Part shown: positions 1-53,829 of the stretch, one piece after another | How the letters are laid out: each line of letters opens with the position of its first letter | Position numbering within the stretch: the stretch's first letter is position 1 | From: a virus | Strand: one strand, 5' to 3' | IMG/VR virus record: IMGVR_UViG_3300046167_000114 | Coordinates: 1 to 53,829 of that record | DNA length: 53,829 nt | Translations under genes and position numbers: made by a program | Notes under the pieces: generated by a model | The model's database searches: none | What the model saw: the letters and a program-made list of their open reading frames with translations, nothing else | What the model was told of the DNA's origin: nothing

Positions 1-64
1 CACGTACATCGTGGATGGGGGCACCGGCCCTCGCAGGGGGGTGGCATGATACCTTTTACCTTTT

Positions 65-84
65 TTTGTGCTGATTTGTGCTGA
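65..84. repeat. 10-bp tandem repeat, two copies
   Basis: TTTGTGCTGA occurs twice head to tail (65-74 and 75-84), directly after a T run. Too short to assign a role. Confidence 0.6.
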
Positions 85-230
85 TTTCATTGCGTAAACC
101 ATTGAAAAGGCACGATTTTATAACTGATATGCAGTCCTTGAAATGCTGAAAACGTGAAATTTTAACGGCTTTTTTCATATGGGGCACGTTTCGCGGATTG
201 GATGCACAAAACCCCTACCCGTCTCTTATT

Positions 231-305
231 TGTGATCACAAAACAGCCACCCCTCTTTTAAATGTGATCACAAACCAGCAATCTCTTTTCATATGTGATC
301 ACAAA
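231..305. promoter_or_regulatory. Three spaced copies of palindrome TGTGATCACA (operator-like)
   Basis: TGTGATCACAAA occurs at 231-242, 263-274 and 294-305, so the starts are 32 and 31 bp apart, about three helical turns. The 10-bp core is its own reverse complement. Each copy is preceded by a CTCTT pyrimidine stretch, so the unit is an imperfect repeat of about 31 bp. Regular, in-phase palindromes fit a dimeric repressor or an initiator protein. The half-sites resemble CRP half-sites but lack the CRP spacer. Confidence 0.6.
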
Positions 306-314
306 AGCGGCACC

Positions 315-626
315 TATCCTTAACCTATCCCTTCGGATATAACATCTATCCTTTAGCCGGGGGAGCTATACTTTAGCCTGGTTGCGCTATACCGATGGAT
401 ATACGAGTGGCACAACGGGTTAGCTAAGGCTATATCCGCTGGTATATATAGCGCTCAGAGCCGCTCTAGAGGGGTCCACAGCGTCGAAAGCGCTTTCCCT
501 TATCCCGATACCTTAAAAAGCTTTAACCCCAAAAACATACCTATCGGATATACAAACTATCCTTTGGTATAGTGCTATATCCTTTTGGTTATAACGTTAT
601 ATCCTTTAGCCGGGCGGCAGCTATCC
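315..626. repeat. Iteron-like TATCC/GGATA array
   Basis: At least ten TATCC or GGATA motifs occur on both strands. A 15-mer, TATCCTTTAGCCGGG, is exact at 347-361 and 600-614, with degenerate versions near 366-380 and 559-573. The stretch also contains short AT-rich palindromes such as the TATATATA near 443. This fits an origin or a transcription-control array; the two cannot be told apart by eye. Confidence 0.5.
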
Positions 627-771
627 GTGCGCTACCCAAAGGTGTTGGCTTAGGTAATTGCGTATATAAAGCAAGGACAGGCGTATAGTTTGGCATTAGG
701 TGGGCTGGACAATGGCGCAAAACGGCGCAAATAATTCGGGACAATTTAACTTAAACAAGAGGAAAAACAAA

Positions 772-1683
772 ATGCTTATTTCAAAATTGACTAAAGGTTT
801 TAACGTAAACGGCTTCACTTCAAAAGCCGCAGCAATCCGCTATTTGAAAAGCAAGGGGCACAATATTTGCACCTTACTGGCGCAACCCGAAAGCAATCCA
901 AAAGTTGCAAAAAATGGCAAGGTTGTTGAGGTAATGACATGCGCCTTGCACCTTGCGCCGTTTAATTTGTCGGGTTTCCAAGTATGCGCCAAAGCTTCAC
1001 AAGGCTGCGCTGCAGCGTGTCTACATACTGCAGGAAACCCCGCATATATGGATCAGAAAGAGAAAAGCCGCATTGCTAAAACCCGCGCCTATTTTTTAGA
1101 GCGTGATGCATTTATGGCCGTTTTGTTCTTTGAAATGCTGGCCCACTATCGCAAGTATTTTGTGAAACAAGGCGTTGAAATTGCTTTTAGATTAAACGCC
1201 ACAAGTGATCTACCTTTTGAAAGCCGCAAGGTTACAATAGACGGTAAACCCGTTTTTCTCATGGAAGCTTTTGGCAAAATTCAATTCTATGATTATACGG
1301 CTTTTGATAAACGCGCTATTAAATTTGCAAAAGGTGACATGCCAAAAAACTATCATATTACGTTCAGCAAAAAAGAGGACAATGATCAAGAGGTTGCGCG
1401 GGTTCTTTGGCATGGTGGCAATGTTGCAATGGTGGCAACAAAAGAGGTCTATAAGCACGTTTTAGAGCAAGGTTATATTTCATTGCCAAGCCCAACGGGT
1501 GCCCCGATTAAATACAAAGCCGTTGACGGTGACGCGCATGATTTTCGCCCTATTGATCCAAGCAATAGCGTGATCATTTTAAAAGCAAAAGGTGACGCTA
1601 AAACCGACACAACGGGCTTCACTGTTCGCAAGCTTTACACCGGCAAAGCACAAACCCTAAGCGCTGCAATTGCTGCAGCGTAA
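772..1683 (+). CDS. GP88-family phage protein
   Basis: This 303-aa protein resembles the 'gene product 88' family found in many phages, whose function is unknown. The family hallmark is a Cys-rich segment near residues 72-86 (VCAKASQGCAAACLHTAG), followed by a conserved block around FRLNATSDLPFE. I start it at 772 because AAGAGGAAAAACAAAATG gives a strong ribosome site, and the identical 18-mer precedes the gene at 1938. An in-frame ATG at 700 has no such site. It is the first gene of the rightward block, so it is probably expressed early. The clustered cysteines could bind metal. Confidence 0.7.
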   Translation: MLISKLTKGFNVNGFTSKAAAIRYLKSKGHNICTLLAQPESNPKVAKNGKVVEVMTCALHLAPFNLSGFQVCAKASQGCAAACLHTAGNPAYMDQKEKSRIAKTRAYFLERDAFMAVLFFEMLAHYRKYFVKQGVEIAFRLNATSDLPFESRKVTIDGKPVFLMEAFGKIQFYDYTAFDKRAIKFAKGDMPKNYHITFSKKEDNDQEVARVLWHGGNVAMVATKEVYKHVLEQGYISLPSPTGAPIKYKAVDGDAHDFRPIDPSNSVIILKAKGDAKTDTTGFTVRKLYTGKAQTLSAAIAAA

Positions 1684-1709
1684 ACCTTAACTTAGCAAAG
1701 GAAAAAATC

Positions 1710-1919
1710 ATGGATCTAACATTTTCAACATATTGCCATATTGAGCGCCGCGCAGGTGGCGTGGGGCAACCTCCAAAGCGCTTTATTGAAGCCGTGCACG
1801 ATTGCTTAAAACCTCATAGAAAAACGCGGGTTGCGCGTGATCAACGTCATGAATTTATACGCGCCGTATTAGAAAAGCGCGAGCAATTGCTTGGCATGTA
1901 TGTCGACAATAGATTTTAG
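1710..1919 (+). CDS. Small basic hypothetical protein
   Basis: 69 aa, rich in Arg and His, with no recognised domain. An AAAGGAAAAAATC leader gives a ribosome site 26 bp after the GP88-like gene, so it is likely co-transcribed. The basic character could suit nucleic-acid binding, but there is no further support. Confidence 0.6.
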   Translation: MDLTFSTYCHIERRAGGVGQPPKRFIEAVHDCLKPHRKTRVARDQRHEFIRAVLEKREQLLGMYVDNRF

Positions 1920-1937
1920 AATAAGAGGAAAAACAAA

Positions 1938-2221
1938 ATGCAAGTAGCGTTTAGAATAACCGGCTTATCAAACCGCGAAACCACGCGCGATGAAAAAATA
2001 GAATTTGCTAAGATAATTGCGTTCAAGCTTAGGTGCCCCGAGAAAAGTTTTCACACAAGCGCCCGCTTAAACGTGGTTCGCATAGTATCACACAAAAAAG
2101 CTTGGGTGATTTATTGGCGGCTTTTCCTGAAATGGATTTTGTGGCGCGTACAATTGAGGCGCATGAAATAAGCTTGAACGGCTTAGTGACGTTTAAGCTT
2201 GCAACAATGGGGGCAGAATAA
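1938..2221 (+). CDS. Hypothetical protein, broken by one missing A
   Basis: The ATG follows the same 18-nt leader (1923-1940) as the GP88-like gene. The frame is good up to an A6 run at 2094-2099 and then turns basic and Trp-rich. The -1 frame after the run reads well (SLGDLLAAFPEMDFVARTIE) to a stop at 2221, one base before the next ATG. Adding one A gives a continuous 94-aa protein. A sequencing deletion is the simplest cause. A programmed shift is less likely because the zero-frame slip would be C AAA AAA. No function is recognised. Confidence 0.55.
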
Positions 2222-2440
2222 ATGCAAAATTTAACCATATACTTGCACAAGCAATTTGAGCATGGCAAAGCGCTTGCAATATTGGGCAGCAATATAAGCG
2301 CATATAATAAGCTTAAAGAGGCTAAACAATTAGCGCGAAAACTTGATTGCGTTATTGTCGGACGTGATTGCTTAGGCGGGTTGCGCTTTGAGATAAACCT
2401 AAACGCCCCGCGCCCGCATCAAGTTAAGGTGACAAAATGA
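2222..2440 (+). CDS. Hypothetical protein
   Basis: 72 aa, mixed alpha/beta pattern, no recognised domain. It starts right after the previous stop (TAAATG) and ends in an ATGA overlap with the next gene, so translation is probably coupled. Confidence 0.6.
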   Translation: MQNLTIYLHKQFEHGKALAILGSNISAYNKLKEAKQLARKLDCVIVGRDCLGGLRFEINLNAPRPHQVKVTK

Positions 2441-2658
2441 AAACCCCATTAAAAGCAATCCGCAAGGCGCAAGCATTAGAGCAATCGCTTGATCGTCAAG
2501 AGACAATGCTGCATTTATGGCGGTATAAAAAGCAAAAGAGGCGGGCGCGTTTAGCGCTTCGCTTCACCGATAAACCAAAAAAATATGGTGGGCATCTTGG
2601 TCTGTCATATGGATTGATGCGGCAACAAACAGGAGAAATAAAAGATGCAATACTTTAA
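2437..2658 (+). CDS. Small very basic hypothetical protein
   Basis: 73 aa, helical, with a dense Lys/Arg stretch in the middle (RYKKQKRRARLALR). It shares an ATGA junction with the upstream gene and overlaps the start of the next one. The charge could suit DNA or RNA binding; no family is recognised. Confidence 0.55.
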   Translation: MKTPLKAIRKAQALEQSLDRQETMLHLWRYKKQKRRARLALRFTDKPKKYGGHLGLSYGLMRQQTGEIKDAIL

Positions 2659-3097
2659 GAGAAAATATTTAATGCAAACGTCAAATAATCCTGACAATCC
2701 GCGCAAGAATATTTGCGGCTTGGCTATAGCTAAGATTTTAGGCGTCGAAGAAAAAACGCTTTACCTTCACACATGGCCGGATCTTAAACGTGCTATTGGA
2801 TCTTTGTATGGTTTCCGCAGCGTAAAGACTGCAGTGCATTGCAAAAAAGATAGTACGGTAGGAAGCTTGCGCGGCAAGATTGAAGAGCATTTCAAAACGC
2901 ACGGTGATGTAGTGCTTTATGTCGTGCGCGTTGAGGGCCATGTATTAGCGCTGGGGCCGCAAGGTCAAACGTGGGTGGATACTGCGAAGCGCAAACGTGA
3001 CAGGCGCAAGGTTCTAGACGTTTATGGCGTGTATTTGCCGGTTGGCAACGAAAAGAAATTGGCTGAAATTGCTAAAAGATGGGGCATGGATAGATGA
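2645..3097 (+). CDS. Possible papain/C39-like cysteine peptidase-fold protein
   Basis: 150 aa. The pattern NICGLAIAKILG (Cys at the head of a helix), then GHVLAL (His at the start of a strand), then WVDT resembles the Cys-His-Asp arrangement of C39/papain-like peptidases. GGAGAAATAAAAG precedes the ATG at 2645; an in-frame ATG at 2672 is an alternative. It lies in the early cluster and ends in an ATGA overlap. Catalytic activity is not established. It could be an inactive fold or a deubiquitinase-like anti-host factor. Confidence 0.45.
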   Translation: MQYFKRKYLMQTSNNPDNPRKNICGLAIAKILGVEEKTLYLHTWPDLKRAIGSLYGFRSVKTAVHCKKDSTVGSLRGKIEEHFKTHGDVVLYVVRVEGHVLALGPQGQTWVDTAKRKRDRRKVLDVYGVYLPVGNEKKLAEIAKRWGMDR

Positions 3098-3315
3098 AAA
3101 CATTTACTTTTGAACAAGCCAAAGCTGCTTACTTTAATGAAGACGCAGCGGAGCTATCACTTGCCAGTGAACAGATGATTGATGATCTAGCTGTTTGGCT
3201 TGAGGATAATGGGTATGACAGCGAATACGTTTATCGGCTGCATGATTATGGGCTAGAGGAAATGCGCTGCTTGATGGCAGAGGCAGCGATAGAGTTTGCG
3301 GAGCATTTGAAATGA
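3094..3315 (+). CDS. Small acidic hypothetical protein
   Basis: 73 aa, strongly acidic, predicted helical, no recognised family. It has ATGA overlaps with the genes on both sides. Small acidic early phage proteins are often DNA mimics or host-takeover factors, but nothing specific supports that here. Confidence 0.55.
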   Translation: MKTFTFEQAKAAYFNEDAAELSLASEQMIDDLAVWLEDNGYDSEYVYRLHDYGLEEMRCLMAEAAIEFAEHLK

Positions 3316-3485
3316 GATTGACAGGTAAAAGCATGTGGTACGTTGCAACCACCAATGTTGCAAATGAGCAACACAATCAGAGCTGGTATCTTGATGTTGA
3401 ATTAGCGCTTGATCGTGTCAAAGAATTGGCCCTAAGTGGCTACAGGGTTATTATTGAAGAGGAGATTAACCATGTCGAATATTAA
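3312..3485 (+). CDS. Small hypothetical protein
   Basis: 57 aa, starting MRLTGKSMWYVATTNVAN and ending EEEINHVEY. It begins in an ATGA overlap and its end overlaps the start of the methylase-like gene by 14 bp. That overlap carries the downstream ribosome site (GAAGAGGAG). The alternating hydrophobic pattern suggests a small beta-alpha fold. Function unknown. Confidence 0.55.
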   Translation: MRLTGKSMWYVATTNVANEQHNQSWYLDVELALDRVKELALSGYRVIIEEEINHVEY

Positions 3486-4197
3486 TGTAGATAAGTATGT
3501 CATCAGCCTGTACGATTACACAGGCGAGGCTCTCAAGCCGTGGGCAGAAGCAGGGTATAGCTGCCTTGCCTTTGATATACAGCACGACGATACAGTCACA
3601 GATGTGTATGGCAGCGGTGGCAGCATCAAGTATGTCAAAGCAGATCTGCATGACCAGAATGTGCTCAACAATATTGCTGTCAACCTGCAGTTTGAAAACG
3701 TTGTCTTTGGCATGGCCTTCCCTGTCTGTACAGATCTGGCTGTATCAGGTGCAGCACACTTCAAGCGCAAAGCAGAGAAAGACCCCGACTTTCAGATCAA
3801 AGCATCAAACTATGCAAAGATGTGTGCACAGCTATTTAATGAGCTTGGGGTGCCTTTCTTTATTGAGAACCCTGTCTCTAGATTGGCAACGCTGTGGCGC
3901 AAACCTGACCACTGCTTTCACCCGTATGAGTATGGTGGATACATCTGCAAGAGCAATGCTGAGCACCCAACATGGCCTGAGTATATTGCACCCCGTGATG
4001 CTTATCCTAAAAAGACATGCCTATGGACAGGTAATGGCTTTACTATGCCATACCGCTTACCAGTAGAGCCAGAGCAGGGCTACAGCAAGCAACATCGTAA
4101 GCTTGGCGGTAAATCAATGAAGACTAAGAACATACGCAGCGCAACGCCCCGTGGTTTTGCTAGTGCAGTGTATTATGCAAATGGAGTAACGGTATAA
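3472..4197 (+). CDS. DNA cytosine-5 methyltransferase-like protein
   Basis: 241 aa. The N-terminus has a Rossmann-like SAM site (SLYDYTGEALKPWAEAGY, then FDIQHD). A segment GMAFPVCTDLAVSG matches the catalytic Pro-x-Cys loop of C5 methylases, and FFIENP matches their ENV/ENP motif. The C-terminus, TPRGFASAVYYANG, resembles motif X. It is shorter than bacterial C5 methylases (usually over 300 aa), and I see no clear target-recognition domain. The start at 3472 is set by the GAAGAGGAG site. With no restriction enzyme nearby, it may modify phage DNA to evade host restriction. Confidence 0.65.
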   Translation: MSNINVDKYVISLYDYTGEALKPWAEAGYSCLAFDIQHDDTVTDVYGSGGSIKYVKADLHDQNVLNNIAVNLQFENVVFGMAFPVCTDLAVSGAAHFKRKAEKDPDFQIKASNYAKMCAQLFNELGVPFFIENPVSRLATLWRKPDHCFHPYEYGGYICKSNAEHPTWPEYIAPRDAYPKKTCLWTGNGFTMPYRLPVEPEQGYSKQHRKLGGKSMKTKNIRSATPRGFASAVYYANGVTV

Positions 4198-4400
4198 TGA
4201 ACATATCTAATGAAACATTTCTTGAGCTATCTGCAGAGATTGCAGAAGCATGGATGAATGACGCATACCTTGATGACATCTATGTTGAGGATGAGAACGG
4301 TGATGAGCGCTACACAGAAGAGGCGCAGGATCGGTTCAACGATATCTTAGATGAAGTGCAAGCCATCTTAGAGGGCTATGTAAGAGGGGTGACAGCATGA
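4197..4400 (+). CDS. Small acidic hypothetical protein
   Basis: 67 aa, very acidic (DDIYVEDENGDERYTEEAQ) and helical. It overlaps the upstream stop by one base and the next start by an ATGA. Its last codons lie in a 24-nt sequence repeated at the end of the following gene. Confidence 0.55.
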   Translation: MNISNETFLELSAEIAEAWMNDAYLDDIYVEDENGDERYTEEAQDRFNDILDEVQAILEGYVRGVTA

Positions 4401-4579
4401 GATTAAATGAGCTTACAAGAGCCTTAGCTGCAGGTCTTAATGTGCGTTGGGCTAGTGATGGTTATAAAGTATACTGGCAAGATGACGTTATCTATGTCAC
4501 GTATGAACCTAACGGTTTCACTGGTGCCTTAGCTATAAGTGAAATAGAAGATTGCTATGTAAAAGAGGTGACAGCATGA
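4377..4579 (+). repeat. Duplicated 24-nt stop/ribosome-site/start segment
   Basis: 4377-4400 and 4556-4579 match at 22 of 24 positions. Each holds the last codons of one gene, an AGAGG-type ribosome site, and the ATGA that ends one gene and starts the next. This is a copied translational-coupling junction. Confidence 0.7.
4397..4579 (+). CDS. Small hypothetical protein
   Basis: 60 aa with alternating hydrophobic residues (VRWASDGYKVYWQDDVIYV), probably a small beta sheet. The C-terminus (CYVKEVTA) mirrors that of the upstream protein (GYVRGVTA), because both ends are encoded in a duplicated translation-initiation segment. Function unknown. Confidence 0.5.
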   Translation: MRLNELTRALAAGLNVRWASDGYKVYWQDDVIYVTYEPNGFTGALAISEIEDCYVKEVTA

Positions 4580-4752
4580 AGGATCACTGGGTTATTAGAT
4601 ATGATGGCTTGTGTTGTGGTGAATGGGAGACAACATGGGAAGGGCATACTGATCTACATGATGCCGTTCAACATTTGAAAGAGCTAACAAAGGCTGGATG
4701 GCGTAATGTTTTTATGGAATATGATCCAGAACCAGAGGAGTATGAAGAATGA
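4576..4752 (+). CDS. Small hypothetical protein
   Basis: 58 aa starting MKDHWVIRYDGLCCGEWE and ending acidic (YDPEPEEYEE). I choose 4576 over the in-frame ATG at 4552 because it sits in the conserved GAGGTGACAGCATGA junction. It overlaps the next gene by ATGA. No family is recognised. Confidence 0.55.
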   Translation: MKDHWVIRYDGLCCGEWETTWEGHTDLHDAVQHLKELTKAGWRNVFMEYDPEPEEYEE

Positions 4753-4961
4753 AAACCTATGATCTTAAATTGACGCATGAACAAGTGAGAACACTTCAAA
4801 CAATTCTTAATCAGGATATTGAAGATACTATGATTGCAGAGCCAGAGATTGAAGATTTTCACTGTACCCGTACAATGAGGTATTGGCTGCACAGAGCAGA
4901 AGTATTAGATGCACTCAATCAATTGCGTAAGCAAATAAGAGATGAGATCATTGATGCATAG
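4749..4961 (+). CDS. Small helical hypothetical protein
   Basis: 70 aa with a heptad-like pattern (LTHEQVRTLQTILNQDIED; VLDALNQLRKQIRDEI), suggesting a two-helix coiled-coil protein. ATGA-coupled to the upstream gene. Function unknown. Confidence 0.5.
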   Translation: MKTYDLKLTHEQVRTLQTILNQDIEDTMIAEPEIEDFHCTRTMRYWLHRAEVLDALNQLRKQIRDEIIDA

Positions 4962-5166
4962 TTATTTGTATAGACTAGGCATTGCCACCTCTGTCTGGTT
5001 TAACGTACTGCTAGGCGGTTCATCGAACCAAACTTTCAGTGCACGTAACTATCAGTGGCAAAAAGATCACAGGTTTAACTTGGTATTTTTGATCGACTTG
5101 ATCTGTGGAAAAGGACATTGTATGACATGTTGGTCATATTGGATGATTAGAAAAGGAAAATGGTAA
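4954..5166 (+). CDS. Conserved small phage protein, NQTFSAR...GHC type
   Basis: 70 aa. The pattern FNVLLGGSSNQTFSARNYQ, then LIDLICGKGHCMTCW, then YWMIRKGKW matches a small uncharacterised protein common in tailed phages. Cys/His residues near its C-terminus could bind metal. The ATG at 4954 is preferred to 4942 because it reduces overlap with the upstream gene. Function unknown; the family memory is qualitative. Confidence 0.55.
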   Translation: MHSYLYRLGIATSVWFNVLLGGSSNQTFSARNYQWQKDHRFNLVFLIDLICGKGHCMTCWSYWMIRKGKW

Positions 5167-5378
5167 TGACTAATCAAAAACAAACTATCTTGAAGCACCT
5201 TAAAACTGCAGGTTCAATCACAGTGCGTGAAGCGCTTATTGAATACAGCATCAGCAGCTTGACCAAGCGTATTCAAGAGATGCGTGAAGAGGGCTACGAC
5301 ATTCTATCTATGAAGAAGTGGCACCCTGTCACCAATCAACGGTATGTGCGTTACTACCTACAAGGTTCACCTAAATGA
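5166..5378 (+). CDS. Small winged helix-turn-helix protein
   Basis: 70 aa starting MTNQKQTILKHLKTAGSITV. The pattern IL-x-HL-x-TAGSITVREAL, then SISSLTKRIQEMREEGYDI, then a basic beta wing (KKWHPVTNQRYVRYYL) fits a helix-turn-helix of the phage HTH_39 type. It is the clearest candidate transcription regulator in the early block. The ATG at 5166 (TAATG junction) follows AGGAAAA. It could bind the palindromes at 231-305, but that is only a hypothesis. Confidence 0.6.
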   Translation: MTNQKQTILKHLKTAGSITVREALIEYSISSLTKRIQEMREEGYDILSMKKWHPVTNQRYVRYYLQGSPK

Positions 5379-5539
5379 CCTATCGTGTATGGCTTAGTGA
5401 TGCTAAAGGTTTTGACTTCTGTTACATCAGCACAAAGAACCGACTTGAAGTAGATAAATTATTGGAGAAGTATTCTAGATGGGAAAACGTCAAAGCAAGG
5501 GTGGAGAAGTATATACCCCGCGAAACTGCATATCAGTGA
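5375..5539 (+). CDS. Small hypothetical protein
   Basis: 54 aa, MTYRVWLSDAKGFDFCYIST at the start and ending RETAYQ. It begins in an ATGA overlap with the HTH gene. The pattern fits a small beta-alpha domain; function unknown. Confidence 0.5.
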   Translation: MTYRVWLSDAKGFDFCYISTKNRLEVDKLLEKYSRWENVKARVEKYIPRETAYQ

Positions 5540-5547
5540 GGAAGCTT

Positions 5548-5682
5548 ATGTATTCTCTGAAAAGGCAGATAGATGATCTAGAGTGGGAAGGTGACTTTAA
5601 GCGCGCTGATTTCCTACGCAAAGATCTTGCCCATGTAACTGAGTTAGATAAGAAAGGTGATGTATGGTTCCCTTCATTTTAA
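5548..5682 (+). CDS. Small hypothetical protein
   Basis: 44 aa, MYSLKRQIDDLEWEGDFKRA, then DFLRKDLAHV. The helical segment resembles small UvrB/C-like coiled-coil peptides. GTGAGGAAGCTT precedes the ATG at 5548. A longer in-frame start at 5479 would lie inside the preceding gene. Confidence 0.45.
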   Translation: MYSLKRQIDDLEWEGDFKRADFLRKDLAHVTELDKKGDVWFPSF

Positions 5683-5792
5683 AGTATAGCATCGTGTTAT
5701 TAATCTGTGCTGCTTACATAATTGGTTTTGTTGCTTTGATGTTTACTAGCCATGAGGAGCTAAGCAGTGCAAAGCGAAAAGGATTGCGATAA
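5664..5792 (+). CDS. Small single-pass membrane peptide
   Basis: 42 aa. One strong hydrophobic stretch (FILKYSIVLLICAAYIIGFV) is followed by a short charged tail ending SAKRKGLR. It overlaps the upstream gene by 19 bp. Its role is unknown; small early membrane peptides can act in superinfection exclusion. Confidence 0.45.
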   Translation: MVPFILKYSIVLLICAAYIIGFVALMFTSHEELSSAKRKGLR

Positions 5793-5901
5793 CCCTCACG
5801 ATGATGCATCACATTGGGCGGGCAACATGCCCCCCAGTAAAAAAGGAGACAAGGATAATGAGAAAAGTAAAGATCCCAAAGGCGACAGAAAAGGTAAGTA
5901 A
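5767..5901 (+). CDS. Possible small charged peptide (GTG start)
   Basis: 44 aa, beginning VQSEKDCDNPHDDASHWAGN and ending in a Lys/Asp-rich tail. GAGGAG lies just before the GTG at 5767. It overlaps both the membrane peptide and the integrase start, so it may not be real. Confidence 0.3.
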   Translation: MQSEKDCDNPHDDASHWAGNMPPSKKGDKDNEKSKDPKGDRKGK

Positions 5902-6766
5902 ACTTATTGACTACTACCTGCACAGCCCTGCCTTTGCTAAGCTCAGCCCTCGCAGCCAGAAAGATTATGAGTATCACTTGGCTAGAGTTAATAAATCTAT
6001 TGGCAGTAAGGCTATCGAAGATGTTACAGCCGGTATGCTAAACAAATCCTATGAGAAGTGGGAACAAGATCACGGCATACGCACAGCTAATTACACAAAG
6101 TCTGTACTGTCTAGGGCATGGAAGTACAGCATGTCCAAGGATGTCATGCGACATAACCCTGTGAGTCTCATAGAGACTAGCACAGAACGTAAAACAAAGA
6201 CCAAGTGGGATCGGGCATCTGTAAAGACCTTCCTCACTACAGCGTACAGCCAGTGGCGTTGGCGCAGCATTGGGTTGATTGTTCACATGGCATATGATTG
6301 GGGTCAACGTACTGGTGACATGCGTACCCTGACATGGGATGCATTAGATCTGGATCAATGCCGCATGGATCTAACACAATCTAAGCGGGGCGCAGATGTG
6401 CACCTGCCTATCAGTCAGAACCTCTGCAAGATGTTACGTGAGCAACACAAAGATTTTGGCTTTCAAGATTACGTTGCACCAAAGGTATCACTGGATCGTG
6501 GGCAGGTTAGACGCTACGGCTTGAATGAAATAGCGCCTCTTATCAATGAGGTACTGGACGAAGCTAATCTACCTAGAGAGCTTACAGCTATGTCGCTGCG
6601 CCGTACTGCCGTTACTGAAATGATGGAAGCAGGGGTTGACCTAGTGGGTATCATGCAAGTAACAGGGCATGTGAACCCTGCATCATTGAAGCCTTACATG
6701 GTCAATACATTCAGTGGTGCAAGCAGAGCTTTAGCAGCAAGAGGTAACGATGATGAAGATTCGTAA
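5858..6766 (+). CDS. int: Tyrosine recombinase / phage integrase
   Basis: 302 aa, usual length for the family. An N-terminal SAM-like core-binding domain (about 15-95) precedes the catalytic domain. Catalytic residues visible are Arg151 (WGQRTGDMRTL), Lys176, Arg248 (LRRTAV), His271 (TGHVNPASL) and the nucleophile Tyr280. The first His of the usual HxxR box is replaced by Met245. GGAGACAAGGATA precedes the ATG at 5858; an in-frame start at 5801 lacks this. It could integrate the phage genome or resolve multimers. I identified no attP site or lysogeny repressor. Confidence 0.85.
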   Translation: MRKVKIPKATEKVSKLIDYYLHSPAFAKLSPRSQKDYEYHLARVNKSIGSKAIEDVTAGMLNKSYEKWEQDHGIRTANYTKSVLSRAWKYSMSKDVMRHNPVSLIETSTERKTKTKWDRASVKTFLTTAYSQWRWRSIGLIVHMAYDWGQRTGDMRTLTWDALDLDQCRMDLTQSKRGADVHLPISQNLCKMLREQHKDFGFQDYVAPKVSLDRGQVRRYGLNEIAPLINEVLDEANLPRELTAMSLRRTAVTEMMEAGVDLVGIMQVTGHVNPASLKPYMVNTFSGASRALAARGNDDEDS

Positions 6767-7544
6767 ATATGTAGGTGATCTATGCCTGACTACGGGTGAG
6801 AACCATCGTGGTAACTGTCCTGTGTGTGGTGGGCGTAATACGTTCACTGCAACCAACGACAATGGTGTAGTAAAATATAACTGCTACAAAAATACCTGCA
6901 CTATCGGTGGTTTTATCCACACTGATTTGACTGCTGCAGAAATAATGATGATTATGCGACAAACTGCAGAGCAAAAACGACATAGGGAGAAAGAGACTAT
7001 GGAGATACCACAGTATGTGGTGAAGCCTATGCCTACGCATCTAAAGTTTAACAGGTTTGTAAGGCGCTGGGGTTTAGCGATAGATAATTTACTTTATGAT
7101 GTTAAGGATGAGCGTGTTGTATTTCCGATACACCACAAGGGGCGCATGGTAGACGCTATCGGTAGGGCTGTAGGTAACACGCAGCACCCTAAATGGTATC
7201 GCTACACTGGCAAAGCTGACTACTACACGATAGGTACAGGGTCTGTCCTATTTATTGTTGAAGATGTTGTGTCAGCTATCGTTGCATACCAAGAGTTTCC
7301 ACATATAACTAGCATGGCTATTCTTGGTACTCAATTAACAGACAAACATATGGAGAAGATAGGTGAATATAATAGGGTTGTTATTGCTCTTGATCCTGAC
7401 GCTATAGATAAGACTATCAAGTACAGGTCAGAGATACAGGCATGGACAGGGCTACGCACTATGGCTTACATGCTAAACGACGATGTTAAATACAGAGTAG
7501 AAGATGACATGGAAAAGTTAGAAGGAATGTTGAACAATGATTAA
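6750..7544 (+). CDS. DNA primase, zinc-binding plus TOPRIM
   Basis: 264 aa. The N-terminal zinc site uses Cys23, Cys26 (CPVC), Cys45 and Cys50 (CYKNTC). The TOPRIM core follows, with VLFIVEDVVSAIVA carrying the acidic residue and VVIALDPDA the metal-binding Asp pair. This is the primase half of a T7 gp4-like pair, encoded apart from the helicase at 9787. It makes RNA primers at the replication fork. It overlaps the integrase end by 17 bp. Confidence 0.8.
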   Translation: MMKIRKYVGDLCLTTGENHRGNCPVCGGRNTFTATNDNGVVKYNCYKNTCTIGGFIHTDLTAAEIMMIMRQTAEQKRHREKETMEIPQYVVKPMPTHLKFNRFVRRWGLAIDNLLYDVKDERVVFPIHHKGRMVDAIGRAVGNTQHPKWYRYTGKADYYTIGTGSVLFIVEDVVSAIVAYQEFPHITSMAILGTQLTDKHMEKIGEYNRVVIALDPDAIDKTIKYRSEIQAWTGLRTMAYMLNDDVKYRVEDDMEKLEGMLNND

Positions 7545-8133
7545 ACCAGCGGTATTACCTCAAGGCTACACAAAGAATGTAGCAATGCACAAAGGTCAGT
7601 GGTGGTATGTTATGAATGGTGTACTGAAACAGCCTATAGTACAGTGTGAAGAGCGCAACAAAGGAAGGATGTTTGTACGAGAAGAAATGACTGCAGATAA
7701 TCCTCAAGGCTACATACATAAAGGTAAGGGTAAAAAACCACCACACCCTTATGTGTTGCTTGGATACCACACTCCAGGAGTATTTAAAACTTGGGATGAG
7801 GCATTAAATAAAATTAACTCTGAGTCTTTTGAGAAGGGTAAGAGCACAGAAGGTTACGTGTATGTTATAAATTGTGAGGGTGCGTATGACGGTTGGTTAA
7901 AAATAGGATGCACTAGATTTATAGAAAGAAGACTTAGCGCATTAAATACAGGATCTCCCTTTAGAGATTATAAGTGTTTACATATGAAATTCTTTTCTGA
8001 TAGGCACTTCGCAGAAGGTAAAGCGCATAAAGCAGCTAAGCTTATCTTTACAGATCACGACAAACAAAATGGTGAATGGTTTAAGGTGTCAATAGAACAA
8101 GCCATAGATATTATTGATAGGATAGAAGAATGA
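7537..8133 (+). CDS. T5orf172/MUG113 (GIY-YIG-like) domain protein
   Basis: 198 aa. The C-terminal half (about 105-190) has the GIY-YIG-superfamily pattern: GYVYVINCEGAYDGWLKIGC, RLSALNTGSP, then FSDRHFAEGKAHKAAK and GEWFKV. This is the T5 Orf172 DNA-binding type. The N-terminal 100 residues are unassigned. It overlaps the primase gene by 8 bp and lies between replication and nucleotide genes. It could be a nuclease or a DNA-binding accessory; a free-standing homing enzyme is possible. Confidence 0.65.
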   Translation: MIKPAVLPQGYTKNVAMHKGQWWYVMNGVLKQPIVQCEERNKGRMFVREEMTADNPQGYIHKGKGKKPPHPYVLLGYHTPGVFKTWDEALNKINSESFEKGKSTEGYVYVINCEGAYDGWLKIGCTRFIERRLSALNTGSPFRDYKCLHMKFFSDRHFAEGKAHKAAKLIFTDHDKQNGEWFKVSIEQAIDIIDRIEE

Positions 8134-8216
8134 TTGAAGCGGTAACAGGTGCATCTATACTTGCGTTCTTAATTATTGGTTTTGTATGTATCATATTGAG
8201 TGAGGTAAATAAATGA
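8130..8216 (+). CDS. 28-aa membrane peptide
   Basis: Begins MIEAVTGASILAFLIIGFV and is almost entirely one transmembrane helix. It is joined to its neighbours by ATGA overlaps at both ends, which argues that it is translated. Function unknown. Confidence 0.45.
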   Translation: MIEAVTGASILAFLIIGFVCIILSEVNK

Positions 8217-8868
8217 TTGAAGTAACTTTTAAAGCCAGCATGGGTAATGACCTTACGGTCTGTAACGCTGCCCGTGTTTCATTCGGTAAAGAAACTGAGT
8301 GGGATTACGAAGAGTCAGATGCTTACAGCTTTAAGCAACACCTTAAAACAAAAGATAGGAAGCTTATACAATACCTAGCCAAACACAATCACATCAGCCC
8401 CTTTGGGCATTGCTTTGCCAGCTTTCACATCAAAGCACCCGTCTTTGTAGCTAGGCAACTTGTGAAGCATAAGTTTCTACGGTGGAATGAGATTAGCCGC
8501 AGATACGTGGACAATGAGCCTGAGTTTTACGTACCTGATACATATCGTGGGCGTAGTCTTGATAAGAAGCAAGGTAGCGCAGGTAAAGTAACTGTATCTG
8601 ACAACGGCTTTAACGAGATTGCATTGACAGAGTATGAGTACCTACTAGACTTAGGTGTCTGCCCAGAGCAAGCACGTATGGTGTCTACCACAGAGCTATG
8701 ATGACTGAGTGGTACTGGTCAGGTAGCTTGGATGCGTTTGCTGATATGTGTAAGCTTCGCTGTGCGCCTGACACACAAGCAGAGACAGCAGAGGTAGCGT
8801 GGGGAATTGATCGCATTATGGTTGACCTGTTCCCTGTGTCGTGGAGAGCATTAAGGGAGAATGGATGA
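8213..8868 (+). CDS. thyX: Flavin-dependent thymidylate synthase ThyX, two +1 insertions
   Basis: Converts dUMP to dTMP with FAD and methylene-folate. The first frame covers 162 aa and includes the ThyX signature in phage form (KHKFLRWNEISRRY), then EPEFY, and stops early at 8701. Removing T8684 and T8697 gives LPQSMMTEWYWSGSL, the conserved ThyX C-terminal block, and a full 217-aa protein, the normal length. Two inserted Ts 13 bases apart point to sequencing error rather than decay. It belongs with the RNR, Grx and MazG genes downstream as a dNTP-supply set. Confidence 0.8.
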
Positions 8869-9023
8869 TGAGAGGTAATATTAACGGTGCAATCAAGGCG
8901 TCAGCTATTGTAGCTTTACTGATAGCTGCGCCACCTGTGTTGATAGCTATGACGTATGACGAATACCCTAAGTACTGCAAGCTATCAATATTGCTACCAT
9001 GTATAGGAGTAAGTGATGAATGA
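8868..9023 (+). CDS. Small membrane protein
   Basis: 51 aa with a transmembrane helix (IKASAIVALLIAAPPVLIAM) and a short tail with two Cys. AAGGGAG stands 8 bases before the ATG at 8868; ATG 8865 is in frame and equally possible. It overlaps the thyX stop. Function unknown. Confidence 0.45.
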   Translation: MRGNINGAIKASAIVALLIAAPPVLIAMTYDEYPKYCKLSILLPCIGVSDE

Positions 9024-9231
9024 CATTAAAGTAACAGATGTAGAAGAGCACCGTGATGGTAGCGCTACACTACAAGTAGAGTGTGCCCCTGAGATATTCG
9101 CAGCCATCTTTAACGTAGGGTTTGTAGCTCTTATAAAGAGAGGCTTAGAAAGTGAGAAGTGGCAGACATGTGTAAGCTGTGGTGGCCCCGCTCAGAATGA
9201 TATGTGTGGCTTTTGCTTAGAGGAAGAATGA
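9016..9231 (+). CDS. Small zinc-ribbon protein
   Basis: 71 aa ending CVSCGGPAQNDMCGFCLEEE, a four-Cys zinc-ribbon pattern (CxxC...CxxC). The N-terminal part is a beta-rich acidic segment. AGGAGTAAGTG precedes the ATG at 9016. Possibly a regulator or adaptor; no specific family is recognised. Confidence 0.55.
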   Translation: MNDIKVTDVEEHRDGSATLQVECAPEIFAAIFNVGFVALIKRGLESEKWQTCVSCGGPAQNDMCGFCLEEE

Positions 9232-9232
9232 T

Positions 9233-9607
9233 ATGGCAGAACAAAAATTTGAAGATGCAAAAAGTGAAGGTTGGCTTTATGCAGGAAGAAACTCAAAAGG
9301 TGAAATTAAGTTTAGAAAGTACACAAACCAAGATCTGAATTATGTAAAAAAGTATCTTGATGATAAAGGTTTGGCATACTACGTACATGAGAAGGCTAAA
9401 TTAGTTTTTATATATAAAGATCCTGAGCCTGAAAGTCAGTACAGTGCTAGGTATGCTTACTACTATACTACTGGTATGTGGGGTAATGACAAAAGGAAGA
9501 AACATTACCATTCCAATGGTATAGAAGATTTTATAGATAGATTCTTTACAACTAAAGAAGAGAACAAGAAATATTGGGATGAAAAAAATAAGAAAGAAAA
9601 GACATGA
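9233..9607 (+). CDS. Hypothetical charged protein
   Basis: 124 aa, rich in Lys, Glu and Tyr (SQYSARYAYYYTTGMWGND), with a highly charged C-terminal tail. No recognised domain. It follows the zinc-ribbon gene by one base. Confidence 0.5.
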   Translation: MAEQKFEDAKSEGWLYAGRNSKGEIKFRKYTNQDLNYVKKYLDDKGLAYYVHEKAKLVFIYKDPEPESQYSARYAYYYTTGMWGNDKRKKHYHSNGIEDFIDRFFTTKEENKKYWDEKNKKEKT

Positions 9608-9765
9608 GTATGGCTGGAACAATAGAAGACATGCGTTGGGAAATAAAACTGTTGAAAGATGAAAACAGTAGGCTTAGACGTTTCATTAAGGATCACAAAC
9701 TGATTCGTGAGTTTGACGATGAAGAACGTAAGAGAGCCTTAGAGAGAGCAAGAATAAATAAATAA
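9604..9765 (+). CDS. Small coiled-coil protein
   Basis: 53 aa, MSMAGTIEDMRWEIKLLKDE, then a heptad-patterned helix and a basic tail (RKRALERARINK). It overlaps the previous stop by ATGA. It is followed by the helicase 21 bp later. Function unknown. Confidence 0.5.
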   Translation: MSMAGTIEDMRWEIKLLKDENSRLRRFIKDHKLIREFDDEERKRALERARINK

Positions 9766-9786
9766 CTACACTTGTAGGAGACAAGG

Positions 9787-11014
9787 ATGATTGAATTAGC
9801 ATTACTAAAAACTCTACTTAATAAAGAGTTTTACGATCAACACAAAGGCATACGCTGCCCTGATAAGATCTTTACGAAAGACACACGTAAGATCAAACAG
9901 GCGTTAGATACGGCAATGCAGACGTATGAAGAAGATATGTCTGTGTCAGATCTTGAGGCTGTGTTCATGGGGCTTAATCAGACCATGACAACCGCTACGA
10001 AATCTGCATTCCAGGATTTGTTTCAGCGTTTAGAAAAGGCTGAACCTATTAAGAAAGACATTGCAGAAGATACCTTGAGTCACCTGTTTCAACAGTACGT
10101 TGGAGAGCAGGTTGCCAATCTAGGTTTCGACTTTGTTAATGGTAGCCAGAGTAGTCTAGAGCCATTACGCCGCTTACTAGAGGATTACAAAGATGATTTT
10201 ACTCCTAATCTCCGTATTGACTGGGATGATATTGACATTGACACATTGCTTGCTGCGAATAACCTTGAAACGCAGTGGAAGTTTAACATACCAAGTCTCC
10301 GTAGGAAGGTGGAAGGCGTTAGCAGTGGTCATCTTCTTGTGGTTGGCGCTAGGCCTAATACTGGCAAAACTTCTTTCCATGCCTCTCTGGTAGCAGGTAC
10401 GGATGGCTGGGCGTCACAGGGTGCTAAGTGCATTGTACTGTGTAACGAAGAAAGCTACGAGCGTGTAGGTGCACGTTACCTAAGTGCTGCAACCAACATG
10501 AGTATGGATGAAGTTAAAGAGAATGTATCTCTAGCACGTAAGCGCTACGATCCAGTAAAACAAAACATCCGTATCAAAGATAGCACAAACAAAGATATGA
10601 AATGGGTTGAGGCGGTAGTAAAGAATGAAAAGCCTGACATTGTTGTGTTGGATATGGGGGACAAGTTTGCAACCAAGAATAGCGATAAGTCAGACATATA
10701 CCTCAAGGATGCAGCCATCCATGCACGTAACATTGCAAAGCAGTATAACTGCTTGTGTGATCTGGATGTCTCAGCTATCTGCTGTTGCAGAAGGAAAGGT
10801 CTACGTTGATCAGTCCATGATGGAAGGGTCTAAGACAGGTAAGGCAGCGGAAGCAGATCTTATGGTTTTAATCTCTAAAGATCCTATCGTAGAAGGGCAG
10901 TCAGAAGAGTCAACACGGCGGCACCTGAACATTGCTAAGAACAAACTAAAGGGTGGGTGGCATGGTGTTGTCCATTGTGAATTAGATGGTGAGCGTTCAC
11001 TCTACACCGCTTAG
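9787..11014 (+). CDS. DnaB-like replicative helicase, one +1 insertion
   Basis: Walker A GARPNTGKTS is at residues 187-196 and Walker B DIVVLDMGDKF lies about 90 residues on. After the frame breaks, the motif WMSQLSAVAEGK and SKTGKAAEADLM appear in another frame. Removing one T from TT at 10753-10754 joins them (CVIWMSQLS) into 408 aa. The N-terminal 170 residues are helical and lack a primase, which is encoded at 6750. It unwinds DNA at the phage fork. GGAGACAAGG precedes the ATG. Confidence 0.8.
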
Positions 11015-11022
11015 GAGAATAG

Positions 11023-13087
11023 ATGAGACTTGTATTAGATGTAGAGAACAGCATCACATGGCGTGATGGTAAGACGTTCATTGACCCCGTACGAGGTAGG
11101 CAACCACCTTGTTCAGGTAGGCATGGTAAATGCTGATAACAAAGAAGAGATTATGCTTGTTACCTTAGATCACAATGAGCATAAGGATTCAGATGGTCAA
11201 GGTAGAGCCTTGATACAGAAGTTACTTGATAAGACTACACTGCTTATCATGCACAATGCCAAGCATGATCTTATGTGGCTATGGGCCAGTGGCTTTACGT
11301 ATGATGGTGACATCTATGATACCCTGCTGGCAGAGTACATATTGTGCAGAGGGCAGAAGCCCAAAGAAGGTATCAGCCTATCAGCCTGTGCTATTAGAAG
11401 AGGCTTAGCAGAGCAGAAGGAAGACTACCTTACTGCCTGTATAAAGAAAGGAATAAACACCCATGAGACGGATCTCGACTCTCTTAGCATTTATCTTCGG
11501 GCTGACATCCTCACAACTTGTGAGTTGTTCCACAGCATCGAAGCAGACTACGCAACCCCAGAATCCAGATCCCTTCATGCAGTCAGAACCGTCACCTTTC
11601 AAACATGCAGAACCCTCACCGAAATGTACATGTCAGGACTAAAGGTAGACCTTGATGTATTGGAGCAGGTTAAGGAAGAGTTTGAGCTTGAACAGGCGCA
11701 GATAGAAGAGCGTCTACAGAGCCAAGTGCGGGATCTTATGGGTGATACACCTATCAACTTAAACTCACCTGAACAGCTATCTCAGGTTATCTTCTCACGT
11801 AAGCCTAACGATAAGAAAGAGTGGGCAGACATATTTGAGTTTGTAAAAGATAAGGCTGAGTTTAAAGGCTGCAGTCAATGCTAACTCTAAGATGCTGTTT
11901 AAGACAACAGCTTTTCACGTGCCCTACATGTAATGGGGCTGGACATACATACAAGACAAAGAAAGACGGTACACGTTACGCTAGGACCAAACAAGTGCAC
12001 TACCTGTGACTCAAGAGGCTATGGCTTGAAAGAGTCAAAGCAAATGGCCGGGCTTGGGCTTTAGTGCACCAAACAAGAAGTGGATCGCTCATAGTGGCTT
12101 TGGCACAGGAAAGGATAACTTAGATGCACTGGTGGCAACAGCTAGGAACAATAACATGGAAGCTGCGGCAAGCTTTATTCTGGATGTTAAGCGCCTTAAT
12201 GCTATCACTAGCTACCTTTCTAGCTTTGTTAACGGCATATCTGTGCATACTAAGTCTAACGGATACCTTCACGCAACTCTTAGCCAGCACATAACAGCTA
12301 CAGGTAGGTTTAGCAGTAAAAACCCTAACATGCAGAACATGCCTCGCGGTGGTACATTCCCTGTTAAGAAAGTCTTTGTGTCACGTTGGGAAGGCGGGAA
12401 AATTTTAGAGGCCGACTTTGCCCAGCTTGAATTTAGAGCGGCTGCGTTCTTAGCTCAAGATGAGGTTGCTATGAGAGAAGGTTGAGACAGGCTTTGACGT
12501 ACATGCTTACACTGCAAAGGTTATCTCTGATGCAGGTCAACCTACCGCTAGACAGGCAGCAAAGGAGCACACTTTTGCCCCGCTATTCGGCGCTACTGGA
12601 TATGGGCCGTAGCAACGCTGAGAAGGCTTACTATGAGCACTTCAATGATAAGTACAAGAGGTATAGCACAGTGGCAACAAAACTTAGCTGACGAAGCAAT
12701 GCGCTTCAATAAGATTACCAATATCAGTGGTAGACAGTATGCTTTCCCTGACATTGAGCGCAGAGCTAATGGTAGTGTCACACACTTTACTATGATAAAG
12801 AATTATCCTGTACAGGGCTTTCGCTACGGGTGATGTTACCCCTGCTGTACTTAATGAGTTTCACAAAAGATTGAAGCCACTAAAAGTCTGTGCTGATCAA
12901 TACAGTACATGACTCAGCGGTGGCTGACATACACCCTGACGAAGAAAAAGAGGTATTACAAATAGTTGCAGATCTTAATGACAATCTTGTAGATCTGATA
13001 GAAGATGTATACAGAGTACGTATGAATGTACCATTATTATTAGAGGCAAAAATAGGCCCAAACTGGCTTGACACAAAAGACGTATAA
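11023..13087 (+). CDS. polA: Family A DNA polymerase with DnaJ-type zinc-finger insert, ten +1 insertions
   Basis: Replicates phage DNA. The corrected protein is 684 aa. The 3'-5' exonuclease (about 1-200) shows LDVEN, HNAKHDLMWLW and YLRADILTT. Near residues 298-330 lie CPTCNGAG and CTTCDSRGYG, a DnaJ-type zinc site as described for phage HMO-2011. Polymerase motifs follow: A (EADFAQLEFR, about 462), B (RQAAKEHTFAPLFGATGYG, about 507-525, Phe at the E. coli 762 position) and C (VHDS, about 625). There is no 5'-3' exonuclease. As given, it is broken by single-base insertions near 11085, 11867, 11917, 11990, 12055, 12480, 12611, 12662, 12820 and 12888. Removing the ten gives 2055 nt, exactly 685 codons. 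Confidence 0.85.
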
Positions 13088-13131
13088 TGTATAACTACAA
13101 TTTCCTGAAACGCTCATCGAAAGGAAACGAT

Positions 13132-13995
13132 ATGAGCCAAGAATTAGCAGTAGCACTAGACCGTGGACAATCAATGGCAGAGCTTATGGGCGTGTCTAAC
13201 AGCACACCACAGAGCGCAACGCCTAGCGTATCACGGCTTAACGTCAACCAAGAGATCCTAGAGAAAGAGGTATCTATGGATGGCGAAACATTTATGAAAC
13301 CAACCGTACCAAAAGGGGCGTACAAACTAACTACAGGTGATGATGTAGTATACAGTAAGACGGTAACTGTACGTGTCTTTGCTGTACGCCAACAGTGGCA
13401 GCGCTGGAATGGTGACACTACTGAGATGGAGAAAAGCGTTTTGGCTAACAGCCTTAACAAGGATCTCAAAGATAACTTAGGTGGCTATAACTTAGGTAGG
13501 CCATCAGGTTATATCGAAGACTTCAATGCACTTTCAGAAGCAACAAAGTCTCTCATTCGTAGCGTAAAGAGAGTTAAGGTATTCTTTGGTTTGGTAACAC
13601 TAGATAGCCCTACAGATGCTATGGGTGAAAAAGTAGACGGTGATTTCACGGACATCCCTTTTGTGTTTGACGTTAAGAACCGTGACTCACTAAAATCATT
13701 GGACGGTGTACTGGCGCAGATCAACAAGAAGAATCTCCTGCCACCTATGTCTACTATCAAGCTATCTCCTGCTGTAGGTAAGATCCCTACGGGTGCTACC
13801 TTTGGTTATGTTACTGCAGCAATCGGTGATAAGGTTGAGCTATCTGATGATGACAATGATGTACTGGGTAACTTCCTAGACTTCATTGAATACATCAATG
13901 GTTCACTCTTAGATAAACATGAAGAGCGTAGCTCTGATGGTCTGTCACACGCCGACAAAGAGATTGTAGCTTCAATCGTAGAAGTGGAAGAGTAA
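13132..13995 (+). CDS. Conserved replication-region protein, possibly ssDNA-binding
   Basis: 287 aa, intact. An acidic, disordered N-terminus is followed by a beta-rich central part (TVTVRVFAVRQQWQRWN; VKVFFGLVTL) and an acidic C-terminal tail (LSDDDNDV...IVEVEE). An acidic tail and position between polymerase and exonuclease fit a single-strand DNA-binding protein, but I recognise no SSB signature. AAAGGAAACGAT precedes the ATG at 13132, and I prefer it to 13087. Confidence 0.5.
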   Translation: MSQELAVALDRGQSMAELMGVSNSTPQSATPSVSRLNVNQEILEKEVSMDGETFMKPTVPKGAYKLTTGDDVVYSKTVTVRVFAVRQQWQRWNGDTTEMEKSVLANSLNKDLKDNLGGYNLGRPSGYIEDFNALSEATKSLIRSVKRVKVFFGLVTLDSPTDAMGEKVDGDFTDIPFVFDVKNRDSLKSLDGVLAQINKKNLLPPMSTIKLSPAVGKIPTGATFGYVTAAIGDKVELSDDDNDVLGNFLDFIEYINGSLLDKHEERSSDGLSHADKEIVASIVEVEE

Positions 13996-14841
13996 TGGAA
14001 CACCCTGCTGAATTAGCAATCTTCTCTTACTTACAGAAGGCTATGGCAGGTGAGGCATCAATGTCAAAAGAGGTGGCTTCTAAAGTCGCCTCTGATGTTG
14101 AGGCTGCTATGCTAAAGCAGTTTGCTAGTGGGCCGCGTGACGAGTTTCGTATGCGTATGTCCTAATCTTGGTAAGCCTAAGTGTCAGTTGTGGTATGAGA
14201 AGAATGACCCAAAGGATAAGACCCCTTTTCCACCACACTTCTTGATGAACATGATCTTAGGTGACATTGTTGAAGCTGTATTTAAGGGCGTCATGCGTTC
14301 TGCTGGTATAGACTTTAAGGACAATGATAAAGTCACACTAAAGCTACCTCACGGTCAGGATATCAACGGTGAGTATGACATGGAGTTGGACGGTAAGATT
14401 GACGATGTTAAGTCTGCATCTCCTTGGTCATACCAGAACAAGTTTGCTTCATTTGATGCACTAGAGAGTGGTGATAGCTTTGGTTACATCCCACAGCTTG
14501 TAGGCTACGCAGAGGGTGCAGGTAAAGGTGTTGGCGGCTGGTGGGTTATCAATAAAGCTAACGGTGAGTTTAAGTATGTCTCAGCCTCTGAGGTAGACAA
14601 ACAATCTGTGCTAGATGATATCCAAGATACGGTTGATTATATAGATCAAGACCAGCCTTTCGAGCGTTGCTTTGAGCCAATTGAAGAAACATTCTACAAG
14701 AAGAAGACAGGGCATAAGAAGTTAGGTACTGAGTGTGGTTTTTGTGCATTTAAACATAAGTGCTGGCCCAACCTGAGTACAGAACCTGCTAGATCATCAA
14801 AAGCTAAGAATCCAAAAATGGTAGATTACATTGATGCCTAA
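13995..14841 (+). CDS. PD-(D/E)XK exonuclease, Cas4/RecB-like, one +1 insertion
   Basis: Starts at the ATG that overlaps the previous stop. The first frame ends at 14166. Removing one C from CC at 14161-14162 joins RMRMSNLGKPKCQLW to the long downstream frame and gives 281 aa. Nuclease motifs are GDIVEA and then LDGKIDDVKSAS, with D and D-x-K metal and catalytic residues. A Cys at KCQLW plus CGFCAFKHKC near the C-terminus form the four-Cys pattern of Cas4-like Fe-S nucleases. It probably processes DNA ends in recombination or degrades host DNA. Confidence 0.75.
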
Positions 14842-15268
14842 AAAACATAATACCAGAAGGTATCGTAGTGGCCTTGAAAGAGAGGCCGCTGCATTTCTAA
14901 AGGTAAACCAAAAGAAGGTGTTGTATGAAAAGATAAAGATAGAATGGGAAGACCTACGCTATCGGACATACACACCTGACTTTGAGTTAGACAATGGTAT
15001 CTTTATTGAAACTAAAGGTATCTTTGACAACGAAGATAGACGTAAGCATCTAGCAATAAAGGAGCAACATCCAGAGTTAGACATACGCTTTGTATTTAGT
15101 AACGCTAATGCCAAGCTATATAAAGGTGCCAAATCTCGCTATTATAACTGGTGTGATAAAAATGGCTTTCTGTGGTCACACAGGTTAATACCTGTAGAGT
15201 GGCTAAAAGAAAAAGGTAGACGGTGTAAGCTTGAAAGAGTGGCACTAAAAACACAAAGGAAGAAGTGA
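14834..15268 (+). CDS. T7 gp3-like endonuclease I (Holliday junction resolvase)
   Basis: 144 aa, close to T7 endonuclease I in length. Motifs in order: SGLEREAAAFL (metal-binding Glu), YTPDFELDNGIFIETKGIFD (PD...ExK nuclease core), HPELDIRFVFSNANAKLYKG and LIPVEWLKE. It resolves branched DNA before packaging and helps break down host DNA. The start at 14834 overlaps the exonuclease end; a TTG at 14831 is in frame. Confidence 0.9.
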   Translation: MPKKHNTRRYRSGLEREAAAFLKVNQKKVLYEKIKIEWEDLRYRTYTPDFELDNGIFIETKGIFDNEDRRKHLAIKEQHPELDIRFVFSNANAKLYKGAKSRYYNWCDKNGFLWSHRLIPVEWLKEKGRRCKLERVALKTQRKK

Positions 15269-15639
15269 TGTCTTACAAAGTAAAAAATGATGAAGTTGCT
15301 GTTATTATAAAGCCTGTTATGGATGAAGAGGGTAATTGGACACTTGAGTTAGCTACAGGTTTAGCCTTTGGTGAGGTCATAGATGCGCCTATGCCCGCAG
15401 CACATGCAGCTTTTGAGGCTGCGCTTTCTATGGCAGCGTCTTTAACCTTTCTAGCAGATTACCCTGAGTTTGAGGAAGAGCTTGTCGAATATAAACAGGA
15501 AATGCTAAAAGATATATTTCCTGAGCAATATGCTGCTGCTGAAAAAGAGTTATCAGATGCAGAAAAAGAAGAGGTTTACAGCAAGAAAGGTAACGTATAT
15601 ACACTTAATGCGTTCACTAAAACACAAGGAAGTGCTTAA
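15268..15639 (+). CDS. Hypothetical protein
   Basis: 123 aa. An N-terminal beta segment (VAVIIKPVMDEEGNWTLELA) is followed by an Ala-rich helix (AAHAAFEAALSMAASLTFLA) and an acidic C-terminal half. No recognised family. ATG overlaps the upstream TGA by one base; a GTG at 15265 is in frame. Confidence 0.55.
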   Translation: MSYKVKNDEVAVIIKPVMDEEGNWTLELATGLAFGEVIDAPMPAAHAAFEAALSMAASLTFLADYPEFEEELVEYKQEMLKDIFPEQYAAAEKELSDAEKEEVYSKKGNVYTLNAFTKTQGSA

Positions 15640-15866
15640 TGGTAGATCCTGTAAATAAACCCGTACACTATAATCAAGCTGGGATAGAGTGTATAGAAGC
15701 TATACGTGCTATGACATGTAAGATGGATGGTACAAGTGCGTACATGGCTGGTAATGTATTGAAATACGTTTGGCGTCACGAGTATAAGAATGGTCTGGAA
15801 GACTTAGAGAAGGCGCAGGTATACTTAGGTTGGCTAATAGATAACTACAAAGAGAATCACAAATGA
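15639..15866 (+). CDS. DUF3310 protein (T7 gp1.7-related)
   Basis: 75 aa. The pattern VNKPVHYNQAGIECIEAI, then NVLKYVWRHEYKNGLEDL, then A-x-x-YLGWLI is the DUF3310 signature. T7 gp1.7, a nucleotide kinase, contains this domain. At this size it is the minimal domain. Its place beside MazG and RNR fits nucleotide metabolism. Confidence 0.75.
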   Translation: MVDPVNKPVHYNQAGIECIEAIRAMTCKMDGTSAYMAGNVLKYVWRHEYKNGLEDLEKAQVYLGWLIDNYKENHK

Positions 15867-16036
15867 ACACCAAGACATTTAGTGTTATGTTTATGTTAAA
15901 CGTAGAGGAAGAAAACAACATTCTATCATCGTCTGATGAGCACCATCAGGAAGATGTTTATGACCTAATAACAAATGTTATGTATGATGTTGATGATGTA
16001 AAAATACGAAATTTAATAGTTAAGGAGCGGCAATGA
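15863..16036 (+). CDS. Small acidic hypothetical protein
   Basis: 57 aa, begins MNTKTFSVMFMLNVEEENN, with His/Asp-rich middle. It is ATGA-coupled to genes on both sides, which supports translation. Function unknown. Confidence 0.5.
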   Translation: MNTKTFSVMFMLNVEEENNILSSSDEHHQEDVYDLITNVMYDVDDVKIRNLIVKERQ

Positions 16037-16419
16037 TTAATGAGACAGACTTAGAAGCATTTGGTTACTTTGACATGTTTCAGAACAGCCCTGATTGGGA
16101 TAATGACCCACTACGTTTTTATAGCCAGTTTGTAGAAGATAAAGTTTTTACTAAGGGGCGAGAACGATTAGTAGAAAACACTTTGGGTCTTGTAGGAGAA
16201 TCAGGAGAGGTTGCGGAAAAGATAAAGAAACTATTTCGTGACAAAGGAAAGTTTAGTGATGAAGATGTACTGAAAGAGTTAGGGGATGTGTTGTTCTACG
16301 TTGTTGCATTATCAAACATCTTTGGCGGTAACTTAAAGAAGACTATGGAAATGAATATGGCAAAGCTGGATGACAGAGAGCAGCGCGGAAAATTAAAGGG
16401 TTCAGGAGACAATAGATGA
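16033..16419 (+). CDS. mazG: MazG-like nucleotide pyrophosphohydrolase
   Basis: 128 aa. The MazG metal site is visible as GLVGESGEVAEKIKK (ExxE-type) and ELGDVLFYV (ExxD), with the tail NMAKLDDREQRGKLKGSGDNR typical of the family. Phage MazG may hydrolyse non-canonical dNTPs or lower host (p)ppGpp. It is ATGA-coupled to the RNR gene. Confidence 0.85.
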   Translation: MINETDLEAFGYFDMFQNSPDWDNDPLRFYSQFVEDKVFTKGRERLVENTLGLVGESGEVAEKIKKLFRDKGKFSDEDVLKELGDVLFYVVALSNIFGGNLKKTMEMNMAKLDDREQRGKLKGSGDNR

Positions 16420-18311
16420 GCAACCTACTACCAACAGACTATCAGACATTTATTCACAAATCACGTTATGCCAAATACTATGACGGTTACGGGCGTGAGT
16501 TTTGGACAGACACAGTAGAGCGCTACATGATCAATGTAGTTAATTCACTGCTAGACCCTAAGATTTGTAGAGAGATTGAGTCTGCTATACTTAGCACAGA
16601 CATCATGCCCTCTATGCGAGCGTTGATGACTGCTGGCCCTGCTTTAGACAGAGACAATACTGCTGGCTATAACTGTAGCTACTTACCCGTAGATGACCCT
16701 AAGTCCTTCGATGAGGCTATGTACATCCTCTTGTGCGGTACTGGTGTTGGTTTCAGCGTCGAGAGGCAGTATGTTAGCAAGCTCCCTGAAATACCTCAAC
16801 TCTTCGATAGTGAGACTACAATCGTTGTCAAGGACAGTAAGGAAGGTTGGGCTAAAGCTTTCAGACAATTGTTGGCACTCCTTTGGGCTGGTGAAATCCC
16901 TCAGTGGGATATTGGTTTGGTACGCCCTGCAGGTGCTAGGCTCAAGACGTTTGGTGGTAGAGCAAGTGGCCCAGCGCCTCTAGTTGAATTGTTTAACTTT
17001 GCTATCACAACCTTCAAGGCTGCACAAGGACGCAAGCTATCTAGCATTGAGTGCCATGATCTTATGTGCTTCATTGGTCAGATTGTTGTAGTTGGTGGTG
17101 TACGCCGTAGTGCTATGATTAGTTTGTCTAACTTGAGTGATGACCGTATGCGACACGCTAAGTCAGGCCAGTGGTGGGAAACAGCCCCGTGGAGAGCCTT
17201 AGCTAACAACAGCGTAGGGTACACAGAGAAGCCTGACATGGAGACATTCATGCGTGAGTGGACAGCCCTTGTTGCATCTAAATCAGGTGAGCGTGGAGTG
17301 TTCAACCGTCAAGCTTGTATCGATCTAGCAGTTAAGCATGGACGCCGTGATCCTAACCATGAGTTTGGTTGCAACCCCTGTTCTGAAATCAGCTTGCGCC
17401 CGTACCAATTCTGTAACTTAACGGAAGTTGTTGTACGTGCTACAGATACTATTGATGACCTAGAACGTAAGGTACGTCTGGCTACTATTCTTGGCACAGT
17501 ACAGTCTACGTATACTAAGTTTCCTTACTTGCGTAAAGTATGGCAGAAGAACACAGAAGAAGAGCGCTTACTTGGCGTATCACTTACAGGTGTTATGGAT
17601 AACCCTCTAATGACGCCTAAGAATCAAGGATTGGAGCAGACTCTTGAGCACCTACGTAGTGTGGCTGTCAATACTAACGCTGAATTTGCTGGTATGCTTA
17701 ATATACCTGTATCTGCAGCAATTACGTGCATTAAACCATCGGGTACCGTCTCGCAATTGGTGGATAGCGCCAGTGGCATACATGCTCGCCACAGTGCCTA
17801 TTATATCCGTACTGTGCGCGGTGATAATAAAGATCCGCTAACACAGTTTATGAAAGACAAAGGCATCCCTAATGAGCCTTGTGTAATGAAGGGTGACACA
17901 ACCACAGTGTTTAGTTTTCCTGTAAAGTCACCTGATAATGCGGTTACACGTAATGATATGACAGCCATTGAGCAGCTAGAGTTGTGGCTTACTTATCAGC
18001 GACATTGGTGTGAACATAAGCCAAGTGTGACAATCTCAGTGCGGGATGCTGAATGGATGGAAGTGGGTGCATTTGTTTACAGGCACTTTGATGAAATGTC
18101 TGGTGTATCATTCTTACCTCATACAGATCACACGTATCAGCAAGCGCCTTATCAGGATTGTACTAAGGAAGAGTACGAAGAGCTTTTAGCTAAGATGCCT
18201 ATCAGCATTGCTTGGTCAGAGCTTACTGAGTACGAAAGCGAAGACAATACTGCAGGTAGTCAGACTATGGCATGTACAGGAGATTCCTGTGAGTTGGTAG
18301 ATCTGACATGA
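16416..18311 (+). CDS. Class II (B12-dependent) ribonucleotide reductase, monomeric RTPR type
   Basis: 631 aa and intact. Reduces ribonucleotides to deoxyribonucleotides with adenosylcobalamin. It carries the N-terminal redox Cys (YNCSYLPVDD), the finger and active-site segment FGCNPCSEISL (radical Cys and Glu), CIKPSGTVSQL, and a C-terminal Cys pair (CTGDSCEL) that takes electrons from a redoxin. The single-chain layout resembles Lactobacillus RTPR. It is directly followed by a glutaredoxin gene, a likely electron donor. Confidence 0.88.
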   Translation: MSNLLPTDYQTFIHKSRYAKYYDGYGREFWTDTVERYMINVVNSLLDPKICREIESAILSTDIMPSMRALMTAGPALDRDNTAGYNCSYLPVDDPKSFDEAMYILLCGTGVGFSVERQYVSKLPEIPQLFDSETTIVVKDSKEGWAKAFRQLLALLWAGEIPQWDIGLVRPAGARLKTFGGRASGPAPLVELFNFAITTFKAAQGRKLSSIECHDLMCFIGQIVVVGGVRRSAMISLSNLSDDRMRHAKSGQWWETAPWRALANNSVGYTEKPDMETFMREWTALVASKSGERGVFNRQACIDLAVKHGRRDPNHEFGCNPCSEISLRPYQFCNLTEVVVRATDTIDDLERKVRLATILGTVQSTYTKFPYLRKVWQKNTEEERLLGVSLTGVMDNPLMTPKNQGLEQTLEHLRSVAVNTNAEFAGMLNIPVSAAITCIKPSGTVSQLVDSASGIHARHSAYYIRTVRGDNKDPLTQFMKDKGIPNEPCVMKGDTTTVFSFPVKSPDNAVTRNDMTAIEQLELWLTYQRHWCEHKPSVTISVRDAEWMEVGAFVYRHFDEMSGVSFLPHTDHTYQQAPYQDCTKEEYEELLAKMPISIAWSELTEYESEDNTAGSQTMACTGDSCELVDLT

Positions 18312-18538
18312 GTGTATACACATTAGTGGGGCGGCTTGACTGCCCTCACTGCTCCAAAGCTATGGGGTTGTTGAGAGATAGCGGCCTTTCTGCTCAGTAC
18401 TACTCTCTCAATGACTCCAAGTGGTTACTTGACTTATTTAAGAAGTCAGGTATAAAGACTGTACCCCAAATATGGGATATAGAAGGTAATCACATAGGTG
18501 GTTACACAGACCTGAAAAAACTCTTGAAAGGAGAATGA
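18308..18538 (+). CDS. Glutaredoxin
   Basis: 76 aa. The active site CPHC is at residues 12-15, with the cis-Pro loop TVPQIW and the GGYTDL glutathione-side motif. It overlaps the RNR stop by ATGA, and its likely job is to re-reduce the RNR. Confidence 0.88.
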   Translation: MSVYTLVGRLDCPHCSKAMGLLRDSGLSAQYYSLNDSKWLLDLFKKSGIKTVPQIWDIEGNHIGGYTDLKKLLKGE

Positions 18539-18539
18539 C

Positions 18540-18659
18540 ATGACAGGTTTTGAATTTATGGCAGTTGCAACTATTGGTATGGTTGCTGTCGGTGAAGTTG
18601 TTGCTCTTACTGCAGAGTATGGCCCTGCACTTGTTGATCAAGTTAAAGGCTGGTTCTAA
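18540..18659 (+). CDS. Small hydrophobic peptide
   Basis: 39 aa beginning MTGFEFMAVATIGMVAVGEV; one likely transmembrane helix and an amphipathic end. AAAGGAGAATGAC precedes the ATG. Function unknown. Confidence 0.45.
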   Translation: MTGFEFMAVATIGMVAVGEVVALTAEYGPALVDQVKGWF

Positions 18660-18847
18660 TGTATATTTTAGTCCTAATAATGTTTCATGAGGCAGCTTAT
18701 AAGCTACAAGCTCACGATGTATTTTTTAATAGCTACAAAGAGTGTAATCAGTTTGCTGAGCCAATTAAAGAAAGATTAATTAGGACTAAACCTTCACCTT
18801 CTTCTGATGTGAAATACTACTGCTTTCAAGTACCAGAAAGTACATAA
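18659..18847 (+). CDS. Small hypothetical protein, possible signal sequence
   Basis: 62 aa. A hydrophobic N-terminus (MYILVLIMFHEAAYKL) precedes a soluble part with two Cys. It may be secreted or membrane-anchored. It overlaps the previous stop by one base (TAATG). Confidence 0.45.
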   Translation: MYILVLIMFHEAAYKLQAHDVFFNSYKECNQFAEPIKERLIRTKPSPSSDVKYYCFQVPEST

Positions 18848-18856
18848 GGAATACCC

Positions 18857-19060
18857 GTGAAACTAGAACGAGAAGCCAAGGCATACATGGACACAAAGAC
18901 TAATCTTTTTAAGGCCGATCTAATAACACAGGCAACAGGCTTAGAAGTGCACTACAATAGAAACCTACAAAACTGTGATGAAAAGGAGAACGCTTTAGAG
19001 CGACTTACTGAGTCACAGATGTGGGCTAAGCTCGCTGCTGAAAAGTATGGTATTAAATAA
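18857..19060 (+). CDS. Small helical hypothetical protein, last gene of the + block
   Basis: 67 aa, helical and charged (MKLEREAKAYMDTKTNLFKA). AAGGAATACCC precedes the ATG. It ends just before the convergent hairpin at 19066. Function unknown. Confidence 0.5.
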   Translation: MKLEREAKAYMDTKTNLFKADLITQATGLEVHYNRNLQNCDEKENALERLTESQMWAKLAAEKYGIK

Positions 19061-19065
19061 AGAAA

Positions 19066-19084
19066 GGGGCGCTTAGTGCGCCCC
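19066..19084. terminator. Hairpin terminator between convergent blocks
   Basis: GGGGCGC and GCGCCCC form a perfect 7-bp stem with loop TTAGT, exactly between the last + gene and the last - gene. Read on the - strand it is followed by a T-rich stretch (TTTCTTTATTT), so it is a good rho-independent terminator for the leftward late block. The + strand side lacks a clean T run and may be weaker. Confidence 0.85.
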
Positions 19085-19089
19085 CTCTG

Positions 19090-22000
19090 CTATTCTTTGT
19101 AGACTTGATCGTGGTAGTCTAGGTAGTTTAGATACATGTACAATTCATTGTAATTCATGTCTCTGATATTTGTTGTAGCTCCCTTGTTCTTCATAAACCT
19201 CTTTGCTTCTGCTTTAGAGTTTCTATTGCCAGTAGCTGATGCTTTCCTGCGTAAACTCTGTATGATGGTATCAGAGTCTGAGCTTGCCTCTAAGTAAGAT
19301 TTTACATCTGCACGTACCTTAGTCAGCCTGTCAGATACCATAGTACGTCTTTGCTGTAAGTTAGCCCTCTTAAACTTAGGATCAGCTAACAACATTTTTG
19401 ACTCCCTCTCTAATAGAGGTGCAAATACTTTGTTAAAGACCTTATCGTACCCAGCAATCTCAGATCTCTCCCCTGCAGTCCAAGGTGCCATCTCAGCCAC
19501 AGAGTATAACTCTTCTGCTGCAGTACGAGTTTGCTTAATAGTCACACCTAAAACTTTAGCGAGCGGGTTGGGGTCATAGACCTCACCTTCACGTATACCT
19601 ACACGTAGCTCTTCACCTGTAAGGGTATTCTTTGTTTTATCGTTGAGATCGCCTTTAGCAGTATCAATGGCATCAATAAATACTTCTGCTAAGTTATCAA
19701 CATATTTAAGCGAAGACTGTGACAGCGTATCTATACCCTGAGACTGACGTACATCTTTAGCTGTGTCTGTTTCAGTTGCAAAGCCTACAAGTTTGTTTAG
19801 TGTGTCTAGTGGGCGGGTGTAACCCGATAAGTAATTACCACCTGCTTTAGTTATCCCTGATCCAAACCCAGCCTTCAAGTAATCTACATCACCTTCCATG
19901 TTAAGGAAGAAGTCTACAATAGAGTTAAGATCATTACCAAACTGTGCATCAGAAGCAAACTGACCTACTGCCATCTGCTTACCTAATTCTGTAACTAGCT
20001 CTGATGGTACAACGTCTCCGTCTTTTCTGATACCAAGTATACGCCCAGCCAGTAGAAACATAGAAGCCGGGAATTGGCTCTTCATGTCAATTACATTACC
20101 TGCGCCTGACTCAACTTCGTAAACGCCTAAGCCTTTCTTTCTACGCTCTTCATCATAAGCTATAGCTAGACCTACAGTAGAGTATGCAACCAGCGTTCTA
20201 GAAAACGCTTCTGTGGGCTTGAGCATGTCTACGTCTTCGCCCTTCTTAGCGGCACCACGTACCAGAGCGCTTGCCATATCAATGGCTCCACCTGCTGACC
20301 ACTGATAGCCTGTAGCTATAACGTTATTAAAGAATCGCCCAAAGGGTAGGATAGTACCTACTACAGGGATGTTAGAAAGCTTCTCAATTTGCCCTGCCGC
20401 TAAACCTAAGAAGTTTTCCTGCGCTGTGTAATCTTTAGAGAAAACTGATCGTAGTGTTTGATCCAAAGCACCACCAATAACGTCATTATCAATAAGATCA
20501 ATATCACCTTCTTTAAGAACAGTCATAAGATCTTTGTCATGCTTGAGCCGTACATACTTATCTAGCTCACCCATAAACATCTGTGACTTAGTGAAGCTAT
20601 CTTGAATACGTACACCCGATATCTTTGTTGCGGCATCTGCAATAGTCTCAAGCTTCTTGGCTACACCTTTAGATGTGTCTATGCCATAGCGTTTGCCTGT
20701 ACGCTCTACACCACCTGATACCGTTTCAAAGAGTATCTTGCTTACGTCTTTGTGTTGACCAAGAAAAGCCATGTATGCGTCATGTGTAGTGTAGGGATCT
20801 AACAAGTTACGCATCTTCTGTGCTTGCATATCTAGGTATACTCTACCGCGTCTACGTGTCTCAACAGCTTTCTGCCCCTTCTGTGTCATGCTCAAAGCAA
20901 TGTGACCATAACCATTAAGAACATCAGCTAGAGTTGAAACAGTAGCGTACTGTGCAAAGCCAGCAACGTTGACTGCAGTTGTAGATGTTGATGATACAAG
21001 CATTCTACGCCATAGGTTTTGACCATAAGCGAAAGGCTGTGCACGTTTAGCTTTCTCAGCTTCCTTCTTTAAGATCTCACCTGATGCTTCACTTATAATA
21101 GTTTCACCGTGCAGGAGAGTACCATTTACTACCTTAGCTGCCTGACTCATCACGTTAAGCGTAGAGCCACCACGACTTGCTTCAAACGCTACTAAGTCTT
21201 GCAGGTTCTTCTGTGAGCTAGTGGCATCACCTAATGTAATACCTGTAATCTTTAACAGTTTATTTATCTCTGTTAGCTCATCTTCTGGAAGCTGTGGCAC
21301 AATGTTACTTAGGGCGTCAGATATAGTAACGTTATTGGGTAGCTTGTGCCCAGACTTAGCTAACTGAAAAGCCAAGCCATCTACTGTACCTTTACCATTA
21401 GAGCCTAAGATAATCTGGGAGAATACATCTGTGTCTGTAATGTTTCTACTGAACATGTCTCTGCCAGCTTCAACTTTCTCTTTCCAGCTACGAACATTCT
21501 TTTTGATGTCTGCTGTTACGTCATCTATTTGAGAGTTAGTTAGCTTTATTGTCACTGGCTTAGTGCGTTTCTCACGCATAGCAGCTAACTCACCTTCTAA
21601 TCCTAGATCTGCGTAACCAGACTTACCCTTCATTTTACCTGCAACTATTTGGGCACCAGGAGCAGCCACACCAAAGAGAGAGCTAAAACCTGTTTGTAAC
21701 AAGCTGTACTCATCCTGTGACTCTACATCAATCATAAGATTCTGAATCTGTAGATCCTGCAATACTGCTAGTGATGTGTCTGTTGCTGCTGTAGCGTACA
21801 AAGACTTCTTAGCTGCGCCTTCTGTTATCTCTTGCTTAGCTTGCTGTCGAGCCTGTAGCCTAGCACGGCGTAGGGCAAGATCTCTCTCCCGTCTTGCTGT
21901 CTCCCGCATAATCTTTTTAGCTGCAGGGTTCTTAGCCCCTATAGACAGAGCATGATTTAAAGCAGCCTCTCCCGCCTCTTTACCAATCTTCTCTGCTGCT

Positions 22001-22626
22001 TCACGAGAAGCACCTTTTTTGAGTGCTTCCTGTGTAGCCTTAGCTACGGATAGCTTAACTGCTTGCTTTCCCCCTTGGGTGATTCCAAAGCCAGCCGCTT
22101 TAGATATACCACCTGTCAATAAACCAAGATAGTTTGACGGGTCTTTAGCTGCAGCAAAGATATAATCCTTTATACCATCTACAGCCCCAAGTACCCCATC
22201 ATTTACAAACACACTACCTGTTTGATCATACAGATCGTATGCTTGCTTTGCTTTTACTTTATCTAACTCTGTTGCCTTAGATACAAATCTAGCCTCGCTT
22301 GCAGTAGATACAACGTTTGTATTGAACGCTCGCATATGATCAAAAAACTGTTCTACAAGTTTATCATCAGTATACTCACCGCCATCACGGTACTGATACC
22401 CAAACCTAGACATCATGTAGTCACGTATCTTTGCAGCATTGGCAGACTTTTTTAGATCGTCTTTCTTTAGTTTGCCTTGCTTGACGTTTGTATCTTGAGC
22501 GGCATCTCTTCTAGCGAGAATATCCTCTAAAGAAACGCCTTCTCGCTTAGGCTCTACAGCAGTAGTAGCAGTGGTAGCCTCTTCTTTTTTCTGCCTATCT
22601 AGTATATCCTGTAAAGAAACACTCAT
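19090..22626 (-). CDS. Large internal virion (ejection) protein
   Basis: 1178 aa and intact, the largest gene. Two similar N-terminal segments (VSLQDILDRQ and VSLEDILARR) precede a long Ala/Lys/Arg-rich helical region (about 200-290), hydrophobic stretches around 550-580 and a helical C-terminal half. Size, position at the end of the late block and composition match internal core/ejection proteins of podoviruses (compare T7 gp16 by role). I see no lytic transglycosylase motif. Confidence 0.55.
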   Translation of the reverse strand: MSVSLQDILDRQKKEEATTATTAVEPKREGVSLEDILARRDAAQDTNVKQGKLKKDDLKKSANAAKIRDYMMSRFGYQYRDGGEYTDDKLVEQFFDHMRAFNTNVVSTASEARFVSKATELDKVKAKQAYDLYDQTGSVFVNDGVLGAVDGIKDYIFAAAKDPSNYLGLLTGGISKAAGFGITQGGKQAVKLSVAKATQEALKKGASREAAEKIGKEAGEAALNHALSIGAKNPAAKKIMRETARRERDLALRRARLQARQQAKQEITEGAAKKSLYATAATDTSLAVLQDLQIQNLMIDVESQDEYSLLQTGFSSLFGVAAPGAQIVAGKMKGKSGYADLGLEGELAAMREKRTKPVTIKLTNSQIDDVTADIKKNVRSWKEKVEAGRDMFSRNITDTDVFSQIILGSNGKGTVDGLAFQLAKSGHKLPNNVTISDALSNIVPQLPEDELTEINKLLKITGITLGDATSSQKNLQDLVAFEASRGGSTLNVMSQAAKVVNGTLLHGETIISEASGEILKKEAEKAKRAQPFAYGQNLWRRMLVSSTSTTAVNVAGFAQYATVSTLADVLNGYGHIALSMTQKGQKAVETRRRGRVYLDMQAQKMRNLLDPYTTHDAYMAFLGQHKDVSKILFETVSGGVERTGKRYGIDTSKGVAKKLETIADAATKISGVRIQDSFTKSQMFMGELDKYVRLKHDKDLMTVLKEGDIDLIDNDVIGGALDQTLRSVFSKDYTAQENFLGLAAGQIEKLSNIPVVGTILPFGRFFNNVIATGYQWSAGGAIDMASALVRGAAKKGEDVDMLKPTEAFSRTLVAYSTVGLAIAYDEERRKKGLGVYEVESGAGNVIDMKSQFPASMFLLAGRILGIRKDGDVVPSELVTELGKQMAVGQFASDAQFGNDLNSIVDFFLNMEGDVDYLKAGFGSGITKAGGNYLSGYTRPLDTLNKLVGFATETDTAKDVRQSQGIDTLSQSSLKYVDNLAEVFIDAIDTAKGDLNDKTKNTLTGEELRVGIREGEVYDPNPLAKVLGVTIKQTRTAAEELYSVAEMAPWTAGERSEIAGYDKVFNKVFAPLLERESKMLLADPKFKRANLQQRRTMVSDRLTKVRADVKSYLEASSDSDTIIQSLRRKASATGNRNSKAEAKRFMKNKGATTNIRDMNYNELYMYLNYLDYHDQVYKE

Positions 22627-22627
22627 A

Positions 22628-24686
22628 TTACTCTTCCATCATATTAAGGGCTTGCAAAATAATACTGGCAGCGTTGTCTAGATCCATGTAAGTAGAGTCA
22701 GCTACAAGCTCTGAGTTACCTGAGTTTTCTTCAAACCAAGCAGCTAGTGCTTCTTTAACTTCTGAAATAGGATCGTCTTTCGTGATACCAAACTCTTCCA
22801 TAGCTTCTAGCATTTGATCGTCATACTTCATAAAGAAGCCCATTTTATCCCTGACAGGTGATGAAGTGGATACGTCAGGATCATCAAAACCTGCTTTAGG
22901 TTTCCTTGGCCTATCACCTAAACCTTGTAGTGGCGTACTGGGTGGCTTTGCATTTGGTACATCCAAAGGATCTGATGCAATAACTCTAGCCTCTTCTTCT
23001 GCAGGATTTATTACATCGGGTTGCACTACATCTTTAAATGCCCCTGCCCCTACAGACCACATATCAAGAGGGCGTGGTGGTAGACCTGCAGCTACACGCT
23101 CCTTACGAGACATTTCTTTCCACTCTGCCAGAGTAACATCTGACATAGACTTTTTCCAGTTGTTGACTTTAGTGATGTTGATAGCTGCTGTATCACGAGG
23201 GCTAGTACCTCTGTCACTTAGGTTTATAGGTTGCTCTACAAACGCTTTGCTCTCTAAGATAGGCTTTAGCATCAGGGTTTGTTTGTATCTCTTGCTGAAT
23301 TTCTGGAGAAGCTAAGACATAATCTGACATAGGTACGCTAAGGGTTTCATCTGTCTTATGGTTAAACACCCGCATATTACCGTCACCATCTTCAAAGATA
23401 GTTACTGGGTGATTTATAATAGAATCAGTGTCTACAGTAAATGTTACTGCGTCAGGCTCTAACGAGAAGGGTAAGCCTTCTATGTCCTTTGTTTGTACAG
23501 GGATAGGAGCGTTGTTTTGATTAACAATCTTAACAGTCTCTACTGGTTGATCCGCTGCAGGGGCTGGAACAGAAGGCACTGTAGGTGCTTTAGGTTGATC
23601 TGTATTAGTTTGAATCCCAGTAGGAGAGCTAGCATCACTCAGGCTTTCTGTACTAGGTCTAGCTCTAGGACGTAAAGAATTTTGGGGAGCTAAATTAGAA
23701 GAAGGTTCTTCCTCTATTGCGCCACCTAAAGTCGCTGCAGTCCATCCCGGAACACCAACGATGTTGTCGTACTGACTACCCATTCGCTTCACAAAAGTTT
23801 CACCATAGTAAGCTGCAGCTTGGTCTTGCACATAGGGTACAAACTGCTCATTTAAAACTTGTAGTTTTTTCTTTTCTGCTTTTTCTAATTTATCTTGGGC
23901 CATTAGAAGATCAGACTGTGCACCGTCTACACCACGTTCTACTGCCTTTTTATGTGTAATAATTTCTTCTTCTATAGTCTCTATCTCACCCTGCACTAAT
24001 TGAAAGGCATCATTAGCATTTACTGTAGACTGAAAATCTATACGTGCACTAGATACATCATTCTCACCAAATAAGTTAGGAGACAGGTAAGTAAGGTAAG
24101 AGTTACCGCCTACTTTATTGTACGCAGAGGATGATGCCATTTGCTTTAGGTCAAACAAGCTCATACCTTCATAGACTTCTTCTTGGTCTAGCTTGAAGCG
24201 AACATCGTCCATAGCAGTACGCCCAGTTGTACGATCCCACCAGTTAGACTCAGGGCGTTTGTAATCTCCTGTGGTGTACTTACCAATGCCAAAACCTTCA
24301 TCAAGCATGTCTTGTATAGTCACACCCGTCATAGCAGGATCAAGAGTAGTGGCAGCAAATATATCAGCGTTGTTCTTCACAAAGTCTATACCTTGACTTG
24401 CTACACCTTTAGACAGAACACCATCTAAAGTAGACAACCCATCTAAGCCATTCTCTGCATAAGCAGCCTTGACCATTTCTTTTGTGCCGCCCTTACTAAT
24501 GATTTTCTGTGTAAGGGTTTCAGCATTATTACGTGCTTTAATCTTCAAGTCAGCTTTAGCTTGATACGCAGCCTGATTCTCACGAAGATCATCCATGTAA
24601 TCTTCTGCTTTTTTCTTACGTCTTTGAATGTTCTCTGCAGATGTCTTAAAAAACCCTGTCAGAAATGCCTGTGCTGCTTCACTCAT
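22628..24686 (-). CDS. Internal virion protein-like, one +1 insertion
   Basis: Two frames join at AAA (plus 23246-23248). Removing one A makes the segment read REQAFVEQPINLSDRGTSP and gives 685 aa. The N-terminal part is helical and rich in Ala/Lys, with a coiled-coil near 240-285. A Pro/Ser-rich linker around 340-390 is followed by a beta-rich part and an acidic C-terminus. Probably part of the internal core with its neighbour at 19090. No enzymatic motif seen. Confidence 0.5.
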
Positions 24687-24688
24687 AT

Positions 24689-25261
24689 CTATTGCCCTCG
24701 CGCCATAAGACCTTGCGGTGTTTCACCTTCAACCATAGGCTCCTCTGGAGCTTCATCCATAGGCTGTTCTATTGCTGCTGCTTCTGGTTCTTCGTCTATA
24801 GCATCCTGCATACCACGAAGCATCTCTGTTCCTTCATCCTCGCCAGACTTAACGCTCTTCTCTATGGCGTCTGCAATGATTACATCTAGGCGACGCTTCT
24901 CACGCGCTGTGCGTAGCTTATCTGGGTCTACTGCTGTCTCAGGTGTATCAACACCATAGGGCACCATAGCGGCCTTTATATAAGCTCCTACGATAGGTGC
25001 AGCCAGCATCTGTACATCAACGGTGTGCAACCCTTTCATAGTACCCATGATCATCAGGGTTTCTGTAACGTCCTGTATGTTAGCTCCAAGGTCAAACAAT
25101 AGGGCCAGATCATCCATAGAGTCTTCATCAGAAAGCTTATCAATATAGTACATGACAGCTTCTTCCATTGTATCCATCTCAGGTGGGTTTTCCCATGCAT
25201 GGTTACGTGGTTCATCTGTTAGAGATTGACCGGGAATTGGGCCTTGAAATAAGTTTGTCAT
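24689..25261 (-). CDS. Hypothetical virion-associated protein
   Basis: 190 aa. A conserved-looking helical core (ALLFDLGANIQDVTETLMIM and TVDVQMLAAPIVGAYIKAA) is followed by a very acidic tail. The pattern is familiar from structural clusters of marine phages, but I cannot name a function. It lies between the holin candidate and internal virion proteins. Confidence 0.5.
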   Translation of the reverse strand: MTNLFQGPIPGQSLTDEPRNHAWENPPEMDTMEEAVMYYIDKLSDEDSMDDLALLFDLGANIQDVTETLMIMGTMKGLHTVDVQMLAAPIVGAYIKAAMVPYGVDTPETAVDPDKLRTAREKRRLDVIIADAIEKSVKSGEDEGTEMLRGMQDAIDEEPEAAAIEQPMDEAPEEPMVEGETPQGLMARGQ

Positions 25262-25270
25262 CTTTATGCC

Positions 25271-25714
25271 TTACTTTGTAAATCCTGCGCCAAAGTATAA
25301 TCCTACGATGGCCGATACGATGTGTGTGTCTAAGGGGGTTATTACGAATCCGTTAGCGTACTTCCATTGGGTTGCTTCTGCAGGGCCAAACAGCCAGTTA
25401 AGGAAGCCGCCCTGTACTTCTGTGTACCCTACAATAACGCTTACATCAGGATACCATACTGCCACCAGCTTAGGCAACACTATAATAGAGAACACAGCAG
25501 ATAGAGCAATGATTCTACGTGTCCATGCAAAGTGCTTATCTGTCTTACCTGCATCCCTAGCGCGGTTGACTTGATCTGCATTAAACTGAGCATTAGCAAG
25601 CATCATCTTATTCTGCTCTTGCTTGTTCTTCATGCTCTGACCCCATATAGACATTACTCCCCCCAACACTGTTGAGAAGAGCATAGTCAGTAATTCTAGG
25701 GGTAAGCCAAACAT
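25271..25714 (-). CDS. Candidate holin, three transmembrane segments
   Basis: 147 aa. Hydrophobic segments lie near 4-25, 67-88 and 127-145, with a charged coiled-coil (MKNKQEQNKMMLANAQFNAD) between the first two. This resembles the 3-TM holins of gene-transfer-agent type. The adjoining GH19 lysin gene ends at its start, which makes a lysis pair likely. Confidence 0.55.
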   Translation of the reverse strand: MFGLPLELLTMLFSTVLGGVMSIWGQSMKNKQEQNKMMLANAQFNADQVNRARDAGKTDKHFAWTRRIIALSAVFSIIVLPKLVAVWYPDVSVIVGYTEVQGGFLNWLFGPAEATQWKYANGFVITPLDTHIVSAIVGLYFGAGFTK

Positions 25715-27348
25715 TATTTAGATGCTACTCTTGTGTCGGGTCTTGCGCGAGGGCGTAGTGAAGTTTGAGGTGCATTGAATTTGTACTTGCTAAACAATTC
25801 TATTCGATCATCTAAGCCGTTTAAGCCGCCATTTACTATTTGGGTTACGCGTGTTGTATTAGTGTAATCAGGCTCTTCTGATCTAACGTTTCTTTTCCAC
25901 CAAGCTACTGTTGCTTTTCTGGCTATTTCAGGGTCTAACATTAATTCTGGGTTATTCTCTAGATCAATGCCTATATCTTCACCTATTTGTCTATAGTTTG
26001 CCCTGCCCGTTAGTTGAATGTAACCTCTACCTTTGTAGCGGCTACCGTCACCAGAAGCAAAATCACCGTTGCCAAGTCTTCCTGCATACATAGAGTTAAA
26101 CACATTTGCACCAGAGTAATTTTGCAGAGCGCCCTCAGAATTTGTAACACCGTCTCTAACAAACCTACGTCTATTAATGTTTTTAAACTTTCCTATCATA
26201 GGATCACCAGCCCTTAACGGCTCCTTATTATAGATATCACCTTCTTTAAAACGTTCAGTAGAGATGTTATTTACATTTCCTTCCGTATAACCTTTCTCTT
26301 GCATTCTACCAAATCTATTTGACTCATGTGCGGTTTGTGCCATAAATGAACGTAATTCATCTCCCTTGATGCCCTGTTCATATGCGTACTGATACATAAC
26401 TCTTTCAGCTTTTCCTGCAGAAGTGTTTTCTGCCTTAACAAATTTTATACCAGGCGGTACTGTTTTCTCTAACCCATCAGCTATAGCATCTTCTCTTGCA
26501 GATCCTTTATCTTCTACTACTGGAGTAGTATCTTCTGCAGTTTCTACCTCTACCTCTGGTCTAGCCTTTGGTCTTACACGCCCTAATGGGTCATCCTCAT
26601 TTAAGCCTGTAGCTGCCATGTCTACTCTAGGGTCAGAAGTAACAGGAGACATAATACCTTGAGGTGCACCTTTAGATTGTGTGATACCTTTCTTAGCTCT
26701 CTCCCTTGCTGCCTCTACAGCGCTTTTCTTAGCTTCTTCTTCCATGTCAACCACAGGTAAGCCCATCTCAGCAGCTTCTTTCCTCATGGTTTGACCAGCC
26801 ATCATTCTAGCTAGATCCATATCTTCTACAGATAAAGAACCTGCACTAGCCATCTGTACACCTTCACCTACAAAAGACGAACCTTTGTTAGCGCGGTTAC
26901 GTAGGTATGAGCCTAAACTAGAAGATAACTCATCTACCATAACATCTGGTTGCTTAGGTATAGTGATACCGTCTGGTGCATCTTTAATAGTCATTGAGTT
27001 ATCATCAGATGGCGTACCGGGATTATACATGCCGGTAGCTTCAAGTAAGGCATCTTCAATACCGCTAGAGCCTTTTACCTTGTCAACGTAGGATCGTAGC
27101 TCAGAGATATCAGGCTTAGGGCGATTCTTAGACATAAACGTTTGTTTAAACTTATCATCGTCCTTAAAGGAATCACGTAGGTTTTGATAGAAGCGCTCTA
27201 AAAAGTCGCCACCTGTACCTGATGCATCTGTATCAACCTGCCTATTACGAGACATGATAGAAGAGCTTGTATCTTCTGTTGACACATTGTTTTGTTCATC
27301 ATTCTCAAAGACACTAAAGTCAGGTAGAAAGCGGTATTGATTAGCCAT
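25714..27348 (-). CDS. GH19 chitinase/lysozyme-like lysin with long disordered N-terminus
   Basis: 544 aa. The C-terminal 210 residues carry the GH19 pattern: FMAQTAHESNRF (catalytic Glu, about 335), SRYKGRGYIQLTGRANYRQI (about 435-455) and VTQIVNGGLNGLDDR near the end. It would cut peptidoglycan glycan strands. The first 320 residues are Ser/Thr/Asp-rich and probably disordered. I start at 27348 (AAGGATAATATA before ATG); the upstream frame lies inside the neighbouring gene. The long extension suggests a virion-associated lysin as an alternative to a free endolysin. Confidence 0.7.
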   Translation of the reverse strand: MANQYRFLPDFSVFENDEQNNVSTEDTSSSIMSRNRQVDTDASGTGGDFLERFYQNLRDSFKDDDKFKQTFMSKNRPKPDISELRSYVDKVKGSSGIEDALLEATGMYNPGTPSDDNSMTIKDAPDGITIPKQPDVMVDELSSSLGSYLRNRANKGSSFVGEGVQMASAGSLSVEDMDLARMMAGQTMRKEAAEMGLPVVDMEEEAKKSAVEAARERAKKGITQSKGAPQGIMSPVTSDPRVDMAATGLNEDDPLGRVRPKARPEVEVETAEDTTPVVEDKGSAREDAIADGLEKTVPPGIKFVKAENTSAGKAERVMYQYAYEQGIKGDELRSFMAQTAHESNRFGRMQEKGYTEGNVNNISTERFKEGDIYNKEPLRAGDPMIGKFKNINRRRFVRDGVTNSEGALQNYSGANVFNSMYAGRLGNGDFASGDGSRYKGRGYIQLTGRANYRQIGEDIGIDLENNPELMLDPEIARKATVAWWKRNVRSEEPDYTNTTRVTQIVNGGLNGLDDRIELFSKYKFNAPQTSLRPRARPDTRVASK

Positions 27349-27358
27349 TATATTATCC

Positions 27359-29716
27359 TTATCCGAATGCGCTACCAGCCCAAGCACCAACAGCGCCCCA
27401 GAAACCAGAAGTCTTTTCCGCTGCCGCTGTTGACGCTGCCGCCTGTGCTGCTTTATCTGCACCATACTTTGCTGCATCTGCTTGTATCTTAGCCACCATA
27501 ATTGAAGTAGCACGATCTGCATCATTGTTTGCTGTAGTATTAGCGAAACTCATCAAATCACGATACGTTTGAATTGTAGCATTATACGCATTCAATGTCA
27601 TCTGCCCCTGACGCTGTGCATCTAAACGGTTTGCTTCATTTTGTGCTGCATTATCTGCTGTTGTGTATGCCTGTGCCCATTGAGCGTTAGCCTGTGCTAC
27701 CACTAAACGGTTTGTAGCGTTAAACTGCTCACGCTGATTAGCCTGTGCTGTGTTAAACTGTGATAAGGCATTAGCCTCACCTGCATTGAATCGTGACATA
27801 GCATTAGCTTGGTCAGCATTAGCGAGTTGTACCCGTGCTCCTAGATCAGCAAAGAATTGATTTACTTGGTTCTCACTAGAGGCGTTAAACTGTCTGGCAG
27901 CATTCTCTGCAGCCTGATCAGAAAGCATGGCATTAATCTGCGCCTGTGCTGCAAACATTGTAGTCTGCTGCTCATTGGACAGGTTAGCCATATCCATCTG
28001 CAGGAAAGCATTAGCAGCCTGTACATTAGCTTGCTGGCGGTTGTTTAGGTTAGCCAAATCAACTTGTGTCATAGATGCAGCATCTGCCATAACCTTAGCA
28101 TTTTTAGCGTTGAGGTTTGTTATGTCAACCGTCTGAGCCATACGAGCATTCTCTAGTGCAATCTGTTGCTCTGCAGTAAAATTCATATTGGCAACATCAG
28201 AGATCTTAGCTGCATTAGTTACACGAGCCTGAAACTCTTGGTTAAACTCTAGCCCTAGAAACGTAGCGCGTTGCTGTGCAGCGAACATAGCTGATTGCTG
28301 CTTGTTAGACAGGTTCTGCATTTCAAAGCTTGCAACAGTCTTGGCATCCTGAGAAGCGATAGGGATAGCGCTCTCCATTGCCGCCTGTACAATAGCCTGA
28401 CCAGCCATAGATGATGATGACAGTCCACGACTAGCCATCTGTGCAGCAGCAGCCCTCATAGCACCTGCAGCCCATGCCGGGGGAGCAGCACCCTCAAAGT
28501 CTTCCATCAAACCAGTTAGCTGCCCTTGTACAGTAGCATCAGTTGATGGTGCACCTGTAGCTGCCTCAAAGTTTACTTCTTTCTTTACACGCTCCATATC
28601 TACTGTGGAGCCTTCAATCATCTCACCAGCTTCTACCTTACGAGTAGGCGCACCTTCTACACGCCGAGCTTGTTCAATCTGTTCAACAGTAAGACCTAAA
28701 CTTTTTAGCTTCTCTGGTGACATTGTAGCAGCTTCTGCTAATGCATCAGAGCTTGGCTTACCTGTAGCAGCCTCTAGCTTCTTGAGTGTATCACTTACTT
28801 CTGCAGAAACAGTCTCAGGAAGAACAGTAGCAGCAGGTGTTTTTACAGGTGCTGTAACTGCAGCAGCAGGTGTAGCAACAGTAGCAGCAGCTTCATCTAC
28901 AGTAGCAGCCTCACCTGTGCCTTCTGCAATTTCACCAGCTTTCTTTTGTTCTTCTGTAGTCTCTTTAACTTCTGTATCTTTTACTAAAGTCTCAGGGCTT
29001 TCTAGTGCAGTTTTAGTTAGCCCAGCAGCAGCCTTACCTGCCTCAGACATTGGGTCAGGCTTATTCTCTTTATCGTCATCTGCACCAGATGTATCGCCAC
29101 CTTCTGCAAAACCATATCTCATTGTAAGGGCTTCTTGAAGCGCATCCTTCTTAGTCTGTGCTTCCATATCAATCTGAGCAAAACCCATGTCTAGCTCTTT
29201 TTGCTTTTCAAAAACAGACTTTAAATCCTGTGGTTGCTGATTAGGTGCAGGGTTATTACCACCAGATAAATCGCCGCTTGGTAGAACCTCACCGCCGCCA
29301 CCGTGTGAGTGAGGTGGTACACCTGCTGAAATAGGTGCGTCTGTAGGTAGTTGTGTAGGTAATTGACCTATACCTATTGCAGGACGAAGCGCGTCTGCTA
29401 GATATCCAGATCCCGGTCTAGGGGTTATACCGTCTGGTCTTTGAAAAGGGTCTTGTACCAAGTATTGCTGTGGTGGCACCTGCCCAGCACCTGAGAAACC
29501 CCTACGTTGGGCACTTAAACGCGATTCCAGATCAACAAATCCACCCTCTGCCATGCCTATACGCTTTTGTGCCATCTGTGTCATTTTACCTACACGGGCT
29601 GCTAAGGCAGGGTTAGCTGCAATAATCTTTTCTTGCTCATCAGACTGCATACCTTTAAGGCTAGGATCAATTTTACCTAGCTGCTCTGGTGTAAATCCTG
29701 CAAAACGTTTAGCCAT
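27359..29716 (-). CDS. Virion protein with Ala/Asn/Gln-rich coiled-coil repeats
   Basis: 785 aa, intact. Residues about 410-740 are repeats of the type QANAxxxFNA and LxNxQQxxMFAAQ, a long helical rod. The N-terminal third is Ala/Thr/Glu-rich and holds two short GMAEGG and GFAEGG motifs. Similar proteins are structural in marine podoviruses. It may be an internal rod or part of the tail; enzymatic role unlikely. AAGGATAAGATAG precedes the ATG. Confidence 0.5.
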   Translation of the reverse strand: MAKRFAGFTPEQLGKIDPSLKGMQSDEQEKIIAANPALAARVGKMTQMAQKRIGMAEGGFVDLESRLSAQRRGFSGAGQVPPQQYLVQDPFQRPDGITPRPGSGYLADALRPAIGIGQLPTQLPTDAPISAGVPPHSHGGGGEVLPSGDLSGGNNPAPNQQPQDLKSVFEKQKELDMGFAQIDMEAQTKKDALQEALTMRYGFAEGGDTSGADDDKENKPDPMSEAGKAAAGLTKTALESPETLVKDTEVKETTEEQKKAGEIAEGTGEAATVDEAAATVATPAAAVTAPVKTPAATVLPETVSAEVSDTLKKLEAATGKPSSDALAEAATMSPEKLKSLGLTVEQIEQARRVEGAPTRKVEAGEMIEGSTVDMERVKKEVNFEAATGAPSTDATVQGQLTGLMEDFEGAAPPAWAAGAMRAAAAQMASRGLSSSSMAGQAIVQAAMESAIPIASQDAKTVASFEMQNLSNKQQSAMFAAQQRATFLGLEFNQEFQARVTNAAKISDVANMNFTAEQQIALENARMAQTVDITNLNAKNAKVMADAASMTQVDLANLNNRQQANVQAANAFLQMDMANLSNEQQTTMFAAQAQINAMLSDQAAENAARQFNASSENQVNQFFADLGARVQLANADQANAMSRFNAGEANALSQFNTAQANQREQFNATNRLVVAQANAQWAQAYTTADNAAQNEANRLDAQRQGQMTLNAYNATIQTYRDLMSFANTTANNDADRATSIMVAKIQADAAKYGADKAAQAAASTAAAEKTSGFWGAVGAWAGSAFG

Positions 29717-29727
29717 CTATCTTATCC

Positions 29728-29976
29728 TTACTTGCCTACTTGCATCCACACAGCAGTAGCTATGAATGTCAGTACTGCAACTGTACCTAATTGTACGAGT
29801 GTTTTCCATATACTTTTCTTTGTATCACGCCATGAGTCTAATAGACTACGTAATTCTTTAATATCAGTAGCTGCATCTAAGTCAGCTAATCCTAAGTCAC
29901 ACAAGGCTTGCCTAGCACCCTTCTTAGCGGCCCTATCCATCATAGCTTCTAGTTGTTCTGGTGTAAGCTGGGTCAT
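29728..29976 (-). CDS. Small C-terminally membrane-anchored protein
   Basis: 82 aa. A helical charged N-terminal part (LTPEQLEAMMDRAAKKGAR) and a C-terminal transmembrane helix (LVQLGTVAVLTFIATAVWMQ). It resembles a common small phage membrane protein of unknown role. ATGA overlap with the upstream glycine-rich gene. It could be a holin accessory. Confidence 0.5.
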   Translation of the reverse strand: MTQLTPEQLEAMMDRAAKKGARQALCDLGLADLDAATDIKELRSLLDSWRDTKKSIWKTLVQLGTVAVLTFIATAVWMQVGK

Positions 29977-30752
29977 GTTACTTGTGGCACGGCTTCGTAT
30001 ATTATAGTCAGATTACCGCTACCGCCAGCACCGCCATAAGAATTGCCCGGAGTGTTTCCGCCCCCCGTATAAACTGCTGGTCCAGCCGCTCCAGCAGTAC
30101 CCCGTAAAGCCCCTGTAGGGCCGGAGGTATATTCCCCAGAGTAGTAACTAGCAATAGAAGACGTAATATTTATACCCGTATCTGCTCCTGTATTGCCCGG
30201 ATCTTTAACACCAGAACCACTAGGACCGCCAAGGCCACCACTGCCCGCAGCGGCGGTTACGTTACCATAACTGAAAGTGCTGGTTCCACCAGTACTACCC
30301 CTACGTGATATGCCGCTTGATCCCGGAGTACCTCCCGTATTTGAACCACCGCCGCCATACCCCGCGACAAAGGAAGCACCTATTAAATCTGTTACATCAC
30401 TGACAAATAAGCCATGAACACCACCAGAACCGCCAGAAGCACCAGATCCCGACCCTGTGTTGCCAAATAGTACACCAGCACCGCCGCCGCCACCTCCAGA
30501 TACTCCAACCCAAGCAGCACCGCTTCCATTTATATCATTAGCAGTAAGAGTTATTGAGCTAGTAAAATAATCTGCGGTAAGAACAAAAACATTTTCTTTA
30601 CCACGAAAATTATCGATAGATAGGGCACCACTTGAAGGTATACCAGAAGGGTTTGATTGTAGGTCATAGTACTCTGACATAGATATAGGGTTTGAGCCAC
30701 CAAACTCAGTCTGTATATCGCTTAGACTTGCTGTTCCACTTGGTACTGACAT
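29973..30752 (-). CDS. Glycine-rich tail tip/adhesin-like protein
   Basis: 259 aa. The N-terminus (MSVPSGTASLSDIQTEFGGS) is typical of phage tail proteins. From about residue 85 the sequence is Gly/Ser-rich with runs such as GGGGGGAG and GGGGSNTGG, and then YGGAGGSGNL near the end. Such glycine-rich domains form receptor-binding tips in several phages. It follows the repeat-rich fibre gene, so it may be its distal tip. Confidence 0.6.
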   Translation of the reverse strand: MSVPSGTASLSDIQTEFGGSNPISMSEYYDLQSNPSGIPSSGALSIDNFRGKENVFVLTADYFTSSITLTANDINGSGAAWVGVSGGGGGGAGVLFGNTGSGSGASGGSGGVHGLFVSDVTDLIGASFVAGYGGGGSNTGGTPGSSGISRRGSTGGTSTFSYGNVTAAAGSGGLGGPSGSGVKDPGNTGADTGINITSSIASYYSGEYTSGPTGALRGTAGAAGPAVYTGGGNTPGNSYGGAGGSGNLTIIYEAVPQVT

Positions 30753-30767
30753 GATTTAATATCCTCT

Positions 30768-32445
30768 TTATGCGCTACCAAATGCTGTTACATCGTTTTC
30801 TACTGTAAGCGCACCTGCACTCGTTAGTTTAAGCCTATCTGTGCCTTGATAAGCAAACTTTAAATCAGAGCCAGATTGAGTAATTGTCCAATCACCTAAA
30901 TCAATAGTGGATGCTTGGAATGATTGTGAAGAGCTACCTGCAAGGGCTGCTTTACCATCCAATGCAGTCTGTAAGCCATCGACATTTGATATAACATGGT
31001 TATGGCTGTCATCCGCTACAGTTGCAGTAATAGTAGCATTAGCTGTACCGTTAAAAGAAGCGCTACCTGATACATCACCTGTAAGACTAATAGTACGTGA
31101 TGTAGCTAAAGCTGTAGCAGTAGAAGCGTTACCTGTTACAGCACCTGTATGTGTACCTGCTGTGTTACCTGTTACATTGCCTGTAAGGTTGCCTTCAAAC
31201 GTACCCGCTACAAACGTCTCACTTCCTACAGTCCACTTATCACTTGTTTCATTCCATACAAGGGTTTTGTTAGCAGATGTACCACGTTCAATCTCAATAC
31301 CGCCATTCTGTGAAGGAGTACCCGTTTCATTAGAATTTAATAAGATCTGGTTATCAGCTAAGTTAATAGTCTCAGTGTTTACTGTAGTAGTGGTGCCTGA
31401 TACAGTTAAGTTTCCTCCAACAATAACATTACCTGATGTATTAAGGCTACCTACTGTAACTGCGCTAGGTAAACCAATTTGAATCTGGTTGTTGCTTACT
31501 GCAGTCTCAATTTCATTAGCAGTACCAGCAAAGTTTAAAGTGTCTGTAGCTAGAGCTACACTATCGTTAGAACCACTATCAGCGCCCACAGTTAATGCGG
31601 TAGTGATATTAGCAGTGCTTACACCCGTAACTAAACCCTTACCATTTACAGTAACAACAGGAATAGCTGTAGAGCTACCAAACGAGCCTACATTAGAGTT
31701 TACTGTATCCAAAGTTGTTGTAAGGGTAATGTTGCCTGTACCATCAAAATTTGTAGCACTAGCATCTACATCGCCATCAATAGTAATGCTTCTTGCAGTT
31801 TGTAATGCAGTTGCAGTAGATGCATTACCTGTTACAGCACCTGTATGTGTACCTGCTGTGTTACCAGTTACATTACCCGTTACATTACCTGTAATCTGGC
31901 CCGTTACGCCAAGAGTACCACCAATGGTACTATTACCAGTAACACCAAGAGTACCGCCTACTGTAGCATTATTTGTAACTGCAGCACTAGGCTAACGTAG
32001 ATGCTCCTGTTACACCTAATGTACCACCTACTGTAGTGTTACCTGTAATGGCGGCTGTACTAGATAGTGTTGTTGCCCCTGTAACGCCTAATGTACCACC
32101 TACAGTAGCATTACCAGTGAGAACAGAACCACCCGTTACAGCAAGGTCTTCTGAGGTTACTGTACCTGTAAAAAAAGCATCCTTAAATTTAGCACCAGAA
32201 GAAGAGCCTAAGTCTAGCGTGTCTGTAGTCTTTGGTAAAACGCTACTAGATGAAACGATAAGGTCTTGGCTTGGGCCAACCTTAGTAATAGGCGAGCCTT
32301 CACCTGCAGTACCATCGTGCTTGTGCCCTGTAGAGGCGTTAAATGCCCCTTCTACAGCATTGTATTCTGCGTCAAAATCATCTGCATCAATAACGTTACC
32401 GTTGGCAATGTTGTTTGCAGTATCCTGTCTTGTATAACCTGCCAT
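30768..32445 (-). CDS. Tail fibre with VGGTLGVTG repeats, one +1 insertion
   Basis: The first frame (152 aa) ends at a TAG at 31987-31989. Removing one base there joins LA to SAAVTNNATVGGTLGVTG and the long downstream frame, giving 558 aa. Repeats of (T/A)VGGTLGVTG and GNVTG form a beta-rich shaft. The N-terminus (MAGYTRQDTANNIANGNVID) is a common phage fibre attachment region, and GHKHDG follows. The C-terminal half includes LADNQILLNSNETG, a fibre motif. Probably a tail fibre or spike component. Confidence 0.65.
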
Positions 32446-32454
32446 GTCGTTTCC

Positions 32455-34001
32455 TTATTGTCTATCTTCTTGGCTGTATTCTAACAGAGCCGTGTCGAGT
32501 GTAAAGGTGGGATTAGTTGAAAGATCTTCTAATCTTAATGCAATTGTTTTACCTGAACCAATAACATTAGTGTCATATATTTTATCAAGCTCACCACCAA
32601 ATGTAGCTGTATCAAATACAGCATTAGATGCACCAAATAAAAACACAGATGCCCCTGTACCAGAAATCTGCTGTGTAGCTGGCTGCACTACTTTGGTATT
32701 AGAAGCAGAAGCAAAGTCGTACTTTAGGTTTAAGTCTAGACTCATACTACCTGTAGGTTCAGCGTACAGAGTCATCTTGTAGAAAGTCTTACGTACCTGT
32801 GGGTCACTTATAGGCATGAAAGGAGATTCGTAGATAGCTTCTATAGCAGCACCATCGAAGTCTGAACCTGTATCCATAGTATAGACGTAACCATCCTCAT
32901 TAGCAAAAGCTATTGTCTCTGACGTTCCTGTGTATCTGCTATCTGCTACAAATGCTTTAATACCCTTGGTGGTTGACCAAGCCATACCTGCAGCACCTTG
33001 AGATATAAATTTAGTAGCAATTAAACCTTTAGCAGCCTCAGATTGCTCTGATAGTACATATGAAAAAACCCTGTATTGAGCCTTCTCTTTTAATGTAACA
33101 GAGCAAAAGTTAGCTGACTGACTAAGAAAAGTATTGGCATCTTTAGCTATTTGATCAGAAGCTACATCCAAAGCAAAGTCACCAATACGATCAGTAGCAC
33201 TTAATAGCCTAATACCATCAGGGGCGAGGTACATAATGTCACCGCCAACCTCTTGAATGGTATCTCCATTAATACAACCAATACGGTCTGTGATGGGTGA
33301 TACAGTAAAATCAGCAGAGCTACTACCTGTTAGGCGCTTAATTGTATCAGAAGTAAAGATAATAAGCTGGTCACGAAAGGTTGCTAAACCTGTAATGTCA
33401 TTCGCTACGTTAATAGAACCTGCACCATTAGCGACACTGAAATCATCTACAGTAAAAGGGGCAGTAAAAAATATGTTATTTCCTTTAGCGTAAAAGGCAG
33501 TATTTTAAATACAGCTACGTGTTCTGCACCCAACACATCTGTGCTATTAGAGGATGTCATAAAGGTAGTAGCATTTCCAGATGTGTTATATATAGCAGGG
33601 TAGTTAGTACCATCAACAAATATAACTTTATCATCACCCTCTAAGTTATATAAAATGTGCCTAGCTTTACCGCCATTAGTACCAACGCTAGTAGCCATAC
33701 TGGTCCAAGAAGACCCTGTACTGTAGTAATACTGTGTTTGATTGCTACCATTCTTACGTGCAGCTATAACCCTACCAGAGCTAATAACTTTAAGTGCTAA
33801 TACAGGGCCAGATCCAGGTACAGTTGTTGTACTATATTTGGCATAACCTCTTATCTTAGAGTAGCCGCCCTCTTTATTGGCTTCAAAGTTTTGTAATATA
33901 GTGGCAGACCCGACAGCATTTGTACCATGCTGCAACGGGCTGAGATTAGAGATAAGACCACCTCTAAACTCTATAGGGAATGTCTGCCATTGTGTTGCCA
34001 T
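32455..34001 (-). CDS. Tail stabilisation/nozzle protein (P22 gp10-like), one missing base
   Basis: The N-terminal frame (MATQWQTFPIEFRGGLISNL) runs 184 aa and breaks at an A4 run (plus 33494-33497). Adding one A makes VFKNTAFYAKGNNIFFTAPF and continues through GGDIMYLAPDGIRLLS to the stop, 515 aa in all. The pattern NFEANKEGGYSKIRGYAKY is typical of the podovirus stabilisation family. It would join the adaptor ring to the tail needle or fibres. It lies immediately after the adaptor gene. Confidence 0.7.
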
Positions 34002-34690
34002 TAGAAGTGCACTCTTGTATCGCGGATATATTCTGTACGGTTTATGTGTATACTACGTAATTGTTTGATGCCTTGCTCAAACTTCTGCATCGCCATTTGT
34101 GCTGCTTGCATGTCACCTCTAAATTGGTAGACATAGTACATAGCACCATCAACTATTACGTATTTGTACATTTCTGGGAGGTTTGGTACATCTGAATGTA
34201 ACTCTAAATCAAAACCAATTGTGTAATATTCATAAATTAATTCGTAGGCCTTATCGGGGGCAGGTACTACCAAAAGCTCCCTACTAGGCGCTCTTACAAT
34301 AAAATGAGGTACTGTTCTACCACTTGTGCTAGAGTTATACTCATAGTCAGCATACTTGTCAAGATATTCTTCATAGCTAAGTACTTTAAGTTTAACAGTA
34401 TCTACGCCTAAACTGTCATTTCTCTTGATACGAAAGCTATTCATATTGATAGTCTTAGCATCATAAGGGAAGCTATAGCGAACCTCACCAGCAAGTAATA
34501 CTTCTTCTTGCTCTACGTGATTCCAAGGCCACTCGTATTCTTCCTGTTGTATATGGCGAATAGAAGAGTTTACTGCATCTTTAGCAAAACTATAAAAACC
34601 TGTAGTAGAAGCAAAGTTAGAAGATGTTAATTCTACTTCATTAAGCCTACGATTTACGTCATTAACTAATCCAAGATAATCGTATGCCAT
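34001..34690 (-). CDS. Head-tail adaptor (T7 gp11/tail tubular A-like)
   Basis: 229 aa. The order DYLGLVNDVNRRLNEVELTS, then AVNSSIRHIQQEEYEWPWN, then DKAYELIYEYYTIGFDL and PEMYKYVIVDGAMYYVYQFR matches podovirus tail tubular protein A. It forms the ring below the portal. It overlaps the stabilisation gene by one base. Confidence 0.75.
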   Translation of the reverse strand: MAYDYLGLVNDVNRRLNEVELTSSNFASTTGFYSFAKDAVNSSIRHIQQEEYEWPWNHVEQEEVLLAGEVRYSFPYDAKTINMNSFRIKRNDSLGVDTVKLKVLSYEEYLDKYADYEYNSSTSGRTVPHFIVRAPSRELLVVPAPDKAYELIYEYYTIGFDLELHSDVPNLPEMYKYVIVDGAMYYVYQFRGDMQAAQMAMQKFEQGIKQLRSIHINRTEYIRDTRVHF

Positions 34691-34691
34691 A

Positions 34692-35009
34692 TTACTTCTC
34701 CCTCACGCGCAATAGTACAGAGCGCTCATACTGTAGCGCACCTAAAGTAGTTATCTTACACGTAATTTTATATCTTTTATTATTAGTACCTAAGCTCAAC
34801 CTAATAGTGGCAACTGTGTTTGTGTAAGTGGTTTGTACAAACTGTAAGCCATCTACTACTTGTGAATTGCTTACTTCTGTTTTAACACCGTCTGCATCAT
34901 CAATAAACCAAGTAACTGCAGAAATAGTATCTGCGCCTAAGAAACGTGACCAGTCAATATTGTAGTCAAGCAATTCATCTTTATCTTTATCAGGCCACTT
35001 ATATGACAT
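34692..35009 (-). CDS. Small virion protein, Ig-like
   Basis: 105 aa, all-beta pattern (ISAVTWFIDDADGVKTEVSN; YKITCKITTLGALQYERSV). Such short Ig-like proteins occur between fibre and adaptor genes in marine podoviruses. AAAGGATAACAA precedes the ATG. Exact role unknown. Confidence 0.55.
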   Translation of the reverse strand: MSYKWPDKDKDELLDYNIDWSRFLGADTISAVTWFIDDADGVKTEVSNSQVVDGLQFVQTTYTNTVATIRLSLGTNNKRYKITCKITTLGALQYERSVLLRVREK

Positions 35010-35019
35010 TTGTTATCCT

Positions 35020-35884
35020 TTAGGCTGCAACTCTAATTGTTTGATTAATCCTACTTATTTCATTAATCACAATGGTTCTATTATCTGGTCTAATATGTAC
35101 TACGTTTTCTCTTGGTACTGCTACTGCATAAATAACTCTATCTTTATCAAATGCGTTTATATCAAACTGGGAAGGTAACGCCTGTAGCAACTACGCTTCC
35201 TACATTTGTATTAGCAGCTACACTATTAAGTATCTCTGTTATATTTGCTTTTACATTTGCTACTGCACCTGTAGCCGAAACAGATAATACTTTTTCAGAT
35301 ACATCAATCTCAAAGCCATCAAAACTAACAGCTTCAACTGCGCCAGATGCTGATACACCTACAAGTGTTTGATTAGCATCGCTAGATGGTATTACGTTTG
35401 TTATTGTACCTGTAGCAGTTACGCTATTTAATAACTCAGATACATTAAGTGTTAAGCTACCTACTGCACCTGTAGCTGAAACAGATAGTAAGTTTTCAGA
35501 TACGTCAACTTCAAAACCACCGACAGAAACAGGTTCAATAGACCCTGTAGCACTTACTGATGCTAGTGTATGATTACCTTTAGCATCAAACCCTACAGTT
35601 ACTACTGTACCTGTGGCTGCTACACTAGCAAGTAATTCAGAAATATTTACAGTTACTGTGCCTACGGCTGTTGTAGCACTTACAGAGTTTGTAACTTCGT
35701 CAGGGTTTATAGAAGGTGTGCCTACCGCACCTGTAGCAGATACACTAGCAAGGCGCTCAGTAACATGTTCTACAACAGTAGAGACTGCACCCGTTGCAAC
35801 TATACCTGTAACAGGTACTTCTGCAGAAACACCTGATACAGATGATGCTAGAGTAGTAGTTGCTAGTGGTGTAAAACCAAACAT
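35020..35884 (-). CDS. Repeat-rich virion protein, one +1 insertion
   Basis: Removing one G from GGG (plus 35169-35171) turns the early stop into TFQFDINAFDKDRVIYAVAV and gives 287 aa. About eight repeats of the type LxSVSATGAVG with SE/ISE spacers fill residues 15-235. They are spaced about 25-30 residues apart and look like a beta-solenoid or Ig-array shaft. The C-terminal domain (NVVHIRPDNRTIVINEISR) is shared with other phage head and fibre proteins. Role: surface fibre or decoration, inferred. Confidence 0.55.
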
Positions 35885-35904
35885 GTTTTATAATTACCTT
35901 AAAT

Positions 35905-36105
35905 TTACTCTGGCTTAGTCGGCCAGTCGCTATCGGCAACAGCGGGCCAATCGGAATGACTTGGAAGGTCACGCAGCGCCTGTCTATAGGCTAACTGTTC
36001 AGCCGTTGCAGGATAATCGGCAAGACCCCAAACATCTGTCTCTTTTAATTTTTCATTTCGCTGCGCCCTAAAGAAAGCGGCGGGAGACGTATCTATACCT
36101 GTCAT
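35905..36105 (-). CDS. Tail assembly chaperone-like protein
   Basis: 66 aa. The pattern AYRQALRDLPSHSDWP and DWPTKPE is that of phage tail/fibre assembly chaperones. It directly follows collagen-like fibre 2 on the same strand, as its paralogue at 38919 follows fibre 1. Confidence 0.65.
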   Translation of the reverse strand: MTGIDTSPAAFFRAQRNEKLKETDVWGLADYPATAEQLAYRQALRDLPSHSDWPAVADSDWPTKPE

Positions 36106-36121
36106 ATCTTACCTTTCCGTT

Positions 36122-38362
36122 TTATGGGTACTGGGTTCCGCTGCCCGTAGTTTCAGTTGAGGCTGCTTTTTTTGTTAATCTAAACCCAAAACTCACGCCC
36201 GAATTTAGTCTGTATGTGCCAGCACCGCCAAAATTTGTTACTGCTGATGACATATTAAAAGTTGAGGGCATTCCATAAGCGCCCAGCATAATACGAATGG
36301 TAAAACTTGATGATACTGTGAATTCTTGGTTTGGCCCGTTTGCATCAGAATTTAATCCGTATGTAATAAGACTGTTCATCAAATCAGCGCCAGACCCATT
36401 TAAAGTATGTGTACCCCAAATCGTATAATAGTTGCCACCATAATAGACATAATAACCAACACCCTGACCCATATAATTTCCACCGGCATAGAAACTCGTC
36501 TGACCAGCAAAAGTAGCATAAGTGTTGCTACCTTTACTCCAATACGGGGAATTATCACCGAGATTATCAAGAGTGTATGTACCCGCCGCTATTGTGCCTG
36601 TTTCATATAAAACTGTACCATTTATAGTGGAATTAGGGTTAATTGTGTTAGACGCGCTGGTGGTTGTGCCAGAATACACCGTAACCTCTGGGGCATTAGC
36701 AGTAATAATTACACTTTTTGTAGTAGCGTCTACACTGGCAATATTCTGCAATTGCCGACTAGAGCTAATGACATCGGTTCCCTGAATTTCAAGGCTGTCA
36801 ACATTAACAACACCGCTGCGAACCTCTAGGCTCTCATTACCCCCAGCTACTACCCGCCATTGATTGCCTGAGTGAAACTGCATGTAGGTATCAGTATCGC
36901 CAGTTGAACGCACATAATCATCAACCGTAATTCCTTGGACATCTGTGATGTAGTTATTTCCAAGACTTACGTTACCTGTAAACGTACCGCCACCAAAGGG
37001 ATTACCAGAAGGTCCAGTTGGTCCAGTCGGTCCAGTTGGGCCTGTTGAGCCAGTATTACCTGTTGGACCTTGTGGCCCCGTAGGTCCAGTGACAGAGTTT
37101 CCTTGTGGTCCTGTCGGGCCAGTTGGTCCAGTACCACCGTTATTACCCGCTGGCCCCGTTGGACCCGTTGGACCCGTAGGTCCAGTAGCTCCATCATCAC
37201 CATCTGAACCTGTTGGGCCTGTTGGACCCGTAGAACCTTGTGGGCCTGTAGGTCCAGTAGCACCCGTAGGACCAGTCGGGCCTGTAGGTCCAACCAAAGC
37301 TGCATTAGCTATAGTCTGCTTTTCCCATCTGCTTGCACTAACGTCATACACTGGAATTAAATCACTAGATACTGCATCTGTATTAGTAGGAAAACCTGTA
37401 AGAGATGAACCTACATTAGCACTATCTGTAACATTAGCAGACGCTTCAATTCCATTTAGTTTACTATGATCTGCATTAGTAAATACATTACTATCAGATG
37501 CACTTTCCACTAATGCTCTTATTTCTGCAGCGCTTTGGTCAGCAGTAGCACCGCTTTCTATGCCATCCAGCTTTGCACCATCTACAGATAAGTCTCTACC
37601 GTCTACAGTTTGTGATCCTGACATAGTAATGTTACCAGTCATTTGACCACCAGACTTAGGTAGTTTTTCTCCTAAGCTAGTTGCTGTAGTTGTAGCAAAG
37701 TTAGCATCGTCACCTAATGCTGCAGCTAATTCGTTAAGTGTGTTAAGTGCAGCAGGTGCTGAGTCAACTACGTTAGCTGCAGCCGTATTTGCATATGACT
37801 GATACTCAGATTCAATAGTAGCTAGTTGCTTACCATCTAAAGTATCTGCATCAATGTTTAGTGCATCAATGTCAGCTTTAGTCTGGTCAGCAGTAGCACC
37901 TGCTTCTATAGCATTTAGCTTAGAGTGATCTGCGTCAGTAAATACGTTAGAATCTGTAGCAGCCTCTACAGCCGCTCTAATCTCAGCATTTGTTTGGTCA
38001 GCAGTAGCACCCGCCTCAATAGCGTTAAGCTTTGTATGGTCAGCATCAGTAAAGACATTACTATCTGTAGCTGCTTCTACTGCTGCCCTTATCTCAGCAT
38101 CTGTTTGGTCAGCAGTTGCCCCACTTTCAATACCATCTAGCTTAGTATGATCAGCGTCAGTAAATACGTTAGTATCACTACCAGCAACAATTAACGCACG
38201 AATCTCTGAGTGCGTTTGATCTGCAGTAGCATTAGCTTCAATACCGTCTAACTTAGTACCATCATTACTCAAGTTACGACCTTGTGTAGTCCTACCTGAT
38301 TTTGTTTTAATGTTACCGCTAGAATCTAAAAGATCTGCTAACTCTCTTGCTTTACTGGTCAT
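36122..38362 (-). CDS. Collagen-like tail fibre 2
   Basis: 746 aa. The N-terminus ([20 protein letters not shown]) is a phage fibre attachment type. Four or five units of about 35 residues follow, each with ATADQT...AEIRA...[10 protein letters not shown] nearly identical segment to fibre 1 ([18 protein letters not shown]) leads into a collagen-like Gly-Pro-Thr region (about residues 356-452) and a distinct C-terminal globular domain rich in Tyr/Gly. The C-terminus probably binds the receptor. It shares its middle with fibre 1 but not its tip. Confidence 0.75.
37005..37293 (-). repeat. Gly-Pro-Thr collagen-like repeat region of fibre 2
   Basis: About 97 residues of Gly-X-Y triplets, mainly GPT with GPQ, GAT, GST, GSD and GPA. 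Pro sits mostly at X and Thr at Y. The region is punctuated by a GNSVTGPTG break. Such repeats form collagen triple helices in phage and bacterial fibres. Confidence 0.85.
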
Positions 38363-38379
38363 CTACGTATCCTATTTAG

Positions 38380-38922
38380 TTAAACCCATTTTGGGCCTTC
38401 AAACCAAGCTACTAAACTTCTTCGTGTCCCACTCGTTACGGGTTGTACTGCATGTTGTAAGTACGAAGGAAACACTAATACTGTGCCTTTTTGCTTACTT
38501 ATTACTGGGTCAGGTGATGTGCACTCGCTAAAAGAAAAGTCACCGCCTTCATATTCATCTACATGAGAGAGTTGTACAGTTACAGATAGCTTACGATCTA
38601 AACCATCATTGCGGTTCCAATCAATATCGTGGTGCCAAGAGTAATGACCGCCCTCTGAGCCTAAGTATTCTGTAAACTGGATGTCAGCTTTTTTATGAAT
38701 ATGAGCGTTAAAAGCATTTCTATTTGCTATGTCTACAAAGTCATACAAAAGATCCAAAACAGACTTGTTGTTCGTAAGCCATGCAACTCGGCTTTTACGA
38801 ACATCCGACCCACCTTCATTAAAGGTTGATGCTTCCGTTGTATCTCCAGCCAACTTAACTATTTGGTCAACCGTATGTTCAGGGATTGCTCCAGAAAACA
38901 TCTGCCAGTTTTGACGCGTCAT
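38380..38922 (-). CDS. 2OG-Fe(II) oxygenase, prolyl-4-hydroxylase-like
   Basis: 180 aa. Iron ligands are His97 and Asp99 (YSWHHDID, the YxxHxD motif) and His157. 2-oxoglutarate is bound by Arg167, in the usual H-x-V-x-PV-x-x-G-x-R pattern (QHAVQPVTSGTRRSL). These are complete, so it should be active. It lies between the two collagen-like fibre gene pairs and overlaps the chaperone-like gene by 4 bp. The likely substrate is proline in those fibres, but a host or DNA target is possible. Confidence 0.8.
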   Translation of the reverse strand: MTRQNWQMFSGAIPEHTVDQIVKLAGDTTEASTFNEGGSDVRKSRVAWLTNNKSVLDLLYDFVDIANRNAFNAHIHKKADIQFTEYLGSEGGHYSWHHDIDWNRNDGLDRKLSVTVQLSHVDEYEGGDFSFSECTSPDPVISKQKGTVLVFPSYLQHAVQPVTSGTRRSLVAWFEGPKWV

Positions 38923-39209
38923 GGTTTAGTCGGCCAAGTTACATCATTTGGAAACCCAGCTTGCTGGGGAACATTTAATAAATCTGTTCTGTACTGCGTC
39001 CACGCTGCACGTTGTACATCTGTAAAATCATTCCATCTCAAGACATTACTAACAATAGGATCAACATCCATTTGTAGCCTCAAGTCACGATCAGATCTTA
39101 TTGCACTGGGGAGGTTAGCCTCCAACGCTGCTATTTCCTCTTCTGTGTAAGCTCGCACAGTTACTTCGCCAGTAACAGCATTTGTTATTGCTTCAACATA
39201 TTCTGTCAT
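38919..39209 (-). CDS. Tail assembly chaperone-like protein
   Basis: 96 aa. A helix (YTEEEIAALEANLPSAIRSD) precedes the family C-terminus WTQYRTDLLNVPQQAGFP and VTWPTKP. It follows fibre 1 without a gap. It probably assists fibre trimer folding, and is paralogous to the protein at 35905. Confidence 0.7.
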   Translation of the reverse strand: MTEYVEAITNAVTGEVTVRAYTEEEIAALEANLPSAIRSDRDLRLQMDVDPIVSNVLRWNDFTDVQRAAWTQYRTDLLNVPQQAGFPNDVTWPTKP

Positions 39210-41582
39210 TTACTTAACCCCATAAAATTTAATACTGCCTTTAGCCAAAAAAGTACCCGTTGAACCAAAGTAACTAGCATAAAAAGTTATCGATGTTGTA
39301 GATGTGGTAATCCCGTAGTCTGCAGGGCCACCCTGTGTCACGTTATATGAGTAACGCGTCAAATTGGTTTGAAGAGTTGATGCTATTCCAGTAAATCCGT
39401 AGCCAGTAGATAAATCAATTTCTGTACTTGTGTTATTGAGAAATTGAGACCCATATTGGCTTATCATAAATTGTCCACGGGTACTATTTTGCTGCAAATA
39501 AACATATGCATTGTTATTTTGTAAGCCTAATCCTATAGCATATATTTTAAGAAATTTGTAACTACTCAGGTTTAAGCTACTAAGTGTAATACTAGAACCG
39601 GAAGTAACAGTTAAGGTTCCTAATAAGGTAGTTTCACCAGATGCGCCAGTTGGCCCCGTTGGCCCCGTGCTTCCCGTGCTTCCCTGCGGCCCCGTTGGGC
39701 CTGTGCTTCCCGTTGGGCCGGTGACAGAGTTGCCTTGTGGTCCTGTTGGCCCAGTTGGACCTGTAGGACCAGTTGGGCCCGTAGGGCCAGTAGCACCATC
39801 ATCACCGTCAGCACCCGCTGGACCCGTAGGGCCAGTTGGCCCCGTAGAGCCATTAGAACCATTAGATCCTGCTGGACCCGTTGGACCTGTAGGGCCAGTT
39901 GGACCTTGCAATGCCGCATTGGTAATTGTTTGCTTTTCCCATCTACTAGCAGACACATCATATACAGGAATAAGATCTGAACCTGTTGCGTCCGTATTGG
40001 TAGGGAAACCAGTAAGAGAAGTGCCTACGTTTGCACTATCCGTAACATTAGCAGAAGCCTCAATACCATCCAGCTTCGTGCCATCCGCTGCAACGTCACG
40101 ACCATCGACGGTTCCGCTTGCTGCAATATTACCTGTGACCTGTATGCCTGTGCTGGTGGTGGCGAGTTTTTCAGAGCCGTTGTGATATAAAGACACTGCA
40201 CCATTGTCTCGTCCATCAAACATAATTGTTCCGTCAACATCTGTTAAAAGTAAGTTTGAGGCTCTTATTTGTAAATCACCAGTGCCACTGTCTCTAATAT
40301 AGCTAGTAGACCCATCGTGCCAAATCTGTAGGTCAGACCCAGCACCAAAGATGGCTTTGTCGTTGTCTCCTAAATTAATATTACCCGTCATAGTGCCGCC
40401 AGCTTTAGGCAGTGCGGCATCAGCAGTAGTACCCTGTGCGGCTGTAGCGTAGTCGGAGCTATTAAATGCTTTAACTTGTGCTAGGTTAGTAACCTCGCTA
40501 TCCATTAAGGCACCAGCAGCAGTTACATTAGTAGTATCTGTTACATCTGCACTAGCTTCAATACCATTCAGCTTTGTATGGTCTGCATCTGTAAACACAT
40601 TACTGTCAGTAGCGGCTTCTACCGCCGCCCTGATTTCAGCGTTAGTTTGATCGCCAGTTGCTCCTGCTTCAATAGCGTTAAGCTTAGTATGATCAGCGTC
40701 AGTGAAGACGTTACTGTCTGTAGCAGACTCTACAAGAGTGCGTATCTCAGCCGCAGTCTGGTCTGCTGTGGCACCTGTTTCAATACCTGACAGTTTAGTA
40801 TCTTTAGCATCTGTGTAAGCATTAGCTTCTGCTTCATACAAAGTTTTTATTTCTGCGCCTGTCTGATCTGCCGTAGCAGATGCTTCTATACCATCTAGCT
40901 TAGTACCGTCTGCAGCTACATCTCTTCCATCTACAGTACCAGTAACAGTAATGTTACCTGTAACGTCAATACCTGCAGCAAAGTCTACATTAGCATCAAA
41001 CTGCCCACCAGTAGATTTAGGTACAGCATCAGCTACAGTAAAGGACTTAAACGCTACAATATTTAACTCATCTGAAACAGTAGCACCTGTACTTAGAGTA
41101 ACAGTATTTCCACCTGAAACACTATAGTCTGTACCACCACCTTCTAAGACAATACCGTTAAGAAATACTAATACGTTATCTTCAAAAAATGCTAGTTGGT
41201 TGCTATTGTCATCATTACCAGTAAACGCTGTTTGACCAGATGTAGCAGTAAAGTAAAAGTAATCAATAGAGCGATTACCTAAGTTTTCAATATCAGTAGC
41301 AGACGTAGTAATAAATACTTCTGACTCAGCTACTAAATTAAGTAAAGACCCTGTAGAGCTTTCCTCATAGGATCTTGACATAGTGGTTCCGCTATGAGTG
41401 TAGACTCCTGTGCCTACTTCCCAGTTGTTACCATTAATAATTGTGTAGCGTACTGAGTTACCATTAAGGATACCACCTTGAGCAAAAGTTTGAAATCCTC
41501 CTACAGCAGAACCAAGGGTAATAGTACCTGTTCCTGTAGTAGACGTATTTACTTTTACACGATTTGCAAACTTAATTGTCAT
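39210..41582 (-). CDS. Collagen-like tail fibre 1
   Basis: 790 aa. An N-terminal domain ([20 protein letters not shown]) with [20 protein letters not shown] is a known phage fibre attachment fold. Repeats with ATADQT...AEIR...SNVFTDADH follow, and a [20 protein letters not shown] segment is typical of fibres. A collagen-like region (about residues 558-645) precedes a 100-residue C-terminal domain. It shares its middle with fibre 2, so the two arose by duplication or domain exchange. Confidence 0.75.
39645..39907 (-). repeat. Gly-Pro-Thr collagen-like repeat region of fibre 1
   Basis: About 88 residues of Gly-X-Y triplets, mostly GPT, with GSN, GAD, GDD, GPQ and GST. It has the same GNSVTGPTG break as fibre 2, so the regions are homologous. 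Pro is mainly at X and Thr at Y. Confidence 0.85.
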
Positions 41583-41604
41583 GGATAGGTATCCTTAAAG
41601 TATC

Positions 41605-42042
41605 TTATGCAATACGAATTACTGCTGTACCTGCTGCTGCCGCAGGAAACTCAATAGTTAAATCACCTGCTGTTGCACTAACTGTACCACCAAAGTCAAT
41701 AACTGCTATTGCTTTGTTAGCCTGTGCAGTATTGTAAATAATACAACCATCTGTAGAGATAGTTACATTTTGAAATACCTCATCAGTAAAGTCAACAATA
41801 GCTGTGCTACCAGCTAAAGTAATAGCAGCGCCATCTAGTACTTGACCACCTGCAGTGTAATTTGTTCCTGATGCTTCATCTGAGTTACCAGTAACATTTG
41901 AGTAGTTAGTAGTAGCTGCACCATACGTACCTGATGGTGAAGCTTTAATTAGAGCCAATTTTAGTGTGTGAGTATCAAGATCGTGAACACCGCCAAGTAG
42001 CTCTTGCTTAAACGTGTTGCACATTGCTGTAGTAATAGCCAT
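41605..42042 (-). CDS. Virion structural protein
   Basis: 145 aa, beta-rich, starting MAITTAMCNTFKQELLGGVH. The pattern HTLKLALIKASPSGTYGAAT is widespread in phage structural clusters. It stands immediately after the major capsid gene and could be a decoration or head-completion protein. AAGGGATACCCTCA precedes the ATG. Confidence 0.6.
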   Translation of the reverse strand: MAITTAMCNTFKQELLGGVHDLDTHTLKLALIKASPSGTYGAATTNYSNVTGNSDEASGTNYTAGGQVLDGAAITLAGSTAIVDFTDEVFQNVTISTDGCIIYNTAQANKAIAVIDFGGTVSATAGDLTIEFPAAAAGTAVIRIA

Positions 42043-42070
42043 TGAGGGTATCCCTTATAATAAGCACAAA

Positions 42071-42093
42071 GGGGCCAGCATGTAGCCAGCCCC
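42071..42093 (-). terminator. Hairpin terminator or attenuator after the capsid gene
   Basis: GGGGCCAGC and GCCAGCCCC flank a 5-nt loop. The stem has GGGGC/GCCCC and GC/GC pairs around a 2-nt internal mismatch. On the - strand it is followed by TTTGTGCTTATT. It could limit read-through from the capsid gene into the tail genes. Confidence 0.6.
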
Positions 42094-42108
42094 TAAGTAT
42101 AACATCAA

Positions 42109-43176
42109 TTAAGCAGCGTTGTATGCTGCTGTGACCAACGCTTGTGGGCGAAGAATTTTGCGACCGTAAAGGTGCATACCGCGCACGATGTCAGCGAATG
42201 AATCTGGATCACGATAGTTTTCCACGTTGTTGATCTGCTCAGCAGAAGCAACAGCATCATCCTGACCACCCAAGATAACACCAAAGTTGGCGTCTTGAGC
42301 CAAAGCACCAGAAGTGCCAGCGCCAGTACCCTTAGCAGGTAATGCGTTTGAAACATATACACGGAAGCCGTGCAAGTTGTTCAACACAAGACCGTTTTGC
42401 AAGCCAGCACCACCGTAATCGGCGTTCAACATGCGACTGTCTTCGTCTTTGAGCATCTCTACGAACACCGGGTCAACAACCAGCCATCTTCCTCGTGACT
42501 CAACGTTAGCTGTGTCCATCTGACGAGCCATACGCGCAATCACTGTCAAAGGTGAGACAGTTGCGGTTGACAAGGCAGTTGCACCGGGCAAACGTGGGGC
42601 CAATGGAATTGAGTCACCAGTTGCATAGGCTGTTGAAGCTGAGTCAGCAGAACCTAATGAGCCAAAGTCAGTAGCGTCCAAGTGATTCACTTTCAAAAAT
42701 TCACCGTCAAGCTGGTTGGCTGTTGGGTGCTGTGCATCACCAGAAGTAGATGTAATCAACGCACCTGCAGAGGTGAAACCTGACATGTATGACAGTACGT
42801 CTGTATCCATTGAGTCAGCCATTTTATAAGCTGCACGATCAGATGCTAAACGAACAAAGTCTACATTGGCGAATTGCTCTTCAATGTCATCCATCTTGAA
42901 GGCAAAGTAGTTTGCTTTGTCGATGGTCAATGAAAAGTCAGAGTCATCAAGCTTCTCAACAGAGATGTTTGTATGACGTTGCAGAGCGTTGACGGTTACG
43001 TCTGGCTCTTTTTGGATGCGAACAGTGTCGCCTTGGTTTGCAATCTCACCAAAATATGAGTTGTTGGTAATTGCGTTAGTGACAGCAGAGCGCCGTAGAG
43101 CAATCTGTGCCTGTTTTGAGTAGATAATCGGAGAGAAGTTTCCGTTAAATCCACCTGATGCGGATGTAATAGCCAT
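42109..43176 (-). CDS. Major capsid protein, HK97 fold
   Basis: 355 aa and intact. The order QIALRRSAVTNAITNNSYFG, GDTVRIQKEPDVTVNALQ, DKANYFAFKMDDIEEQFANV, GRWLVVDPVFVEML and GILRPQ-like end (GRKILRPQALVTAAY) matches podovirus capsid proteins of the HK97/P22-like fold. It is the shell subunit. It has its own control region upstream (43177-43406) and a hairpin downstream. GAAAGGAAACCATT precedes the ATG. Confidence 0.85.
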   Translation of the reverse strand: MAITSASGGFNGNFSPIIYSKQAQIALRRSAVTNAITNNSYFGEIANQGDTVRIQKEPDVTVNALQRHTNISVEKLDDSDFSLTIDKANYFAFKMDDIEEQFANVDFVRLASDRAAYKMADSMDTDVLSYMSGFTSAGALITSTSGDAQHPTANQLDGEFLKVNHLDATDFGSLGSADSASTAYATGDSIPLAPRLPGATALSTATVSPLTVIARMARQMDTANVESRGRWLVVDPVFVEMLKDEDSRMLNADYGGAGLQNGLVLNNLHGFRVYVSNALPAKGTGAGTSGALAQDANFGVILGGQDDAVASAEQINNVENYRDPDSFADIVRGMHLYGRKILRPQALVTAAYNAA

Positions 43177-43406
43177 AATGGTTTCCTTTCAATGATATGG
43201 CGTTGATAGTAACACTATACCCACTTGAAAGAGGCCTTCTGTAATAGGGTAGTCAGCTTTGCTTTAGAGATGCCTCTCTGTAAGCGCTGGGCCTATACGT
43301 CAGGGTGAGTCTTATATTTGTGGCGATTGTGCTTTTTATAAAGCATACACACACTTTAATATATGTGTATATGCTATAGTTTTATCTATGATAATGTTAA
43401 TGTCAA
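43177..43406 (-). promoter_or_regulatory. Capsid gene leader with promoter-like elements and hairpins
   Basis: A 230-bp gap in an otherwise tight block. On the - strand, TTGACA (43401-43406) and TTAACA (43395-43400) are followed by TATAGC (43373-43378); TTAACA to TATAGC leaves 16 bp. Downstream, an imperfect 10-bp stem lies at about 43343-43375 (GCATACACAC with GTGTATATGC on +), and GCTTT/AAAGC flank a short loop near 43331-43344. These suggest a separate promoter and leader for the capsid gene. Elements read by eye only. Confidence 0.45.
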
Positions 43407-44366
43407 CTACTTCTTTGACATATCATAAATAAATTTACCAGAGCGCTGAGCATCTAAGATCTCTTCCATGCGCTTCTCGTATTCTTTGATAGACATTTTA
43501 GCTACCATAGACTCACTAATATAGTTAGATGAATCGTCTGGGTTAGGTGTAGATACCTTCTTAGCTTTTACAGAAGAAGCAGCATTCTTATCACTGCTAG
43601 ACTGCTTCATTGTCTTGATGCCTTTATCTACCTTGTATAGATCTAATACACGAGCTACTGATTTAGCATCATCGGTGTTCTCATACAAAGCATCCTGTAC
43701 CCATTTAGGCTGTTCTTCTGCCCATGTATGGAATGCATCATCTTCGCGGATCTGTGCGAAGTCAGGGTGTATGTTAAGTAGCTCTACCTCTGCCTTTTCT
43801 TTCTTGGCTTGAGTACGCATACTTTCTATTTCTTGTAAGCGACTATCTAGATCAGAAGCACGTTCATTAGCCTTCTTATCCGCAATAGCTTCAATGATAC
43901 CAGCTACGTCAGGGTACTTCTTAGTCCAAGCATCAATCTCTTCTTCTGACTTAGGTAGTACAAGCTCATTCTTAGCAGCTAAGTCTAGTTGACCTTTTAA
44001 CTTGTCTAACTCCGCTTTATACTCTGCATCTTTCTCTTGCATGTACTTACGGATATCAGAGTATCGCTTTTTAAAGCTCTTCTCTTCTGCACTCAGATCA
44101 GCATCATCCTTTGCGGGTGCTTCTGCTTCCTCTGAGGCTTCTTCTTGTTTGGTATCACTTTTTGTCTGTACTTCGGGTTCGACAGACTCTGAGCTACTGG
44201 GTTCCTCTTGAGTAGCTTCTTCTGTTGAGGCTTCTTGCTCTTCATCGTCCTGTTTTATGCCAGCATCTTTTAAAAGCTGAGCTAACTCCTGTTCATCTCT
44301 CTGTACACGAGACATATTACGCATGTGTGATGCAGATTCAACTGCAATAGTTTGGGCTTCCGACAT
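43407..44366 (-). CDS. Scaffolding protein
   Basis: 319 aa, very acidic, with Glu/Ser-rich residues 35-100 and a long coiled-coil (about 100-200). The C-terminus (KEYEKRMEEILDAQRSGKFI) is helical and charged, as expected for capsid binding. It lies directly before the capsid gene in transcription order. Confidence 0.75.
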   Translation of the reverse strand: MSEAQTIAVESASHMRNMSRVQRDEQELAQLLKDAGIKQDDEEQEASTEEATQEEPSSSESVEPEVQTKSDTKQEEASEEAEAPAKDDADLSAEEKSFKKRYSDIRKYMQEKDAEYKAELDKLKGQLDLAAKNELVLPKSEEEIDAWTKKYPDVAGIIEAIADKKANERASDLDSRLQEIESMRTQAKKEKAEVELLNIHPDFAQIREDDAFHTWAEEQPKWVQDALYENTDDAKSVARVLDLYKVDKGIKTMKQSSSDKNAASSVKAKKVSTPNPDDSSNYISESMVAKMSIKEYEKRMEEILDAQRSGKFIYDMSKK

Positions 44367-44435
44367 TTCTTACTCCTTTATGTTGGGGCCAGCCTAAGCT
44401 GGGTAGCCTTATAGTTATTTATTGTCGTTTATTTA

Positions 44436-47288
44436 TTACTTCTTTTTCTTCTTCATTAAGCCGCCTTCGGCTCTTTTGTTAGGATTATTGTCTTGTGCAG
44501 TGCCGCCTGATGGACGCCTAGAAGGCCTAATAGATGTCTTAGGTGCAGTACTACCTTTTCTAGTTGCTTTACCCTCTTTAGCAAGCCTTTCTGCAAAAGA
44601 AGATCTATCATCTTGTTTGCTACCACTTGCAGTCGTTGCTTTAGCAGGTTTATGATCAACTAAACTCTTCTTTGCCTTCGTTCCTGTGCCACCTGTACGT
44701 CTTGCACCATGAAAGCTATCACTTAATGATGGCCCTTCATAGCTATCATCAATCTGATCTCCTGCCCATGTATCTAAGAAATTAACTACGCCATCATTAT
44801 TCATGTCATTAAGAATACCGCCGCCGCCTAATACACCGCCACCGCCTAGAATACCCTGACCTTCATCTTTTCCGCGTCTAGTTACACCATCAAATAGCTT
44901 TTGTATCTTAGCTTTTTGTGCATCATCATCTGTTGCTCTGTAGCGTTTTTCTAGCTCTCTAGCTACTGCAAAACCTGTGGCACGTTTACCTATTTGTGCT
45001 ATAAGTCCTACAGGACCAGCAAAAGTACTAAGACCAGCAAAAGCTTTGTTTATCTTTGGGCTACCTAAATTAGTAGCTAACTCAAAAAGCTCTACATCTT
45101 CATAGTCTTCAAATTGTTTTGCTGCTTTATTAACGTTCTCTAACTCTCGACTGGCTTTATTTTGCTCTTCATTTGCTCTGATGTTAGTGGACTCACCTGT
45201 TTCAGGGTTTTGCACAGTTATCTCTGGGGAAGGGTTGTAACTGTCAGATGTAGTATACCCTGCGTCAATCATAGCTTGGGCTGCTGCATCTGGTTTTCCA
45301 TCAACAAAGCGCAAGGAAAATGCCGCCCCTGTTTTTGGGTCACGATATTCTCTATACTCGATATTGTCAGCCATAAAGTTTGTTTCAAATATAGAAGAAA
45401 CGTCAGGTATAGCAGGTGTAGTTACGTCTCCACCCTCATTGTAGCCTTTTAAGTACCCTCCATCCTTCATATTTACCATAGGCTGATCTTCTGCGACTGT
45501 CTGTAGCTCAGAGATGTCAAACGGGAAGTCTTCATCCTCTGGCTCAACCATTTCCATGCCCTCTGGTGGTATTGGCTCACCACCGATACGACCATTGGCT
45601 TCCATATCAGCAAAGCCTTCTTTGGCTTGTGTACGTAGGTCTTCAAAGAATTTAACACCATAAAAGCGTACAACGTCAGCAGGTACAACATACTCGCCTT
45701 CACTTAGTTGTGCAGGTATATCATCACGTACCTCTTCGGGTAGTGAACCTGTAGGTACTTCATTACCTGATACAGGATCTACATCTTCTACTGAGCCACC
45801 AAGCGCAAAGGCCATTTGAGTCTGTTCTTCCATAGCCATTCCACCTTCGTTAAAATTCGCTTTAACACCTGTGACTTTATTCTCAAACTCAAATTGAGGA
45901 TCGTCAGGTGTTGTCTTTTTTGCCTTTTTAGCAAATACTAATGGGCCTACTTGCATTACTTGCTCAGCAGAAACAACAGGCATACCATCAGCTTTATCAT
46001 AGAAGTATGAAGCTCTATAAGGATTCATACCTACCTGTACCCACTCAGGATCATCAAACAGATTTTCTACTGTTTTATAAACCTCTTCTGGGTCCATATT
46101 CTGCCACTCACCCTGCATTCTAGCAATAGTAGTTTTTGCTGAACCTGTAGCAATCTTTGAAGCTGCTAAGGGGTTAGAGGTGAAGCTTACATTATTAAGC
46201 ACAGCAGACTGTCCATAACCTACGGTTTTACCATCTTTTACAGAGCCATCATGTAAAGATACAACCCAAGTGTCTGAATTATTATAAGCAGGTATATCTA
46301 ACCTAGAAGAAATAGGTGTACCATCTTTAATACTCTTATTTACTCCTAAAACACCCTTCTTTGTTTTCCTTGGGTCTGTAGCGTGTAAAGACTTTACAAC
46401 CTCTTCTTTTGTTGGAAACTTTGGCATCTCCGTAATAGGCTTGATAGGTTGCCTCTCATCTGATAGCTTTCTAAACTCTTCTGATGTTATTTTACCCTCA
46501 CGAAGATTGGTAGCTGCAGCAGCCATTTCATCGTCTGGCGGTATTCTAAACTTATCTTTTGCGTAGTTTTCTACCTTCCAATCAGCTAGGTCTTTTTCGG
46601 AAAAACCTAAATCATCTACAGCGTCAGATGTAGCGTCTAAAGTAAGTGGTCTAGGCTTTGAGGGTACTACTGTAAAATCGTCACTACCTACTCTGTCTTT
46701 TAATTCAGTATAAACTTGCATTGGCGAAAAAGTTTTATCTCCTGCAGCAATACTATTCTCAGCAGCAACTTTCTGTAACTTTTCAGCAAAACCTTCTCCA
46801 AAAGCAGGTTCGTTCATAAGATCAACAGCAGACTGCGTTACTGTTTTATTATCTAATCCTGCAGGGGTATCTGCAATCATGTTTACTTTTGGTATGCCTG
46901 TTCCGACCTCACCCTTTAACCTAATATTACCACCCATACTGCCAAGTGCATTAGGATCAACCTCAACACGCTTTACAGTCTCTGCAGCCTTTTTAGCACC
47001 AGCCCTTATCGCATTAGCTGCAGCATCACCCAATCCCGGAACAAGCCCTACAAGAGCAGCCCCGCCTAGTGCACCCGCGAGAAAGTAATTAGGATCTTCT
47101 TTGTTTAATTCATCATATACTTCTTTAGCTGCCATAGCATCACCAATTACAGGTGTAGCTGATGCAATAAAAGTAGCAGCGTCTCTAAAGGATAAGTCAG
47201 TATTGACTTGTGGGGCATCTTCAACAGCTTTAGCAGCCTCTGCTGCCCAGCCTAGTGCCTCATCAGTCTGCTTACTTACTAAATCCAT
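44436..47288 (-). CDS. Large polyvalent virion-associated protein
   Basis: 950 aa and intact, between portal and scaffold. The N-terminal region has Ala-rich helices with hydrophobic stretches (AGALGGAALVGLVPGLGDA). The middle (about 340-455: GYGQSAVLNNVSFTSNPLAA and VGMNPYRASYFYDKADGMPV) resembles domains of large polyvalent phage proteins. A segment LSEGEYVVPADVVRFYG recurs in marine phages. Short GG motifs (FNEGGMA, YNEGGD, RAEGGLMKKKKK) punctuate the C-terminal half. It is likely packaged, perhaps delivered to the host. Function unknown. Confidence 0.5.
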   Translation of the reverse strand: MDLVSKQTDEALGWAAEAAKAVEDAPQVNTDLSFRDAATFIASATPVIGDAMAAKEVYDELNKEDPNYFLAGALGGAALVGLVPGLGDAAANAIRAGAKKAAETVKRVEVDPNALGSMGGNIRLKGEVGTGIPKVNMIADTPAGLDNKTVTQSAVDLMNEPAFGEGFAEKLQKVAAENSIAAGDKTFSPMQVYTELKDRVGSDDFTVVPSKPRPLTLDATSDAVDDLGFSEKDLADWKVENYAKDKFRIPPDDEMAAAATNLREGKITSEEFRKLSDERQPIKPITEMPKFPTKEEVVKSLHATDPRKTKKGVLGVNKSIKDGTPISSRLDIPAYNNSDTWVVSLHDGSVKDGKTVGYGQSAVLNNVSFTSNPLAASKIATGSAKTTIARMQGEWQNMDPEEVYKTVENLFDDPEWVQVGMNPYRASYFYDKADGMPVVSAEQVMQVGPLVFAKKAKKTTPDDPQFEFENKVTGVKANFNEGGMAMEEQTQMAFALGGSVEDVDPVSGNEVPTGSLPEEVRDDIPAQLSEGEYVVPADVVRFYGVKFFEDLRTQAKEGFADMEANGRIGGEPIPPEGMEMVEPEDEDFPFDISELQTVAEDQPMVNMKDGGYLKGYNEGGDVTTPAIPDVSSIFETNFMADNIEYREYRDPKTGAAFSLRFVDGKPDAAAQAMIDAGYTTSDSYNPSPEITVQNPETGESTNIRANEEQNKASRELENVNKAAKQFEDYEDVELFELATNLGSPKINKAFAGLSTFAGPVGLIAQIGKRATGFAVARELEKRYRATDDDAQKAKIQKLFDGVTRRGKDEGQGILGGGGVLGGGGILNDMNNDGVVNFLDTWAGDQIDDSYEGPSLSDSFHGARRTGGTGTKAKKSLVDHKPAKATTASGSKQDDRSSFAERLAKEGKATRKGSTAPKTSIRPSRRPSGGTAQDNNPNKRAEGGLMKKKKK

Positions 47289-47469
47289 TGACTGTCTCCC
47301 TGAGTAGCTTTAATCGTCTAAGCACACTAATTGCACCCTGTGCTCTGTGTACTTCTACAGGTGTATCTGCACTTTCAATGATTCTATGCTGTATAGTGAC
47401 TAGATCATCTATGTGTGCATAAAATTCTTCGATAGCTTGCTTGTTATTTACAAACTGTTTAAGCGACAT
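47272..47469 (-). CDS. Small helical hypothetical protein
   Basis: 65 aa, MSLKQFVNNKQAIEEFYAHI, helical with heptads. It overlaps the portal end by 11 bp and the next gene's start by 17 bp, so it is translated from within the structural operon. The family is familiar as a small gene near portals, but its function is unknown. Confidence 0.5.
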   Translation of the reverse strand: MSLKQFVNNKQAIEEFYAHIDDLVTIQHRIIESADTPVEVHRAQGAISVLRRLKLLRETVNGFSK

Positions 47470-49588
47470 TACCAGTAAACCCTTGTTCATCTGGTGTAGG
47501 GGCTGTTCCTATACCCATCTGTGAACCACCGCCACCAGACGTATCAGCTACGCCCTGTGGGCCTTGTCCTTGAGGTGGAGCACCCTCTGGTGCTGCAACA
47601 CCTTCTGGCCCTGCAGGGGGCTGTGCTGGCTGCTGAAAGCCCTTCAAGATCTCAGCTTGAATAGCCGCATCCTGCATGGAGTTAGTAACCTTGTCTGGGT
47701 CAAGATCCATAGACTTAGCAATCTCACGAATTATGTAGTCCATCTTAGCAAAAGGTGCCAGTACTGGATTCTGTGCAACCTGTAAGAATTGCATCAAACG
47801 CTGTGACCGTACTTCGTTAGCCATCAAGCTTTCTGTACCAGACGCACGTACCTCTAGATCACCCTTTATTGTCTCATCAAAGTCAAACTGCATGTTGAAT
47901 GCAAAGAATGCCTTACCTAGAGGGCGAATCAAGTAGTCATCCACGTTCTTTACTACAGTACGGATAGAGCCGTTGGCAGCAGACATAAGCATACTAATAC
48001 CAGAAGCAGTACGACCCACTCCAGATACGCCTGTCTGACCGTGAGCAAAAGAAGGGAAACCAGTGCTTTCATCTGCTAAAACTCTAGCCTTATCAAATAG
48101 TTGCATGTTTTCTTGTGCTACATTAGGAAACTTGGTGCCAAAGATGCTCTGCCCCATTGCACCCCCCTGACGCCTAAACACTTTTCCAGGGTACACAGAT
48201 AAATCTTGGCCCGGAACCATGTTTGTTTCGTCAACTTCAATGATCAAGTTTCCACTCAAGTGCAGCGTTATCAATAGCCATACGCATAAAGCCATTCATA
48301 AGCGTTTGAGTATCATCCATATTCTCTGCAATACCTACACCAAAGAAGCTGTAGGGGTTATGCTCATATGGGGTAGCATAGTAAGGTATACGTGATGGCT
48401 TGAACGGGTTTAGTACCATACGCAGTACTTCACCATTACAGATCCACACGTTAGCACTTACTTCATCTAAGTCTTTCATAGAAGTAGGTATCTTAATACC
48501 GTGCTCTTCTAAATAGCAGTGTCTACAAAGCCCCAAAACTCTAACACTTCCCAACGCTCAGACTCAGCATGAACCTGATTGTCTTCCATAGTCATTTCCC
48601 AGTGCTTCTGCACATAGTCTGGGCCTTTAGCTACTGCCATATCAATAGCATCATCCATAAAGTATGGGCGTGTCTTGAGGGAGCGTAGCTGTGTACGTGA
48701 CATCTTGTGACGCTCAATAGTGTACTCAGCATCATCCATAGACGTAGCTTCTGGGTCAGGGTAGAAATTCCAGACACTTACGTGGTTGCACTCAGGTACA
48801 GTCTTTATAAGAGGATCATACTCACCTTGATCATTCCAGTTAGGGTACTCTTTATCTACAGCAAATGGGCCTTTCATAACACCCATACCAAGTAGAGCCA
48901 TCTCAAATGCCATAGAGCGTAAATGCAAAGAAGCGCCAGACTCATTTAGCTGGTCATGTATCTTCTTTTCCATTCGTTTAGCTGCAACCATAGCAGGGTG
49001 AAATGTAACAGTGGTAGGCGTTGTGCCATCACCTTCGACAACCTTTTCTGATACGGATGCTAACTTGTCGCTAAGTGGCCCTAAACGTTGCTTTAGATCT
49101 GCTAACGTCTCTCCGGGTTTTAGCTTCTCATTACCGTCAAGTAAGTAGGGCCGTGAAGGCTTGTCTTGTGTTACACTTTTGAGTGCTTCACCAGCGGCTG
49201 CGGCATTAGGGTCAATGTTGATGTGTACTGATTCAGCAACGCCATCTGGTAAAATAGATGGATCTACTGACATAGGAAACTTATTGTTACCAAACAGTAC
49301 GTCAACAATCTGCCCATATGCAGCTAAGGTCTTAGTCTTCGTGACTTTAACGAATACACGAGACTTTTCTGTGTCTGTAAACTTTACATCAGGCCCGTAC
49401 AAACCACGATAGTTGCGGTAAGCACGTAACCATCTATCTTCGTCACTTCTTCGAGCATCTTCTGCTCTGCTAAAGCGTTCATCAACAAAGGATACAATAC
49501 TAGATTTAGCTTCAAAGATGCTATCCTCTGCGTCCTCTGCAGCTACAACTTCATCTGTATCAAAGGTTACTTCGTCAATATCTGCCAT
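47459..49588 (-). CDS. Portal protein, two indels
   Basis: Three frames join into 709 aa. Adding one base between 48515 and 48516 gives VDTAYLEEHGIKIP, and removing one base at 48257 gives DNAALSGNLIIEVDE. The order RNYRGLYGPDV, SVWNFYPDPEATSMDDAEY, YSFFGVGIAENMDDTQTLMN and TASGISMLMSAANGSIRTVV is that of the podovirus portal. The Pro/Gly-rich C-terminus is probably disordered. It forms the packaging vertex. The two indels cancel, so the length stays a multiple of three. Confidence 0.8.
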
Positions 49589-49591
49589 GTT

Positions 49592-51471
49592 TTAGTATCC
49601 AAATGTTGTGTCTTGTGCTTGAAAGCCCTGATTTGGTTTGTCAGGCGTGAAATCCCATATACTTCTACTACGGGGTCTTGTCATAACGCCATAGCGTAGG
49701 GCATCATATAGGTGGTCTTCTGCTTTAGTGTCTACATCCTCTGGGTTCTTTTTATCTAGAGGAATAATAGGTATTTGCGATAGGTGTTAGTACAGTTACT
49801 CATAAAAGCAAGTCTTGGTTTCTCAGTAAACTCATCTACCTGCAGACGCCTATGTATTTCGTTCTTACCAGCTACACGAGAGCCTCTAGATCTATCAGAA
49901 GGACGCCAACGGCAACCCTTCATGTTCATCTGTTCAGCCAGTGATGGCCCAGTATCACCACGGTTATGCCATAAACTAGAATCCAGAACACCATATCGCA
50001 TACCACCATCATTAGCTTCCGCTTCCAGTATCATATCAGCTAAATCAGAAGCTGTAACTTTAGAACAATAAAGCTCCCTGTAGACGATAAGCTGTTCGTC
50101 GGGAGCGACAGTAAACCATAAAACTCCTGTATAACTACCGTAGCCGTAGTCGCAAGCTCTAAACTTAACCCAGTTGTCTGGGATTTCAAAAGGGTCAATG
50201 ACATGAATGGATCTATTAAACTCTGGGAAAGCTGCTCCTTCATTGACATCCCAATTACCCTCTAACAGTTGTTTTCTTTGATGCTCTGGTAAAGACAAAA
50301 GCATAGCTTCGTAGTCACCAGTATCGGCTAGGTATGGGTTGTCAAACAGACTAGCAGGTATAAACCTACGCTTAAACAGAGGTTGACCCTCTTTGCTGTG
50401 ACCTTTAGGGAATGTAATAGTATCCCCTGTTTCTATGTTAGTTGCCCAGAAAGGTTTATTAGATGGTGCAGGGTCAATAAACATCTTTTTAACCCAAGAG
50501 TGCCCGCTGCCACCTGGGTTTGTAGTAGCACGAATGTACAATCCTAAGTCTGTACTATGGGCAGACCTCAAGCGACTTCGCATATAATCAAACGCATAAG
50601 GGGTAGGCCACTGAGTTAGCTCGTCGAATCCGATCCAGTTAAACGCTTGACCTTGGTAACGAGTAACGTCCATATCTTTATCAAGATACGACATCCAGAG
50701 CCTACCGCCTTTCGGAGTAGTCCACTGACTTTTACGCTCAGACCACTTAATGCCCGGAACAGCTTTAGGATAAAGCTCTTGGCTTTTTTGATAAGCTCAC
50801 GTAATTCCTCCGTAGTATGTCGTACAAGTAACCCACTAAAGTTTGGATCATTTAAACCATGTAAAGGGTCAGCAAGCATTGCGTAACTCTTACCACCACC
50901 TGCTGCACCGCCGTATAGTACCTCACGTTCAGATGCGCTTAGAAAGTCTGTCTGAGGGCCGGGATTAGGCTTGAACACTACGTCCTGTGCCGCCTCAACG
51001 TCAAACTCTGCAGGTGCTACTTGTGCAGGTACAGTCTCTTTCGGGGCGATAACTATATTATCACTCTTCTGAGTACGCTCCGATACAGCCTTTTTCGAGC
51101 CTCTCGATTTCGGATAACGCCGTTTCGAGCCGCTTGGCAAGGTTCCGTTTAATTGTAGCAGCTTTTTTACGTCTTCGCTCAATATCTATTCTCTGTCTAA
51201 GACCTGCATGTGATATGCTACGTCCAGTTTGTTTTGTGAGCCAATTAGCTACATCTCTGTAACTATACTGTTGAAGATGCCGCTTTGCAAGCTCTAAGGC
51301 TTCTAACTCAAGCGGTATAGGCTGTAACAAATTTTCATTGTCAGGGTGTATTGAATAACCAAAAGGCGGCTTCTTAGTTAGCTTGGCTATAACGTGCCAC
51401 TCTCTCTCTTTACCGCGTTTTGGTTTAGGTAGCTCCCAATACTCTAAGTCTCTGCTTATGTGCTTTCGGTC
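49592..51471 (-). CDS. terL: Terminase large subunit with N-terminal HTH extension, several indels
   Basis: Reconstructed at 1881 nt (about 626 aa) by removing one A at 51091-51095 and adding one base near 50779 and near 49782. Motifs in order: N-terminal extension (RDLEYWELPKPKRG; SYRDVANWLTKQTGRSISHA, a helix-turn-helix), Walker A GGAAGGGKS, Walker B IGFDEL, coupling motif TTNPGG, and nuclease Asp residues at ACDYGYGS, GVLDSS and EDHLYDALRYG. No normal start codon precedes the frame. With two more missing bases near 51477 and 51466, an ATGA overlapping the terS stop would begin MSKTEKHISRD. This start is inference. Confidence 0.75.
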
Positions 51472-51474
51472 TTA

Positions 51475-51843
51475 CTATTCGTTATTACCTTCTTTTGGTG
51501 GTAGATAAAAGACGCCACCTGTTGAGGTAACATCAACTTTATCTACTTTACCAAGTCCAGCCCGATCAAGCAAGTCTTTAGCGGCACTCATCTTATCTTT
51601 TATCCCAAGCTCTGTAGGGTCAGACAAAGCCTGTACCATAGCCATTGCAGCTTTAGGCGCTGTACGGGCGAAATAAGATCTTGTAGCTTCTCCAATTTCA
51701 TCTTTAAGTGCCTCCACTATAATGCGAGTCGGTGTGCCGTTACTATAACCTGCCAACTTCTTGGCAAGCACAACATCACCACCAGCATCATCGAAGAGTA
51801 CTTCTAGAAACTTTTGTTGGTTTTCTGTGAGGTTTCTTGCCAT
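51475..51843 (-). CDS. terS: Terminase small subunit
   Basis: 122 aa. A helix-turn-helix-like N-terminus (LTENQQKFLEVLFDDAGGDV; AKKLAGYSNGTPTRIIVEAL) and a helical middle fit a DNA-recognition TerS. It is placed directly before terL. It would mark phage DNA for packaging. AAGGACAACTTCAT precedes the ATG. Confidence 0.7.
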   Translation of the reverse strand: MARNLTENQQKFLEVLFDDAGGDVVLAKKLAGYSNGTPTRIIVEALKDEIGEATRSYFARTAPKAAMAMVQALSDPTELGIKDKMSAAKDLLDRAGLGKVDKVDVTSTGGVFYLPPKEGNNE

Positions 51844-51872
51844 ATGAAGTTGTCCTTTATAGATAGGCTTGC

Positions 51873-51900
51873 CTTATAGTTTTATGAAGTTTTACTACAA
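51873..51900 (-). promoter_or_regulatory. Sigma-70-like promoter before terS
   Basis: On the - strand, TTGTAG (51895-51900) and TATAAG (51873-51878) are 16 bp apart, 30 bp before the terS start. It follows a terminator-like hairpin, so the packaging operon may have its own promoter. Confidence 0.45.
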
Positions 51901-51991
51901 AAGCAAGCTTTATTTTTATTTAAGCCTCTGTTAAGACCAGAACCTGTCTGCCTATCTGTATCACCAGATGATACGTGAGTAAAAACTGTAA

Positions 51992-52024
51992 GGCTAAGAA
52001 TAACAGGAATGCTGTTTCTTAACC
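51992..52024 (-). terminator. Terminator-like hairpin after DUF1127 gene
   Basis: An imperfect stem (AACAG with CTGTT, then TAAGA with TCTTA across a 2-nt bulge) and a 5-nt loop start directly after the DUF1127 stop. On the - strand, a T5 run follows about 7 bases later. It could end the right-hand small-gene transcript. GC content is low, so strength is uncertain. Confidence 0.45.
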
Positions 52025-52174
52025 TCACTTATACTCACCGTATACACGGTTGTATATCTCACCACGAGAAATACCTATATCGTGTAGCTCTTTATTAGAC
52101 ATATTCTTTAAAACCCAGTAGTCTGCTCTACGCTGCTGGTGATTTTGAATACGTGTCAGTAAATTCTTAAACAT
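52025..52174 (-). CDS. DUF1127 (YjiS-like) protein
   Basis: 49 aa. The pattern NHQQRRADYWVLKNMSNKEL followed by HDIGISRGEI is the DUF1127 motif (L-x-x-MS-x-x-EL-x-DIG-x-SR-x-EI). Such proteins are common in alphaproteobacteria, where some bind RNA or tune metabolism. A phage copy is uncommon and supports an alphaproteobacterial host. AAGGAGATAGTGC precedes the ATG, and the ribosome site lies in a hairpin (52178-52208). Confidence 0.75.
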   Translation of the reverse strand: MFKNLLTRIQNHQQRRADYWVLKNMSNKELHDIGISRGEIYNRVYGEYK

Positions 52175-52177
52175 TGC

Positions 52178-52208
52178 ACTATCTCCTTATGTTACGTGCG
52201 GAGATAGT
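52178..52208 (-). promoter_or_regulatory. Hairpin enclosing the DUF1127 ribosome site
   Basis: ACTATCTCC (52178-52186) and GGAGATAGT (52200-52208) are perfect 9-bp inverted repeats around a 13-nt loop. On the - strand RNA, the stem includes the GGAGAT ribosome site of the DUF1127 gene, so it could block translation until opened. Confidence 0.5.
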
Positions 52209-52255
52209 TATACTTATATCTTAGCGCTATAGTAGATACATAATGTGCATACCCG

Positions 52256-52615
52256 TTACCCTACAGGCACAAAGGTTTCTGTAACTGTTAATATCGTATC
52301 TATATGCCCAGAACCTGTAGGGGTAACTCTTATTTGATCATTAGGTTGTAGTACTAAATCTATCTGATTGAAGCTTATGTAATCACCCCCACCTAGAGAT
52401 TTAGCACTTAAAAATTTAGAAACATAGTTAGCTGCTGATACATACCAACCTACTTCTACTGTATTAGTAGAACCACCACCATTAACTACATGAATAAAAG
52501 TAATCTCAGCAGTACAGTTTGCAGGACATGTATAGACATTCTCTGTAGTCGTACCTGTATTATGCCCATAAACAGACTTAATACGTGCTGGCTTACCTTG
52601 ATTCACAAAAGACAT
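52256..52615 (-). CDS. Beta-rich virion protein
   Basis: 119 aa, starts MSFVNQGKPARIKSVYGHNT, with alternating strands (AEITFIHVVNGGGSTNTVEV; NDQIRVTPTGSGHIDTILTV). It resembles a small head-decoration or fibre domain. Function not established. Confidence 0.5.
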   Translation of the reverse strand: MSFVNQGKPARIKSVYGHNTGTTTENVYTCPANCTAEITFIHVVNGGGSTNTVEVGWYVSAANYVSKFLSAKSLGGGDYISFNQIDLVLQPNDQIRVTPTGSGHIDTILTVTETFVPVG

Positions 52616-52848
52616 TAAGCTTCTTTCTTAGTTTTTGGCTTAATAGCCTTCTTTACTTTGTTAAATATACCTGATGACTCTGCATCCATACAGATCTGAG
52701 TAACGTTAGGGTCTTTACTTTGCACGTTACCAAAACGATCCTCACCTGCAGCTTGGTTGCCATTAGCATCCCACACCATGCCATCACCATCAATAGTGTA
52801 ACCTGCAGCATTAAGCTGCTTCTTATACTTATCGTAGTACTTAGCCAT
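52615..52848 (-). CDS. Small basic hypothetical protein
   Basis: 77 aa. MAKYYDKYKKQLNAAGYTID and a WDANGNQAAGEDRFGNVQSK turn, with a Lys-rich tail. It sits among the small virion genes at the right end. No family is recognised. Confidence 0.5.
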   Translation of the reverse strand: MAKYYDKYKKQLNAAGYTIDGDGMVWDANGNQAAGEDRFGNVQSKDPNVTQICMDAESSGIFNKVKKAIKPKTKKEA

Positions 52849-53312
52849 TATGATTTACCACGCCTAATAGGGTTCTTTGCTGGATTAGATGCACCACACG
52901 CTAAACCACCGTGCTTAAAACCCTTCTTAGCCATACCACCATACATGTAGCCCATCTTAGCTGCTACCTTTGGTGCTTTTTTCTTTAGTGCTGCCATACC
53001 AGCATTCATGGGTTTTTTCTTACCGACATCACCGCCAGCACTCATATTCAAAGCGTTAGAAATATCATTCAGAGCTTCTTTTGCTTTTTTCTTTTTACCG
53101 GCAGTCAATACAGCCTCAGAATTAGGTGTGTCTCTGTATCCAACATCATACTGTTTAGTTGCACCTCGGATACCTGCCTTTTTTTGTTCTTTCTTAGTCA
53201 TTGGTTTCTTACCCATATCACCACCCTTTGCCATTCCTGTTTTGTGATAACCTGTACCCCCACAATGAGAGCACCCTTTTCCTTTACACTTTGGACACAC
53301 TTTCTTTGCCAT
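52848..53312 (-). CDS. DnaJ-type zinc-finger and GG-motif protein
   Basis: 154 aa. The N-terminus VCPKCKGKGCSHCGGTGYH has two CxxCxGxG units, a single DnaJ-like zinc site. A Lys-rich middle follows, and the C-terminus has YMYGGMAKKGFKHGGLACG. Several marine podoviruses carry similar Lys/Gly-rich small proteins. It may bind DNA or be packaged in the capsid. The zinc finger recalls the polymerase insert. Confidence 0.6.
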   Translation of the reverse strand: MAKKVCPKCKGKGCSHCGGTGYHKTGMAKGGDMGKKPMTKKEQKKAGIRGATKQYDVGYRDTPNSEAVLTAGKKKKAKEALNDISNALNMSAGGDVGKKKPMNAGMAALKKKAPKVAAKMGYMYGGMAKKGFKHGGLACGASNPAKNPIRRGKS

Positions 53313-53596
53313 TACGCATTCCTCTTTCTACCTGATGCTGTCGTTGACCACTTCACTTTTTTAGGGCCAGTCTTTTTAGCAGCTTCTTTCTTACTAATCT
53401 TACTAGCTACAGCTTTAGGTCTACATGCAGGGTAAGGCCTACCTGAGTCTTTACTACCTGAGCGGCCACATTCTTTGCCTGTCTTTACATCTGTCCACTC
53501 TTCACCAAACCACTTACCTAAACCACCCTTAGAGTAACCCCTACGGCTTTGTATTAGGTGGGCAGTCTTACGTGACTTTGTTTTTGCTTGAGCCAC
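53312..53596 (-). CDS. DUF5872 protein
   Basis: 94 aa. The pattern YSKGGLGKWFGEEWTDVKTG, CGRSGSKD and YPACRPKAVASK matches the DUF5872 family of small phage and plant-associated proteins. Very basic, so nucleic-acid binding is plausible. It overlaps the next gene start by one base. Confidence 0.65.
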   Translation of the reverse strand: MAQAKTKSRKTAHLIQSRRGYSKGGLGKWFGEEWTDVKTGKECGRSGSKDSGRPYPACRPKAVASKISKKEAAKKTGPKKVKWSTTASGRKRNA

Positions 53597-53729
53597 TATA
53601 TTTGCCTCCCCTACGTTTGTACTCCTTAACTAACCATGCTGACCCATAAGCGCTAGGCCAAGTTTTAAACTTCTTTTTAGCTGCTGCCTTTACAGACGCA
53701 TAGAGTTTCTTGTTAGTCGGTGTAGCCAT
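53568..53729 (-). CDS. Small basic protein, KxWPSAY type
   Basis: 53 aa, MATPTNKKLYASVKAAAKKK, then TWPSAYGSAWLVKEYKRRGG. The WPSAY...LVKEYKRRGG pattern is common in marine phages near DUF5872 genes, with which it overlaps by 29 bp. Function unknown. Confidence 0.6.
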   Translation of the reverse strand: MATPTNKKLYASVKAAAKKKFKTWPSAYGSAWLVKEYKRRGGKYSGSSKNKVT

Positions 53730-53730
53730 G

Positions 53731-53829
53731 TTATATCTTTCCCATGTATTTCAGTAGGATTAGTAACGCAAAACCACAAATAAATAAAAGTATTAGACCT
53801 ATACCACCATAAATAAGTATATTCTCTAC
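53731..53829 (-). CDS. Membrane protein, 5' end cut by window edge
   Basis: 32 residues visible, an almost continuous hydrophobic helix (IGLILLFICGFALLILL) ending KYMGKI. The frame is open at the window end. If the end is joined to position 1, the frame continues 3 codons into an ATG (plus 7-9) and would start MYVVENILIYGG. Function unknown. Confidence 0.5.
   Translation of the reverse strand, partial: VENILIYGGIGLILLFICGFALLILLKYMGKI

Follow-up and report, generated by a model that had tools for sequence, protein, structure and literature searches.

A putative zinc-pinned basic finger at the polymerase thumb tip in HMO-2011-type phages

What does a pair of DnaJ-type cysteine motifs do inside a phage DNA polymerase, and which part of the enzyme carries it? 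Both questions arise from the polA gene of the window, the 53,829-nucleotide stretch of viral DNA analyzed here. The window is an HMO-2011-type genome: its proteins are collinear with those of phage CRP-207 at 33-89% identity (primase, helicase, RNR, portal, TerL, coat), and its PolA is 66-68% identical to the PolA of CRP-2, CRP-603, and CRP-207. The gene, the cysteine module, and the neighbors (primase and helicase upstream) are shared with HMO-2011 itself (a Puniceispirillum phage, ADW08435) and with the CRP and HTVC033P phages. The HMO-2011 type ranks among the most abundant phages in the sea, and its polymerase serves as a marker gene. The feature is already known, and the zinc-finger polymerase is published: the module has been described (PMC6918029, PMC8528129), and a "partial DnaJ domain" served to delimit a set of 207 metagenomic genomes and 2433 polymerases (PMC9038755). 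That domain, with the two CXXCXGXG-type motifs by which PMC9038755 delimits the type, is present here with its second motif relaxed to CxxCxxxG. So are PF00476 and PF01612, characteristic of the type in proteins of 540-779 aa (the intact homologue has 684), with PF01612 (3'-5' exonuclease) falling below cut-off in the stitched protein of the window. The initial annotation stated that HMO-2011 has the same feature, which agrees with the published descriptions and with PF00684 annotated on the polymerase in the GenBank record of that phage. As far as the literature was searched, what is new is the placement of the module at the thumb tip, at the column of Pol theta insert 1, together with its single four-Cys site and an invariant basic hairpin. 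Placement next to the primer-template duplex offers a precise, testable hypothesis for a hallmark domain so far without a mechanism.

The polA gene and its intact relatives

The gene, its closest intact relative, and the two motifs lie as follows; residue numbers throughout are those of the intact homologue.

11023..13087, plus strand: polA, encoding a family A DNA polymerase with a 3'-5' exonuclease; ten 1-base insertions break the frame
about 11089, 11867, 11916, 11984, 12056, 12478, 12607, 12658, 12822, and 12882: the 1-base insertions
L004:5272-7323: intact 684-aa PolA homologue, 98% identical over the query region
11920..11943, plus strand: zinc knuckle 1, CPTCNGAG (C299, C302)
11996..12019, plus strand: zinc knuckle 2, CTTCDSRG (C324, C327; G331 invariant)

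Comparison with close relatives counts ten insertions and no deletions in the gene, and the insertions near 11867, 11916, 11984, and 12056 put the two Cys motifs in different reading frames. The possibility that sequencing errors created the Cys codons, for which the ten insertions might speak, was named at the outset as an outcome that would overturn the reading. It is ruled out by intact, near-identical genes in independent contigs and in isolate genomes, and its probability is now negligible. At 97-98% protein identity, the same region recurs in twenty-one IMG/VR contigs, mostly within an intact 684-aa PolA, so that by this comparison the Cys codons are real. Values of pN/pS (0.045 for the whole of polA and 0.031 for the insert) point to strong purifying selection. 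Given this selection and the near-identical intact contigs, the frameshifts in the window are most likely sequencing or assembly errors.

Single-base insertions also occur elsewhere, at 8684, 8695, 10752, and 14163, in thyX, the helicase gene, and gp27 (one or two per gene), and frame changes on the minus strand affect terL and some tail genes as well. The 3.4 kb around the RNR gene (14861-18275) contain no insertion, versus ten in polA. The clustering of the polA errors and their insertion-only character suggest a local assembly or read-type artefact.

Position of the insert and its cysteine site

The module belongs to an insert of about 100 residues, whose surroundings are these.

11651..11740, plus strand: thumb helix H (residues 210-239; AlphaFold2/DSSP)
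11768..11794, plus strand: thumb helix H1 (residues 249-257, 'PEQLSQVIF'), the last Klenow-alignable element before the insert
11804..12110, plus strand: thumb-tip insert (residues ~261-361; Pfam, Klenow profile, and model), with two short helices, a beta-ribbon, the zinc knuckles, and a return segment
11898..11919, plus strand: ribbon strand 1 (residues 292-298; AlphaFold2/DSSP)
12020..12046, plus strand: ribbon strand 2 (residues 332-340; AlphaFold2/DSSP)
12099..12113, plus strand: F358-GTG-K362, end of the insert, at the column of Pol theta F2177-STS-K2181

The initial annotation placed two DnaJ-type Cys motifs in PolA, at the linker between exonuclease and palm. The motifs are indeed where it put them, at 11920 and 11996; the linker assignment fails, since the insert splits the match to the polymerase domain PF00476 (profile positions 4-46 before it and 55-380 after it). 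A profile of 47 relatives aligned to Klenow likewise loses the match after chain residue 271, within the thumb, and regains it from 328. The AlphaFold model of the intact homologue (pLDDT 90.1, pTM 0.82) contains a two-stranded ribbon with one knuckle pair, and a Foldseek search with the PolA model returns Bst Pol I as the top PDB matches, with Pol theta also high. The insert thus lies at the thumb tip of the polymerase domain. The polymerase does not differ essentially from those of other HMO-2011-type phages; it is the published location, "between exonuclease and polymerase domain", that should, in light of the split domain, the Klenow profile, and the model, read thumb tip. A literature search pairing 'HMO-2011' and 'thumb' found no paper.

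Conservation was assessed in relatives collected by polymerase similarity, with the motif not required. None of the four Cys varies across 31 representatives sharing less than 90% identity (drawn from 110 distinct full-length sequences and reaching down to ~34% identity), nor in alignments of 47 and 51 sequences. They are the only invariant ones among the nine Cys of PolA. The full set of unvarying residues in the 31 representatives comprises C299, C302, C324, C327, G304, G306, K313, G315, G331, T294, A341, and G342. The suggestion that the feature is fixed in the group therefore holds up, although partly by the definition of the HMO-2011 type. A strict CxxCxGxG is seen in the first motif alone; in its place the second has CxxCxxxG here (S329), a relaxed form found in about a third of representatives, with Gly at 329 in the other roughly two thirds. 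A distant member, L210 (L210:5838-6029), keeps all four Cys and has lost the second Gly of the first motif (CDECKGNKR), so that what is conserved at the core appears to be the metal ligands and not the complete CxxCxGxG pattern. The L210 PolA lies on a contig binned as a Euryarchaeota MAG.

Likeness to the Cys-rich domain of DnaJ/Hsp40 (PF00684) extends to the CxxCxGxG knuckles and, apparently, to the ribbon topology. The profile match is limited to positions 15-54 of 65, that is, motifs 2 and 3 of DnaJ, and scores below the curated cut-off in most members. Unlike type I DnaJ/Hsp40, with four CxxCxGxG motifs and two zinc sites, the phage module has two motifs, the second often without its first Gly, and there is a single four-Cys metal site. 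This excludes a DnaJ-type two-zinc domain and the "two or more zinc sites" initially envisaged; the bound metal itself is probably zinc. Searched alone with Foldseek, the 64-residue module matches the DnaJA2 zinc domain (probability 0.99, E 0.2-0.5) and anti-TRAP (0.97-0.99, in the same E range), followed by BSD2 (up to 0.75) and UvrA (0.4-0.6). The E-values for the module, 0.2 to 3 overall, are weak, as expected for so small a domain. Separately, phrog_6060 matches L004 residues 290-331 with weak likeness to phage antitermination Q-like proteins (E 0.005), to which weak tblastn matches also point.

The sub-threshold PF00684 likeness has a functional counterpart in the literature, where analogy with lambda replication led to the suggestion that the module brings the host chaperone DnaK to the replisome (PMC9038755). 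Such mimicry is highly improbable here: the Pfam scan of PolA finds no J-domain (HPD), the part that docks to DnaK, and a J-less DnaJ-like zinc protein, ZnJ2, failed to cooperate with DnaK (PMC5818400). The module moreover retains two of four motifs and is inserted in a polymerase thumb.

Distribution of the module and other thumb insertions

Among 50,697 phage records the module occurs in 12, all of the HMO-2011 type; beyond these, no credible match was found in phages or plasmids, the next best having E about 2 or more. A scan of cellular genome contigs returned 11 loci. Those among them with the module resemble HMO-type phage contigs that were binned into marine genomes, and a cellular PolA carrying the module was rejected as a candidate on this ground.

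The nearest relatives in a tree of the palm, Zobellviridae and a Stenotrophomonas phage, have no insert. The insert-less Zobellviridae fall next to or among the zinc group at a fork without resolution, a topology compatible with one gain of the zinc insert or with gain plus loss. Autographiviridae-like polymerases (Pepon, phiKT, Bhz21, K439), which the tree does not place as nearest relatives, also carry an insert at this point of the thumb, between similar flanks (F-x-P..W..G-x-x-ST), but theirs lacks Cys pairs and the proteins are longer (783-797 aa). In the Autographiviridae-like PolA of L221, L222, L223, and L224, the insert at this site is long, has no Cys, and contains basic stretches of the GKKKG type. 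Insertion into podoviral PolA apparently recurs here.

The same column is occupied in human Pol theta, where insert 1 directly precedes F-S-T-x-K. The HMO-type F-x-T-x-K362 aligns with F2177-STSK2181 (chain position 359 of the 772 residues of 4x0q, with the chain start taken as residue 1819), and on the evidence of this short aligned motif K362 may be the equivalent of K2181. The likeness is one of site only, and no sequence similarity between the phage insert and insert 1 was detected; insert 1 is also not known to have a Cys motif pair. The T7 polymerase likewise has a thumb insertion in a phage family A enzyme. Its thioredoxin-binding domain is inserted between helices H and H1, one helix before the site considered here; it is not known to contain zinc and requires host thioredoxin. 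No insertion of that type separates helices H (210-239) and H1 (249-257) in the AlphaFold model of the HMO-type enzyme. Relative to the HMO-type insert, insert 1 of Pol theta (P2144-F2177) is shorter: it has 34 residues, which the crystal structure leaves unresolved (PMC11080051).

The basic hairpin and its candidate contacts

Between the knuckles runs a short segment whose charge bears on function.

11944..11995, plus strand: basic hairpin joining knuckle 1 to knuckle 2 (HTYKTKKDGTRYAR..NK); K313 and G315 do not vary, and the ~11984 insertion breaks the segment

Its mean net charge is +5.9 in 21 residues, ranging from +4 to +9 across 192 sequences and never falling below +4. In the mechanism proposed here, the thumb-tip insertion would bear a DnaJ-type zinc-knuckle pair (the motif 2+3 half) on its two-stranded ribbon, and one zinc, bound by the four invariant Cys, would stiffen the strongly basic hairpin (KxxKKDG). 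Because the thumb tip runs along the primer-template duplex, the finger would most likely contact the DNA backbone of that duplex behind the active site, and a longer stay of the enzyme on DNA would make it a built-in processivity element. It would act as the insertions in the thumbs of T7 polymerase and Pol theta do, with a fold of its own.

Precedents for such a role come from several family A enzymes. Insert 1 of Pol theta is thought to serve processivity, and K2181 touches the primer phosphate backbone (PMC11080051). Processivity factors attach to the T7 and human mitochondrial (Pol gamma) polymerases via insertions in the thumb; plant organellar polymerases have lysine-rich insertions there, which have been modelled against dsDNA (PMC7699545). 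The clamp or processivity role raised in the initial annotation is plausible, and the thumb position and the basic hairpin make it more likely. On balance, sequence, model, and analogy lean toward a zinc-pinned basic finger that holds the primer-template duplex and probably raises processivity. More tentatively, the finger may be a self-contained clamp, an intrinsic processivity factor at the Pol theta insert 1 site that works without a thioredoxin-like partner. If true, this would add a zinc-based example to the thumb insertions that tune family A polymerases.

A more modest role would have the zinc merely stabilize the thumb insert, or Cys oxidation tune the polymerase, with contact to neither DNA nor protein. 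The greater importance of the four Cys over the glycines, as in L210, is consistent with a staple or redox switch of this kind, as is the Cys-less insert at the same site in Autographiviridae-like polymerases. K313, G315, and the hairpin charge are nevertheless conserved as strictly as the Cys, which exceeds the needs of a staple and renders this role improbable.

The main rival to DNA clamping is docking; an acidic protein tail would be just as suitable a ligand for the basic hairpin. On this view the thumb finger would recruit a replisome protein (helicase, SSB-like protein, or host factor). In T7 the thioredoxin-binding domain plays such a part for thioredoxin and for the tail of the T7 SSB, which binds the polymerase through that domain (PMC7699545). 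Two genes of the window are relevant.

13087..13995, plus strand: ORF right after polA, conserved in the group, with an acidic C-terminus; a candidate hairpin partner, as a lead only
18335-18496: gene for a glutaredoxin (PF00462, E 3e-9), following that for RNR

In relatives, the last 22 residues of the product of the first ORF have a mean net charge of -6.3 and are always negative, in keeping with docking. The protein is possibly a replisome component; as an SSB it was rejected, because despite the acidic tail no Pfam, PHROG, PDB, or profile link to SSB was detected, and this counts against docking. Glutaredoxin was considered as an equivalent of the T7 thioredoxin and set aside: present in the window, it occurs in just two of the six isolate genomes tested and is thus not an obligate partner. 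The same count argues against a phage-encoded thioredoxin-like factor and leaves a dedicated redox-type docking partner unsupported. Recruitment through the finger is the less likely of the two roles, and contact with the primer-template duplex remains the preferred reading.

A second, separate CxxCxGxG pair occurs in the same genome, in a small lysine-rich ORF on the minus strand (52848-53312) that begins MAKKVCPKCKGKGCSHCGGTGYHK and weakly matches phrog_1418.

Follow-up and report, generated by a model that had tools for sequence, protein, structure and literature searches.

Why should a roseophage keep the ribosome-binding site of a small host-type gene inside a hairpin, and what would decide when that site is open? 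The locus that raises this question lies on the minus strand of an IMG/VR virus record, 53,829 bases long, which was analysed at its full length and is called the window here. A preliminary description of this DNA had proposed a DUF1127 gene, a perfect 9-bp stem covering its ribosome site, and a translational switch. It overlooked a -10-like box at the stem foot. This box points to the position of the transcription start as what throws the switch.

The DUF1127 gene and its surroundings

The gene occupies 52025 to 52174 on the minus strand (stop codon included), begins with ATG and encodes a small protein of 49 amino acids. With 35.2 bits, the product passes the Pfam gathering cut-off of 23.3 bits for PF06568 (DUF1127), and the gene was therefore correctly recognized in the preliminary description. 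The protein shares PF06568 and its short length with the SDPs of A. tumefaciens, YjiS of E. coli and Salmonella, and CcaF1 of R. sphaeroides, but differs in being phage-encoded and in its arginine content of 10% (5 of 49 residues), compared with the 14% quoted for the DUF1127 family (PMC12501420). In A. tumefaciens and E. coli, DUF1127 proteins are reported to interact with PhoR, and phosphate uptake to rise when they are lost; for CcaF1 of R. sphaeroides, binding to RNA is reported (PMC12501420). The account of Salmonella YjiS drawn on here gives no sign of RNA binding (PMC11707872). An activity on PhoR or one on RNA could serve the phage; in view of these two activities, the preliminary description may be right that the protein rewires host RNA or metabolism.

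Upstream of the gene, five small minus-strand ORFs abut or overlap one another from 53729 to 52256, the last of them encoding 119 amino acids (52256 to 52615, minus strand). The first gap after these ORFs, of 81 nt, is followed by the DUF1127 gene, and a simple terminator scan found no terminator-like site on the minus strand of this gap. The 119-aa ORF and its four neighbors are presumed to be the source of read-through RNA. At the end of the DUF1127 gene, an inverted repeat with a T run (51988 to 52028, minus strand) was seen in the fold of 51840 to 52030, a 191-nt stretch with a z of -4.7 for the stretch as a whole. This repeat is absent from the list given by the simple terminator scan; it is a possible terminator in the lineage of the window. 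In some other lineages, coding-like sequence continues directly past the DUF1127 stop.

The nearest annotated relatives of the window are Roseobacter phages CRP-1, -2, -3, -9, -13, -207, -212, -235, -345, -603 and -738, and HMO-2011 is also among its capsid matches. The window has its capsid and gene order in common with these HMO-2011-type phages. The DUF1127 gene is single-copy in all 11 isolates and stands before the terminase small subunit gene, adjoining it or several genes off, in 10 of the 11 isolate stretches; the CRP-235 stretch read ended short of the terminase small subunit gene. HMO-2011 itself, unlike the 11 isolates, has no DUF1127 gene: at E 1, none was found in six further capsid-matched relatives (HMO-2011, two pelagiphages, two rhizobial phages and one spring-water record).

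Some other features of the window were noted. A tyrosine integrase is encoded at 5801-6766 (PF00589, 63.3 bits). The regions for portal, terminase large subunit, helicase and DNA polymerase are each broken into two or three ORFs (47459-49588, 49756-51182, 9787-11014 and 11063-12485), and in isolates such as CRP-207 the terminase and the portal are each one gene; the splits look like frameshifts in the window record. TGTGATCACA occurs three times, at 231, 263 and 294 (spacing 32 and 31 bp; 231-303), and a stretch rich in ATATCC/TATCCTTT repeats follows at about 310-610, ahead of the first plus-strand gene. The region from 231 to about 610 is likely a control or origin region.

The stem over the ribosome-binding site

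The Shine-Dalgarno (SD) sequence of the gene is AAGGAG (52183 to 52188, minus strand, as are all elements of the leader given below). Its core, GGAG, forms the first part of the 3' arm GGAGATAGT (52178 to 52186), which pairs perfectly over 9 bp with the 5' arm, the anti-SD ACTATCTCC (52200 to 52208), so that the stem is as it had been described. The 3' arm is supported by the fold and by covariation. Between the arms lies a loop of 13 nt (52187 to 52199) that begins with GCAC in the fold and varies in length among relatives. All but the last base of the 5' arm are predicted to be absent from transcripts of a local promoter.

The 37-nt hairpin was calculated to have -12.6 kcal/mol and a z of -4.6, equaled by none of 200 shuffles. 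A 106-nt stretch around the hairpin folds no better than chance (z 0.12, with 100 of 200 shuffles as good), and the window contains inverted repeats of 9 nt or longer, with arms at most 40 nt apart, in 41 pairs (overlapping palindromes included); a 9-bp stem alone is therefore weak evidence. What goes beyond chance is the position of the stem on the SD and its conservation with compensatory changes. None of 200 shuffled leaders closed the SD core as strongly as the leader of the window. No Rfam family was found at gathering score in the window.

Relatives were collected by IMG/VR scans, in which the best 80 of 223, 395, 541 and 194 relatives were kept, two of these totals being lower bounds, and the set leans to close relatives. 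It is made up of environmental contigs, 11 isolated roseophages and the window. Among 262 loci, 14 were dropped because the core motif of DUF1127, by which the ORF was located, is missing (L093-L102, L198, L199, L211 and the window's own locus, L001), and six more because less than 90 nt lay upstream. With the window added, 243 leaders were available, 129 of them unique over 75 nt; they form 27 clusters at an identity of 80%. The counts leave out the 13 dropped relatives, which were checked afterwards. Many leaders share descent, so that the independent changes are fewer than the counts.

By a simple helix count, 8 of the 129 leaders are without an unbroken helix over GGAG. Covariation was followed in an alignment of 20 alignable leaders, hand-picked to span the stem variants. 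In this alignment, 178 of 180 pairing cells are kept and four of the nine stem pairs vary on both sides, in 34 cells, although the variation is mostly one split between two stem types with few other changes, so that cell counts overstate the events. When the stem was slid along the alignment, none of six versions was more than 59.4% paired. Two further measures were unhelpful, since 123 of 500 shuffles reached four pairs with both-side changes and all 500 reached six further pair types. Stems that differ in sequence and yet remain paired include ACTATCTCC/GGAGATAGT, ACTACCTCC/GGAGGTAGT, ACTACTCCT/AGGAGTGGT and GTCTCTGTAAG/TTTATGGAGAC, and other variants, among them the 16-bp stem of CRP-212 and the 14-bp stem of CRP-235, stay paired as well. 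Across these relatives, the stem is conserved as pairing. The preliminary description had suggested a search for compensatory changes in relatives; the outcome is favorable, and the translational switch that it proposed is therefore likely.

The -10-like box and the predicted opening of the SD

In the window, the -10-like box TATAAC lies at 52207 to 52212 and overlaps the foot of the 5' arm. The predicted transcription start (+1), taken as 7 nt past the hexamer nearest the SD, falls at 52200. TACTAT (52229 to 52234) stands 16 nt ahead of the box. The box is 6 bp only and has no TTGACA -35 element with it. TA[TA]AA[CT] was found near or inside the stem in all 27 clusters, against 8.0 expected from shuffles, and TATAA[CT] in 25 of 27, against 5.4 expected. 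Relative to this +1, the anti-SD arm has its center at -4 to +1 in 117 of 129 leaders, and so it does in 21 of 27 clusters; when the best-fitting of several boxes was used, the count was again 21 clusters, with 118 leaders. CRP-235 and CRP-738 are laid out differently, with the box in the loop and the arm upstream of it, and the arm is again left out of the predicted RNA. Counting these two clusters, 23 of 27 have a box and a geometry that would suit a promoter whose RNA lacks the 5' arm. The misfits are L206 (just outside the limit), L240 and L241, where the arm is downstream, and L216, where it is not half paired. All four encode MELVIS-type proteins, a type with five clusters in total, and their start codons may be mis-set.

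Does the box act as a promoter, or is it just part of a hairpin? The stem could simply sequester the SD and lower or gate translation on all transcripts, in response to a trans factor, ribosome availability or temperature, with the box being no promoter. Stem conservation by itself would agree with this, and in some leaders the start region can find a pairing partner in the box itself. Only in 6 of 26 clusters are the first five bases of the box mostly unpaired (any partner counted), so that pairing, and not promoter function alone, could constrain it. However, a hairpin of this kind gives no reason for a box in every cluster, mostly at a near-fixed distance to the arm, or for the CRP-235 and CRP-738 boxes that preserve the same logic from inside the loop, and inspection by eye showed no motif shared by the loops of the leader classes. 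We regard this reading as unlikely.

If the box is a promoter element, it would suit the host polymerase. More than 60% of the predicted -10 elements at mapped starts in four alphaproteobacteria are reported to lack the final T (PMC8407463); TATAAC is thus acceptable as a host -10. TA[CG]TA[CT] was found 15-18 nt before the box in 99 of 129 leaders; 11 of the 27 cluster representatives have it, where shuffles give an expectation of 0.23. Like TTGCA[AT] below, this pattern was noticed in these leaders first and counted afterwards. A genome-wide phage promoter was considered and rejected: TA[CG]TA[CT]-N15-18-box occurs once in the window, at the DUF1127 gene (0.85 expected under a Markov model), which for one genome does not exceed chance, and TATAACTATCTCC with at most one mismatch was found at five places in 3 of 11 isolates. 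Some leaders carry two boxes. In 56 of 129 leaders (7 of 27 clusters), TTGCA[AT]-N17-TATAAC (P1) stands upstream, its box being 14-15 bp before the second box (P2) in 55 of the 56, and 8 of the 27 cluster representatives match a slightly wider P1 pattern, for which 0.04 would be expected. The predicted P1 RNA keeps the 5' arm, with a median probability of 0.001 that the SD is unpaired (below 0.1 in 46 of 56), whereas for the predicted P2 RNA, which starts after the arm, the median is 0.748 (above 0.5 in 48 of 56).

The accessibility of the SD was calculated as the probability that the GGAG core is unpaired in RNA from -100 to +30, with one representative per cluster and with the box defined as the last TA[TA]AA[CT] before the core. 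This definition replaced an earlier run, in which the -10 search was less strict, the SD window took in unpaired A's on its flanks, and the boxes were misplaced in several leaders; that run gave a weaker result (below 0.2 in 12 of 27 full leaders, above 0.5 in 16 of 27 truncated ones). For full leaders, the median over the 27 representatives is 0.002, with 18 below 0.1 and 25 below 0.3. The corresponding value for shuffled leaders, the median of the mean core accessibility, is 0.418, and only 15 of 27 representatives rank at 0.05 or lower among their own shuffles. For comparison, 30 other ORFs that have a GGAG SD and were chosen by a mechanical call (13 from the window and 17 from isolate loci) gave a median of 0.578, with two below 0.1 and five below 0.3, and differ from the DUF1127 leaders with a Mann-Whitney p of 4e-9. 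On longer RNA, the SD would thus be held in the stem, as modeled by these folds.

For RNA from the predicted +1, the median rises to 0.738, with 22 of 27 representatives above 0.5, although loss of any upstream sequence tends to open an SD. Among all 129 leaders, 109 are below 0.1 when full and 113 above 0.5 after the predicted start, and 122 gain more than 0.3. The 13 left-out relatives fit as well (0.000-0.009 when full, 0.787-0.973 from the predicted start). Five representatives stay at or below 0.5 after truncation, namely L107, L240, L261, L003 (CRP-207) and L005 (CRP-13); the SD core of CRP-212 reaches 0.928. After truncation, the start codon often stays occluded or becomes less accessible (e.g., L088, L116, L107, L117, L213 and L241). 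In the window, the one structure predicted for RNA from 52200 is a weak GCAC/GUGC stem: without the 5' arm, GCAC (52196-52199) can pair with GTGC (52176-52179), and the SD is then in the loop of the shortened leader. The GCAC/GTGC word pair recurs in many simple-loop leaders, and a small inner hairpin is seen in other leader classes.

The shape of the loops and stems also bears on who might read them. That the DUF1127 protein, a member of an arginine-rich family with one RNA-binding member, binds its own leader hairpin and regulates itself is quite improbable: the RNA binding reported for CcaF1 (PMC12501420) would suit it, but the loops range from 9 to 63 nt (9 to 38 nt in 115 of 121 leaders) with no common motif by eye, and YjiS is described without RNA association (PMC11707872). 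An action at the DNA level, with the inverted repeat bound as an operator by a dimeric protein that regulates the overlapping promoter, is very improbable. Such a dyad would likewise keep its arms complementary, and the inverted repeat does overlap the box; however, the spacing of the arms is variable and the SD stem includes a G-U pair in 58 of 127 leaders, for which RNA pairing is better suited, and the SD is carried by the 3' arm in the leaders analysed. Leader-ORF attenuation as in S. meliloti duf1127_1, where C-rich codons pair with the ribosome-binding site of a leader ORF and attenuation acts on transcription (PMC12218461), has hardly any chance of applying here: that DUF1127 gene is also leader-controlled through a hairpin that pairs a ribosome-binding site, and short start-to-stop stretches are readable in the phage leader, but the roseophage stem pairs the gene's own SD instead of that of a leader ORF, and, judged by eye, no clear SD precedes the short stretches and the conserved parts are the arms and the box.

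Probable start-site-dependent translation and its precedents

We consider it likely that the leader is a start-site-dependent translational lock, opened by a local promoter. RNA entering from the upstream genes would contain both arms, so that the stem would fold, the SD would be hidden and little DUF1127 protein would be made. The promoter with its -10 box at the stem foot would give RNA starting at or just past the end of the 5' arm, and this short RNA, unable to form the stem, would leave the SD open and be translated. The DUF1127 gene probably depends on its own promoter alone, and its protein would then be made only when the local promoter fires, regardless of the activity of the surrounding operon. 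The gene would be shut off if an early local promoter were followed by late read-through, and turned on if the local promoter were late. The benefit to the phage is probably the setting of the dose or time of a host-type regulator.

This type of control is known from T4 e and I-TevI, and would be new on a DUF1127 gene and in the roseophage group. In T4, the e, soc, 49 and I-TevI genes have an SD hairpin, and a late promoter in the 5' strand is documented for e and I-TevI, whose long early RNAs are translated poorly and whose late RNAs, starting from the 5' strand, are translated (PMC3014915, PMC2988022). The roseophage leaders resemble these two in having the SD in a stem on long RNAs and a 5'-arm promoter that would yield short RNAs without the arm. 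They differ in that T4 uses the TATAAATA late promoter with a phage sigma factor, whereas the roseophage boxes are host-like (TATAAC/TAAAAC/TATAAT). The roseophages are also an unrelated phage group, the gene is a DUF1127 gene, and some leaders have two boxes 14-15 bp apart. Since the window has TATAAC in place of TATAAATA, and neither an RNA polymerase nor a sigma factor was found among the ORFs scanned (a subset of the window's ORFs, several ORFs being broken in the record), the locus was classified as working like the T4 case and not as a T4 late gene.

The same switch was looked for in other phages. In Sinorhizobium phages phiM12, phiM19 and phiN3, a stem covers the SD, but it is no better than shuffles (fraction 0.16-0.23). 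In these phages, the DUF1127-like gene adjoins an annotated homing endonuclease gene (an HNH DNase in phiN3). Folding of the Phosso and Melnitz-3 leaders, done without shuffles, gave nothing convincing. In CRP-5, CRP-6 and P12053L, the DUF1127-like gene, called from tblastn matches of E 4-9 as the sole evidence, overlaps the preceding gene and leaves no leader gap. The overlapped gene is MazG, and ribonucleotide reductase is next in CRP-5 and P12053L. One genome-contig scan yielded no roseobacter host DUF1127 among its three matches. In the literature, the words "DUF1127" and "hairpin" are absent from the main texts, supplements aside, of three papers on RCA and HMO-2011-type phages (PMC9038755, PMC6918029 and PMC8528129), and among the papers listed by a search of the open literature, with subscription papers outside its scope, none has, by its title, a phage DUF1127 gene as its topic.

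What would such a lock mean for this family of phages? A bolder and rather doubtful possibility is that roseophages, which are unrelated to T4, arrived independently at start-site-controlled translation, and that in one branch the two promoters 14-15 bp apart give OFF (P1) and ON (P2) forms of the mRNA, so that promoter choice alone would set the making of a host-type DUF1127 regulator, possibly one acting on PhoR or RNA. In the start-site-dependent lock, a short anti-SD just before the transcription start would provide a compact and recurrent switch in a widespread ocean phage group. Whether the T4 e/I-TevI logic applies generally to phages relying on the host polymerase thereby becomes testable, and the lock provides a rule that can be scanned for elsewhere, namely an anti-SD between the -10 element and +1. 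Overall, DUF1127, as a single-copy gene in the roseophage isolates, is a candidate handle on host phosphate control or RNA.
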